A stretch of DNA of 41,205 nt from a virus: the IMG/VR virus record IMGVR_UViG_3300036828_000396, positions 1-41,205 of that record; one strand, written 5' to 3'. A model generated the notes under the pieces. It had not been told where the DNA came from, searched no databases, and saw nothing but the letters and a program-made list of their open reading frames with translations. How positions within the stretch are numbered: the stretch's first letter is position 1; each line of letters opens with the position of its first letter. The position numbers and the translations under genes are program-made. This document shows, piece by piece, positions 1 to 41,205 of this stretch.

Positions 1-89
1 AATTACAAACTAGGAATGTCAATGTGACATACTGTCTCAGTGGCAATTAATCGCATTATCTCAGGTTGAGTGACAAAATCTCCAAGTTA

Positions 90-104
90 TGGGTTATCAA
101 CCCA
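90..104. repeat. Short perfect palindrome containing GGTTAT
   Basis: TGGGTT-atc-AACCCA has 6-bp arms around a 3-base centre. The GGTTAT element recurs three times in the regulatory gap at 9501-9539, which is why I list it. It could be a protein-binding site, but the role is unknown. Confidence 0.35.
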
Positions 105-198
105 CGGTTTTTGCAAACTGATTGAGAAATCAACTACATTGCCGTTCTTCATCTGTTCGCAAATCACCTTGTAGGCCACCTAGCTATGTTTGATAGAT

Positions 199-417
199 AT
201 GTCAAGCGGGAATGAGCGAATGAGGGATGAACTGCGTGCCGTGTGGTTGATCATCTGTATCAGCGCGCATGTGCTACGCGCCAAATTCCCGATGCAGCCA
301 ATGTCGCGTATCTATCACAAGAGCCGCAGCCTCGCTCAATGGCGTGAGCTAAGAGCAATCTTTCGTCGCCACGGAATTAAAATGCCGATGCCACCAACAA
401 CAAATAAAAAATGCTAG
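199..417 (+). CDS. Possible small hypothetical protein
   Basis: An ATG ORF of 72 codons, alone on the plus strand, in a gap between leftward operons. It has no recognisable Shine-Dalgarno sequence, is rich in Arg, His and Met, and resembles nothing I know. An alternative TTG start lies at 190. Codon use is not clearly different from chance. It may not be a gene. Confidence 0.2.
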   Translation: MSSGNERMRDELRAVWLIICISAHVLRAKFPMQPMSRIYHKSRSLAQWRELRAIFRRHGIKMPMPPTTNKKC

Positions 418-442
418 AAGTGCCTGCGGCGCAGTGGTTTCC

Positions 443-772
443 TCAATGAGGTACATCAGGGTACACTCTGTCAACAACTTCGCGCATGCTCTTGTCTAAA
501 TCCTTCAGTCTGCGCAGACCGGCTTCAAACTGAATGATGTTGCGCTGGTCCGGCGTGGCCAGACTGCCGTGCAAAAGACGCTGCGCATGATCGAGCATCG
601 CAATCTCCAGCGCATGGGTCACGGCTCGCTTGCTGCTCGCGCCACCATTGGTCCAACTCCTGAACTGATCATCGGCTACCGATGGATACTGCCACTCGGG
701 CGCAGTCTCTCTGCGCGGCAGCACATTGGTCTGACCGCCCTGCTCGACCCCTTCAGCCACAGCCCGACCCAT
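443..772 (-). CDS. Hypothetical protein, last gene of the fibre/lysis operon
   Basis: A 109-residue soluble protein of unknown function. The C-terminal half (about residues 55-109) looks helical and charged. There is no signal peptide or membrane segment. The ATG is preceded by an in-frame stop 27 bases upstream but has no good ribosome binding site, so the start is uncertain. It follows two small membrane proteins and ends the leftward operon; no clear terminator is seen after it. Confidence 0.5.
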   Translation of the reverse strand: MGRAVAEGVEQGGQTNVLPRRETAPEWQYPSVADDQFRSWTNGGASSKRAVTHALEIAMLDHAQRLLHGSLATPDQRNIIQFEAGLRRLKDLDKSMREVVDRVYPDVPH

Positions 773-814
773 CAGCCAGCGGGACGCGAGGAAAGATCAA
801 GTCACGACGATTGA

Positions 815-1048
815 TCACTTGCTATTCCCTTGACAACTCGCCAGCAACTTCTGAGCTTCCTGCTGGCTTTGCAACAGTATCTTCGTCATTTCCATGCGAT
901 TGTCTCGCTCTGAACTGATGCTGACATAGATCAACACCAGCACGGCTATGGAGAAGATCACCAGCACCAGCAGACTGGGAGTGACCTTCAATGCCTCGAC
1001 AACGGTACGTGAGGTCTTACCGAGTTCCTCACCAGCGGGCGGGTTCAT
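815..1048 (-). CDS. Small one-span membrane protein (paralogue A)
   Basis: 77 residues: a short N-terminal part, one hydrophobic span at about residues 22-43, then a charged helical tail ending near a cysteine. It aligns along its length with the preceding protein at 1049-1303: both share an EALK...PSL motif, the span, an R..E...LL..QQ...LL pattern and a final Cys. The ATG follows the upstream stop directly (TGAATG), so translation is probably coupled. Its place after the holin candidate suggests a lysis accessory such as an inner-membrane spanin, but that is inference. Confidence 0.6.
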   Translation of the reverse strand: MNPPAGEELGKTSRTVVEALKVTPSLLVLVIFSIAVLVLIYVSISSERDNRMEMTKILLQSQQEAQKLLASCQGNSK

Positions 1049-1303
1049 TCAGTGCTGCCCGCTCTGCGGCTGATGTTGCAACTCCACCGGCACGCAACGG
1101 AACAACAAGTCGGCCATCTGCTGCCGGTTCTGATACAGCAACTCCGTCTCGCGTTGCCGCTCGCCGTGCGCCTGCACACCCTCATAGTAAAGAAATCCGA
1201 GAAGCCCGATGTTCATGACAACCAGAGCCAACGATAAAGGTTGCCCCTTCAGCGCCTCGATGATGCCGCCAGCCACCTGGGCGGGGCCGCCGTTGCTCAC
1301 CAC
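1049..1303 (-). CDS. Small one-span membrane protein (paralogue B)
   Basis: 84 residues with a GTG start that overlaps the end of the holin candidate by 7 bases. One transmembrane segment at about residues 22-42 is followed by an amphipathic, Gln/Glu-rich tail and a cysteine (CVPVE). It is the tandem paralogue of the 815-1048 protein. Lysis accessory or spanin-like function is possible from topology and position only; no lipobox or proline-rich outer spanin is seen. Confidence 0.6.
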   Translation of the reverse strand: MVSNGGPAQVAGGIIEALKGQPLSLALVVMNIGLLGFLYYEGVQAHGERQRETELLYQNRQQMADLLFRCVPVELQHQPQSGQH

Positions 1304-1479
1304 TCCCTCTTGCGCACGTTGGGCACGACGTAGACCGCCACCGGGAACAGGATGGCAATGACGATGCCGACCAGCTCCTCGGTGTGCTCGCCGAACAGGT
1401 CAACGCCCCAGACAAGGTTGGCGATCGAGAGTGCGCCGAGAACGACCGCCGTCAACGCCTTGTCGACGCCCGTGAACAT
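1297..1479 (-). CDS. Holin candidate, two transmembrane segments
   Basis: 60 residues with two hydrophobic helices (about 8-28 and 36-54) joined by a short acidic turn, and a short basic C-terminus (VRKREW). Size, topology and the charged tail are typical of small phage holins, which permeabilise the inner membrane so that endolysin can act. It lies between a fibre gene and two small membrane proteins, while the endolysin gene is about 10 kb away. The call rests on topology, not on a recognised family signature. Confidence 0.6.
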   Translation of the reverse strand: MFTGVDKALTAVVLGALSIANLVWGVDLFGEHTEELVGIVIAILFPVAVYVVPNVRKREW

Positions 1480-1482
1480 GGC

Positions 1483-2235
1483 TCAGGGCGCGAGCCACGC
1501 CCGCAGGACCGGGAACCCATAGCCCTGATCGAACGTGCCTTGCGTGGTTTGCACCCACATGCGGATGAAGTCGGTGGTCCCGTTCATCTGCACCAAGCCC
1601 GAATTGCTGATCCAACCAACTTGATGCGCCGACTGCACCGTCACGATCTCCACGTTCTGCAGATTCGGATACGGCCCACCACTGTCGTTTTTGAGGATCG
1701 CAATCTGATACAGGTCGGTCGCGGCAATCGGAGCCCAGACCTGCGCCTCGATCGAGTAAATCCCCGGACGGGTCGGGGTCCAGGTGTGCGCCGCCGGGTT
1801 CCAGGTGCCATTGACGTTGATCGTCGGCGTGCCGGTGATCGGCGCAATCGTCCAAGTCGAAACCGGGACCGTTCCCGCCGAAATGTTGCTGATCGCCAAC
1901 GAGGGCTCGGTGGTGTTGACCGGAACCGCCCCCGGGCCAATCCCGACCCAGGTCGCGCCGTCGAACAGCCACAAAGTGACGCCGTCCCACCAGAAATGTC
2001 CGCGTATCGGGTTGGGTGGGGCGACCTGTCCGAAGCTCACGCCGCCGTTGGCCCCAGGATACCAAGGCGGCTGATTGGGCGGCGACGGGAAGAACGGGCC
2101 ACAGCCGCCGTCAAAACACGGATTGCAAATCCAGTTGCTGCCGTCCCAAGTCCACTGACCCTGTTGCGAGGGCGCGGAAGCGGGAGCCGCCATCGGCGCG
2201 GGTGCCTGACGCATGCGCGTCACCGGGCTATTCAT
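1483..2235 (-). CDS. Minor fibre / receptor-binding-type structural protein
   Basis: 250 residues with a strong ribosome binding site (AAGGAGGT) 6 bases before ATG. The N-terminal part is Ala/Pro-rich and then holds two tryptophan-rich motifs (WTWDGSNW, FWWDGVTLWLFDGATW). The C-terminal part (about residues 110-250) is beta-rich, with a TRPGIYSIEAQVW pattern like the C1q/TNF-like jelly rolls found at the ends of phage fibres. It follows the long repeat fibre and a 66-residue protein, so a tip or adhesin role is likely. Exact family not established. Confidence 0.6.
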   Translation of the reverse strand: MNSPVTRMRQAPAPMAAPASAPSQQGQWTWDGSNWICNPCFDGGCGPFFPSPPNQPPWYPGANGGVSFGQVAPPNPIRGHFWWDGVTLWLFDGATWVGIGPGAVPVNTTEPSLAISNISAGTVPVSTWTIAPITGTPTINVNGTWNPAAHTWTPTRPGIYSIEAQVWAPIAATDLYQIAILKNDSGGPYPNLQNVEIVTVQSAHQVGWISNSGLVQMNGTTDFIRMWVQTTQGTFDQGYGFPVLRAWLAP

Positions 2236-2428
2236 CGTGAACCTCCTTGCTGTTGCCGTCCGCGCGAGCCGGTCGGTTCGGCGGCCCGCTCATGTCGCGG
2301 GTTTCCTGCTGCACGCGCAATTGACCGCCGATTTTCATCAGCAGCGGATTGGCAATGCGCCAGGGGGCCTCGCTCAGAATGCCCATGACCTGCGTCCAAT
2401 CCTGTTCCTCAAGCGAGACTGTTTGCAT
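2228..2428 (-). CDS. Small conserved-looking fibre-operon protein
   Basis: 66 residues. The N-terminal half (QDWTQVMGILSEAPW then NPLLMKIGGQL) looks like a short helical protein seen beside fibre genes in other phages, perhaps a fibre chaperone or assembly factor; the tail is hydrophilic. The ATG sits 4 bases after the fibre stop and the gene overlaps the next one by 8 bases, so the three are one translational unit. Confidence 0.55.
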   Translation of the reverse strand: MQTVSLEEQDWTQVMGILSEAPWRIANPLLMKIGGQLRVQQETRDMSGPPNRPARADGNSKEVHDE

Positions 2429-2431
2429 GGC

Positions 2432-5308
2432 CTATCCTACCATTCCGGCTATCGCTGCCGTCCAATTGGCTTGCGAGGTCGAAACCTGACCGTAAGCCGC
2501 GAGCGTGTGGTAACCCTCGGCGGTGACCGCTGACCCGTGCGCAGCCGTGAACGAAGACGTGGTCCCACCCGGCACGCCAGCGGCGTTTCCGCTGGCATTC
2601 ACGCCGTCAACGTTGACGTAGCCAGTCGCGGTCAATTGCGCGGTGGACAGCGCATAATTCGACGCCACGGCAAAATACTTCTCATTGGCAAAGCAGATGA
2701 AGAACGCCGCCGCGACCGAAATTCCGCTGGTTGAGGTGAGCCCACTGTTCGTCCCGGCGTTGAAGACGTTGAACGGCTGGCGATTGAACCATGTGCGGAC
2801 GTAGCGCTGTGACCCACTGTCGGCAAAAGACCCGCTGCTCGGCGCGTTGCTGGTGGTGTAGACGATGCCAACCAGGGTGCGGCTGTCGTCGCCCGCCTTG
2901 ATCTCGGTGCCCTCGTTGCCGACCGTGGTCGAGGTCGCGTGCCCGGTGACGGAGAGGTCGAGCGCAACAGCCGTGCCGGTGTAGTAGGCGTAAACGTAAT
3001 ACAGAACATTGGTCCCGACCGACTGCCCGGCGACGCCGTTGATGGTCGCATTCGTCGCGGTCATCGTCAGGTTGGCAAACTTGTAGAGCACGCCGTTGAT
3101 CCTGATCAGCGCGCCCTGGTAGGGGCTGAAGGCAATGACCTGACTGGGGCTGGCACCAGAAATCGTCAGCCGCCCGCACTGCGGTGCACCCATGACCGCC
3201 GAGGCCAACGCTCCTCCGGCATTGGTGATGTCGGTCGCGGTCATGGTGACCGCTCCGGCCCGGCCGTTCCAGGTGGTCACCCCACCCGCTCCGGCCAGCT
3301 GGTTCATCACGAACTGCGTGGTCGCGAGCTGCGTCGTTGAGGTGCCCAGCGCCGCCGTGGGCGCGGCCGGAACACCCGTGAACGTCGGGCTCGCCAGCAA
3401 CGCCCCGCCCGCCGCGCTGATGTCATTGGCAATCAAGGTGATCGCCCCGGTGCGGCCGTTGAACGATGACACGCTGTTGTTCAAGGCCGTGTGCACGAAC
3501 GCCGTGGTGGCGAACATGGTCGAATTGTCGGTCTGCGCCGCAGTCGGGCCGGACGGCGTGCCCGTGAAGATCGGCGATGCCAGCAGCGCCCCGCCCGCCC
3601 CGGTGATGTCGGCGGACGTGAGGGTTACCGCGCCGGTTCGCGTGTTGAACGACGCCACCCCCAGCTGCCCCAGCACGAAGGCACAGGTCGCCAGCTGGTT
3701 CGAGTTGGTGCCCGGCGCGGCCGTGGGCGCGGTCGGAGTGCCGGTCAGCGCCGGATTGGCCAGCGGCGCACCACCCGCCCCGGTCACGTCGGCCGTGGTC
3801 AGCGTCACCGCCCCGGATCGAGTGTTGAAGGTCGTCACCCCACCCGCCGCCGCAAGGCGCGCGAGCACCCAGGCAGTCGTCGCCAGCGCGGTGGAGTTGT
3901 CGTTGGTCGGCGGATTGGGCGCGGTCGGCGTGCCGGTGAAGGCCGGGCTCGCCACCAGGGCACCACCCGCCGCGCTGATGTCGTTCGCCAGCAGGCTGAC
4001 CGCCCCAGTGCGGCCCATGAAGCTCGAAACCCCGCCGCCAACCCCGATCGCCGCCTCGACAAACGCTGTGGTGGCGATACGGGTCGAATTGTCGGCCGCT
4101 GGTGGCGTGGGCGCGGTCGGGGTGCCCGTGAGGGCGGGCGACGCCGATAACGCACCACCGACCGCCGTAACGTCCCCGGCGGTCAGCACCACAACGCCCG
4201 ACCGGCCGTTGAAGCTCTCCACCGTCCCGGCGGCGAGCGCCGCCATGACAAACGCGCTGGTCGCCAGCTGCGTCGTGCTGGTGCCCGGTGCTGCTGTCGG
4301 CCCAGACGGCGTTCCCGTGAAGGTCGGCGAGGCGATCGGCGCACCGCCAGCCCCAGTGATGTCCGCCGTGGTCAGCACCACCGCACCCGTGCGGGTGTTG
4401 AACGACGACACGCCCGCCGTCGCGGCGGTGACCGCCGCGTGAACAAACGCCGTGGTGGCCAACTGGCCCGTGCTGTTCGCCGTCGCCGCCGTGGGCGCGG
4501 TCGGGATGCCGCTGAAATTCGGGCTCTGCAACGGCGCATAGGCCGACAGGTCCGGCCCGCTCTGGATTTCGTCCAGCACCCAATCGCGCAGATCGTCCAG
4601 GCTCTCGTCCACGAACATCGTCGTGGCAATGCGCGTGCTGGCATCGCCCAGCGCCGGATTGGGCGCGATCGGGGTGCCGCCCGCCGCGTACGCCGCATTG
4701 ATGTCGTCCGTGGTCAGGGTGACGCAGCCAAAGCGGCCGTTAAAGCTCTGCACCACCGGAGCACAGGCAAACAACCCCTTGACCCACGCCGTCGTCGCCA
4801 CCGTGTCGTCGTTCTGATTGAGGTCCCACGGGGTCGGCGCAGTCACTACTCCAGCAAAGCTCGGGTTCCAGACCGGAGCGCCACCCGCGCGCAGCACGTC
4901 ATCCAATTCGAGCTGCACCGGGCCGGTGCGGAAATTGAAGCTCGCCACCGTGTTGTCGATGACAAAATTGCTTAGATTGTCGAGGTCGGCGGTCGTCGTC
5001 ACCGGAACGCCGTTGATGGAAATGCCGTTGGTCGCGGTCAGCGTCGGCACCTGCAGCGCCGTGGAAAACTGGAACACGCTGCCGTCAAAGACCAGCGTCT
5101 GCGTTCCCCACTTCAAACCGAAGTTGGTGGCAAAGTTGATATTGTCGGGGCGCACCAGCATCGCCGTGTTGATCAGGTCGCTGGGATTGATCGCCGCATA
5201 CGGGCCGCCGATGCCGCCCTGCTGGATCAACAACAAATCGCCCGCACCATTGGTACTGACGACCGGATACTGACCGATCTGCCTGACGTTGATGACAAAA
5301 TCGTCCAC
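2432..5308 (-). CDS. Tail fibre with nine tandem repeats
   Basis: 958 residues, GTG start. After about 100 N-terminal residues the chain carries nine units of about 60 residues, each opening with a V.SFN.R.GAV motif and closing with FTGTP.APT and QLATTAFV. This is the repeat found in many prophage fibre shafts (Phage_fiber_2-like). The second unit carries an insertion and the ninth is truncated. The last 250 residues are non-repetitive and beta-rich and probably form the receptor-binding tip. The repeats are a likely site of recombination and length change. Confidence 0.85.
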   Translation of the reverse strand: MDDFVINVRQIGQYPVVSTNGAGDLLLIQQGGIGGPYAAINPSDLINTAMLVRPDNINFATNFGLKWGTQTLVFDGSVFQFSTALQVPTLTATNGISINGVPVTTTADLDNLSNFVIDNTVASFNFRTGPVQLELDDVLRAGGAPVWNPSFAGVVTAPTPWDLNQNDDTVATTAWVKGLFACAPVVQSFNGRFGCVTLTTDDINAAYAAGGTPIAPNPALGDASTRIATTMFVDESLDDLRDWVLDEIQSGPDLSAYAPLQSPNFSGIPTAPTAATANSTGQLATTAFVHAAVTAATAGVSSFNTRTGAVVLTTADITGAGGAPIASPTFTGTPSGPTAAPGTSTTQLATSAFVMAALAAGTVESFNGRSGVVVLTAGDVTAVGGALSASPALTGTPTAPTPPAADNSTRIATTAFVEAAIGVGGGVSSFMGRTGAVSLLANDISAAGGALVASPAFTGTPTAPNPPTNDNSTALATTAWVLARLAAAGGVTTFNTRSGAVTLTTADVTGAGGAPLANPALTGTPTAPTAAPGTNSNQLATCAFVLGQLGVASFNTRTGAVTLTSADITGAGGALLASPIFTGTPSGPTAAQTDNSTMFATTAFVHTALNNSVSSFNGRTGAITLIANDISAAGGALLASPTFTGVPAAPTAALGTSTTQLATTQFVMNQLAGAGGVTTWNGRAGAVTMTATDITNAGGALASAVMGAPQCGRLTISGASPSQVIAFSPYQGALIRINGVLYKFANLTMTATNATINGVAGQSVGTNVLYYVYAYYTGTAVALDLSVTGHATSTTVGNEGTEIKAGDDSRTLVGIVYTTSNAPSSGSFADSGSQRYVRTWFNRQPFNVFNAGTNSGLTSTSGISVAAAFFICFANEKYFAVASNYALSTAQLTATGYVNVDGVNASGNAAGVPGGTTSSFTAAHGSAVTAEGYHTLAAYGQVSTSQANWTAAIAGMVG

Positions 5309-5315
5309 GGCACAC

Positions 5316-5870
5316 CTACGCGGCTGGCGTCTGCGAAATGTTCAACACTTCCTGATAATGCTGGATCACTGCCGCCTGCGTGCGGGCGAGCGCAGTCTGC
5401 GCCTGCACCAGCGACATCAGCGTGTCGGCATCCTGCGGGATCGGCCAGGACGGTAACGACGCGGGCGGGGTGAACGACCACGGCGCAGCGCTGGCCGAAG
5501 TCGCGAGGTTGGTGGTGTAGGTGCCCACCCCGCCGGGCGAGCCGGTAACCTGCGTCACAATCAGCGTGCTGGGCGGCGCACCCGCCCCCGACACGGCCGC
5601 GCCGATGACGATGGAATTGGCCACCGCGCTGACCGCAATGCTGGTGCCGCTCGAGGTCACCGTGCCGGTCGCCACCGGCTGCGGTGTCGGCCCGCCCTGC
5701 GCTTGGTTGAGGATCGACTGGTAGCGGTTGATCAGCGCTTCCTGATCAGCAATCGTCTTGGTCTGCGTCTGTACGATCAACAACAGGCTGCCAGCGTCGC
5801 CACTGTCCGGCCACGTCGCCGCCAGCGGAGACGGCGCGGCGGCGGGAACCACATGCAAATTTGCATTCAT
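5316..5870 (-). CDS. Structural protein with inserted glycine-rich beta module
   Basis: About 184 residues; ATG at 5870 with AGGAG just upstream (a GTG one codon earlier is also open). Two helical parts (about 25-60 and 140-185), each with an alternating Q/A/L pattern, flank a beta-rich insert (about 65-130) of the form GTVTSSGTSI...VTQVTG..GG.GTYTT. The same module occurs in the protein at 22945-23685. Position between adaptor and fibre suggests a fibre-attachment or neck protein. Confidence 0.6.
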   Translation of the reverse strand: MNANLHVVPAAAPSPLAATWPDSGDAGSLLLIVQTQTKTIADQEALINRYQSILNQAQGGPTPQPVATGTVTSSGTSIAVSAVANSIVIGAAVSGAGAPPSTLIVTQVTGSPGGVGTYTTNLATSASAAPWSFTPPASLPSWPIPQDADTLMSLVQAQTALARTQAAVIQHYQEVLNISQTPAA

Positions 5871-5879
5871 CACACGCTC

Positions 5880-6221
5880 CTATGAGGTCGGCGCGCACAG
5901 CAGCAGCGCCGTGCGGTTCCAGTTGTTGCCGTCAGTGTCCTCGATATTCCAGGTGAGTTGATAGTCCTTGCCGCTCACCCCGCCCGTCATCGTCGAATAG
6001 GCGGCGCGACCAACAATGTTGGCGGCAAACGTCATCGGATAAGTTCCGGCCGTGCCGGTCCAGTCGGTGGACGCATCCTGCGGCGGTACGGTGTTGGTCT
6101 GAATGCGCAGCAGCGCGACATTGATGCCCACCCCCGGCGGGATGATGTTCGACATGTCAATGCCGATGCTGGCGGTCTCGCCAGGGGACCACTCGGGACT
6201 GTAACGGCGCGACAACGGCAT
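5880..6221 (-). CDS. Fibre-tail adaptor-like protein
   Basis: About 113 residues. The pattern MPLSRRYSPEWSPGETASIGIDMS..., then a long beta region ending in DYQLTWNIEDTDGNNWNRTALL, resembles the small phage adaptor proteins that join fibres to the tail (Y.L...I.T.DG...R.A.L signature). A GTG at 6230 is open, but the ATG at 6221 has GGTGG 5 bases upstream and is preferred. It lies directly upstream of structural and fibre genes in the same operon. Family assignment is from memory of the motif. Confidence 0.6.
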   Translation of the reverse strand: MPLSRRYSPEWSPGETASIGIDMSNIIPPGVGINVALLRIQTNTVPPQDASTDWTGTAGTYPMTFAANIVGRAAYSTMTGGVSGKDYQLTWNIEDTDGNNWNRTALLLCAPTS

Positions 6222-6222
6222 C

Positions 6223-6516
6223 TCAGCCACCTAAGCGGCGCGTGTCTCCAACCCAGCGCGCACTGAGCATGCGGCTCACCCGCACGCCCGGCACGCCCAA
6301 CACATTGCCCTGCGGATCAGTAAGGTAACTCAAATCCGGGGCCTGTACCACCAAAGGCGCAACCAGCTGGCGCGGGCCATCCTTGAGCGGCAAGGCCTGA
6401 ACAATGCGGGCGCGACCAAACGGGCCGGGCACGCCAATGCTGTCGGTCGCATTGCCTACGCGGCCACCATCAACAAGCAGGGTCGGACGCGAGGATAAAT
6501 TTCGTAGTGCGGTCAT
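6223..6516 (-). CDS. Hypothetical protein, first gene of the fibre operon
   Basis: 97 residues with a good ribosome binding site (AAGGGGAG). It contains Pro/Gly/Val-rich stretches and no membrane segment. It is the first gene of the leftward block that ends at 443, and its stop overlaps the next gene's GTG start option. Probably a small structural protein; I do not recognise a family. Confidence 0.55.
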   Translation of the reverse strand: MTALRNLSSRPTLLVDGGRVGNATDSIGVPGPFGRARIVQALPLKDGPRQLVAPLVVQAPDLSYLTDPQGNVLGVPGVRVSRMLSARWVGDTRRLGG

Positions 6517-6588
6517 CGAGACTCCCCTTGCGTGTCAAGATTAGCGGGCTTACGGTGACATGTTTGCGACAATCGTCAGCGCACGTTG

Positions 6589-6629
6589 CAAATAAGAAAA
6601 GGGGACCGGGTGTCGTCTGCCCGGCCCCC
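6589..6629 (-). terminator. Rho-independent terminator-like hairpin
   Basis: On the minus strand, GGGG-x-CCGGG pairs with CCCGG-x-CCCC around a 9-base loop, followed by TTTTCTTATTT. It lies between the rightward replication genes and the leftward fibre operon, so it would stop leftward antisense transcription before the fibre genes or attenuate their leader. Confidence 0.6.
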
Positions 6630-6687
6630 TTCAAATCGCGAGCCCGTTGCAGGGGCCGCCATGCAAACAGCCCATAGGAGGGGCTCG

Positions 6688-6765
6688 ATGCGTCAAACAT
6701 ATTTACCTACCAAAGCACCGTATGACAAGTCCTTTCGCTTATACACGCGGAGGACGCCATGCTAG
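6688..6765 (+). CDS. 25-codon leader ORF overlapping the primase start
   Basis: ATG preceded by a strong AGGAGGGG 5 bases away. The ORF ends at a TAG 4 bases inside the primase gene, so its ribosomes terminate on top of the primase start codon. The peptide is basic (25 residues, beginning MRQTYLPTK). Either a leader for translational coupling or a small gene; no relative known. The RBS quality is the main support. Confidence 0.35.
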   Translation: MRQTYLPTKAPYDKSFRLYTRRTPC

Positions 6766-8696
6766 GCCGCGATGATCTGATCGCCGCCGCCCGCAAACTA
6801 TGGGGCGCACCCAGTGAACAAAAGGCGACCGAATGGCGGTTCGGTTCCAAAGGCTCGAAGTCGATCAAGCTCGATGACCTGACGTGGTTCGACCACGAAG
6901 GAGGACGCGGAGGGGGTGTGGTCGAGCTTTGCCAGCTGGCCGGGCTCAGTGGCAACGGGCGCGATGCCGAGGGCGCGGAGTGGGTCTTCTACGACTACCG
7001 CGACGAGCACAACACACTCCTGTTCCAGGTGGTGCGCAAGCCGGGCCACAAGTTCGTGCAGCGGCGGCCGGATGGACGCGAATGGGTGTGGAACCTGAAA
7101 GGGACGCGAAGGGTCCTGTACCGGTTGCCACAGCTGCTCGGGGCGGAAGGCCTCGACCCTGTCTTCGTCTGCGAGGGCGAGAAGGACGCGGATAATCTGG
7201 CTCGGCTGGGATTTGTAACGACAACCAATCCAGGGGGCGCGGGCAAATGGCGCGAAGAGTATTCGGTTTTTTTGAGCGACCGGGATTGCGTCATCCTGCC
7301 CGATATCGACACCGCCGGGATCGAACACGCCGCCGTGATCGAACGCCTGCTGCACGGCCACGCCCACTCGGTGAAGGTGATCCGATTGCCGGGCCTGACC
7401 GGCGAGAAAAACAACAAGGACGTGTCAAACTGGATTGAGCGCGGCGGAACCGCTGACGTGTTGCGGCAGCTTGTTGCTGCAACACCCGTGCGCGAGTGGA
7501 CGACAGGGACCGGCGAGCCGCTGAACACAGGATGGATACACCAGTGCCCCACCAACAAAACCGGGGTGCCACTGCCGACGTTGGAAAATGCCCTGATCGC
7601 CCTGCGTAACGATGCATCACTCAAAGACAAATTGCGCTTCGATCAGATGCTGCGCGCGCCAATGATCGTCCGGTCAGAGCCCATTCAGCTTACCGACGAC
7701 GACATTACCGACATCCAAGAATACATGCAGGTTGCCGGGATCAAAAGCATCAGCCGCGATACCGTCCGGCAGGCCATCATCGCCTTTGCCGGGGACCACC
7801 CGTACCACCCCGTGCGCCAGTATCTCGACACACTCGAATGGGACGGGCAAAGCCGGATCGAAACCTGGACCTCCGTCTACCTGGGCGCGGACAACAACGC
7901 CTATCACCAGACCATCGGCAAGCTGTTCCTCATATCGATGGTCGCGCGGATTTATCGGCCGGGATGCAAGGTCGATTACATGCTGGTCCTCGAAGGCCCA
8001 CAAGGCGTGCTCAAGTCAACCGCCTGCCGCGTGCTGTTCGGCGACGAATACTTCTCCGACAACCTCCCCGACATCACCGCCGGGAAGGATGTGCAACTCC
8101 ACCTGCGCGGTAAATGGGGCATCGAAATTGCCGAACTGCACGCCTTCAACCGCGCCGAAAGCACCCACCTCAAACAATTCGTCTCCCGCCAAGTCGAGCG
8201 CTACCGACCACCCTACGGACACATGGAAGTCGATGAACACCGACAGTGCGTGTTCATCGGTACCACCAACAAAGACACCTACCTGAAAGACGAAACCGGC
8301 GGTCGCAGGTTCTGGCCCGTCATCACAGGCCAGATCACAATCGACGCGCTGGCCGAAGATCGTGACCAGTTGCTCGCCGAAGCAGTCGCAGAGTTCAAGC
8401 GGGGCGCGCCCTGGTGGCCGGATCGAACCTTCGAGGAGGTTCACATCAAGCCGCAACAGGACGCGAGGTATGATCAGGACGCATGGTTCGAAAAGGTATT
8501 GGCTAACCTAGGAACGGCCTCGAAGACAAGTATCGCCGATGTCGCATTGGGGTTGGGTATCGAGACGGCCCGCCTGGACCGGGGACAGCAATTGCGCATC
8601 GCCGCCATCATGCGAGAGCTGAAATGGAAGCAACAACATACACGTAAGGGTAATATCTGGGTGTCGCCAACACATCAGGAAGGGCTCGATGTGTGA
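6759..8696 (+). CDS. Primase-helicase (TOPRIM plus VapE/P4-type superfamily 3 ATPase)
   Basis: 645 residues; GGAGGAC precedes the ATG. The N-terminal half carries a TOPRIM-like domain: glutamate in CEGEKDAD (E139-K142) and the DID pair (D182, D184), typical of DnaG/P4-type primases. No zinc-finger cysteines are visible at the N-terminus. The C-terminal half is a VapE-type helicase: Walker A GPQGVLKST at 413-421, Walker B IEIAEL about 40 residues later, then the IGTTNKDTYLKDETGGRRFWP block with sensor and arginine-finger residues. It probably primes and unwinds phage DNA from the adjacent iteron block at 8692-8796. Confidence 0.9.
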   Translation: MLGRDDLIAAARKLWGAPSEQKATEWRFGSKGSKSIKLDDLTWFDHEGGRGGGVVELCQLAGLSGNGRDAEGAEWVFYDYRDEHNTLLFQVVRKPGHKFVQRRPDGREWVWNLKGTRRVLYRLPQLLGAEGLDPVFVCEGEKDADNLARLGFVTTTNPGGAGKWREEYSVFLSDRDCVILPDIDTAGIEHAAVIERLLHGHAHSVKVIRLPGLTGEKNNKDVSNWIERGGTADVLRQLVAATPVREWTTGTGEPLNTGWIHQCPTNKTGVPLPTLENALIALRNDASLKDKLRFDQMLRAPMIVRSEPIQLTDDDITDIQEYMQVAGIKSISRDTVRQAIIAFAGDHPYHPVRQYLDTLEWDGQSRIETWTSVYLGADNNAYHQTIGKLFLISMVARIYRPGCKVDYMLVLEGPQGVLKSTACRVLFGDEYFSDNLPDITAGKDVQLHLRGKWGIEIAELHAFNRAESTHLKQFVSRQVERYRPPYGHMEVDEHRQCVFIGTTNKDTYLKDETGGRRFWPVITGQITIDALAEDRDQLLAEAVAEFKRGAPWWPDRTFEEVHIKPQQDARYDQDAWFEKVLANLGTASKTSIADVALGLGIETARLDRGQQLRIAAIMRELKWKQQHTRKGNIWVSPTHQEGLDV

Positions 8697-8796
8697 AGCA
8701 TGTGAACCATGTGAAGCTTCTCGCCAATATAACCCCCATAGACCCTAACGCGCGCGCATACACGTTATATTGGGATTTAGGTTCACATGGTTCACA
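8692..8796. repeat. Iteron array within a nested inverted repeat: candidate replication origin
   Basis: Three contiguous 9-mers of TGTGAASCA type run on the plus strand (8692-8718) and two on the minus strand (8779-8796). They sit in a nested perfect inverted repeat: 15-bp arms at 8701-8715 and 8782-8796, and 10-bp arms CCAATATAAC (8724-8733) and GTTATATTGG (8764-8773), separated by 8-base unpaired segments on both sides. The inner arms are AT-rich. The block begins in the last codons of the primase-helicase gene. P4 alpha-type primases are known to bind short iterons at their origin; the match here is inference. Confidence 0.6.
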
Positions 8797-8839
8797 AGGG
8801 TCACGCTCCCGCGTCCTACGCATAACCCAGGAGAGCCGT

Positions 8840-9016
8840 ATGGAGTATGTAACTACCAGATGTGCCAAGATGCCTCTTTCAGCTGACGACCCCGACATGG
8901 AGGAGGGGTGGAGGTGGATACCCATCCCACCCACAGCCGACCCACGATGGTTCATCGTTGAGGACCGCGATCGTAATTGCCGCTGGGCCATAATCAGGGA
9001 GCCAGTCAAATCATGA
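8840..9016 (+). CDS. Small hypothetical protein
   Basis: 58 residues, ATG preceded by AGGAGAGC, the ribosome binding sequence shared by many early genes here. It contains a WRWIPIPP and RWFIVEDRDRNCRWAI stretch, so it may be a small beta fold. The ORF can be extended upstream to a GTG at 8693, but that extension only translates the inverted repeat and is rejected. Its end overlaps the next gene by 4 bases (ATGA). Confidence 0.55.
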   Translation: MEYVTTRCAKMPLSADDPDMEEGWRWIPIPPTADPRWFIVEDRDRNCRWAIIREPVKS

Positions 9017-9360
9017 GCGACGAGCCCGACCTGTTCGGCTGGCCCGAACACGCCCGCCGCTACGACCCCGACACCAGTAAGGAAACCGCCCGCCGCATCG
9101 CCCTGTGGTCGCAATGCATCCGCGTCCTGCGGGCGTATGGGAGCGGGCGCGAACTGATCGACCACGACGCCTACCGGATCGCCGGGTTTCCGCCGGGACG
9201 GACCAGCCATCAGCGCTGCAGCGACCTGCGCGACCTGCAGCTGATCGAACGAACCGGGGCGCGCGGACGAACGCCGTCAGGGCATAGCGGATACCTGTGC
9301 CGGATCACCGGGAAGGGAATGGCGTATCTCGCCAGCATCGCGCCCAGGGAAACGGAATAA
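9013..9360 (+). CDS. Winged-helix protein
   Basis: 115 residues, start chosen at the ATGA overlap with the preceding gene. After a short acidic N-terminus (MSDEPDLFG), residues about 25-110 have a winged helix-turn-helix pattern: RRIALWSQCIRVLRAYGSG, then DHDAYRIAGFPPGRTSHQRCSDLRDLQLIERTG and a GHSGYLCRITGKG wing. It probably binds DNA, as an early regulator or in replication initiation next to the candidate origin. Confidence 0.65.
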   Translation: MSDEPDLFGWPEHARRYDPDTSKETARRIALWSQCIRVLRAYGSGRELIDHDAYRIAGFPPGRTSHQRCSDLRDLQLIERTGARGRTPSGHSGYLCRITGKGMAYLASIAPRETE

Positions 9361-9404
9361 AAAAAATCCAGGAAAAATTGTGTGCCTGTAACGGGGTAAG
9401 GTTG

Positions 9405-9435
9405 AAAATTTCCATATTTTCTTTGGGGAAATTTT
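9405..9435. repeat. 9-bp perfect inverted repeat after the winged-helix gene
   Basis: AAAATTTCC (9405-9413) pairs with GGAAATTTT (9427-9435) across a 13-base loop. There is no T-run after it, so it is not a standard terminator. It may be an operator or a 3' processing hairpin. Confidence 0.4.
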
Positions 9436-9500
9436 GCGCATGGGGGCGAGCCCGGTGGCTCTCACAGCGTCCAAGAGACGTTCGTCAGCAGGCTCTCCCT

Positions 9501-9539
9501 ATAACCTGGGTTATGTGGACGCAGGTTATGGCGGGTTAT
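9501..9539. repeat. GGTTAT operator-like repeats
   Basis: ATAACC-tg-GGTTAT at 9501-9514 forms a 6-bp palindrome, and two more direct GGTTAT copies start at 9524 and 9534, 15 and 10 bases downstream, about helical-turn spacing. A further copy is at 92-97. The array sits just upstream of the 103-bp repeat and the rightward promoter, so a regulator or initiator site is likely. Confidence 0.45.
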
Positions 9540-9569
9540 CTCAAGTAATGTGTCAAGCAAATATAACTT

Positions 9570-9672
9570 TACATATGTACTTGATGTAAAGCATTAAGTT
9601 ATTACGGGGTCCTCCCAATCGCCGAGACAGAGATCGGGGTTGGTGTCAAGAGAAAAGGGTTGGGCGGCTGAA
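9570..9672 (+). repeat. 103-bp repeat, copy A (inverted copy at 41103-41205)
   Basis: Reading 9570-9672 gives exactly the reverse complement of 41103-41205 over 103 bases. It contains palindrome TACATATGTA, an imperfect dyad ACTTGATG-taaag-CATTAAGT, and a hairpin-capable segment around 9614-9644. Both copies lie upstream of an early-type operon and point the same way relative to transcription, suggesting shared control. Copy B ends at the window edge, so an assembly cause is possible. Confidence 0.9.
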
Positions 9673-9695
9673 GCGTCTCTGTAAAAAAATCCCTC

Positions 9696-9724
9696 TTGAC
9701 ACTTCCGGCCGACAAGAATAGATC
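9696..9724 (+). promoter_or_regulatory. Candidate sigma70-type promoter for the 9770 operon
   Basis: TTGACA at 9696-9701 is followed after 17 bases by TAGATC. The -35 is part of CTCTTGACAC (9693-9702), which is an exact inverted copy of GTGTCAAGAG at 9643-9652 inside the 103-bp repeat, so an operator may overlap it. The -10 is a weak match. The start codon at 9770 is about 45 bases downstream. Confidence 0.45.
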
Positions 9725-9769
9725 GATTGTCACTGAGAGGGCAATCAGGGCAACCCACGGAGAGTTGAA

Positions 9770-10423
9770 ATGGCGTTTATCTTAATCGATGCATGGATCG
9801 TCGGCACGTCGCCGATGCTGCAGAACCGGGCCACCGAAGAAGCGCTGTCCGGTAAGACTAGAAGCAACAATCCTGGCGAACCGGATGACCCGCGCGATAT
9901 AGCCGAGAAAAAGGTTTACCGCTTGCCCAGCCGACAACTGGCAATGCCCGGTGCTGCGTTCGCCAGAATGCTGCGTGAAGCGGGCGGAAGTCATAAGTCG
10001 AAGGGCTCGCGCAAGAGCATCAAATATCTGGTTCCCAGCGCGGTCCAAGTTTTGGATGAACTGTGCGGACTCTATCTCGAAGACCGTAAAACTCCCCTCA
10101 AAGAGTTTGAAGTTTACAGCGTGCCGGTGACAATCCCGGCAACCAAGGGCAAGATCATGTGCCATCGGGCGCGGTTCAATTCGTGGAGCACCAAGGTGAC
10201 GTTGAGGGTGAACAACGACATTTTGGATCAGCAGATGGTGCGCCGTCTGATGATCGAAGGCACACAACAGATTGGACTGGGTGACTGGCGGCCGGAAAAA
10301 GGTGGTTCGTTCGGCATGAGCGATGTTGTTGAGTGGAAAATTGTTTCAAGTAAACCGCCGTTGACTGTCGCCGAAAGACATGCCGGCGGGCTGAAGCCGG
10401 CATCCGCAGAAGCGGCGGAATGA
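9770..10423 (+). CDS. GLGDWRP-motif phage protein, possibly RAMP/Cas7-like
   Basis: 217 residues, GGAGAG before ATG. Conserved-looking blocks are SPMLQNRATEEA near the N-terminus, LAMPGAAFARMLREAGG (about 57-73), a basic linker, a beta stretch KIMCHRARFNSW (about 126-137) and IGLGDWRPEKGGSFG (about 166-180). This block order recurs in uncharacterised phage early proteins. I recall only faint resemblance to RAMP (Cas7-like) RNA-binding folds and cannot verify it. The stop codon is 4 bases before the GGCNN tract, suggesting a functional pair. Function unknown. Confidence 0.6.
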   Translation: MAFILIDAWIVGTSPMLQNRATEEALSGKTRSNNPGEPDDPRDIAEKKVYRLPSRQLAMPGAAFARMLREAGGSHKSKGSRKSIKYLVPSAVQVLDELCGLYLEDRKTPLKEFEVYSVPVTIPATKGKIMCHRARFNSWSTKVTLRVNNDILDQQMVRRLMIEGTQQIGLGDWRPEKGGSFGMSDVVEWKIVSSKPPLTVAERHAGGLKPASAEAAE

Positions 10424-10427
10424 TCCT

Positions 10428-11017
10428 GGCACTGCGTGGCAAGGCCGTGCAGTCCTAGGCAGGGCGGGGCCAGTCAAGGCTCGGCTCGGTAGGGCAAGGC
10501 CCGGTAAGGCGAGGCAATGCGAGGCACGGCCTAGCGTGGTCTAGCTGGGCGGGGCGACGCGCGGCATGGCGATGCGCGGCACGGCATGGCTTGGCTTGGC
10601 CCGGCACGGCCCGGCAGAGCATGGCTCGGCACAGCGCGGCTCGGCAGGGCGAGGTTCTGCGCGGTGTGGCATGGCTAGGCGTGGCCGGGCTTGGTCTGGC
10701 AGGGCGGGGTGTGGCTTGGCGTGGCAAGGCTTTGCGGGGCACGGCGTAGCTAGGTCGGGCAAGGTGAGGCACGGCATGGAGTGGCAAGGTATGGCACGGC
10801 TGGGCTTGGCAAGGCGAGGCGGGGCGAGGTCCGGCATGGCTGGGCACGGCACGGCAACACTCGGCGAGGCACGGCAAGGCTTAGTCTGGCATGGCGCGGC
10901 GATGCTGGGCGCGGAGCGGCTTGGCTGGGCAGCGCAAGGTATGGCACGGCGTGGCACAGCCCGGTTCGGCGGGGCGTGGCTTGGCCAAGCGCGGCAAGGC
11001 AAGGCACGGTCTAACGC
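10428..11017 (+). repeat. 590-bp tract of 118 in-phase GGCNN pentamers
   Basis: From 10428, four bases after a stop codon, the plus strand can be cut into 118 consecutive 5-mers of form GGCNN without a single insertion or deletion, ending at 11017 just before an AGGAG ribosome binding site. About two thirds are exact GGC; most others differ by one base at position 1 or 3, while the central G is almost invariant. Positions 4-5 vary freely. Because 5 and 3 are coprime, all six frames are largely open; the ORFs across it are artefacts. GG every 5 nt also makes it a dense two-tetrad G-quadruplex motif. Confidence 0.9.
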
Positions 11018-11028
11018 AGGAGAGCAAA

Positions 11029-11190
11029 ATGCTGTGGAAATTTCTGCTTGTGGCAGCAATTTACCTGTTCATAAATTTCTGGGGCACCTCGACCGTGCTC
11101 GGTATCATGTTAATTTCTGTGATGGTTGGCTGTGCTATCGCTGGGGCCAGCCGTCTGACTGACAGGCTTGTAGGGGTTGAGCGAGAATGA
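11029..11190 (+). CDS. Small membrane protein
   Basis: 53 residues starting 6 bases after AGGAGAGC. Most of the chain is hydrophobic (about residues 3-42, enough for one long or two short spans), followed by a charged tail (DRLVGVERE). It begins immediately after the pentamer tract and its end overlaps the next gene by 4 bases. A membrane-anchored early protein, perhaps an exclusion or lysis-control factor; unproven. Confidence 0.6.
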   Translation: MLWKFLLVAAIYLFINFWGTSTVLGIMLISVMVGCAIAGASRLTDRLVGVERE

Positions 11191-11465
11191 AACTCTATCG
11201 GTTCAACGATGCCGTTGCGATGGCGCAGAAGCTGTGCGAGCGCAGCGACAAGAGCGTCGAGGTCTGGCAGCAATGGATGTGTGTCGGGTGCGGCACCAAG
11301 CAAACGATGTCGGACCCGTTCACGTTCTACACACACGGCCGTTGTGAGCAGTGCGACCGCCTGTCAAATCTTGAGGCGGACGGCTGCAACTTTGCCATCA
11401 CGTGGTCGCGACCTCGTCCTCGACAAAAGTCCAGTTCACCGTCCCCATCCCCGACAGACCAATAG
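11187..11465 (+). CDS. Zinc-ribbon protein
   Basis: 92 residues, ATGA overlap with the preceding gene. CVGCGTKQTM and, about 20 residues later, HGRCEQCDRLSN form a four-cysteine zinc ribbon (about residues 31-59). Similar small proteins with a KLCE...W..W.C.GC opening occur in other phages. The last 20 or so residues are low-complexity (SSSPSPSP) and are encoded over the convergent endolysin 3' end (68-bp overlap), so the native stop may have been lost or moved. Confidence 0.6.
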   Translation: MKLYRFNDAVAMAQKLCERSDKSVEVWQQWMCVGCGTKQTMSDPFTFYTHGRCEQCDRLSNLEADGCNFAITWSRPRPRQKSSSPSPSPTDQ

Positions 11466-12807
11466 CTTTGGCCGCGCCAGGGGTCAGGTCGAGCCCGGCC
11501 CCATTCGAGGTCTTGCCCTGATTTTTGCCGCGCGGGATTGTCGATCCCTTGGGTTCTGCGACGGGGCGGGCGTTTCCCAGTACGTACTTGTCGTCGTCTA
11601 TGACCCAAGGTCCAACGTCGCGGATTTGGCAGATTGCTTTGCGGCCGTTGACGGTGTTTTGCACCAACACCAGCGGCCGCTCGCCAGCGAATTTCCACGG
11701 CAGCGCGCAGCTGATTTCTTGATCCGTGATGAAATCGTACGGCGCATAGGCGCTGTTGTTTGGGTCGGCATTACCGCCAAACACGGAGCAGATGATGGCT
11801 GTGTGGTTAGGGGCGAAGGTCGCGGGCACGTAGGGCGGCAGGTTGTAAACCTGCTCCAACTTCGTCCAGGTCTGCGGCCCGACAATGCCGTCATTGACGA
11901 GGTCCTCGTCGGATTGGAACTGCATCACCGCGTTCTCGGTCTGTGTACCGAACACGCCATCGACGCCGGTCGGGATCAGGCACTCTTGCACGGTTTGCAC
12001 GTCCGGCCCGCGCGACCCGACCATGACAGTCGGCCGCTGTGACGGCGGTGGTGGCTCGACCTGGAAGTCCTCGCCGTCCACCGTCACCATCACGTCACCG
12101 GAATACTTCAGGGTGATGTTAACGAGGTCGTTGGGGTCGCCGGCCCGCACCGTGTCGTTGTTGATGGTGACGGTCGGGTTGCCCTTGGTCGTAATGGCAA
12201 CGTCCACCACGTTCTCGCCGGTCGGTAGCGGCGGCTCGGTAGGTGGCTCTACCGGTGGCTCTACCGGTGGCTCTACCGGTTCGCCGGGCAGGGTGATTTC
12301 GGCGAGGCTTTCAGCAATGGCGCGGCAGATCGCCTCGAAGTTGGTGCGGTACAGGTTGGCGTCGGCCGAACTGTCCACGAAACAAACTTCCAGCAGCACA
12401 CTGGGCTTGGCCGTCTTGTTCAGAAAATACAGGTCACTGCGGTATTTAGGTCCTCTGTTGATGAACCCGCCGCTTTTGGCCATTGCCTTGGCAACGCGGT
12501 CGGCCCAGGCTGACTGGGTCACATAGAGACACTCAGTCCCCATGGGGTTGGAGGTAGTTTGGTAAGCATTGAAATGGACCGACACATCACGGTCACGGAC
12601 TTGACTATTGTGGTAATTGACGATGTTGCTGAGGTTCTGATTGACGGAGGTGGCCGTATTTTCGTGATAGACTTTACACCCGACGCCCGCACCATTGAGC
12701 AACTCGCCGACGCGGTCGCAGACCTTACGTGCTTCTGTGACTTCATTGAGTACACCGGAAGCGCCGGACACCTTCGCACCGTGCCCGGACGAGATCACTA
12801 GGTTCAT
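11398..12807 (-). CDS. Three-domain endolysin: amidase, peptidoglycan-binding, double-psi barrel
   Basis: 469 residues, AGGAG before ATG. Residues 1-172 are an Amidase_3-type N-acetylmuramoyl-L-alanine amidase with zinc/catalytic pattern H9, E22, H78 and E140. A (VEPP)n linker and a small beta stretch follow (175-252). Residues 260-320 are a PG_binding_1-like helical domain (GVDGVFGTQTENAVMQFQ). Residues about 336-455 form a double-psi beta-barrel-like domain with CQIRDVGPW (D397) and GAGLDLTPGAAKAIGL (D440), as in RlpA/expansin-type glycan enzymes. There is no signal peptide, so export would need the holin. The domain set is unusual for an endolysin. Confidence 0.85.
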   Translation of the reverse strand: MNLVISSGHGAKVSGASGVLNEVTEARKVCDRVGELLNGAGVGCKVYHENTATSVNQNLSNIVNYHNSQVRDRDVSVHFNAYQTTSNPMGTECLYVTQSAWADRVAKAMAKSGGFINRGPKYRSDLYFLNKTAKPSVLLEVCFVDSSADANLYRTNFEAICRAIAESLAEITLPGEPVEPPVEPPVEPPTEPPLPTGENVVDVAITTKGNPTVTINNDTVRAGDPNDLVNITLKYSGDVMVTVDGEDFQVEPPPPSQRPTVMVGSRGPDVQTVQECLIPTGVDGVFGTQTENAVMQFQSDEDLVNDGIVGPQTWTKLEQVYNLPPYVPATFAPNHTAIICSVFGGNADPNNSAYAPYDFITDQEISCALPWKFAGERPLVLVQNTVNGRKAICQIRDVGPWVIDDDKYVLGNARPVAEPKGSTIPRGKNQGKTSNGAGLDLTPGAAKAIGLSGMGTVNWTFVEDEVATT

Positions 12808-12869
12808 GGGATGCTCCTATGCCGCTGGGATCGAATGTAAGCGACAACATCCGCGAGCTTGTGCATCAC

Positions 12870-12925
12870 GGCTCGCGTCCGCGCTCACGCCGCCAGATTA
12901 TAGCGATTGCCATGTCGGCAGCGCG
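12870..12925 (-). promoter_or_regulatory. Weak promoter candidate upstream of the endolysin
   Basis: On the minus strand a perfect TATAAT -10 (12897-12902) lies about 90 bases before the endolysin ATG. The sequence 17 bases upstream of it is not a good TTGACA. The gap between repressor stop and endolysin start otherwise holds no gene I can support. Confidence 0.25.
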
Positions 12926-12930
12926 AAAGT

Positions 12931-13251
12931 CTAAGCGGGGCGGTAGTCGTCAACGCGGCCACGGATCACGGCGACGGAAAAGCCGGTGAGCTTTTCCAGC
13001 TTGCGCGCCTGCACGTCGTCGGGCCGGGTATCGCCGTTGAGCCAATAGTGGATCGTCTGCCGCGACACCCCCAGGGTGCGCGCCTTGGCCGAGATGGTCT
13101 CGCCCGGAACTTTTTCCAGAATACCTGACATCGGCACGGCATTGAGCCGCGAGCGCATGCGGATGGCGAACCGCTCCAGGCTGGAACTGGGGGCGACCTT
13201 CATCAGCCGCTCGACAATCTTCAGGGCTCGCTCGGTATCCTCGATGCGCAT
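12931..13251 (-). CDS. HTH repressor-type regulator
   Basis: 106 residues. I choose the ATG at 13251, which has an AGTAGAGG ribosome binding site; a longer ORF to 13296 would run through the promoter/operator. A helix-turn-helix lies at about residues 52-72 (ETISAKARTLGVSRQTIHYWLNG), followed by RPDDVQARKLEKLTG. It is divergent from the recombination operon and faces TTGACGT half-sites, the arrangement of a Cro/CI-type switch. No peptidase domain is present. Confidence 0.75.
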   Translation of the reverse strand: MRIEDTERALKIVERLMKVAPSSSLERFAIRMRSRLNAVPMSGILEKVPGETISAKARTLGVSRQTIHYWLNGDTRPDDVQARKLEKLTGFSVAVIRGRVDDYRPA

Positions 13252-13264
13252 GCCTCTACTCCGG

Positions 13265-13313
13265 TTGACGTAAAAATTTAATCTCTTGACAGTCATACGT
13301 CAAGCTGTATCTT
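13265..13313. promoter_or_regulatory. Divergent promoters with inverted TTGACGTA operator half-sites
   Basis: Rightward: TTGACA (13286-13291), 16-base spacer, TATCTT (13308-13313). Leftward: TTGACG (complement of 13298-13303), 17-base spacer, TAAATT (complement of 13275-13280). The half-sites TTGACGTA (13265-13272) and TACGTCAA (13296-13303) are exact inverted copies; the second overlaps the leftward -35 and the rightward spacer. One repressor could therefore control both promoters. Confidence 0.7.
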
Positions 13314-13340
13314 AACGACACCACGAAGCGGAGAGCACCC

Positions 13341-13589
13341 GTGATCAAAGAATTTTCGGTCGGCTGCAGCCGGACCATCAACCTTGGCAATTTCGAGAGC
13401 CTGCGCGTCGAAGCGTCGGTCACCGTCGCAATCGATGAGAACAAGGACTTGCACGCGCTCAAGGGTGCGGCGCAGGTTGAGTTACGCACTTTGCTCGAAG
13501 ACACCTACCGCGCCCAGTACGGCAAGCGCATGGATCGCATGAAGCGCGAGCCGATGCTGACCGACGAGGGCGACCCGGCAAGTCAGTAA
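13341..13589 (+). CDS. Conserved phage early protein of unknown function
   Basis: 82 residues, GTG or ATG start context with GGAGAGC upstream (ATG at 13341). The opening FSVGCSRTINLGNFESLRVEASVTV is a pattern I have seen in short phage proteins near recombination genes; the C-terminal half is helical and charged. It is first in the repressor-controlled operon, followed 15 bases later by the SSB-like gene. Function not known. Confidence 0.6.
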   Translation: MIKEFSVGCSRTINLGNFESLRVEASVTVAIDENKDLHALKGAAQVELRTLLEDTYRAQYGKRMDRMKREPMLTDEGDPASQ

Positions 13590-13604
13590 CCACAACCAGG
13601 AACC

Positions 13605-14249
13605 ATGACCATGAACGAAATCATCAAACACAACTCGGAACTCGACAACATCGCCGACGAAATCCAGGGCGACACGGGGTTTCAGAAAATGCTGAAATTC
13701 AAAAAGGGCGACTACTTCTGCGACGGGCAGCAAGTCGATCTGGGCACGCAGATGCTCGCGCACTGCATCGGCTTTACCAAGGTGTGGATCAAATTCAAGA
13801 ATGGTGCGCTGGTGGAGAAGAAAATCTATCGCGTCGCCCGTGGCGAGCGTGCGCCAGCGCGCGAGCAGTTGGATGACCTGGACGAAAGCCAGTGGAGCAT
13901 CGGGCTCAACAATCTCCCGGCCGATCCATGGGTGCTGCAGTATCTGTTGCCGATGGAGGACCCGGAGACCGAAGACGTTCGTATTTTCGTCGCCCCCTCC
14001 TACGGCGGCAAGCGTGCGGTCAGTGATCTATGCGACCAGTATGTGCGGCGCGTGCGGCGGCATCCGGAGAGCGGCCAGCCGATGATCCGGCTGCAGAAGA
14101 CGATGATGCCGACGAAGAAATTCGGCAACGTCCCGCGCCCGTTGTTCGAAGTCGTTGGCTGGACCGAAGGGGGTATACGCGAGCCGATCCGCGATATTTC
14201 CGAGAAGGCGATCAGCGAAGCCGAGATGAACGATGAAATTCCCTTCTGA
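13605..14249 (+). CDS. Putative single-stranded-DNA-binding protein
   Basis: 214 residues. It ends in an acidic tail EAEMNDEIPF, the hallmark C-terminal tip of bacterial and phage SSB proteins used to recruit partners. The body contains beta-type stretches (VWIKFKNGALVEKKIYR, LPADPWVLQYLLPM, PRPLFEVVGW) but no obvious canonical OB-fold signature. Its neighbours are a YqaJ exonuclease and a coiled-coil protein, which fits a recombination module. ATG codons at 13605 and 13611 are both possible. Confidence 0.6.
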   Translation: MTMNEIIKHNSELDNIADEIQGDTGFQKMLKFKKGDYFCDGQQVDLGTQMLAHCIGFTKVWIKFKNGALVEKKIYRVARGERAPAREQLDDLDESQWSIGLNNLPADPWVLQYLLPMEDPETEDVRIFVAPSYGGKRAVSDLCDQYVRRVRRHPESGQPMIRLQKTMMPTKKFGNVPRPLFEVVGWTEGGIREPIRDISEKAISEAEMNDEIPF

Positions 14250-14442
14250 CGACGACAAGATCAAGGCGCTCAAACGCGAAATTGCGTTGCGCAAACGGGT
14301 CTATCCGCGACGTGTTCAAACGCACCAGATGTCGCAGGCGGCGGCCGATTGGGAAGTCGAGGTGATGCAGTCGATCCTCGATGACTACGAGCACACCAAG
14401 CGCATGGCGGAACAAGCAGAGCTTTGGCAGGAAAGCCGATGA
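14233..14442 (+). CDS. Small coiled-coil protein of the recombination operon
   Basis: 69 residues. The pattern KIKALKREIALRKRVYPRRV...MSQAAADWEVEVMQSILDDYE is highly helical and common in phages next to exonuclease genes; function unknown. The start lies inside the end of the SSB-like gene (17-bp overlap), and its own stop overlaps the next ATG (ATGA), so it is translationally coupled on both sides. Confidence 0.65.
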   Translation: MKFPSDDDKIKALKREIALRKRVYPRRVQTHQMSQAAADWEVEVMQSILDDYEHTKRMAEQAELWQESR

Positions 14443-15152
14443 GCATTGAGCACGACTGCGCCCAGTACAGTGACGAATGGTTCAAGTTGCGCATCGGCAA
14501 GCCGACCGCATCGCAGTTCCACAACATCATCACGCCCACGGGCGTGCCCACGCGCGGCGACAGGCGCATGAAATACATGTTCCGGCTGATCGCTGAACGG
14601 CTGTTGCAGCAATCGATGGACGATCACTATCAGAACTACTGGACGAAGCGCGGCAAGGAAGTCGAGGACGAAGCCGCGACAGCCTTCGAGCAGCACGGCG
14701 GCATGACGCGCGGCTGGTACCTGGACAGGGTCGGCTTCATTACCGACAACGACAAGAAATTCGGTGCCTCGCCTGACCGCGTCCTCAAGCGGCACGGCGG
14801 CCCCGTCAAGCGCGGCGTCGAGATCAAGTGCCCGTCGCCGTGGGTGCAGGTCGAATATTTGTTGCGCGGGCCAGAAGACAACTACAAGCCGCAGCTGCAG
14901 GGCGCGATGTACGTGTGCGGCTACGATGCCATGCACCTGTGGTGCTATCACCCGCTGATGCCGCCTGTGCATTTCATCGCCGAGGCCGACGAGGACTATC
15001 AGGCCAAGCTGGCAAAGGAACTGTTCTTCTTCTGCAACGAGCTTGACGTGGAGACCGACCGGGCGCGGCGGGCGGGACCGTACAAGCTGGCCGAGCTACT
15101 GAAACTGTCGGCGGAAATGGCGGACAGCGGCGAGGAAATCAGGTTTAACTGA
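14439..15152 (+). CDS. YqaJ-type (lambda-exonuclease-like) recombinase nuclease
   Basis: 237 residues from the ATG in the ATGA overlap (a start at 14424 is also open). The PD-(D/E)xK core is visible: GKPTASQF (20-27), acidic helix GKEVEDEA (72-79), SPD (111-113, D113), EIK (E128, K130) and the helical KPQLQGAMYVCGYD (Q152, Q154). Such enzymes digest duplex ends 5' to 3' and work with an annealing or SSB protein. No separate annealase (RecT/Bet/Erf) is seen in the window. Confidence 0.9.
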   Translation: MSIEHDCAQYSDEWFKLRIGKPTASQFHNIITPTGVPTRGDRRMKYMFRLIAERLLQQSMDDHYQNYWTKRGKEVEDEAATAFEQHGGMTRGWYLDRVGFITDNDKKFGASPDRVLKRHGGPVKRGVEIKCPSPWVQVEYLLRGPEDNYKPQLQGAMYVCGYDAMHLWCYHPLMPPVHFIAEADEDYQAKLAKELFFFCNELDVETDRARRAGPYKLAELLKLSAEMADSGEEIRFN

Positions 15153-15163
15153 GGAGAGCGAAG

Positions 15164-15343
15164 ATGACCACGAAGATGAAAGCGTTACTGATACTCGCAC
15201 TTGTAATGGTGCCAACGCACATCCAGAGCTTCACGCCGCTGCCCAAGGCTCAGAAGGTGGCGGGCACTTGCACCACCACATGTTCTCCGGATGGGCATGG
15301 CGGATCGCGCTGCGTCACATCCTGTTGTCAGCATTGCTTCTGA
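15164..15343 (+). CDS. Cysteine-rich secreted peptide
   Basis: 59 residues, preceded by GAGGAGAGC. A basic start (MTTKMK), a hydrophobic core (ALLILALVMV) and a short polar region look like a Sec signal peptide. The mature part carries six cysteines within 23 residues (C36, C40, C50, C54, C55, C58) around a Gly/Ser-rich turn. It is the last gene before the operon's terminator and 11 bases after the exonuclease stop. A periplasmic disulfide or metal-binding peptide is likely; superinfection exclusion is one idea. Confidence 0.6.
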   Translation: MTTKMKALLILALVMVPTHIQSFTPLPKAQKVAGTCTTTCSPDGHGGSRCVTSCCQHCF

Positions 15344-15376
15344 AATCGGCCGGGCGGTCCGTCAATCCGGCTGATG

Positions 15377-15444
15377 GTCGCCGCCGGGGAGGGGTTTAGT
15401 ATCGGCGTACGTGACCCCCCAGGAACCCCGGCGGCGGCTTTTAA
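15377..15444 (+). terminator. Terminator hairpin of the recombination operon
   Basis: GCCGCCGGGG (15380-15389) pairs perfectly with CCCCGGCGGC (15426-15435), extended by about three pairs at the base. An inner GGGGT/ACCCC stem folds the loop. CTTTTAAAA follows. It lies 34 bases after the last gene of the rightward operon and faces the leftward late operon. Confidence 0.65.
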
Positions 15445-15589
15445 AATGGCCAGGAGAACCACACAGCCGGTCGCTGGTGAGTTTTAAGGGTTACCCCTAT
15501 GTCGCCTAGCCGCCAAGACGAAAAACGCACCAGCGAGCCTCCTGGTGGCCGTGGACTGCGTTTTAGGAAATATCACCCCTTCCGTGACC

Positions 15590-15847
15590 TCAGCGTCGAG
15601 CAGTCAGCCAGATCAGCGGAACCACCACCACCCCCGCATACACCCCCAGAGCCGCCAGCCGGTACGGGTCCGGTTCCCGCAGAACCAGATACGTCAGCCC
15701 AATCGCCCCCAAAACCGAAGCGAGCAGGATCAGGCGCACGGCGAGGATGGCGGTCGCGACGTTGAGCGCCCCCATCATTCCCGCCTTCCAGCTGGTGCGG
15801 TGAATGTATTCCTGCTGATAGTCAGTCTGTGTCGTCGTCGTCGCCAT
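15590..15847 (-). CDS. Small two-span membrane protein
   Basis: About 85 residues from the ATG at 15847. Two hydrophobic segments lie at about residues 22-50 and 62-82, after a Thr/Gln-rich N-terminus. A longer ORF to 15991 is open, but the extra residues are Pro/Ser-rich and overlap the preceding gene. It is the last gene of the late operon; a membrane or holin-like function is possible. Confidence 0.5.
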   Translation of the reverse strand: MATTTTQTDYQQEYIHRTSWKAGMMGALNVATAILAVRLILLASVLGAIGLTYLVLREPDPYRLAALGVYAGVVVVPLIWLTARR

Positions 15848-16223
15848 CGTCGGCGACGCCTGCCCGCTCGAACCAGTCATCGGGCTGGTCGGGCTCGGGC
15901 TTGGGTCCGGCAATCTTCTTTCGCCGACCAGCGTCATCCTTGCTGAACGCGGCGGTGTATTTTCGGACGGAGCTTCCGGCATTGGGTTCATAGACCCCCT
16001 TCTCTTTGCGCAAGCCTACGAAGATCGTCTGGATGCGGCCGATGGCGACCAGGGCGGCGATCCGCTCGCGCAGGGTGATGCGCTCGCCCTCGCCTTCCTC
16101 CAGCTGCGTCAGTAGCTCGCTGATCTGCATGTAGAGGCGGGCGTTGATCTGCAGCGGGTCGGCCCCGGCGGTGCGGGTGTCAGGCAGGTCGCCAATGATG
16201 GTGCGGGCTTTGGCTTGCTTCAT
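15822..16223 (-). CDS. Hypothetical protein with acidic tail
   Basis: 133 residues. A helical middle region (INARLYMQISELLTQLEEGEGERITLRERIAALVAIGRIQTIFVGLRKEKG) is followed by a Lys/Arg-rich stretch and a run of aspartates at the end (DDGDDDDTD). The start overlaps the upstream stop by 4 bases (ATGA). Late-operon position suggests a virion-assembly role; a small-terminase-like protein is conceivable, though it lies far from the large subunit. Confidence 0.55.
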   Translation of the reverse strand: MKQAKARTIIGDLPDTRTAGADPLQINARLYMQISELLTQLEEGEGERITLRERIAALVAIGRIQTIFVGLRKEKGVYEPNAGSSVRKYTAAFSKDDAGRRKKIAGPKPEPDQPDDWFERAGVADDGDDDDTD

Positions 16224-17101
16224 TGCTGCTCCACCAAGTCTTCCAGGCTCCCGGCGGCCGCGCCAGGGAGGCGTGGATCGGCACGCATCAGGAGTTTTCC
16301 CAGGCCGCGCGCGCCGCGCCGACCGTAACGCTCAAGCGGCCCGCCCAGCGGGGCGTGATGCCACAGAAACGCTTGCATAAATCCAGTCTCCCACAAGAGG
16401 TGTGCGGGAACGCCCAGGTGATAAGCCAGCGCGTTGGCCATGGCCACTGGGCCGTGCCGGGCAACCTGTCCGCCCACCCACGTCCCCATACGCGAGCGCA
16501 GGGCTCTGCCCGCTGCCGGGGTCAGTCCGCCGGTTACTGCGCCAAAGGCCGCCCCTGCTCCGGGGTCGTTTGGGTCGGTCACAGCCCCGGCAACCGCCCC
16601 GCGCCCGGCATACTCGGCCGCTTGACCGAGATTGCGCACCCAAGGGCGCGGCATGGCTCTAAAGCCACGGCCAAGACCGGAGGCACCCATCCACGTAGCT
16701 TTGGGAAACATGCTGGCCAGCTTCGCGCCAATCTCAAGCTCGCCCGGCCCGGCCAGCAATGTTGCGCCCGTGCCCAGCACATTGCCCGCCGTTTCCGCCC
16801 AGCTGGTCGAGGGCTCGGCGGCAAAGTCCTCCATGCGCTTCACGCCGGGTATTCGTTCGCCCAGTTCACCCAGCTTTTCGCTTGTTTCGGGAGCAACCAG
16901 CCCAATCCCGGCATTGATAGCGCGCGGGATGCTGGTCACCGCGCCCGCAAGGGTCTTGGCGATGCCTTTCCCGGTGCGCTGCTGCCAATCTAGTTGATCA
17001 TCGCCGGGGCCACTGGCCGCACCACCTCCACTCTTGGACGGTGAGCCCGGCGGCCCGGCAGAGCCATACAGCAGTTTGTCTACTTCGGGATCGCGCGGCA
17101 T
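16220..17101 (-). CDS. Internal virion (ejection) protein candidate
   Basis: 293 residues, rich in Gly, Ala and Pro, with several amphipathic or weakly hydrophobic segments (about 46-66, 118-135, 165-200) that could insert into membranes. It is coupled to the 723-residue protein upstream (TGATG) and lies in a block of large low-complexity proteins between the propeller protein and the operon end, where podoviruses keep DNA-ejection proteins. No enzymatic motif is seen. Confidence 0.5.
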   Translation of the reverse strand: MPRDPEVDKLLYGSAGPPGSPSKSGGGAASGPGDDQLDWQQRTGKGIAKTLAGAVTSIPRAINAGIGLVAPETSEKLGELGERIPGVKRMEDFAAEPSTSWAETAGNVLGTGATLLAGPGELEIGAKLASMFPKATWMGASGLGRGFRAMPRPWVRNLGQAAEYAGRGAVAGAVTDPNDPGAGAAFGAVTGGLTPAAGRALRSRMGTWVGGQVARHGPVAMANALAYHLGVPAHLLWETGFMQAFLWHHAPLGGPLERYGRRGARGLGKLLMRADPRLPGAAAGSLEDLVEQQ

Positions 17102-19272
17102 CAGTCTACGCCTGTGATATGTCCGGTTAATCCGATGATTGGGCCAATGCGCTGCAGGATTTCACGCGCCTGCTTTTGCTGATCGGGATCGGAACTGGCG
17201 GCCAAATCCTTGTATCGATCATTCAAGTCCCAAATCGTTTTCATCGCGAGCGGCGGATACTTCTGCTCTCTTGTCAACCCGCGTCTCGATTGCGACGGAT
17301 CGCGGCTGACTGCCAAGCTTTCCGGCTGCGCGTCCTCCGGCATTTCTCCGGTATCCTTGTTCATGCGAACGAGGTCGCGGAAAATCCTGAAATTATGCGG
17401 AGTCATGCCGGGAACCAGCGTGTTCCGATGCGTGATATTCTCCCAGTCTTGTTGATAGTTGTTTATCACCTGATAGGCCGATCGCAAGTTAACGCCGATG
17501 ACATTGCGGATTTGCAACGGCGTTGCGGTGCTGCCGAGATTTTCGATTTGCGCCATCAGCGTAGTAACGCGCGGCGTTCCGGTAAAGGATGCAATCGCCT
17601 GAAAGTGCGTGTCGAGATCGAAGATGCTATCAAACAAAACTTTGTAGCGGTCATCGCTGCCGGTAAGATTGCCTGCAATATATTGCCTGAGTTTGTTACC
17701 GATGACACTGTCATTCTCGCCAAACTTGTTGAGATTTTCCAGCAAGCTGAGCGACGATTGCGTGACGTTTCCGGCGCGATCTATGACCTTGTGCTCGGGG
17801 CTGGTCGGATCGCTGAACTTGTGCGCAGCGGCATAGTTGCCCTCGTCGTATTCGTTACCGTAAATCCGCTTGGTCAGCTGCACCATGCGCGGGAGGTCTT
17901 TGGCTGCACCCGGTTGCTTCGGGTCTTCGGTGTAGTTGTGTAGTCCACGAATGAGGTCGGCCCGGCCGGGGTCGATTTGTTCGATTGCCGCCACCTTGTC
18001 GTCAGGGCTTGCATTGCTGTTAGCGATTTGTCGAATGGCCTCCTGCGCCCGTTGCACGCCGTGGTCGATCTTGCGTTTCACGGCGTTGCCGGTCTTCGGC
18101 AGGTCCAGATAAGCGGGGGATGGGTCGTTGTTGAGTATCCCGTGGATGGCCTCGATCTGCTTGTCCGAGTATTGATCCTTGCGCAAACGGTCATCAAGGC
18201 CTTCGCCTGAAGCCGCTGCCGTGGCATCAGTATCCGCGCCCGCATCCGTCTCTGTCGCCGACGCGGTCTCTGTCCCGGCTGCAGTGCCCGCGTCGGGCAG
18301 GCGAAAGCCTGAACCAGCCCCGCCATATCCGCCCGCGCCAATAGTTGGATCGTCCCAATCTTTCGCGGCCTCGGCGTCGGTCTGTCCCGCCGTCGCCTTG
18401 CGCAGCGTGGTTCCAGCGGCATCCATCTGCCGCATTTGCGCGTCTTCCCAGCTCAGCTGATCCCACGCCCCTTTGATGCCCTTGTCGTGGATGGTCGCGG
18501 CGAGATAGGGGTGCTGACTTTGCGAGGCGATCCGCAACGCGGCTTCCCTGGCCTGCTCGTCGGTCAGCGTGCCGATGCGGTTCAGTTCAAAGATGCGGCC
18601 GTATGCCAGCATTTCCTGCTGATGCGCCTGTACCGTCGCCTCGTTTGCCATCAGCATCTGCTCTTGCTGAATGCGCATGTTCTGCAGCTGCGCTTCCATG
18701 TTGGCGCGCACCGCACCGCTGTAGGACGACGAGAATGCGCCGCGCGACAAGGCGTCGAGGATCGGCGCAAACTGCCCGGCCAGGGCGGCGGCGACACTGG
18801 CGTGCTGCGCCACATTGCGCGACCCCCATTGGGCCAGACTGTTGCCCCCTTGCTGAATGGCGGGATACGCCTCGCGCGGCGACGGCATGTCCGGTCCCGG
18901 CGCGACGCCGGGGTATTTCTTGGCTGCTTCCGTGGGCCACCAGGGCTTCCCCCACTCAGCTGCCCCGCGATTGGGCGCAGGACGGCGGTAGATGGCTGGC
19001 GGGAACAGGGGTGCATCGAAACCCGGAAACTGTCCGGGCGCACGGACGGGCTCCTGTGTGGCTCCTGGACCCCTTCCAGGGTCCGGTGTTTGGGTCGTGC
19101 CGGGCTCGGGTTGGGGCGGTGGTGGTGGTGGAGGGGCTGTCTGCACCGGATTAGTCGGCGGCAGGCGTGCCTGCGCGCTGCCGGGCTGCGGCGCGGGCGA
19201 CGTCACCTCGTCCGTGGTGTCGGGCCGCCCGCTCGGCGGGGATAGCGGCCAACCCTGTGGGTTCAGGATCAT
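17101..19272 (-). CDS. Large internal virion protein candidate
   Basis: 723 residues. Residues 1-130 are Pro-rich and probably disordered; the rest is mostly helical, with coiled-coil-like stretches around 180-260 (NMEAQLQNMRIQQEQMLM) and an Ala/Thr/Asp-rich linker at about 325-355. No membrane span or catalytic motif is seen. The ATGA overlap with the upstream muralytic protein and shared position suggest that both are ejected with the DNA. Confidence 0.5.
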   Translation of the reverse strand: MILNPQGWPLSPPSGRPDTTDEVTSPAPQPGSAQARLPPTNPVQTAPPPPPPPQPEPGTTQTPDPGRGPGATQEPVRAPGQFPGFDAPLFPPAIYRRPAPNRGAAEWGKPWWPTEAAKKYPGVAPGPDMPSPREAYPAIQQGGNSLAQWGSRNVAQHASVAAALAGQFAPILDALSRGAFSSSYSGAVRANMEAQLQNMRIQQEQMLMANEATVQAHQQEMLAYGRIFELNRIGTLTDEQAREAALRIASQSQHPYLAATIHDKGIKGAWDQLSWEDAQMRQMDAAGTTLRKATAGQTDAEAAKDWDDPTIGAGGYGGAGSGFRLPDAGTAAGTETASATETDAGADTDATAAASGEGLDDRLRKDQYSDKQIEAIHGILNNDPSPAYLDLPKTGNAVKRKIDHGVQRAQEAIRQIANSNASPDDKVAAIEQIDPGRADLIRGLHNYTEDPKQPGAAKDLPRMVQLTKRIYGNEYDEGNYAAAHKFSDPTSPEHKVIDRAGNVTQSSLSLLENLNKFGENDSVIGNKLRQYIAGNLTGSDDRYKVLFDSIFDLDTHFQAIASFTGTPRVTTLMAQIENLGSTATPLQIRNVIGVNLRSAYQVINNYQQDWENITHRNTLVPGMTPHNFRIFRDLVRMNKDTGEMPEDAQPESLAVSRDPSQSRRGLTREQKYPPLAMKTIWDLNDRYKDLAASSDPDQQKQAREILQRIGPIIGLTGHITGVD

Positions 19273-21842
19273 GATGGGCCGCCCCAGCCGTACAGCAGTC
19301 GCTCGATGTCGTTGACACCCGCTTGCGCCCCCAAGGATGGACGATTTTGCCAGTCACGGCCGATGCTGGTGGGCGCAAGCGTCGTCCTGGCTAGCCCTAC
19401 GGGACCTGAGCCCGTACCCAGCCAGCCCAATTGTCTTGCGGTATTCGCTTGGCCGCGCTTGATCAATTCATCCTGGTAGGTTGTTGAGCTTGCCTGTGGG
19501 CTGGTTCCGGTCGGTTGCCAAAGTTGCTGGTCCCGCGACGCTGCCGCTGTCTGTGCGACTTGCGGATGCGTCCCCTCCTGCCGCCAGATTGCCCGTTGCA
19601 AGCGGTCCATGGTCGCTGGATCGTTCAGGTTGAGCCTCTCGTTCGGTCGGAACCCGCCCGCTGCCATGACGCCTTTGGCCCAGCCCCGGTCTTCGGCATA
19701 GGAGCGGCCCATTTCAGGAACCGTCTTGTTGTTGTAGTTGCGACGCAAAAGGCTGGCTTGCGCCTGTATTCCGGCTTGTACGTTGGGGAAGACGGCGTGC
19801 CCCTGGCTGTCTTGCCCTGTTGCCCCGGCCGCACGCGCGTCCGGTCCCCATTTGATGTTGCCGGGGTTCATGTTGCGGTCGCCGCGTGTCAGCGGACCTT
19901 GTGGGTTCTGCAGCGCATTGGCCCAAGCCGGGCCGCGCGCTGCCGTAGCCACTGCGGTCCCCCGTCCGCCGCCATTGGGGCCGGTCCACTCCAGATGGTT
20001 GGGGTCTCTCTGCGGCATGTACTGCGCGAAGTTGTGCCGTCGCAGCATGTCTTGCCATTGCTGCGGGTGCTGATCGATCCAGGCCTTGGTGCGCGGGTCC
20101 TGGGCAACGGCGTCGTTCATATCGACCGCCCCGCCATAGGCGTGCGAGGACTTGCCGCTGCCGTAGCGTTTGCCACGGTCGTTGAAGCCGCCGAGTTTGC
20201 TAATTCCGGGGATGCCCGCAGCCTGCATGTCCTGGGTCAGCGCCTGCAGATCGGGGGCAACCTGCTTGTTGACCGATACCCGTCCATACGGCGTGTTGAC
20301 GCTGGTGATGTCCGCTCCCGGCCGTCCGCCATGCCGCTGGAAATAGTCCGGCGGCTGCGTGCCCCACCAATTTTTTCCGCTGCCCATTGGAGCGGGCGCA
20401 GCCGGTGTCTCGCGCACGGGATGTGCGCCGCCCTCGTCGGCCGGTCTGGACGCAAACCCGGCTCCAGCCGGACTCGTGGCCATGCTTCCCGGCGTTCCAA
20501 CGGTAGTCCCGCCCGTGGGGGCTCCGGGCGGCGTTGCGGCCTGGGCCGGACCCGTGCCAGACGCGGGTGCAGCTGCCGTGGTCGTGCCCGGTAGCGGCCA
20601 CCCAGTCGCTGGGTCGTACTGAGCCGTGGCTCCGGGTATCGGTCGTCCTGTAGTCGGGTCTGTTGGGGCCGCCGGGGCCGCTTGCGCCGCGCCCGGCTGT
20701 GTCACCTGATCCGGTAGGCCAGTCGAGGTCGCGGCAAGGCGTGTTGGCGGTGTTCCAGGTCCAGAAATTCCGGTCGGGGTCGCGGCAACTCCGGTTGGCA
20801 ACGGGGACGCGGCCGGTCCCGCGCCGGGTTCTGCAGTCGCGGGGTCGTTGGTTGATGGTGCAGAGCTTGTTGCACCCGGCTGCGCGCCCGGCTGACCCAT
20901 TCCCGCACCCTGGCCACCGAACAAATCGGAGAAAAACCGCCCGAAATTGAGCGTCAGGAGGTCGCCCAGGGCGTTCCCTTTGCCGCCAATTCCTTGCGTT
21001 CCCTGGCCGCCGGGAGATGGCGTACCCACGCCCGTTCCAGCCCCGGCGGTCGTGCTCGTATCGCCGTAGCCCGCGCCGTGCTCGGTGTAGCCTTGCGAAC
21101 TGTACTGATTGGGATCGGGTGCGGGGGCGGTTGCGGGCGCGGCGGGTGCCGCATTCTGGTTTGTTTTTCCAGAATTTTGGGAAGATTGTGGCGAAACTGA
21201 GGCAGGTGGATTGAGTACAGTGGCCTGCTCGGCGAGGGGATTGGAAATTTGCTGTGGTATGCCTGTAGAAGAATAGGGGTCAGTCCCAGGGAATGGTTGA
21301 CCTGGGGGCGGCGTCCCAGCTGCAGCTGAGGCGGGCGGCGCGGCGGGCGTAGCAGCTGGCGCGGGATTGGCATTGCCGGACGGAACGAAATCACCGGCCG
21401 GATTGCCGATAGTGCCGGGTGCGGGTGCTTGGGCCGGGGCCTGGGTGATCCAGCCCGGTCCTGTGCCCTGTGTCGGGGTCGGCGGCCCGCCTTGCGCGCC
21501 CGTGCTGGTCGCCTGTGCCTGCGCCGATCCCAGCTGGTTGCTGTCCTTGCCAAGCAGAATGTTGCTGACGGTCTGCGTCCAGGACGAATTGTCCGACCCG
21601 GATTGCTGCCCGCCGGGCGCGGTGGTGGCGGGCGGCGGCGGCGGACTGGCTACGGCCGCCTGTTGATTGGCCTGGAAAGTCGGATCGTTGTAGGTGCCGA
21701 CGTCGGTCGCGGGCGTGGTGTCGCCGATGCCCCACGGGGCACTGCTTCCAGAGCCCATTGTGCCGTAGGCATTTGAGCCGCCAGCCGACGCAAAGGGGTT
21801 CTGACTGCTGCCACCTCCTGCACCGCCTGTTAATCCGCCCAT
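19269..21842 (-). CDS. Virion-associated lysin with two peptidoglycan-active domains
   Basis: About 857 residues from the ATG at 21842. The first 500 or so are Gly/Pro/Ala/Thr-rich and disordered. Next comes an M15-type peptidase domain (about 510-625) with SSHAYGGAVDMN (His and Asp zinc ligands) and HLEW. Then follows a second domain (about 640-780) with RGDRNMNPGNIKWG and AVFPNVQAGIQAQASLL, the pattern of phage virion-associated muramidase/transglycosylase modules. Such proteins open the cell wall during DNA entry. A longer start at 21890 overlaps the preceding gene and is less likely. Confidence 0.7.
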   Translation of the reverse strand: MGGLTGGAGGGSSQNPFASAGGSNAYGTMGSGSSAPWGIGDTTPATDVGTYNDPTFQANQQAAVASPPPPPATTAPGGQQSGSDNSSWTQTVSNILLGKDSNQLGSAQAQATSTGAQGGPPTPTQGTGPGWITQAPAQAPAPGTIGNPAGDFVPSGNANPAPAATPAAPPASAAAGTPPPGQPFPGTDPYSSTGIPQQISNPLAEQATVLNPPASVSPQSSQNSGKTNQNAAPAAPATAPAPDPNQYSSQGYTEHGAGYGDTSTTAGAGTGVGTPSPGGQGTQGIGGKGNALGDLLTLNFGRFFSDLFGGQGAGMGQPGAQPGATSSAPSTNDPATAEPGAGPAASPLPTGVAATPTGISGPGTPPTRLAATSTGLPDQVTQPGAAQAAPAAPTDPTTGRPIPGATAQYDPATGWPLPGTTTAAAPASGTGPAQAATPPGAPTGGTTVGTPGSMATSPAGAGFASRPADEGGAHPVRETPAAPAPMGSGKNWWGTQPPDYFQRHGGRPGADITSVNTPYGRVSVNKQVAPDLQALTQDMQAAGIPGISKLGGFNDRGKRYGSGKSSHAYGGAVDMNDAVAQDPRTKAWIDQHPQQWQDMLRRHNFAQYMPQRDPNHLEWTGPNGGGRGTAVATAARGPAWANALQNPQGPLTRGDRNMNPGNIKWGPDARAAGATGQDSQGHAVFPNVQAGIQAQASLLRRNYNNKTVPEMGRSYAEDRGWAKGVMAAGGFRPNERLNLNDPATMDRLQRAIWRQEGTHPQVAQTAAASRDQQLWQPTGTSPQASSTTYQDELIKRGQANTARQLGWLGTGSGPVGLARTTLAPTSIGRDWQNRPSLGAQAGVNDIERLLYGWGGPS

Positions 21843-21852
21843 GCCGCACCTG

Positions 21853-22209
21853 TCATAAAATGCTGCCCAGCAAGCCCGCGCCCTGGCCAATCGCGCCGAT
21901 TTGGTTGTTCTTGGACTGGAGGGCAGCGTTTGCCGACGATGACGTTTGTCCTAAATCCTGGGTTTGCAGCTGGCCTTGTGCGGCCTGAGCTTCGGCCGGG
22001 ATGCCGCCGGTCAAACTGGGCGCGGCTCCGATGTCCATTGCCTCCGGGGTCGATCCGGGCATGCCAAGCTGATTGTAGCGGTTGACCATGGACTGCGCGC
22101 CCTGGGTCCCTGCCGTGTTGAAAGCGGCACTGGTAAACGGGGAAATAAATCCAGGCTGGCCCGCCCCGCCGAAACTGCCGCCGCTGCCGAGACTGGTATT
22201 GCCGCCCAT
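21853..22209 (-). CDS. Small Gly/Ala-rich late protein
   Basis: About 118 residues, coupled to the upstream gene by TGATG. The Gly-rich N-terminus is followed by a Gln/Ala-rich helical part ending GAGLLGSIL. Composition and layout resemble the next protein (22209-22535), so the two may be diverged paralogues. Probably a small internal or neck protein. Confidence 0.5.
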   Translation of the reverse strand: MGGNTSLGSGGSFGGAGQPGFISPFTSAAFNTAGTQGAQSMVNRYNQLGMPGSTPEAMDIGAAPSLTGGIPAEAQAAQGQLQTQDLGQTSSSANAALQSKNNQIGAIGQGAGLLGSIL

Positions 22210-22535
22210 CACAGGCCTCCAAGGATTTTACCGAGACCGCCGCCAAGCGTGTTGAGGTTTTGCGAGGTGGACGCCTTCTGCGCATTCTGGAAGGCGGCTT
22301 GCGCGGCTGCGTTGGCGTCCGACTGTTGCCCCAGCAAGGTCGCCGCTTGCAGGCCTGCGCCGACGTCTGCCTGGGTCAGTCCGGTCGAGGTGGGAATGCC
22401 GCTGAAAGCCTGCGCATTGGCAACCTTGTCCTCTGCGCCGGTATAGGCCGCGTAACTTCCCTGCGGGCCGCTCACGCCGCCCGACGACGGCCCGCCGCCA
22501 GTTCCCAAAAAATTGCCGAATGCGTTGCCACCCAT
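22209..22535 (-). CDS. Small Gly/Ala-rich late protein
   Basis: 108 residues with Gly-rich ends (GNAFGNFLGTGGG and LGGGLGKILGGL) and a helical Ala/Gln-rich middle (about 45-90). The terminal GLGKILGGL-like segment is amphipathic and could contact membranes. It stands between the acetyltransferase-like gene and the ejection block. No family recognised. Confidence 0.5.
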   Translation of the reverse strand: MGGNAFGNFLGTGGGPSSGGVSGPQGSYAAYTGAEDKVANAQAFSGIPTSTGLTQADVGAGLQAATLLGQQSDANAAAQAAFQNAQKASTSQNLNTLGGGLGKILGGL

Positions 22536-22537
22536 GG

Positions 22538-22987
22538 CTACAACCTGATGGTAAAGCGCGGGCTGACCTCTTCTGCACCGATGCGGCGCGCAAAGGCGGC
22601 AAGGTCAATCTCGGTATCCGACGACATGCGCCAGTAGGTACACTTGCGCTTGCGAGCCCATTCTATCGACGCGCGTATCAGTTTGACCGCCTCCCACATT
22701 GCGCCGTCGTCGGCGCAAATACAAACAATCGTGCATTCAAACTCGGCGGGTAACCACGGAACGAACGTCAGCATCGAAATGCAAAATGCGTTGTTGGTGC
22801 GCTGCGGCAAGTAAACCATCGGCTGCTTGAGCACCAGATTGCGGTACCAGCCCTCGGTGGTGATCGCGTCGTAACGGTGCGAGTATTTCTTGCGCATCAG
22901 ATGGTAGAGCCAGGGAACGTCGTCTTCGGTCAGTAACTTCGGCTCTACCAGAACGGATAGATTACCGGAGACCGGCTCGCCCACCAC
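22538..22987 (-). CDS. GNAT-like acetyltransferase-fold protein
   Basis: About 149 residues from a GTG near 22987. An ATG-type ORF to 23110 is open but overlaps the preceding gene by 166 bp and its extra residues look non-coding. The pattern LTEDDVPWLYHLMRKKYSHRYD, then beta strands, then WEAVKLIRASIEWARKRKCTYWRM and a final FARRIGAEE resembles a GNAT fold, as in some podovirus internal proteins. The acetyl-CoA loop is not clear, so catalysis is uncertain. Confidence 0.5.
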   Translation of the reverse strand: MVGEPVSGNLSVLVEPKLLTEDDVPWLYHLMRKKYSHRYDAITTEGWYRNLVLKQPMVYLPQRTNNAFCISMLTFVPWLPAEFECTIVCICADDGAMWEAVKLIRASIEWARKRKCTYWRMSSDTEIDLAAFARRIGAEEVSPRFTIRL

Positions 22988-23685
22988 CAGGGGTTTGACA
23001 CCGTTGCCTCGCCCGGCGGTGTGCCCGCCGCGGTCGGGGCCGTCGTCGGCAGGGGCAGGATCGCCTCGTTCGCTATGTAGTGTTGTTGATGGTTGACGAA
23101 GGTCCACCATGACCTAGTCTCCGCATTATCCCCCGTACCTTCTAGCAAAATCTGCGCTTGGGGAATACCGAAGGTCCCGCCATCGAGCGGATTGGCCTGG
23201 GTATAGGGCGGGTGTGTGATTGTCAGGGCGGCGGCGGTCAGCGTCGTTGCGGCGCTAGTTGTGTAAGTGCCGTCACCCCCGGTGGTCCCGCTCACCTGAC
23301 CGACAATCGTGACCCCGACGGGGACACCCGTGCCTGCGACGGTCGCTCCAATCATGATGGTGCCGGTCACTGCCGTCATCACCAAGCTAGTTGTTCCGGT
23401 CGATGTTCCCGTGCCGTGCGCCGGGGCGGGGGTGATGGTCTGCGTCATGTAGCCATCCGCATAATTGGAAGGTAAATCTGCGTTGAAATCGTTGTGCGAT
23501 TGTTGATGCCGCAGGTTCCAAGGCGAGGCGGGCTGATCCTGATGGAAAGCCGGATCGAGCAGATAGGGCAAAATCGAAAATTGACTGAGCGGCTGCGACA
23601 TGACCGCAAAATATTGGCGGGTCTGCATCATGTGCTCAAAGGCATAGAGCGGATCGTCGGGATTGAGCAGAACCGCCAGCGGCAT
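22945..23685 (-). CDS. Structural protein with inserted beta module
   Basis: 246 residues. N-terminal part: MPLAVLLNPDDPLYAFEHMMQ, then PLSQFSILPYLLDPAF. The middle (about 88-158) is a Gly/Thr-rich beta module ending in SGTTGGDGTYTTS, closely like the insert in the protein at 5316-5870. The C-terminus is aromatic (WWWASRSPVIYPFW). Likely a minor head or neck protein. The module is a common add-on in phage virion proteins and may bind surface glycans. Confidence 0.55.
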   Translation of the reverse strand: MPLAVLLNPDDPLYAFEHMMQTRQYFAVMSQPLSQFSILPYLLDPAFHQDQPASPWNLRHQQSHNDFNADLPSNYADGYMTQTITPAPAHGTGTSTGTTSLVMTAVTGTIMIGATVAGTGVPVGVTIVGQVSGTTGGDGTYTTSAATTLTAAALTITHPPYTQANPLDGGTFGIPQAQILLEGTGDNAETRSWWTFVNHQQHYIANEAILPLPTTAPTAAGTPPGEATVSNPWWWASRSPVIYPFW

Positions 23686-23690
23686 GCGAA

Positions 23691-24011
23691 CTAATCCTCG
23701 CGCGTCCGCCCCCTGCGCACCTCACGCGAAACCAGTTGACTGCTTTCCTGGGCTGGGGCGCGGGTGTCGGATGTCCCCATTGGATCGAAGCCGCGCGGGG
23801 TAATCCGGTCCGTGCCGAGGTCGGAACTACCGTTGCGCAATGCGCCTTTTGGGCCGACACCCGGCGCGGTGCCGAGACGCAAAGGCCCGACGAGTGAGCG
23901 ATCTGATCTCAGAACGAACTCGTTTTTCAGAACGTATCCGGTCGGACTGTTCCGTTCCGTTCCGTCCGTTGTTCTGGTCCGTGGCCATTCGCGTTGGTTT
24001 CCGATGGGCAT
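23691..24011 (-). CDS. Hypothetical protein
   Basis: 106 residues, polar, rich in Arg, Thr, Gly and Pro, probably disordered. GAGG precedes the ATG. The 5' end overlaps the VRR-NUC gene by 85 bp and includes three direct GGAAC pentamers (about 23946-23960). It is followed within 6 bases by the next structural gene. Function unknown. Confidence 0.4.
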   Translation of the reverse strand: MPIGNQREWPRTRTTDGTERNSPTGYVLKNEFVLRSDRSLVGPLRLGTAPGVGPKGALRNGSSDLGTDRITPRGFDPMGTSDTRAPAQESSQLVSREVRRGRTRED

Positions 24012-24529
24012 AGGTTGACCTCGCGATGCATGATGCCTGCGTTATCGAGGGCGCGGATCACGTCCTCTTGGCTCCTGCACACATACACCCGAACGCCAAC
24101 ACCCTGCAATTTTGCAAACATATCGCGCTGCGCCGCACTCACGGAATTGGCCCCGGCCTTCAACTCGATGCCGATGACCCTGCGCATCACGTCGAACACC
24201 AGGATGTCGGGCATGCCGCGTTTGAGCCCCGACGCATACAGCCGCCCGGCCGTGCCCTTGGTGAGCTTGCCCCAACCGGCCGGGAATGTGGTGTAGATCG
24301 CGGGCGGCATCAGCACCCAGTCGAGCAACTGCGAGACCGATACGTGTAGCTCACTCTCCCGTGGTGAGTGCGGGAGTTCGTGCGGTCGATGCCGTTTGTT
24401 CAACGCCGCCCTCTGCGCACGGGTCCAGTGCGAGCGCCGGGACGCGGCGAGCGGCCAACACGCTGACCGCCGCGCTTGCCCCGGCTCCAATCGGCGGGGA
24501 ACGCACCGTCGTGCCATGGCATGCGACAC
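23927..24529 (-). CDS. VRR-NUC domain nuclease
   Basis: The recognisable domain spans about residues 58-160: ESELHVSVSQLLDW, GWGKLTKGTAGRLYASGLKRGMPDILVF, VIGIELKAG (the D...ExK core of PD-(D/E)xK nucleases) and SAAQRDMFAKLQGVGV. These nucleases cut branched or flapped DNA. The first 42 residues are Arg-rich and doubtful; a TTG at 24403 overlapping an upstream stop is a better start. It stands in the middle of the virion operon instead of beside replication genes, which is unusual. Confidence 0.75.
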   Translation of the reverse strand: MSHAMARRCVPRRLEPGQARRSACWPLAASRRSHWTRAQRAALNKRHRPHELPHSPRESELHVSVSQLLDWVLMPPAIYTTFPAGWGKLTKGTAGRLYASGLKRGMPDILVFDVMRRVIGIELKAGANSVSAAQRDMFAKLQGVGVRVYVCRSQEDVIRALDNAGIMHREVNLCPSETNANGHGPEQRTERNGTVRPDTF

Positions 24530-24686
24530 ACCGGGCCAGTGCGGCCCGGCGCTTTGTCACGTTTGGCCATTTACGGACTCCGTCGTCCGCGCCGTCCGCG
24601 CCCAACACCTTGACGGTGTCCACGGTGCCGCCGGATGCGGGTCGAGGGACGGAACAACCGTCCCAGCTTCCCGGCCGGATCGACAC
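24351..24686 (-). CDS. Doubtful ORF overlapping the VRR-NUC gene
   Basis: 111 codons with a CVACH motif near residue 53 and an Ala/Thr-rich end. It overlaps the VRR-NUC frame by 179 bp and the 24571-24783 frame by 116 bp. Third-position GC is high in its first two thirds, which is why I keep it. One or two of these overlapping frames may be joined by frameshift. Confidence 0.25.
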   Translation of the reverse strand: MSIRPGSWDGCSVPRPASGGTVDTVKVLGADGADDGVRKWPNVTKRRAALARCVACHGTTVRSPPIGAGASAAVSVLAARRVPALALDPCAEGGVEQTASTARTPALTTGE

Positions 24687-24783
24687 GGCTGCGCGGGCCG
24701 AGATTGATACCTCGTGCCACTAGAGCCTCCTGGTACGCCTGAGTGCTGCCCGTTTGTGGAAGGAACTGGGCCGCCATCTCCAA
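24571..24783 (-). CDS. Hypothetical late protein
   Basis: 70 codons, TTG or ATG (third codon) start. The first 45 residues (EMAAQFLPQTGSTQAYQEALVARGINLGP...) look like real coding sequence; the end turns Arg/Gly-rich where frame 24351-24686 takes over, hinting at a frameshift or early stop. Function unknown. Confidence 0.35.
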   Translation of the reverse strand: MEMAAQFLPQTGSTQAYQEALVARGINLGPRSRVDPAGKLGRLFRPSTRIRRHRGHRQGVGRGRRGRRSP

Positions 24784-24884
24784 CTTGGTGTGCGGAAGTT
24801 ACCTTGACGCCTTGCCGCGCCCTTCACCTGCCGCCGCATCATGTCAGAGAAGTTGCTGCCCGCTCCCCTGGTAACGGCCAATCA

Positions 24885-24965
24885 CTATCTCCGCTTGCGG
24901 CGTCTTGCACGGGCGGCCTTGCGCGATGCAGGGACCTTCACCATGCGCTTTTTACGTCGTGCCAT
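24885..24965 (-). CDS. 26-residue Arg/Lys-rich (protamine-like) peptide
   Basis: MARRKKRMVKVPASRKAA followed by a run of Arg/Lys: 15 of 26 residues are basic and none acidic. It starts 6 bases after the stop of another Arg-rich peptide, with no ribosome binding site of its own, so re-initiation is likely. It lies in the late operon just after the propeller-protein gene. A virion DNA-binding or condensing role is an attractive guess; too short for family recognition. Confidence 0.45.
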   Translation of the reverse strand: MARRKKRMVKVPASRKAARARRRKRR

Positions 24966-24971
24966 TGGAGG

Positions 24972-25034
24972 TTAGCGGCGAACGCGGCGACCACGGCGGC
25001 GGCGGCGGTTAGCTTCGAGGATGTGCTGTTCCAT
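24972..25034 (-). CDS. 20-residue Arg-rich peptide
   Basis: Starts MEQHILEAN, then nine arginines in eleven residues, ending before TAA. A strong GGGGAGAAGAG lies 3-4 bases upstream of the ATG, better than for many larger genes here, which is the main support. It follows the propeller gene by about 40 bases and precedes the 26-residue basic peptide. Confidence 0.45.
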   Translation of the reverse strand: MEQHILEANRRRRRGRRVRR

Positions 25035-25073
25035 AATCTCTTCTCCCCTATCGGGTTGGTTGGTTTGCTTAGG

Positions 25074-26705
25074 TCAAGCACCGAACAGGGTACGATCCTC
25101 TGCGCCCAGGTGCAAGCGCTCGATTGTGAAGTCGGGCGAGATGCTTTGCAGATCGACCGCCGCCGCAATGCCCGCGCCCTCGGTGGCGTAGGGCTCAAAG
25201 GCGTAGCGGGCACCCGGCGGCATGGCAAACCCGACGTCTTGACTGCCGCCGGGCACGCCACCGGCATGGGTGATCAGGTTGCCGGTGAACGATACGCCGC
25301 CCCCTGACTCATCATGAAATTCCAGGAACAGGCGTTTCCAGTTCTTGATGACGAGTTGTTTCTGACCGCTGCCGCGCAGAAATTTGGTCGATAGTTTCTT
25401 GTTTAGGGCGGGATCGGGTTTGGCAAATAGCTGATACAGACTGGTTCCGTCCGTTCCGTACGGCGTGATGATGCTGTCCTGCTCGTAAGCACCGACATGC
25501 GTCAGATTGAGATTTTGCGATGCAATTGACCAGAACTCACTGTCGCCGGTCGGGTGCCACATCAACAACAAATTGCGCTTGACGCCCCACGGATCGGTAA
25601 ACATGCCGTTGCACAGCAGGACGCGGAAACCGAACATCGTCGCCGGACACATGGTCGGTAGAAATGTTGACGTGTCCAATGTGTTATAGATGTTGGTCGT
25701 GCGCGCCCCAATTTCGCGGGTCTCTGCCCCGCGTATCTCGAAAATGCCTGCGCCGTTGAACATCTGCATGTAACGGCCAATGCGGCCAACCGAACGCGGA
25801 AACCGTTGGCCGACTTGCGGATCGACGTTTTGATAGTTCAGGTTGGTGGTGAAGGGATTGCTACCCGTACCCTGTCCGGTCAACTGGACATTGGCGATCA
25901 GATCAATCGAACTGTCGCCAAACACGTACAAATAGCCCGCGCTCGAAGCCAGATCGTTGAATACGTAGGTCAGTTTGTTGCCGAAATAGCCAAAAGAGCC
26001 GCCGCCGTCCGTGGTGCTGAAATCCGCGCCGTTGCTGGGTGCGGAAAAGGAAATCACATCCTTGCCAGCAACAAATAACCGGCTTTGATAGACCTCCATG
26101 CAGTAGATACCCGGCAATCCGACCGGCATGGTGTAGATCGGCGGGCCGGGATTGGTTTCCTGCTGATTGGTCAGCCAGTCGGGCGCGGTAGAGCCGGGCG
26201 GGAAGAGGGTGGTTCCGTCCCAGGCGTAGAGCCCACCTGAGGTGGTGCCTTCGGGGCTTCCAAACAGGACACCGCCGGTTTGCCCGGCAACTGAACCGAA
26301 ATATTGAGGCCGCCACACCACTGCGCTGGCCCAATACTGCGGACCAATGGGGTTCCAAGCAGTGCCGATATGGACGACGGCCTGGGTGTCGAGGTCAACT
26401 TGGTCGATGGTTCCGTCAGAGAGGAACATCCAGCCGTAGCGACCGGGAGGCGGGGCGGCAAACTGGGGTGTGACATCGCCGATAAATCCGAAGAAGATGC
26501 GCAAGATTTGCGTACCGCTGGGAGCGGTATATATCGCTGGCCCGTGCCCCCAGCAAGAACGCAAGGCACCGGGGCCAATCGCGAACAGGTTCTCGTTCCA
26601 CCATTCTTCGTCATCGTCTATCGAGCCGCGCGGGGCCTGTTGGTTCAAGCCTTTCCACTGGCCCACGGTGTGAATTTCGAACGGGTTGGCGCTTTGGATT
26701 GCCAT
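25074..26705 (-). CDS. Head-tail stabilisation / beta-propeller protein (P22 gp10-like)
   Basis: 543 residues without membrane segments. It opens with WKGLNQQAPRGSIDDDEEWWNENLFAIGPGALRS, then shows repeated beta blades (YGWMFLSDGTIDQVDLDTQ, LPGIYCMEVYQSRLFVAG, YLYVFGDSSIDLIANV, MWHPTGDSEFW). This matches the packaged-DNA stabilisation proteins that form propeller-like tail hubs in podoviruses. It sits after the connector genes, as expected. Assigned from pattern, not search. Confidence 0.65.
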   Translation of the reverse strand: MAIQSANPFEIHTVGQWKGLNQQAPRGSIDDDEEWWNENLFAIGPGALRSCWGHGPAIYTAPSGTQILRIFFGFIGDVTPQFAAPPPGRYGWMFLSDGTIDQVDLDTQAVVHIGTAWNPIGPQYWASAVVWRPQYFGSVAGQTGGVLFGSPEGTTSGGLYAWDGTTLFPPGSTAPDWLTNQQETNPGPPIYTMPVGLPGIYCMEVYQSRLFVAGKDVISFSAPSNGADFSTTDGGGSFGYFGNKLTYVFNDLASSAGYLYVFGDSSIDLIANVQLTGQGTGSNPFTTNLNYQNVDPQVGQRFPRSVGRIGRYMQMFNGAGIFEIRGAETREIGARTTNIYNTLDTSTFLPTMCPATMFGFRVLLCNGMFTDPWGVKRNLLLMWHPTGDSEFWSIASQNLNLTHVGAYEQDSIITPYGTDGTSLYQLFAKPDPALNKKLSTKFLRGSGQKQLVIKNWKRLFLEFHDESGGGVSFTGNLITHAGGVPGGSQDVGFAMPPGARYAFEPYATEGAGIAAAVDLQSISPDFTIERLHLGAEDRTLFGA

Positions 26706-26763
26706 TCAACATCCCCGGCAGATGTCCGGCGGCGGCGGTAAGATAGGCGGGTCCGGGTAGTCG

Positions 26764-26991
26764 CTAACGGACCCCGTGAAAGAGTGGCACGCTGACGCCG
26801 ACAAATCCAAGCAAAACCAAAATCACATACAAAACGATCAGTACCAGAATGACCGTCAACAACACATTGATAATCTGACGGAATGGCGGCGGCAGCGGGA
26901 TTAACGGGAGCAGCGATTGAATGGCCCACCAGATTACACCGACGATGATCAGAGTGATGATGATTGCGATCAGCGCGCCGATGATATTCAT
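26764..26991 (-). CDS. Small two-span membrane protein
   Basis: 75 residues from the ATG overlapping the connector stop (ATGA), GAGG upstream. Two strongly hydrophobic segments (about 4-32 and 41-66) are split by a PLPPPFRQ turn. This layout is common among small phage membrane proteins; some are holins. Its place among head-tail genes is odd for a holin, so a morphogenesis role is equally possible. Confidence 0.6.
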   Translation of the reverse strand: MNIIGALIAIIITLIIVGVIWWAIQSLLPLIPLPPPFRQIINVLLTVILVLIVLYVILVLLGFVGVSVPLFHGVR

Positions 26992-27722
26992 GCTGACCTC
27001 ACCGTGGCCCCATAGGGCGATTGGATCATCTGCGGACACACCACTGCGGCGGCAAACGGCATTTCAGCGTTGAAGGCCACTGCCATTGCTTGCGCGTCCT
27101 GCTGCCGCTGCTGTTGCAGCATCGCCAGCACGGCGGCCCACCACACCACCGCGTCCGTCCAGGGGTACGGGATCAGTTCCGGGTCGTTGTCGGTCAGCAG
27201 GTTCTCAGGAATGCAGGTCAGATCAACTTCCATCGGCAGCGACTGGGTTGGAACCGGCGCGAGGTAGATCGAGCCGATTGGTCCCTCGTTGAATTGCGCC
27301 CACCAGCCCGGTTCGCTGATCGTGCCCATGAAGGTGCGGCCATAAATGCGGAACCGGGCCTGGAAGTCCGTCCAGACGATACGCCGCCACATTGGTTTCC
27401 AGCTGCCGCCGCGAATGGCCCAATTTCCTGCCGCGTCCTGTTGCCAGCTGCCGCCGATGCCAACGGAAACGGAACGGCAGGCCAGGATCGAGCGCACGCC
27501 GGTCATGGCTTGCTGCGCCAGCGCGTTCCAGGAGGCAAAGGGATATATTTCTTGATCAGGTATGGTCTGCACGCCGGGCGGAATGACGCGCAGGCATCCG
27601 CTTGCTGCGGCTATGCGCCGACGACTGCGATTGATGTAGTTGGTCAGGGTTGCGTCCTGAAAGAATTGCCCCTGCTGGTCGTTCAGCAGGTTCCTCGTAT
27701 CCGACTGATATTGGGCCAACAT
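26988..27722 (-). CDS. Head-tail connector (adaptor) protein
   Basis: 244 residues from the ATG at 27722. The helical start (MLAQYQSDTRNLLNDQQGQFFQDATLTNYINRSRRRIA) is typical of podovirus head-completion/adaptor proteins; later come beta parts (YGRTFMGTISEPGWW, IYLAPVPTQSLPMEVDLTCIP) and a C-terminal helix pair. An ORF extends to 27974, but the added part is non-coding-like and overlaps the preceding gene. It still overlaps that gene by 167 bp. Confidence 0.6.
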   Translation of the reverse strand: MLAQYQSDTRNLLNDQQGQFFQDATLTNYINRSRRRIAAASGCLRVIPPGVQTIPDQEIYPFASWNALAQQAMTGVRSILACRSVSVGIGGSWQQDAAGNWAIRGGSWKPMWRRIVWTDFQARFRIYGRTFMGTISEPGWWAQFNEGPIGSIYLAPVPTQSLPMEVDLTCIPENLLTDNDPELIPYPWTDAVVWWAAVLAMLQQQRQQDAQAMAVAFNAEMPFAAAVVCPQMIQSPYGATVRSA

Positions 27723-28401
27723 CGTGCGGCACCAGAATTGACATTCCGTTGAGTGTAATCTGCGCGACGGTCGCCGTCGATGGTGGCGGCACCACGGTCC
27801 AGACACCGCCGCTAAGTGACGGATTGGTGGAAATATTGGAAAAAACGATTGGCACCCCAGCCGGTGGATTGTTGGGAAAACCGACGTATGCGGTCGTTGT
27901 TGTGAATTGCGGCCAGTAGCCGCTCGATGCTGGTGTTGTTGCACTGCCGGTCTTGAATTGCGGCTGTACCACACCCGCGACAGACGGAGGAACAGCAGCA
28001 GCCGCTATCGCCGGACCCACCAGTGGGCCAGTCGGCGGCGGGATGGCCGGGGGCGGAAAGGAGGGCGGCGGCGGATTGCCAATCAGAGGCGGAGGAAGGA
28101 TCGGTATGAACGCCGGGAATGCCCCGGTGTAGTTGAAAATCGGCGTAGAGGCACCCGTGCCGCCCGGTGTGGTTACAGCAATGGCAACCAGACCACCTTC
28201 TTGCGCTGCTGGTGTCTTGGCCGTGATCGAGGTATCGCTGATCACAACAACATTGGTCGCCGGTTGGCCGCCAAATCTCACCGACGTTGCCCCGGTGAAC
28301 CCGGTTCCTGTGATGGTAACGCTGGTGCCACCAGATGGCGGGCCTGCGGTTGGGGCAACGCTGCTGACGACTGGAGCGGCGAGTAGTTCCGGGTCTCCCA
28401 T
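27556..28401 (-). CDS. IPT/TIG (Ig-like) domain virion protein
   Basis: About 281 residues, start at the TAATG overlap with GGAG upstream. Residues about 9-95 form an IPT/TIG domain (VSSVAPTAGPPSGGTSVTITGTGFTGATSVRFGG). A Pro-rich linker (about 100-150) and a beta-rich end follow. Ig-like domains decorate capsids and bind cell-surface sugars. The last 50 or so codons overlap the connector gene in another frame and look less protein-like, so the real end may be earlier in relatives. Confidence 0.65.
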   Translation of the reverse strand: MGDPELLAAPVVSSVAPTAGPPSGGTSVTITGTGFTGATSVRFGGQPATNVVVISDTSITAKTPAAQEGGLVAIAVTTPGGTGASTPIFNYTGAFPAFIPILPPPLIGNPPPPSFPPPAIPPPTGPLVGPAIAAAAVPPSVAGVVQPQFKTGSATTPASSGYWPQFTTTTAYVGFPNNPPAGVPIVFSNISTNPSLSGGVWTVVPPPSTATVAQITLNGMSILVPHDVGPISVGYEEPAERPAGAILSGRNPDQLHQSQSSAHSRSKRMPARHSARRADHT

Positions 28402-28658
28402 TAGCGGCTCCAGGGTCCTGACCAGGGTGGCGGACACGGGAACGGCCCGCTTGAAATCAGGCCGGTACCAGCCGCGCGGGTTTCACTCTCCCCCGGCCAT
28501 GGGGTGCGCGGCAGCGGCCAGCCTCCGCGCCATGGATTTGGATTTCTGGGTATCTGCCAATAGGCCGGATCGTTCCAGTGTGATCCGGGTATTACGTAAC
28601 GCGGCGACCGCGCAGGCGAGGCTGGCGGTAATGGTCCGCAATTCGGCGATGGAGGCAC
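28401..28658 (-). CDS. Short Trp/Pro-rich protein after the capsid gene (start uncertain)
   Basis: The frame from a GTG near 28658 encodes PPSPNCGPLPPASP and HWNDPAYWQIPRNPNPWRGGWPLPRTPW and ends TAATG, overlapping the next start. The coupling and aromatic pattern suggest a real small structural protein. Another frame (28483-28725) is also open with good third-position GC, so the assignment is not firm. Confidence 0.35.
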   Translation of the reverse strand: MPPSPNCGPLPPASPARSPRYVIPGSHWNDPAYWQIPRNPNPWRGGWPLPRTPWPGESETRAAGTGLISSGPFPCPPPWSGPWSR

Positions 28659-28693
28659 GACACCGCGCGCTACAGACGACGGCGGTCTCCCGA

Positions 28694-29731
28694 TTAGGGC
28701 GGCGGGGCGGGTCCAAATGTTGCACCTCCAGTAATCCCTTCGATCAGGATGCCGGTTGACGGTTTGGAACAAACGAGGTTGAGCGCAGTCAGCGACAAGC
28801 CGACGCTCGCGATCTGGCCTTGCGGGATTGTGCTGTACCACCCGGTCCAAGCAAAATTCGCGTCTTCGTGGATCACCAGGGTGATGTATTTGCTGTTGAA
28901 CCCGATGGCCGTCCCCTTCGGACAATTCAGATCGAAGAAGATCGGCGTATCGCCCAACAACAAACCACGGAAGCCGCTGTTGACCGGATCATCCTTGCCC
29001 CAGCGCGATGATGGGTCATTGTTGTAACGCTCGATGCTCATGAAGTCCGTCATCAAGGTTGTCCAGTCCTCGATGCTCATGACCACGAAGTCGAGCGCCT
29101 CGCCGCCGGAATGCTTGGCCGCATTGAGCAGATAAGGAATGAAAGTAGCGCGCGTCAGGGCCGCGCCCGCCGCCGGGACCTTCAGACCGGCCCAGGTCGG
29201 ATAGGTGGCGCGCGAAAGCCCGCCATAGGTGGCGACGGTCGTGCCGTCGTCGTAGGCGTCCAGCAAGCCAAACATTTGTAGCGCGACGTTGCCAGCATTT
29301 GAACCAAACAGCGCGACTGAAAGCGTATTCAGCGCTGAGTTTTTCAAATCATTGAGCTTGAGCATCAGCCGCGACGCAACTGCGATGGCGTCCTGAGTGA
29401 CAAGCTGTTCCAGACCGAGTGAACTGACCGGCGTTGCCAATGCGCATAAATTAAATTCGGCATTGACCGTCGCGGCCACGTCGGTCGGCAAATTAAACTG
29501 GCCAGCCGGACCAATCCAAGACGAGGTTACGTACTGGCCAGTCTGCACAGGCTGCGTGTATGGACTCACGCCGCCCGACGCGCGGATGGCATTTCTCAGA
29601 AGTAACGCGAGCAGGGGGTTCTGCCGATAGATCAAAACCACAACCATTTGCGCGAACACGCGACGCACGGTTGCCTCCAACTCCAGTCCGATTGGGCCGG
29701 ACGGAATTAGGCCACTGCCGAGAATAGGCAT
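28694..29731 (-). CDS. Major capsid protein
   Basis: 345 residues, preceded by a scaffold-like gene. N-terminal helix (LELEATVRRVFAQMVVVLIYRQNPLLALLLRN), central A-domain-like region (FVVMSIEDWTTLMTDFMSIERYNNDPSSRWG) and beta-rich end (FRGLLLGDTPIFFDLNCP, WTGWYSTIPQGQIAS) fit an HK97-fold capsid protein. Portal, scaffold, capsid, connector gene order supports this. No maturation protease is seen. Confidence 0.75.
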   Translation of the reverse strand: MPILGSGLIPSGPIGLELEATVRRVFAQMVVVLIYRQNPLLALLLRNAIRASGGVSPYTQPVQTGQYVTSSWIGPAGQFNLPTDVAATVNAEFNLCALATPVSSLGLEQLVTQDAIAVASRLMLKLNDLKNSALNTLSVALFGSNAGNVALQMFGLLDAYDDGTTVATYGGLSRATYPTWAGLKVPAAGAALTRATFIPYLLNAAKHSGGEALDFVVMSIEDWTTLMTDFMSIERYNNDPSSRWGKDDPVNSGFRGLLLGDTPIFFDLNCPKGTAIGFNSKYITLVIHEDANFAWTGWYSTIPQGQIASVGLSLTALNLVCSKPSTGILIEGITGGATFGPAPPP

Positions 29732-29745
29732 TTGCTACCTCTGGA

Positions 29746-30291
29746 TTAGAACCGCTGTTGCTTGTTGCGCGCTTCGTCGTTGCGCAATGACTTGAGAATT
29801 TCTGATCTCGCCCACTCTTCCGGGTCTTTTGCGATCTCGGCAAATCCCGGCGCTTTGGAGTGGTTCCAACGGTCTTCAGTAAAGGTAGCTTCGCTAGGTT
29901 TGGGTTCTTTGCTGGCCATGTATTGAGCGGCCACGTCATAGTCGCCGACGTTGCGCTCAACCATGAGCTTCTCGAGTTTTTCCATGGCTTCGTTGGTGAA
30001 GCCGTATTCCTCTTGTGTTTTCTTTCTCACACTCTGGAAATGTTTTTGCTCTTCCTCGGTGCGCCGCGCGTTCTCCGCGTCCTCACGTTCACGGCGTTCA
30101 GCGGCCAGACGTTCCTCAACCCGTTGCTCCAGGTCGTAATCGTCAATGCGCATGTTGGGATGTTTTTTCTTGATCATCCCCTTCAATTCGCGCGAAAGCT
30201 CTGGATCGTTGTAGAGGCTTTCTGCGAAGTCGGCGATCTGCCGCCTGTTTTGCAGAAAACTGTATTCTTCGTCGGTAATGTTGCGCGGCAT
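29746..30291 (-). CDS. Scaffolding protein
   Basis: 181 residues, highly charged and helical, with a long coiled-coil at about 50-120 (EQRVEERLAAERREREDAENARRTEEEQKHF) and a basic-leaning C-terminus (SLRNDEARNKQQRF). It lies directly upstream of the capsid gene, the standard place for a scaffold that guides procapsid assembly. Confidence 0.7.
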   Translation of the reverse strand: MPRNITDEEYSFLQNRRQIADFAESLYNDPELSRELKGMIKKKHPNMRIDDYDLEQRVEERLAAERREREDAENARRTEEEQKHFQSVRKKTQEEYGFTNEAMEKLEKLMVERNVGDYDVAAQYMASKEPKPSEATFTEDRWNHSKAPGFAEIAKDPEEWARSEILKSLRNDEARNKQQRF

Positions 30292-30300
30292 GGCTCAAGC

Positions 30301-30486
30301 CTAGTTGTTGTTGTTCTTGCCCGTGATGCTTGGCTGCAGCGGTACACCGCCTTCCGGCTTAGGAACGATTTTTGGGATCGCGCCCCACTCGCTCACCTCG
30401 GACTGAGTATCGACCTGCAGAACGGTACGCGGCGGGGTGTCGGGCGGGGTGGTGATCGGAGGATCATAGGAGCGGTTTTGAGCCAT
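30301..30486 (-). CDS. Small Pro-rich protein
   Basis: 61 residues, GGGAGA before ATG, no secondary-structure pattern apart from PPITTPPDTPP and an Asn-rich end. It lies between a portal-adjacent protein and the scaffold. Unknown function. Confidence 0.5.
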   Translation of the reverse strand: MAQNRSYDPPITTPPDTPPRTVLQVDTQSEVSEWGAIPKIVPKPEGGVPLQPSITGKNNNN

Positions 30487-30515
30487 AGGCTATCTCCCTG
30501 CTATTGCGCTCTTTA

Positions 30516-31031
30516 TCAGCTTCCCGGCATTGGTGTCGAGGGCATCGGTGCGGGCGCGGGTCCGGCGGGCTGGTCGGGACTGGCTCCCGGCTGCGGCCGT
30601 TGCTGCCCGGCGATGCGCGATAACATCGCGTTCTTGACCACGTTTTGCAACAAATCCTGCAGTTGGGTGCGCTGCACACCAAGCGCGGGCGAGCCCTGCG
30701 GCAGGTGGCGACTGATGCGCTGCAGTCCGCGCAGCACGTCCTGATAGGCTGGGTGGCCCAGGAGGCCGGGCAGGGCTTGGTTCATCATGGCAACGGCCTG
30801 CATCAGCATGGTCATCGAGCTTGCCTGATCACCGGGACCGGGCGCGCTGACCTGTTGGCCGCGTTGCCGGTTGGCGAGCGCCGCTATGATGGGTCCGCCG
30901 CCGCCAGGAGGAGCACCGCCAGGACCGCCGCCGCCAGGAGGGCCTGCACCAGGGGGTCCACCAGGAGCGCCGCCACCACTGGGAGGTCCGCCCTCTTCCG
31001 CCGCGTCCTGCTGACTGTCCAAAAATGACAT
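30516..31031 (-). CDS. Gly/Pro-rich head protein
   Basis: 171 residues. Residues about 14-48 are a GGPPG-type low-complexity stretch; about 70-140 are helical (SMTMLMQAVAMMNQALPGLLG and LQDLLQNVVKNAMLSRIAG), and the end is Pro-rich. It follows the portal after a stable intergenic hairpin. Possibly a portal-associated or scaffold accessory protein. Confidence 0.5.
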   Translation of the reverse strand: MSFLDSQQDAAEEGGPPSGGGAPGGPPGAGPPGGGGPGGAPPGGGGPIIAALANRQRGQQVSAPGPGDQASSMTMLMQAVAMMNQALPGLLGHPAYQDVLRGLQRISRHLPQGSPALGVQRTQLQDLLQNVVKNAMLSRIAGQQRPQPGASPDQPAGPAPAPMPSTPMPGS

Positions 31032-31048
31032 GGTCGCCTCTTAAGGAT

Positions 31049-31092
31049 GCCGCCCCCGTCTCGCAGGGGGCCGGAGGGACAACGGGGGCGGC
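31049..31092 (-). promoter_or_regulatory. 11-bp perfect hairpin between portal and next gene
   Basis: GCCGCCCCCGT (31049-31059) and ACGGGGGCGGC (31082-31092) are exact inverted copies around a 22-base loop. No T-run follows on the minus strand, so it is more likely an RNA-stability or attenuation element in the late transcript than a full terminator. Confidence 0.45.
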
Positions 31093-31148
31093 GGGTGCTT
31101 CCGGGTTGTCGGGGGGGCGAGAACGGGAAGCAACAACAAGCTACACCT

Positions 31149-32870
31149 CTAACCGCGCCGCCGTCTACCTCCTCCGCGCCCCTGCTGCCGATTGGGCAGC
31201 TGCAGCACGTCGCGCATGGTTTCCTTGGCCTCTTCCTGCTGCGCGGCCTGTGCCTGCTGCTTTTTGCGCTGCCGCAAGCGTGACAACAATAGCTCGGCAC
31301 CGGGCGGGTGCAGCATGTGGATCAGGTCCTCGCTGTCGATGGCTTGGGCGCGGGCGAGGGCAATGGCGACTTGGCGGTTGTCTTCGGCGAAGGCCGGGCT
31401 CGCCGAGTGGCTGTCCACCTGGATTTGAAAGTCGTCGGGGATTTCGTGCAGGGTGAACTCGATCTTGCTGTCGCCCGTCGTGTAAATGTGGGCGTCCATT
31501 GCCTGCATGATGCGCAGCGCGAGATAGCCGCTCTCGGCCAGCTGGCGCTCGATGCGCGCGGCTTGATCAATCAGGCGCGGGGTCGAGGTGCGCACCAGGG
31601 TTTGCGCGTGAACGCCGGCCCGCACGCCGGGCTCGCCCTGGCCGGACATGACCGGGGTAAAACCGGCCGCCTCGTCAAACAGCTGGAACAGAAATTGTAG
31701 TTCCTCCAGGTAATTCGGCGGTGGCGCGTCGAGCATCTTTGTGGCTTTGGCGTTCGGGTTTGGATCGTTGATGAAACCACCCTCGTTGATGATTTTGAAA
31801 TATTGCTCCTCGGTGATTGAGGTGAACCCGCTGAATACCTGCGGCGCGCGCGAATTTCTTTCCCAGGCCACCTGATTGTCACGCATGCGTCTGTTAAGCA
31901 CGTCTTGCAGCATCTGCACGTCGGCAATCCAGGACCGGCCCCAGAAATAGCCGGGGGTCGGCTGCGCCTGTACCTTCACGAACGGATGGCGGCCGGGGAT
32001 TTTGCTGATATTGCGACGGGTGTTTTCGCCCTCGATGATGATAGGGTCGTCGCCGTAAATGAATTGGATGGTCGTATAGTCGCCGTCGCGGTCGCGGTCT
32101 TTGACCCAAAGCTCGCAGTGCTTGACGGTCGGGGTCAGCTTGCGATTTGGCCGCCACGGCGTGGGCACGGGAAACACGTTGACGATGCCCGCCGCCTCGG
32201 AGCGCGGCGAACTGCCGACGTCGCCCAGGGGCTGTAATCCACCGACAACCATCTGATGAAAATACGAAGGTGCCTGCTCCGCGTCCCGGTCGCTGCGGCG
32301 GCTCGCCTCGATTTCGTCCATGATTTCGCGGCGGCGCGGATGGTTCTGCAGAATGGAGCGCAAGCGGCTGATGGTGGGATAGCTGACGTGGCAGAACGCC
32401 TCCTGCTCGTCCAGCGACATGGTCGTCTCGCCAAGCACGCCGAAATTTTGCGGATGGATTTGCCCGACGTTGAAGCTGTGGTCCTCGGTCGGAATGTGTT
32501 TGAGGATAGCTGAGCCGTTGATCAGCGACCACACAACGGTCTCGGCAAAGGTCACGTCGCTGTCGGTGTTGCGATAGTCGGCCGAGAGTTTTTCCGAGAC
32601 CAGCTGGGCTCGTTCCAGCACGCTATCGTCCTGGCTGGTGTCGTAGACCATGGCAAACCGCACGTCGGTCGGCTGCATCAGAAACCCGGCCAGCTTGTCG
32701 ATGAATGGCTTGGTTTTGTTGTAGATCGCGGCGCGATTGTCCCAGGTGCCCTGATAGTAATACTGAGCGCCGCGCGTGTAGATCATGCCGCGCTCTTCGG
32801 ACGAGGCCATGCACTCGTCGGTCAGTTCCTTGACCCAGAGCCCCAGGTCTTTGTCAGGAATGCGCAGCAT
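31149..32870 (-). CDS. Portal protein
   Basis: 573 residues. The order LAGFLMQPTDVRFAM, an extended beta region with HCELWVKDRDRDGDYTTIQFIYGDDPIIIEG, then WIADVQMLQDVLNRRMRDNQVAWERN (stem helix), LFDEAAGFTPVMSGQGEPGVRAGVHAQTLVRTSTPRL (crown-side helices) fits a podovirus-type portal. The C-terminus is Arg/Gln-rich. It is 2.9 kb downstream of the large terminase start in the same operon. The portal forms the 12-mer DNA channel. Confidence 0.8.
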   Translation of the reverse strand: MLRIPDKDLGLWVKELTDECMASSEERGMIYTRGAQYYYQGTWDNRAAIYNKTKPFIDKLAGFLMQPTDVRFAMVYDTSQDDSVLERAQLVSEKLSADYRNTDSDVTFAETVVWSLINGSAILKHIPTEDHSFNVGQIHPQNFGVLGETTMSLDEQEAFCHVSYPTISRLRSILQNHPRRREIMDEIEASRRSDRDAEQAPSYFHQMVVGGLQPLGDVGSSPRSEAAGIVNVFPVPTPWRPNRKLTPTVKHCELWVKDRDRDGDYTTIQFIYGDDPIIIEGENTRRNISKIPGRHPFVKVQAQPTPGYFWGRSWIADVQMLQDVLNRRMRDNQVAWERNSRAPQVFSGFTSITEEQYFKIINEGGFINDPNPNAKATKMLDAPPPNYLEELQFLFQLFDEAAGFTPVMSGQGEPGVRAGVHAQTLVRTSTPRLIDQAARIERQLAESGYLALRIMQAMDAHIYTTGDSKIEFTLHEIPDDFQIQVDSHSASPAFAEDNRQVAIALARAQAIDSEDLIHMLHPPGAELLLSRLRQRKKQQAQAAQQEEAKETMRDVLQLPNRQQGRGGGRRRRG

Positions 32871-33090
32871 CTTGCCACTCTTTCTCGCCCGCGCGCCATT
32901 CGACTTCGCGATGGATGGCGTTTAGCTGAACAACGATATTCTCGCTGTGCATCTTACTTTTGTCGAGCCGGTTCATCCACTGCCACAACGTGGCCTCGTA
33001 GCGGATTAGTTCGGCCATCGTCATGCGGGTGATGTGTTCCTGCAGGGTCGAGACGCGGGCGCGGGTCCGATTGCGCAAAAGGATGGGCAT
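32854..33090 (-). CDS. Small helical protein upstream of portal
   Basis: 78 residues from the ATG in a TGATG overlap. Basic N-terminus (MPILLRNRTRAR) then helices with a WQWMNRLDKSK and HREVEWRAGEKEWQ pattern. It overlaps the portal start by 17 bases. Unknown; possibly a small packaging accessory. Confidence 0.55.
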   Translation of the reverse strand: MPILLRNRTRARVSTLQEHITRMTMAELIRYEATLWQWMNRLDKSKMHSENIVVQLNAIHREVEWRAGEKEWQDAAHS

Positions 33091-33554
33091 CACCACACGC
33101 GCATAGCTCGTTTTTTGCTTGCCTCGATCAGGTCGGGTTGCTCGCCGCTCTTGAGCATCTTCTGCAAGGTGTCCACGCCGGAAAAGCCGCCGTTGGCCAT
33201 GCGCGTCTGGCGGCCAAGGGCCATTGCCTGCTGCAGCACCTCGCCGGTCGCGCCCCAGGCGGACGTCTGCGCCGGGTTGCCCTGGTCCTTGTAGCGCACC
33301 TTCGGTGTGCCGCCGCGCCGGGTGTCGTGCTGCATGTCGGCCACGCCGTAGTCCTCGGCGGCAATGGTTTCGGCCAGCTGGACCGCCTTACCGACCGTCG
33401 AGCCGCCGATGGCGAACGGCTTGAACTCCTGTTGCATGGACGCGGCGGCGCAGTGCGGACACTCGGGCGGCGGGTCGTCGGCTTGTTCCAAGGTCAGGGT
33501 AACCTCGATGAAATTGCCGCAGTCGTTGCAGCCGTAGGTTCTAACGATTGGCAT
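33090..33554 (-). CDS. Zinc-ribbon late protein
   Basis: 154 residues. The N-terminus carries a zinc ribbon: GCNDCGNFIEVTLTLEQ...PECPHCAAA (four Cys, about residues 9-36). The rest is helical with a basic end (EASKKRAMRVW). It lies between terminase and portal; similar zinc-ribbon proteins in that place are common in phages. DNA or packaging-complex contact is plausible. Confidence 0.55.
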   Translation of the reverse strand: MPIVRTYGCNDCGNFIEVTLTLEQADDPPPECPHCAAASMQQEFKPFAIGGSTVGKAVQLAETIAAEDYGVADMQHDTRRGGTPKVRYKDQGNPAQTSAWGATGEVLQQAMALGRQTRMANGGFSGVDTLQKMLKSGEQPDLIEASKKRAMRVW

Positions 33555-33786
33555 TTCGTCTACCCTCGTCGTAGCCGCGCATTAAGGCATTAGCGAACCA
33601 GGAAACCATCCACATTTCGTCTATGTCGTGCCCCTGTTTCTTAGCAATCTTGCAAAATGCTGCCGCCCAGTCGCGCGCGTCGAAAGATGGTAGAGGCCAG
33701 TCGGGTCGTTCATGCGGTGGCGTGTTAGCGTGCTCGCGTTCAAACTCCGCGTGGTCGCCATTGAAAATTATGGGGTATCCGGTCAT
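33541..33786 (-). CDS. Small hypothetical protein after terminase
   Basis: 81 residues; the ATG overlaps the terminase stop (TGATG). Aromatic and acidic, with a helical C-terminal half (MWMVSWFANALMRGYDEG). Overlaps the next gene by 14 bases. No family recognised. Confidence 0.55.
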   Translation of the reverse strand: MTGYPIIFNGDHAEFEREHANTPPHERPDWPLPSFDARDWAAAFCKIAKKQGHDIDEMWMVSWFANALMRGYDEGRRNANR

Positions 33787-35579
33787 CAGAACCGTTCCTT
33801 GCGTTCGCGCGATTTTCTATTGATCATAGACATGTGGGAACTGAACGCAAAACTGAGCACGGTTCCCATGTCCTGCGGGGGTCTGTCGCCCTTGACCGAG
33901 TCCCAGGTCAGATTGCGCGCGACCAGCATTGGCCGCCGCCATTCGACCCAGGCATGATGCGCGAGCACCAATGCAGACACTAGGTCGTCATTTTCGCCCG
34001 TATCGGGTCCGGCCCCGATCCATCCATCGTCTTCGACTACTGCTTGCATTTGTTGTATCAGCTTCGGCGATCTTATTTCCAGGCGGCGCAGCATCAGGCT
34101 ATCGCGCAACTCACTATAGACTTGATACTTATTGTCAGCATTGGCCTTCCATGCGATCACGTTTCCCGCACCTCCCAAAGTATCTGGCCTTTTGTATAGA
34201 AACCACCGTACCGCCCCAATCAGGTTTAAGATGTTTTCTGTACCCGGCTCCCCTTGCAAAATGCCGCGCTCGGCCAATTGTCGAAGGTTTCTGACTTCCG
34301 GCAATACGGCCGCCCCAACACCAGTAACTTCCAGATTGGCAATGTGATCCTGATACGCGCCCGCAAGGTGCGCCAGCACCCAGGCGAGTTGGTAGGTCAT
34401 CGGGTGATTTGATTGGAACTCTGCGACCTGCACAACGCGGTCGGAATAACAACGCAAAACCTGGATGGCGTGATCGTCGCTATCACCGCCACCACCGCCG
34501 CTCGGGTCAACGCCAATGACATAGATGCCTTTCGGCTCTGGCGGTTCCCAAATCTTGAGCATGGCGGTTTCCGGCTTGTCTACCTGATCAATGCGCGATG
34601 ACAGAAATTTTTCGTCAAATGTGTATTTGTAGCCGCGATAGGGCGGGCTCGGTGCGAGTTGTTCGGCGATTTCCAGGGTGCGCTGTGCCGGGAAAAACCC
34701 GGACCCGGACGCGATGAAGCATTCGGTTTCGGTCCAGGGATAGTGGCGCAACATGTATTCTTCGGCTTTGAACTCGCTTTCCCGCCGCCACCACGCGATC
34801 TGTTCCGGTTTGATGATGTAGTTGTAGTGCTCCTTGACGTAGCGGGCGCGGGTGATCTCTTCGGCGGTGAGGGTGCCGTCCCAGTAGATTTTGTAGTCGG
34901 GATCGGTTTTTGGGATGGAGTAGGTGGGCTGTGCCCAGAAGCCAATGAAAATGAACCGCATGTGGCGGTCCATCTTGGCTTGCTGGCAGAAGTTGTAGAA
35001 ATAATTAAATCCGTTGGCGATGCTCTCCCAGAGGTACAGGCGGTGCGGGTTCTGGCGGGCGAGCGAGGCCTTCAGGCTTTCAACACCGGCCAGAGATTTC
35101 CATTGCGAGCATTCGGTCGCGTGCAGCATGTTGATGGCGCGGCTCGCGCCCAGGTCGGGATTGTTTGCGGCGGCCAGAAGATCAATTACGGATCGATTGG
35201 CAAAGGCGAGGCCGTTACGGTTGTTTTGCGTCAGCTTGTGCTCGGGGGTGCGCCATTCCGGCGGCAAAGTTTCAAGCAGGCTTGCAAAAATGCGACGCAG
35301 CCGTTCAAGATTATCAGTCCGGTCAGCGATAATAGCCCCCTGAACCCCAGGATTTGCCAGAGCCCAAAATAGCTCCACGACGGAGCAAACAGTTGTGATT
35401 GCGACTTGCCTGCATTTGAGAATGACGAACTCATGAACGCCTTCGTTCAATCCTTTGGAAACCGCGTCAATGACGAGACGCTGGGACAGCCACGGCTCGA
35501 TCCGCGACCGTCCCAACTCTTTTGTATCGACCTCAACTGACGTTAGTAGATCGTAAATTCCCTGGCGTACTGTTGGCAC
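33786..35579 (-). CDS. terL: Terminase large subunit
   Basis: 597 residues, GTG start with GGAG 8 bases upstream. ATPase: deviant Walker A KCRQVAITT (55-63), typical of the class whose motif is R-x-x-G/A-x-T/S, and Walker B-type NMLHATE (E156). Nuclease: GVDPSGG (D358) with a DSDDH cluster (366-370) and a late NDD (about 548) giving the RNase H-like metal triad. It packages DNA through the portal. The start lies 46 bases inside the preceding small gene. Confidence 0.9.
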   Translation of the reverse strand: MPTVRQGIYDLLTSVEVDTKELGRSRIEPWLSQRLVIDAVSKGLNEGVHEFVILKCRQVAITTVCSVVELFWALANPGVQGAIIADRTDNLERLRRIFASLLETLPPEWRTPEHKLTQNNRNGLAFANRSVIDLLAAANNPDLGASRAINMLHATECSQWKSLAGVESLKASLARQNPHRLYLWESIANGFNYFYNFCQQAKMDRHMRFIFIGFWAQPTYSIPKTDPDYKIYWDGTLTAEEITRARYVKEHYNYIIKPEQIAWWRRESEFKAEEYMLRHYPWTETECFIASGSGFFPAQRTLEIAEQLAPSPPYRGYKYTFDEKFLSSRIDQVDKPETAMLKIWEPPEPKGIYVIGVDPSGGGGGDSDDHAIQVLRCYSDRVVQVAEFQSNHPMTYQLAWVLAHLAGAYQDHIANLEVTGVGAAVLPEVRNLRQLAERGILQGEPGTENILNLIGAVRWFLYKRPDTLGGAGNVIAWKANADNKYQVYSELRDSLMLRRLEIRSPKLIQQMQAVVEDDGWIGAGPDTGENDDLVSALVLAHHAWVEWRRPMLVARNLTWDSVKGDRPPQDMGTVLSFAFSSHMSMINRKSRERKERF

Positions 35580-35859
35580 TGTCCGGCTCCGGGAGCGCTG
35601 GCACCGGCTTTACGTTAGCGTAACCGTCACCGTCGCGTCGAGGCCAGCGGCCGGACATGAGGCTTCCGGGCGGGATGGTCGAGATGGAGCGCGAGGCGTT
35701 TTCGACCGCAGCTTGCCGCGCCTCGATGGTTTTGATTTCGAGCAGGCTTGCGGCTTTCACCGCGTCGAGCTTTTGGCTCATGGCCTTTAGTTCATCCAGA
35801 ATGGCCGCAAGCCGCTGGTCTACGACCTGGGCGATTATGTCAACGGGGGTCTCGGGCAT
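35533..35859 (-). CDS. Small protein upstream of terminase, possible small subunit
   Basis: 108 residues: a helical, coiled-coil-like N-terminal half (DIIAQVVDQRLAAILDELKAMSQKLDAVKAASLLEIKTIEARQAAVENA) and a disordered Pro-rich end. It lacks a clear HTH, so a small-terminase role rests only on position. Overlaps the large subunit by 47 bases. Confidence 0.45.
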   Translation of the reverse strand: MPETPVDIIAQVVDQRLAAILDELKAMSQKLDAVKAASLLEIKTIEARQAAVENASRSISTIPPGSLMSGRWPRRDGDGYANVKPVPALPEPDSANSTPGNLRSTNVS

Positions 35860-35934
35860 TGTCGGGGGTTCCTTTCGTGTGCTATACGCGCTTACTCGGT
35901 CTCAAACGATGGGACTTCGTGGGTTACTTCGCGC

Positions 35935-35980
35935 ACCGCCGCCCTTGGTTGCTCTCCGGGGGCGGCGGTTTCTATTTTAC
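35935..35980 (+). terminator. Perfect 10-bp hairpin, terminator-like on the plus strand
   Basis: ACCGCCGCCC (35935-35944) and GGGCGGCGGT (35960-35969) pair across 15 bases, and TTCTATTTTA follows on the plus strand. On the minus strand it separates the zinc-binding gene from the terminase block without a T-run, so it may protect the late operon from antisense transcription or shape its leader. Confidence 0.45.
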
Positions 35981-36390
35981 GATGCTACCGTTTTCCTCGT
36001 TTTCTTCCAGGCGTTAGTTGCCCATCCGGCCCTGGCTGCGGAGCGGCCCAAGGCCATCTCGCAATCGTTGTTGCAGAAGAACTCATTGACGTAGGACTCG
36101 CCGTCCCAGGTTGTGTAACTGTAGACGGTACGGCGACCGCTTACCCGTCGCACAATCCGCTTGTCGTAAATCTCACCAGGGTTAAGGTCTTCGTAGCTTT
36201 CATTCTCATAGTGATACTTGACCGACACGATCCGCTCATTGGTTCGTTTCTGTAGGCTTTCACGCGACACAAGATCAGCATCAAAATCGCGATGCTTACC
36301 CATCGGGTGATTGACGTAGTGGTGGGTCGTATATTTGCGGATCGGTTTGCCGCACCAACGGCAATAGGGTTGCTCAGGGCTCTTGAACAT
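35977..36390 (-). CDS. Zinc-binding hypothetical protein, first gene of the late block
   Basis: 137 residues from the ATG at 36390 with CAGGAGAGC upstream; a longer ORF to 36429 is less likely. CRWCGKP near the N-terminus and CNNDCEMALG near the C-terminus could form one zinc site across the fold. The middle is beta-rich (IVSVKYHYENESYEDL, VRRVSGRRTVYSYTTW). Phased A-tracts lie just upstream. Confidence 0.6.
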   Translation of the reverse strand: MFKSPEQPYCRWCGKPIRKYTTHHYVNHPMGKHRDFDADLVSRESLQKRTNERIVSVKYHYENESYEDLNPGEIYDKRIVRRVSGRRTVYSYTTWDGESYVNEFFCNNDCEMALGRSAARAGWATNAWKKTRKTVAS

Positions 36391-36404
36391 GCTTTGCTCT
36401 CCTG

Positions 36405-36470
36405 TATCCGTTTTGTTCCAGTTTGCCACAATTTGGCCTTAATTTTTTTTGGGATTTTTTTGGATTTTTT
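36405..36470 (-). promoter_or_regulatory. Phased A-tracts and candidate promoter upstream of the late block
   Basis: On the minus strand A-runs of 6, 7 and 8 (complement of T-runs at 36465-36470, 36455-36461 and 36443-36450) are centred about 10 bp apart, the spacing that bends DNA and can act as an UP element. Just downstream a weak TTGTGG, 17 bases, GATACA pair lies before AGGAGAGC. A strong promoter for the leftward late genes is a reasonable inference. Confidence 0.45.
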
Positions 36471-36489
36471 CGGCCTTTTGTGATGGGGC

Positions 36490-36535
36490 TGGGGGAAGGG
36501 CCACGGGTTAAGAGGCCACCCGTGGCCCGATTGCG
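36490..36535 (-). repeat. Linker stem-loop, diverged copy after the 36536 gene
   Basis: GGGCCACGGGT and ACCCGTGGCCC (36498-36508, 36518-36528) form a perfect 11-bp stem, 8 bases after the gene's stop codon. On the minus strand GGGCCACGG, CTTAACC and GCCCTTCC occur in the same order as in the linkers near 39.2-40.3 kb, so this is a diverged member of that family with a better-paired stem. Confidence 0.6.
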
Positions 36536-37057
36536 TCAGGACTTGTTCAGATTGACTACGTTGTCGGTGCTCTCCTCCCGTGGCTGATCAACCTTTAGAA
36601 ATTTCGCGAGGATTTCCATTCCGTTTTTGTTGATTTCGATAGTGTTATAGTAATCAAGCCGAAATGGTTCGTCGCGAGCGTAGCGAGGTATACCGTCGTA
36701 TCGTTCCTTCACCTTTTCAGGCTTGGGCACCCCGACCAACTTGCAGAACGCGACGAAGATTGCTTCGGCGCGATCTGTCCTTTGCTTCGCGGCAAGCTCG
36801 GCCGCGTCCCGCTGCTGTTTTTCTTTTGCGGCAAGCTCGGCCTGTTCCTTGTAGTCGCCGATCAGATTGGCGGGCTCAAACGAACATTTGTAACCCGCCG
36901 GATGACCGGCCACCGCGTCCACCAACTCGCCGTCGATTGTGGTTGATGTACCACTCATGTTGCGTTTTGTGTTGGTCGCCAACACTCTGTAGCGCGCAAG
37001 CTCGCCGCCAACTCGCACAGCATAGGTATCGCCAACTTTTATTTTGTTGGTTTGCAT
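36536..37057 (-). CDS. Hypothetical early-type protein with coiled coil
   Basis: 173 residues from the ATG at 37057 (GGAGGG upstream). N-terminal beta part (KIKVGDTYAVRVGGELARYRVLATNTKRN) may be a small barrel; the middle is a charged helix (EQAELAAKEKQQRDAAELAAKQRTDRAEAI); the end is polar. Follows the previous gene within 2 bases. Function unknown. Confidence 0.6.
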   Translation of the reverse strand: MQTNKIKVGDTYAVRVGGELARYRVLATNTKRNMSGTSTTIDGELVDAVAGHPAGYKCSFEPANLIGDYKEQAELAAKEKQQRDAAELAAKQRTDRAEAIFVAFCKLVGVPKPEKVKERYDGIPRYARDEPFRLDYYNTIEINKNGMEILAKFLKVDQPREESTDNVVNLNKS

Positions 37058-37058
37058 A

Positions 37059-37286
37059 TCACCGCCCTCCACTCAGCAATGCGCGCTTGCCCTCGCTGGT
37101 GACCTCGATCACCTCGGGCACACATGCCGCGATGAACCGCTCGCGACTGAAATGCGGATTGTCGCGGCCGAACATCTCAACATACTTCTGAATGTGAACG
37201 TCGCGTGAAATCACATCCAGCTGACGGATTAGACCAGCGGTCGCTTCATAGTGCCGCCGTGTGTACTTTGGGCTAGATCGTTTCAT
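37059..37286 (-). CDS. Small basic protein
   Basis: 75 residues, AGGAGAGC 7 bases before ATG. Helical and basic with YTRRHYEATAGLIRQLDVISRD and a C-terminal EVTSEGKRALLSGGR. It could be a small DNA-binding protein. It shares its ribosome binding sequence with the other small genes in this block. Confidence 0.55.
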   Translation of the reverse strand: MKRSSPKYTRRHYEATAGLIRQLDVISRDVHIQKYVEMFGRDNPHFSRERFIAACVPEVIEVTSEGKRALLSGGR

Positions 37287-37301
37287 GGGTTTGCTCTCCT
37301 A

Positions 37302-37508
37302 TTAGCTCAGTTTCCACTTGATCTCGGTTTCCCGGCCGCAATGATTGCAAGCCGTGTTGCCGTCAAGTAGCTCGGTCAACCTCCAGTCCTGTAGATGCTC
37401 GGACCAGAGCGCGAATGCTTCCACGCGGACGTCACTACTTCCGCAATGGCTGCAATGCGGGGATGCTTTCTTTTGCATCTCCCGCACTGTCACTTGCTCG
37501 GGTTTCAT
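37302..37508 (-). CDS. Zinc-ribbon protein
   Basis: 68 residues from the ATG at 37508; the longer ORF to 37553 lies within the next gene. CSHCGSSDVRVEAFALW and CNHCGRETEIKW form a classic four-cysteine zinc ribbon (about residues 19-61) with an aromatic middle. Likely a small host-takeover or regulatory protein. Confidence 0.6.
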   Translation of the reverse strand: MKPEQVTVREMQKKASPHCSHCGSSDVRVEAFALWSEHLQDWRLTELLDGNTACNHCGRETEIKWKLS

Positions 37509-37629
37509 GGGGTTTGTTGTCCTTTGCGCGGCACGATTTGAGGTGAGACGCACGCCCCATTGCGTTCCTGGTAATCAGGTGACCGCAAACGGGACACGTT
37601 TCCCGACCGTAGTAAATTTTTTTACCCAT
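37435..37629 (-). CDS. Small C2HC zinc-finger protein
   Basis: 64 residues with a strong AGGAGG before ATG. CPVCGHLITRNAMGRASHLKSC is a C2HC-type finger (about residues 12-33); the C-terminal half is polar. It overlaps the next gene by 74 bp on the same strand, and the good ribosome site argues that both are real. Confidence 0.55.
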   Translation of the reverse strand: MGKKIYYGRETCPVCGHLITRNAMGRASHLKSCRAKDNKPHETRASDSAGDAKESIPALQPLRK

Positions 37630-37798
37630 TGAGTTTTACCCTCCTAGTTGCGAGTTGAGGCGCGAGCCGGTACCCTTGTGCCGGTGGGTCCTACGCCACA
37701 AGCAGGTTACCTTTCGGCTCAGACGCTCGCGCTCGCCTGACTGGGTTGCGGGCAGAATTGCCCGGTTGACGGCGCAACGCGCGCCGTCTGCCGTGCAA

Positions 37799-37975
37799 CT
37801 AGTCGCTATTGTTGAAATTGAGCAATTCATTAAGCATGTCAGCGGTCGGGCGGTAAGGTAGTTCGGACGCCGATAACTTGTTGATGTAATCCTGTAGGGC
37901 ATGCTCCAGAATGCGCCGTTCGATCCGCTCTAGTCGGCCAAATGTGTCGGCCAGTCGCAGCTGATCACGTGTCAT
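37799..37975 (-). CDS. Small helical protein
   Basis: 58 residues, ATG preceded by GATAGGAGAGC. Strongly helical: TFGRLERIERRILEHALQDY then PYRPTADMLNELLNF. It follows a linker-type hairpin. No family recognised; the gene is below common length cut-offs but has the block's standard start signal. Confidence 0.6.
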   Translation of the reverse strand: MTRDQLRLADTFGRLERIERRILEHALQDYINKLSASELPYRPTADMLNELLNFNNSD

Positions 37976-38038
37976 GTTTGCTCTCCTATCGGCACAAGCG
38001 CCGCAAGCTGGCCGGTGTTATCCGGCCAGCTGACTGCG
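37976..38038 (-). repeat. Linker stem-loop upstream of the 37799 gene
   Basis: AGCTGGCCGG (38006-38015) and CCGGCCAGCT (38022-38031) form a 10-bp stem with 6-base loop, followed on the minus strand by GCGCTTGTGCCGATAGGAGAGC and ATG. Same order (stop, stem-loop, conserved CCGATAGGAGAGC) as the linkers at 39-40.5 kb, but with an unrelated stem sequence. Confidence 0.6.
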
Positions 38039-39136
38039 CTAGGCGGCTGCGAGTTGCTGCCACTCGTTGCGGTTCAACTCCACAACCTTGCCGCCGAGAT
38101 ATTCAAGCTCGGTTGCCCGGTCATAGTCGTCTGCATCCTGCGCGCTGCGCGTGATGGCAGCATGCAAGCCGTACTGGTTCAGCTGCCCACCTTCGAGCAG
38201 GTGTTTAAAGATGCTGTTGCGCTCGCCTTCATTCAGGTTGTAGCGCTCCTGAACGACTTCCAGCACCTTGTCTACATTCTCAGCAGGCAGTTTTGCGCCC
38301 GCTGCGGCCGCGAGTTGCTCAACGCGCTTGTCGATCATGGCCGGATCGAACGCGGCCGCGATCACGTCGCGCGCTTGCAGCCACACGGCCTCCATCGTCT
38401 TACGCTTGGCAGCTGACGACAGAACCGCGTCAAGGTCCGACACGTCCATATTGTCGGTGAGAGCATGCCGCGCGCCCACGTGGGTTCGCTTCATGCCGCC
38501 CTTGGCGAACAACGCGAGATTTGTGCAGGCTTGCGTATAGACGCCAGTTTCGATCACAAGACGGCCGAAACCAACTTCTGAGTTGCTCAAAATGACAACT
38601 GGTGCGCATGTGTCGAAAATGTTGTGCGAACCGTCTCCCATCTTGAAGCCTACCGGCACGTCCCGGTACAGCTGTTCGTCAACGGCTTTGATGTACAGCC
38701 GCTTGTCGGTGATCTCGCACGACATGACGTTGAGCTTGCGCTGTGCCAAGATCGGAAGCGCGGCGGAACCAAAATCGAAATTGTCGAACGGCTGGAATTT
38801 GTCCGACAAGAATGCACGCATGCCGCCATCAAGCATGCGGGTCATGCGCACCGCCGGGTTTTTGCGGAACCATGTGTTGACGTTGTTGGCGTACAGTTCC
38901 GGCGTCTCGGCGCGCATCTTGTCCGCATACTTTTGCGGGATGCCGGTGTGCGCCGCGATCTGGTTGTGCGCAATGTCGCCAATGGCGAATGCGCCCTTGT
39001 CTTTCAATTCAACTACCGGACCTTGATCGGACGCGCGGACTTCCATCACGTTGGTGCTGGCGACAAAATCGCGTTTGGTGTTTGCTTGACGTTCGATCTC
39101 AGCGGCCAACTCGCCTAACGTCTTTCCTGTTTTCAT
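38039..39136 (-). CDS. DUF932 phage/plasmid-like protein
   Basis: 365 residues, TTAGGAGAGC before ATG. Characteristic blocks of the DUF932 family are visible: FAIGDIAHNQIAAHTGIPQKYADKM, MRAFLSDKFQPFDNFDFG, LYIKAVDE, VGFGRLVIETGVYTQACTNLA and THVGARHAL. The family is widespread in phages and plasmids and its role is unsettled; an early host-interaction or anti-defence role is suspected. It is the largest gene of the small-gene block. Confidence 0.8.
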   Translation of the reverse strand: MKTGKTLGELAAEIERQANTKRDFVASTNVMEVRASDQGPVVELKDKGAFAIGDIAHNQIAAHTGIPQKYADKMRAETPELYANNVNTWFRKNPAVRMTRMLDGGMRAFLSDKFQPFDNFDFGSAALPILAQRKLNVMSCEITDKRLYIKAVDEQLYRDVPVGFKMGDGSHNIFDTCAPVVILSNSEVGFGRLVIETGVYTQACTNLALFAKGGMKRTHVGARHALTDNMDVSDLDAVLSSAAKRKTMEAVWLQARDVIAAAFDPAMIDKRVEQLAAAAGAKLPAENVDKVLEVVQERYNLNEGERNSIFKHLLEGGQLNQYGLHAAITRSAQDADDYDRATELEYLGGKVVELNRNEWQQLAAA

Positions 39137-39213
39137 GATGCTCTCCTAACGGGGCGACATTGCCCAGGAAGGGCGCGCGGCGGTTAAGCCGTGGCCCTTG
39201 CGGTGCAAGTCTA
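39137..39213 (-). repeat. Structured linker, copy 1 (stop, stem-loop, SD)
   Basis: On the minus strand the upstream gene's TAG is followed by ACTTGCACCGCAAGGGCCA, CTTAACCGCCG, GCCCTTCCTGGGC and AGGAGAGC, then ATG of the DUF932 gene. AAGGGC pairs with GCCCTT. Copies at 39487-39560 and 40192-40266 are nearly identical. Confidence 0.85.
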
Positions 39214-39486
39214 AACGGTAGGGCGCGTGCGTCGCACGCATTCGTCATAAGCGACGGAATAGGTGTTTGTTTGTTCCGAGTGAACCAAACTTTCGATTTT
39301 GTTGGCGATCAGCACAACGGCCGCATCATGGTAGCTAGCGTCAGTACCGCCTTCGTTTGCTGCCTCGTCAGCCGCTCGCACAAGCTCACGAGCAATCGCC
39401 CGAAGGTTAGTTGCGTCTTGTAGGTATAGCGCGCGCTCAAACCGCGTCACTGATTTGTCGCGGCAACTGCAATAACGGTCACACAT
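39211..39486 (-). CDS. Small hypothetical protein
   Basis: 91 residues from the ATG at 39486 with GATAGGAGAGC upstream; the longer ORF only translates the linker. N-terminal MCDRYCSCRDK has three cysteines; the rest is helical (ATNLRAIARELVRAADEAANEG, DAAVVLIANKIESLVHSE). Its stop is the linker-borne TAG. Function unknown. Confidence 0.6.
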   Translation of the reverse strand: MCDRYCSCRDKSVTRFERALYLQDATNLRAIARELVRAADEAANEGGTDASYHDAAVVLIANKIESLVHSEQTNTYSVAYDECVRRTRPTV

Positions 39487-39560
39487 GTTTGCTCTCCTAT
39501 CGGGACATGCCCAGGAAGGGCACGCGGCGGTTAAGCCGTGGCCCTTGCGGTGCAAGTCTA
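39487..39560 (-). repeat. Structured linker, copy 2
   Basis: Nearly identical to copy 1, including TAGACTTGCACC at the upstream stop codon, the AAGGGC/GCCCTT stem and CATGTCCCGATAGGAGAGC before ATG. It differs by T for C next to the 3' stem arm. Confidence 0.85.
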
Positions 39561-39989
39561 CACAAGCTCAAGAATGACCTTACCGTTTGCGTCGTACACC
39601 GTGACGTTGCCATGATCATTGATAAAGACGCAATCTTCGTGCATCGCGTCAGCGTCAGCAGGATCACCGATTGTTGGTAATTCCTGTATTTGCTCAAGAG
39701 ATGGCCAGAAACCAAAGTCTGAACCATCGCCTTCGGTATTACCAAAGTAGCAGTACGGAGGCGCATACTCGTTAAGCGCATCCATCAATTCACCAACTAT
39801 CTCACTTGCGTCTTCGTGGTCAGGATCGATCTCGCGTGCGTCCCATACTAACTTAACAACCGCCTCATTCTCCATTCCAGTTTTGCCGTTACCTTGAATG
39901 AGGTCTTCCAACTCATCGGCAAACGCCGTCAACAAGTCTTCGTTGCGCAGCGTTGCATGAATGAGCGTTCCAATTGTTCCGTACCGCAT
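39558..39989 (-). CDS. Very acidic protein
   Basis: 143 residues with 31 Asp/Glu against 6 Lys/Arg, GATAGGAGAGC before ATG. It ends in NDHGNVTVYDANGKVILELV, a motif I recall from the ends of other small phage proteins. The N-terminal half is helical. The charge would suit a DNA-mimic that blocks restriction or other DNA-binding defences, but composition alone is weak evidence. Confidence 0.6.
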   Translation of the reverse strand: MRYGTIGTLIHATLRNEDLLTAFADELEDLIQGNGKTGMENEAVVKLVWDAREIDPDHEDASEIVGELMDALNEYAPPYCYFGNTEGDGSDFGFWPSLEQIQELPTIGDPADADAMHEDCVFINDHGNVTVYDANGKVILELV

Positions 39990-40012
39990 AGTTGCTCTCC
40001 TATCGGGACATG
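39990..40012 (-). repeat. Partial linker (SD end only)
   Basis: CATGTCCCGATAGGAGAGC precedes the 39989 ATG exactly as in copy 2, but the stem-loop is absent. The upstream gene (40000-40191) runs into it and uses the TAG inside GATAGGAG as its stop, so its last residues (VMSR) are linker-encoded. Confidence 0.7.
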
Positions 40013-40191
40013 ACTAAACGGCAATGAGCAACCGTCCATTCATGGCCATTGTGTTCAACAACATACATATGGCCGAAGGCTTGGTTACGCGCCGTCGTAT
40101 CAAATTCGCGAACTACTTTTAGCTTGGTATCGCGCTCGGGATATCCGCATGCTTTCATCCAACGCGCGGCGACTACAACCGTTTGTGTCAT
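40000..40191 (-). CDS. Small hypothetical protein ending in linker sequence
   Basis: 63 residues, GATAGGAGAGC before ATG. Beta-type composition (VVVAARWMKACGYPERDTKLKVVREFD, MYVVEHNGHEWTVAHCRLV). The natural stop seems to have been replaced by the linker's in-frame TAG. Function unknown. Confidence 0.55.
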   Translation of the reverse strand: MTQTVVVAARWMKACGYPERDTKLKVVREFDTTARNQAFGHMYVVEHNGHEWTVAHCRLVMSR

Positions 40192-40277
40192 GGGCGCTCT
40201 CCTATCAGTAACATGCCCAGGAAGGGCGCGCGGCGGTTAAGCCGTGGCCCTTGCGGTGCAAGTCTATCGCGCTCTCC
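40192..40277 (-). repeat. Structured linker, copy 3, with duplicated SD remnant
   Basis: Copy with the AAGGGC/GCCCTT stem and GATAGGAGAGC before the 40191 ATG. At its upstream end the preceding gene stops in TAGGAGAGCGC, an extra ribosome-site remnant, followed at once by GATAGACTTGCACC, the usual linker start. This looks like the scar of a gene lost between two linkers. Confidence 0.75.
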
Positions 40278-40486
40278 TATTCCTGAACCATTGTCGGGAT
40301 CGGTAACCGTGCAAGCCGCGCAAGCCGTGCCTCTGCAACGTCAAGCGCTGCCTCGTCCTCAGGGTTTCCATACTTGAGGCCTCCCGGTGTCTTGAAGCAC
40401 GGCCAACACGCAACCAAGCCAACGCTCTTGTGGTTGCGACATAACGGACACGTTGAACTGTTGCGCACCAATGGATGGTCTAACAT
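40277..40486 (-). CDS. Small zinc-finger protein
   Basis: 69 residues from the ATG at 40486, GGGAGAGC upstream. CPLCRNHKSVGLVACWPCF gives three to four cysteines in a compact zinc knuckle; the C-terminal half is helical (DEAALDVAEARLARLARL). The stop lies in a linker remnant. Confidence 0.55.
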   Translation of the reverse strand: MLDHPLVRNSSTCPLCRNHKSVGLVACWPCFKTPGGLKYGNPEDEAALDVAEARLARLARLPIPTMVQE

Positions 40487-40569
40487 ATTGTTGCTCTCCC
40501 GCGTGTTAGGGCGACATGCCCGGCAATGGGACGCGGCCAACGCGGCCGCGCCATTGCAGTGCAGGTTTA
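40487..40569 (-). repeat. Structured linker, copy 4, with changed stem
   Basis: Same order as copies 1-3, but the stem is GCAATGG...CGCGGCC and GGCCGCG...CCATTGC: both arms have changed together (AAGGGC/GCCCTT replaced by AATGG/CCATT), keeping the pairing. CGGGCATGTC and GGGAGAGC follow before ATG. Confidence 0.8.
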
Positions 40570-40752
40570 CGCAAACTTGTCCCAAATGCAGACGCCGCGA
40601 TCATCGCGGACTTCGACCTTGAAATTGTCGAGATACAGCGGATCGGCCAATAGCTCGCGAGCGCGATTGCGCGCCTCGCTCTTAGTGGACAGATCGCACT
40701 CGTAAGCAAGCTCAAACCCGTCCGCATCTAGCAGAGTGACGTTGTAGAACAT
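40567..40752 (-). CDS. Small hypothetical protein, first of the block
   Basis: 61 residues, CAGGAGAGC before ATG. Pattern MFYNVTLLDADGFELAYECDLSTKSEARNRARELLAD...KVEVRDDRG suggests a small beta-alpha-beta fold. It is the promoter-proximal gene of the leftward small-gene operon. Confidence 0.6.
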   Translation of the reverse strand: MFYNVTLLDADGFELAYECDLSTKSEARNRARELLADPLYLDNFKVEVRDDRGVCIWDKFA

Positions 40753-41102
40753 GGGGTGCTCTCCTGCGTGTTAGCGAGCGCCGCACGTGCGACACTCGAC
40801 ACCACGCAAGCGGAGGGCGCGTACGCCCTCCCCCTGCGAATAGGTGATGGTTTCGGAGATGGCAGGGAAACCGCTCGCACACACGGGTCATCCGACCGCG
40901 TCCGTTGCCCCCGGTGGAGAGGGGCGCGAGACGCCGCGCATGCGCAAACGATGCCTGCCGCCACACACCACAGGGTTAGACCGCCGGGCGTACCGTGCAC
41001 CGCGAAGAGACCGCGAGCACCAATGGGTAAGGTACGCCCTAGGGTGACAAGGTGCAAGGCCTTTACAGACAAGTGAATGCGTCTTTACGCCGCAACATGG
41101 AG
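40753..41102 (-). other. Untranslated leader of the leftward early operon
   Basis: About 350 bases with no gene I can support; an ORF reading through it (40728-41072) is low-complexity and lacks a ribosome site. It holds two hairpins: GGAGGGCG-cgta-CGCCCTCC at 40812-40831 and the larger fold at 40986-41039. No clear promoter is seen; it probably lies in or beside the 103-bp repeat. Confidence 0.5.
40986..41039 (-). ncRNA. Candidate structured leader RNA
   Basis: GGGCGTACC (40986-40994) and GGTACGCCC (41031-41039) form a perfect 9-bp outer stem enclosing GTGC/GCAC and CGCG/CGCG inner stems with an aagagac loop. The nesting in a gene-free leader suggests a regulatory RNA fold or processing site. 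No riboswitch class is recognised. Confidence 0.4.
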
Positions 41103-41205
41103 TTCAGCCGCCCAACCCTTTTCTCTTGACACCAACCCCGATCTCTGTCTCGGCGATTGGGAGGACCCCGTAATAACTTAATGCTTTACATCAAGTACAT
41201 ATGTA
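41103..41205 (-). repeat. 103-bp repeat, copy B (inverted copy of 9570-9672)
   Basis: Exact reverse complement of copy A and oriented the same way relative to its downstream operon. It runs to the last base of the window, so the biological repeat could be longer or this could be an assembly boundary. Confidence 0.9.

What the first reader, a model, noticed from the sequence alone, without database searches (positions are those of the whole stretch)
10428..11017. A 590-bp register-perfect GGCNN pentamer tract
118 consecutive pentamers keep one register with no indel; the middle G is nearly invariant, GGC is exact in roughly two thirds, and the last two bases vary freely. A decaying simple repeat would lose register and would not keep three positions while randomising two. 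It is not coding: 5 is coprime to 3 and every frame is open. Possible jobs (inference): a tandem array of two-tetrad G-quadruplexes in RNA or DNA (GG every 5 nt with 3-nt loops), an R-loop-prone G-rich transcript, a scaffold for a protein with a 5-nt or half-turn footprint, or a decoy RNA rich in NGG.
Basis: partly seen in the sequence, partly recalled or inferred. Interest (0 to 1): 0.92.

Follow-up and report, generated by a model that had tools for sequence, protein, structure and literature searches.

The report
Phage RNA-guide array aimed at defence gene
The odd 590-base GGCNN tract is a string of RNA guides for a CRISPR-like phage system (VIPR, described in a 2026 preprint), and one 16-repeat guide in it can be decoded as matching sspB, a gene of a bacterial anti-phage defence system.

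Summary
The tract is real: 118 in-register pentamers at 10428-11017. Middle G is kept in 114/118 units, GGC is exact in 81/118, and the last two bases are near-random. It is not a free-standing oddity. The gene just upstream (9770-10423) is a RAMP/Cas7-fold protein (AlphaFold2 pLDDT 91.5; best solved matches are CRISPR Csm3, Z 13.7). It is homologous to the Vipr protein of phage SUSP1 (profile E about 1e-43, PDB 36pp). Gene plus tract is therefore a VIPR locus: RNA-guided DNA recognition in which only the NN of each GGY/NN repeat is read, with one target base skipped (PMC13142463). Two points go beyond that text. (1) The tract is one unpunctuated 118-repeat array; the closest Vipr relatives carry separate guides of about 10-24 repeats, and the preprint reports 9-16. 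(2) Reading NN as NNx, units 27-42 (10563-10642) match, with sharp edges, the antisense strand of the conserved DAVxxLGVGKNMVASI motif of SspB/DUF4007 (best 30/32), a component of phosphorothioation-based anti-phage defence; skipped bases fall on codon wobble positions. The likely job of that guide is silencing sspB: RNA-guided counter-defence. No 32/32 target was found, the host is unknown, and nothing was tested at the bench.

The parts
9696..9724 (+). Promoter-like sequence TTGACA-17-TAGATC upstream of vipr (inferred; weak -10)
   Evidence: Read from the sequence; a neighbouring stretch 9643-9688 is about 80% identical to DNA in the same place in the VIPR-less relative L137, which also has a TTGACA there. 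The consensus scan did not list it.
9770..10423 (+). vipr gene: 217-aa RAMP (Cas7-fold) protein
   Evidence: Family profile hits SUSP1 Vipr E 2.5e-45 and PDB 36pp E 9.5e-43; AF2 pLDDT 91.5; Csm3/Cas7 best in PDB, Z up to 13.7.
10428..11017 (+). Unpunctuated VIPR guide array: 118 GGY/NN repeats in one register
   Evidence: same arrangement next to family proteins in 71 of 90 fetched loci with a long tract.
10563..10642 (+). Decoded guide of 16 repeats (units 27-42, counted from 0) matching the antisense of the sspB/DUF4007 motif [DE]AV[DE]ILGVG[KN][KN][IM]VAS[IM]
   Evidence: scans of decodes against Pfam and PADLOC.
11019..11029 (+). Ribosome-binding site region (GGAG) of the next gene, abutting the array: no terminal vrRNA tail seen
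   Evidence: Sequence.

Best explanation
The tract is the guide-RNA array of a VIPR system. It is transcribed on the + strand with vipr; the Vipr RAMP protein oligomerises along the GGY parts of the repeat RNA and leaves the NN pairs free to pair with DNA, skipping one target base between pairs (NNxNNx...). Successive blocks of repeats in the unpunctuated array are different guides. One 16-repeat block (10563-10642) is complementary to the coding strand of sspB at its conserved DAVxxLGVGKNMVASI motif. Binding there would silence sspB and so disarm a phosphorothioation-based anti-phage defence of the host, or of an element in the host. Shown here: homology, fold, co-occurrence, repeat register, the spaced match and its 16-unit edges. 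Inferred from the preprint and the anatomy: transcription, complex formation, DNA binding, silencing, counter-defence. My confidence: VIPR locus 0.97; guide 27-42 aimed at sspB/DUF4007 0.88; the effect is counter-defence 0.55.
For: Vipr homology to SUSP1 and RAMP fold. Tract and family protein occur together, on one strand in all but one of the loci listed. NN contents are replaced wholesale between near-identical loci while GGY stays. Units 27-42 match L149/L150 30/32 and L151 29/32 in the antisense of DUF4007/SspB genes. An exact genome-wide search for units 27-36 hit that motif in 121 of the 122 places examined, the last being cut by a contig end; about 0.5 chance matches expected at equal base frequencies. 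Units 37-42, not used for selection, match 58% of bases against 18-20% in the flanks. Random-resolution decodes give DUF4007/SspB as top family in Pfam and PADLOC. Neighbouring genes are sspC and, in L200, sspD. Skipped bases fall on codon third positions.
Against: No 32/32 target found (none in viral contigs; 638 proteobacterial genomes none within 3 mismatches). Only one of about seven possible guide blocks has a match. The matched loci are homologous, so they are not independent hits. Host unknown. The VIPR mechanism rests on one preprint. No vap gene or vrRNA tail is evident.
Confidence: 0.85

Rival explanations
1. It is a VIPR locus, but the sspB match is an accident, and the guides aim at rival phages, satellites or prophages as in the preprint.
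For: All targets described for the two studied clades are mobile elements (PMC13142463). No exact sspB target was found. A weaker match to a ParB-like gene (L136) arose by chance in the same kind of search.
Against: Sixteen-unit match with sharp edges, extension beyond the selecting pattern, and the family-level scan against all of Pfam and PADLOC.
Confidence: 0.1
2. VIPR guide against an Ssp/DUF4007 defence system, but one carried by a competing prophage or satellite, so that the act is inter-phage conflict and not host counter-defence.
For: Two of the best matches (L149/L150 and L151) lie on contigs held in a viral collection, though I did not verify that those contigs are viral.
Against: Most matches found are in bacterial genome contigs; they were not checked for being inside prophages.
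Confidence: 0.25
3. The tract is a decayed or fused array that no longer makes guides: junctions and tails were lost and the repeats drift.
For: 23 of 118 units are not GGY; no tail or junctions seen.
Against: No indel in 590 bp, an intact vipr gene, similar non-GGY units in the arrays of the nearest relative L051, and a still readable guide. L020, in another lineage, also has about 140 near-unbroken repeats.
Confidence: 0.08
4. Structural DNA/RNA element: G-quadruplex array, R-loop former or NGG decoy.
For: G-rich on one strand with GG every 5 nt.
Against: Predicted folding is hardly better than shuffles (z -1.6; that program does not score quadruplexes); no Rfam match; does not explain the RAMP partner or the decodable NN.
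Confidence: 0.02

Closest known systems
VIPR, type locus Escherichia phage SUSP1 (PMC13142463; PDB 36pp)
   Same: Homologous RAMP protein, GGY/NN repeats next to it on the same strand, NN read with a one-base skip on codon wobble positions, 16-repeat guide length at the top of the reported 9-16.
   Different: 118 repeats without punctuation or tail; no evident vap gene (the two downstream genes also occur in a VIPR-less relative); decoded target is an anti-phage defence gene and not a satellite or prophage regulator.
Class 1 CRISPR effectors (Csm3/Cas7 of types III and VII)
   Same: RAMP fold with glycine-rich loop; by analogy, oligomer on a guide RNA with periodic unpaired bases.
   Different: About 14% sequence identity; no cas gene set was recognised near the tract; guide information is interleaved with the repeat.
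Phage counter-defence (anti-CRISPR and anti-restriction factors, RNA anti-CRISPRs; from memory)
   Same: Predicted outcome: a bacterial defence is disabled.
   Different: By RNA-guided silencing of a defence gene, not by a protein inhibitor, DNA modification or decoy.

Membership tests
VIPR | Vipr protein of the RAMP family | tested here: met
   Profile match to SUSP1 Vipr; RAMP fold.
VIPR | Adjacent repeats of alternating GGY and variable NN | tested here: met
VIPR | Discrete guides of 9-16 repeats with a structured 3' tail (described for type II; other array layouts are mentioned) | tested here: inconclusive
   A 16-unit guide is decoded inside the array, but the array has 118 repeats and no punctuation or tail was seen. 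The figure on staggered arrays was not readable.
VIPR | Target read by NN with a one-base skip | tested here: met
   Match to sspB with skip 1, none with skips 0 or 2; computational only, best 30/32.
VIPR | Accessory vap gene (typical, not universal) | tested here: inconclusive
VIPR | Transcribed vrRNA bound by Vipr; repression of target | not testable with these tools
   Needs RNA sequencing and reporter assays.
CRISPR-Cas class 1 | Repeat-spacer array with identical repeats and adjacent cas genes | tested here: inconclusive
   No such array in the tract region and no cas gene among the proteins scanned; no dedicated CRISPR finder was run and not all genes were scanned.
Ssp/SspB as target | Matched gene is SspB/DUF4007 in an sspBC(D) operon | tested here: met
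   (L149, L180, L200).

The most novel reading that the evidence does not exclude
A phage uses an RNA-guided VIPR complex as counter-defence: a guide stored in an unpunctuated repeat array silences the sspB gene of a phosphorothioation-based anti-phage system at its most conserved motif, skipping wobble bases, so that synonymous changes would give no escape and many alleles are covered.
Probability: 0.5. Interest if true: 0.87.

Novelty: new variant of a known kind. Interest (0 to 1): 0.74.

Why it matters
It is an independent, sequence-only check of the VIPR reading code in a lineage far from the two that were studied, with a guide decoded and its target family named. If the sspB reading holds, phages carry programmable RNA-guided weapons against bacterial immune genes, a mirror image of CRISPR. 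The unpunctuated 118-repeat array asks how guides are delimited when no processing signal is seen, and how new guides are written in this interleaved format.

Tried and rejected
One contiguous 354-bp target for the whole tract: tblastn of the 118-codon decode in both orientations found nothing in phages, and the sspB match ends sharply at 16 units. ParB-like gene in L136, 21/24 over 12 units: chance level once the selecting pattern is discounted. Codon-position statistics of NN: first N is purine-rich across the family (67%), but my codon model was contaminated by shadow ORFs and could be confounded by GC; inconclusive. Other blocks of the tract against the fetched sspB-bearing loci: nothing above controls. 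Guides of other VIPR loci against the same DNA: none; among the fetched viral loci no clear excess for skip 1 once low-complexity arrays are set aside. Exact match to units 33-42 in viral contigs: zero. 638 proteobacterial genomes with up to 3 mismatches: zero. PHROG matches of decodes: chance level. Rfam: none. Hidden boundaries inside the tract: no periodic pattern of deviant units, no repeated NN words longer than three. Close DNA relatives of the region among phage records: none.

Full report
The observation. The tract at 10428-11017 is 118 pentamers in a single register. The middle G is kept in 114, the first G in 98; the third base is C in 101 and T in 15; the last two bases are nearly random (1.90 and 1.98 bits). 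Over any 590 bp elsewhere in the window at most 13 GGC fall in one phase, and shuffles of the tract reach at most 15, against 81 here. The remark that every frame is open is wrong (1-6 stops per frame), though the tract is not coding.

The neighbour. Four bases upstream ends a 217-aa gene (9770-10423) whose only database label was phrog_4652, unknown function. Searching phage records with the tract found similar tracts in Mycobacterium phages, Gordonia phages and a cyanophage; in the last two the gene just before the tract is a distant homologue. A pattern of eight GGCNN in IMG/VR returned 120 contigs, the scan stopping at its limit. An iterated profile found the family in 91 ORFs of the fetched loci; 71 of 90 loci with a long tract carry it, on the tract's strand in all but one of those listed. 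Some of the remaining loci are short or cut, so 71 of 90 is a lower bound.

What it is. [quoted passage not shown]). It describes VIPR: an ancestral RAMP protein plus vrRNAs of alternating GGY/NN, in which the NN pairs read DNA with one skipped base, the skips mostly on codon wobble positions. I tested membership directly. The SUSP1 genome, the preprint's main phage, holds a gene (28474-29061) hit by the family profile at E 2.5e-45, flanked by GGTNN arrays. The PDB holds 36pp, 'SUSP1 Vipr protein', matched at E 9.5e-43. The AlphaFold2 model of the window protein (pLDDT 91.5) matches CRISPR Csm3 and type VII Cas7-like chains over about 160-177 residues, Z up to 13.7. The window is a VIPR locus.

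How it differs. The window's nearest Vipr relative, L051 (54% identity), and the next ones (L082, L049, L055, L114; 34-39%) have separate guides of about 10-24 repeats, set apart by U-rich spacers or register-shifting junctions. In Mycobacterium phages the array is modules of mostly 11 pentamers plus GGCA (59 nt), gained and lost whole; Gordonia phages UmaThurman and Pipp have near-identical Vipr proteins and largely different NN content. Across 342 repeat runs the commonest lengths are 10-13. The window's 118 repeats in one register are an outlier, approached only by a few loci such as L020 (about 140), L047, L080 and L085. The preprint mentions staggered, overlapping arrays; that figure was not readable here, so I cannot say whether long arrays are already described. 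Deviant units show no clear period and the array runs straight into the next gene's ribosome-binding site with no evident tail.

A cassette. L137, a related virus (61% identical primase; roughly 65-80% DNA identity in aligned blocks), has the sequence upstream of vipr and the Zn-ribbon gene downstream, and a small membrane-protein gene in the place of 11030-11190, but neither vipr nor tract. So vipr plus array was gained in one line or lost in the other as a unit.

Decoding. I read each NN as the first two bases of a codon (NNx) and used decoded stretches as queries. The stretch from unit 28 to 57 led to three viral contigs. In L149/L150 units 27-42 match 30 of 32 bases, in L151 29 of 32, in the antisense of a gene; the L149 gene is DUF4007 (Pfam E 5.8e-71) and SspB (PADLOC E 3.5e-89). 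An exact search for units 27-36 in 84,980 genomes gave 119 rows, at its cap. Of 122 places examined (three of them from the viral contigs), 121 lie, in frame and antisense, in the motif DAVxxLGVGKNMVASI; the other is cut by a locus end. About 0.5 chance matches were expected for 20 fixed bases at equal base frequencies. These loci are homologous, so the count shows that the decoded stretch equals a conserved protein motif, not 121 separate events. The fairer test is the part not used for that selection: units 37-42 match 58% of bases, against 18% (units 43-54) and 20% (units 15-26) on either side, and the match stops abruptly at 26 and 43. As a further check, 40 decodes with ambiguous codons resolved at random were scanned against all of Pfam and PADLOC; DUF4007 (best E 0.0057, 6 members) and SspB (best E 0.00033, 6 members) came first. 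That check was made after the sspB match was known, but neither the libraries nor the resolutions were chosen by it; the earlier run with hand-chosen residues was not blind. The genes next to sspB are sspC and, in L200, sspD. DUF4007 is the SspB of Ssp and a part of type-4 BREX, both phosphorothioation-based (PMC12839542); SspB nicking is described as essential for phosphorothioate formation (PMC8092258).

Mechanism. Most likely Vipr coats the repeat RNA and each guide block finds double-stranded DNA through its NN pairs. The sspB block would repress sspB; repression from either strand was shown for SUSP1 VIPR in the preprint, not here. Since skips lie on wobble bases and the site is a highly conserved motif, one guide could cover many alleles; this is inference. 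Whether repressing the modification arm helps the phage depends on the restriction partner: PMC8092258 reports that unrestrained SspFGH impairs growth of the host, so harm to the host is another possible outcome.

Limits. No perfect target was found, the host is unknown, the other blocks of the tract have no target, and the Ssp system might sit on a rival element instead of the host chromosome. The VIPR mechanism rests on one preprint, not peer-reviewed in the form read here.

Noticed in passing
L020:6300-7021; also L047, L080, L085: Other very long in-register GGCNN arrays (L020 about 140 repeats; the others runs of 30-60) next to Vipr proteins of a different lineage, or, in L080, in a fragment where no vipr was found.
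   Followed up: partly
L051, - strand coordinates 4829-5544: The nearest Vipr relative has seven guides downstream of vipr and one upstream, separated by a recurring U-rich spacer (such as TTTTCTTCTCAACGGTTTTCGAGG), possibly a processing or termination signal.
   Followed up: no
L009, L010, L141-L148 (Mycobacterium phages): Arrays of mostly 59-nt modules (11 pentamers plus GGCA) gained and lost whole; the short ORFs annotated across them (e.g. BobaPhett 51) are probably not genes.
   Followed up: partly
window 11187-11465: Small ORF with two CxxC pairs (weak double zinc ribbon match), downstream of the array and also present in L137, which lacks VIPR.
   Followed up: partly
window 12242-12280: Three exact copies of a 12-bp unit GGTGGCTCTACC opposite the endolysin gene (11398-12807, - strand), probably a linker-coding repeat.
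   Followed up: no
window 30895-30978: Imperfect 15-bp tandem repeats (CCGCCGCCGCCAGGA type), probably coding for a low-complexity protein segment.
   Followed up: no
L136:2854-3603: ParB-like gene matching units 102-113 of the tract at 21/24 with skip 1; chance level given how it was found, but worth re-testing as a possible second target.
   Followed up: partly
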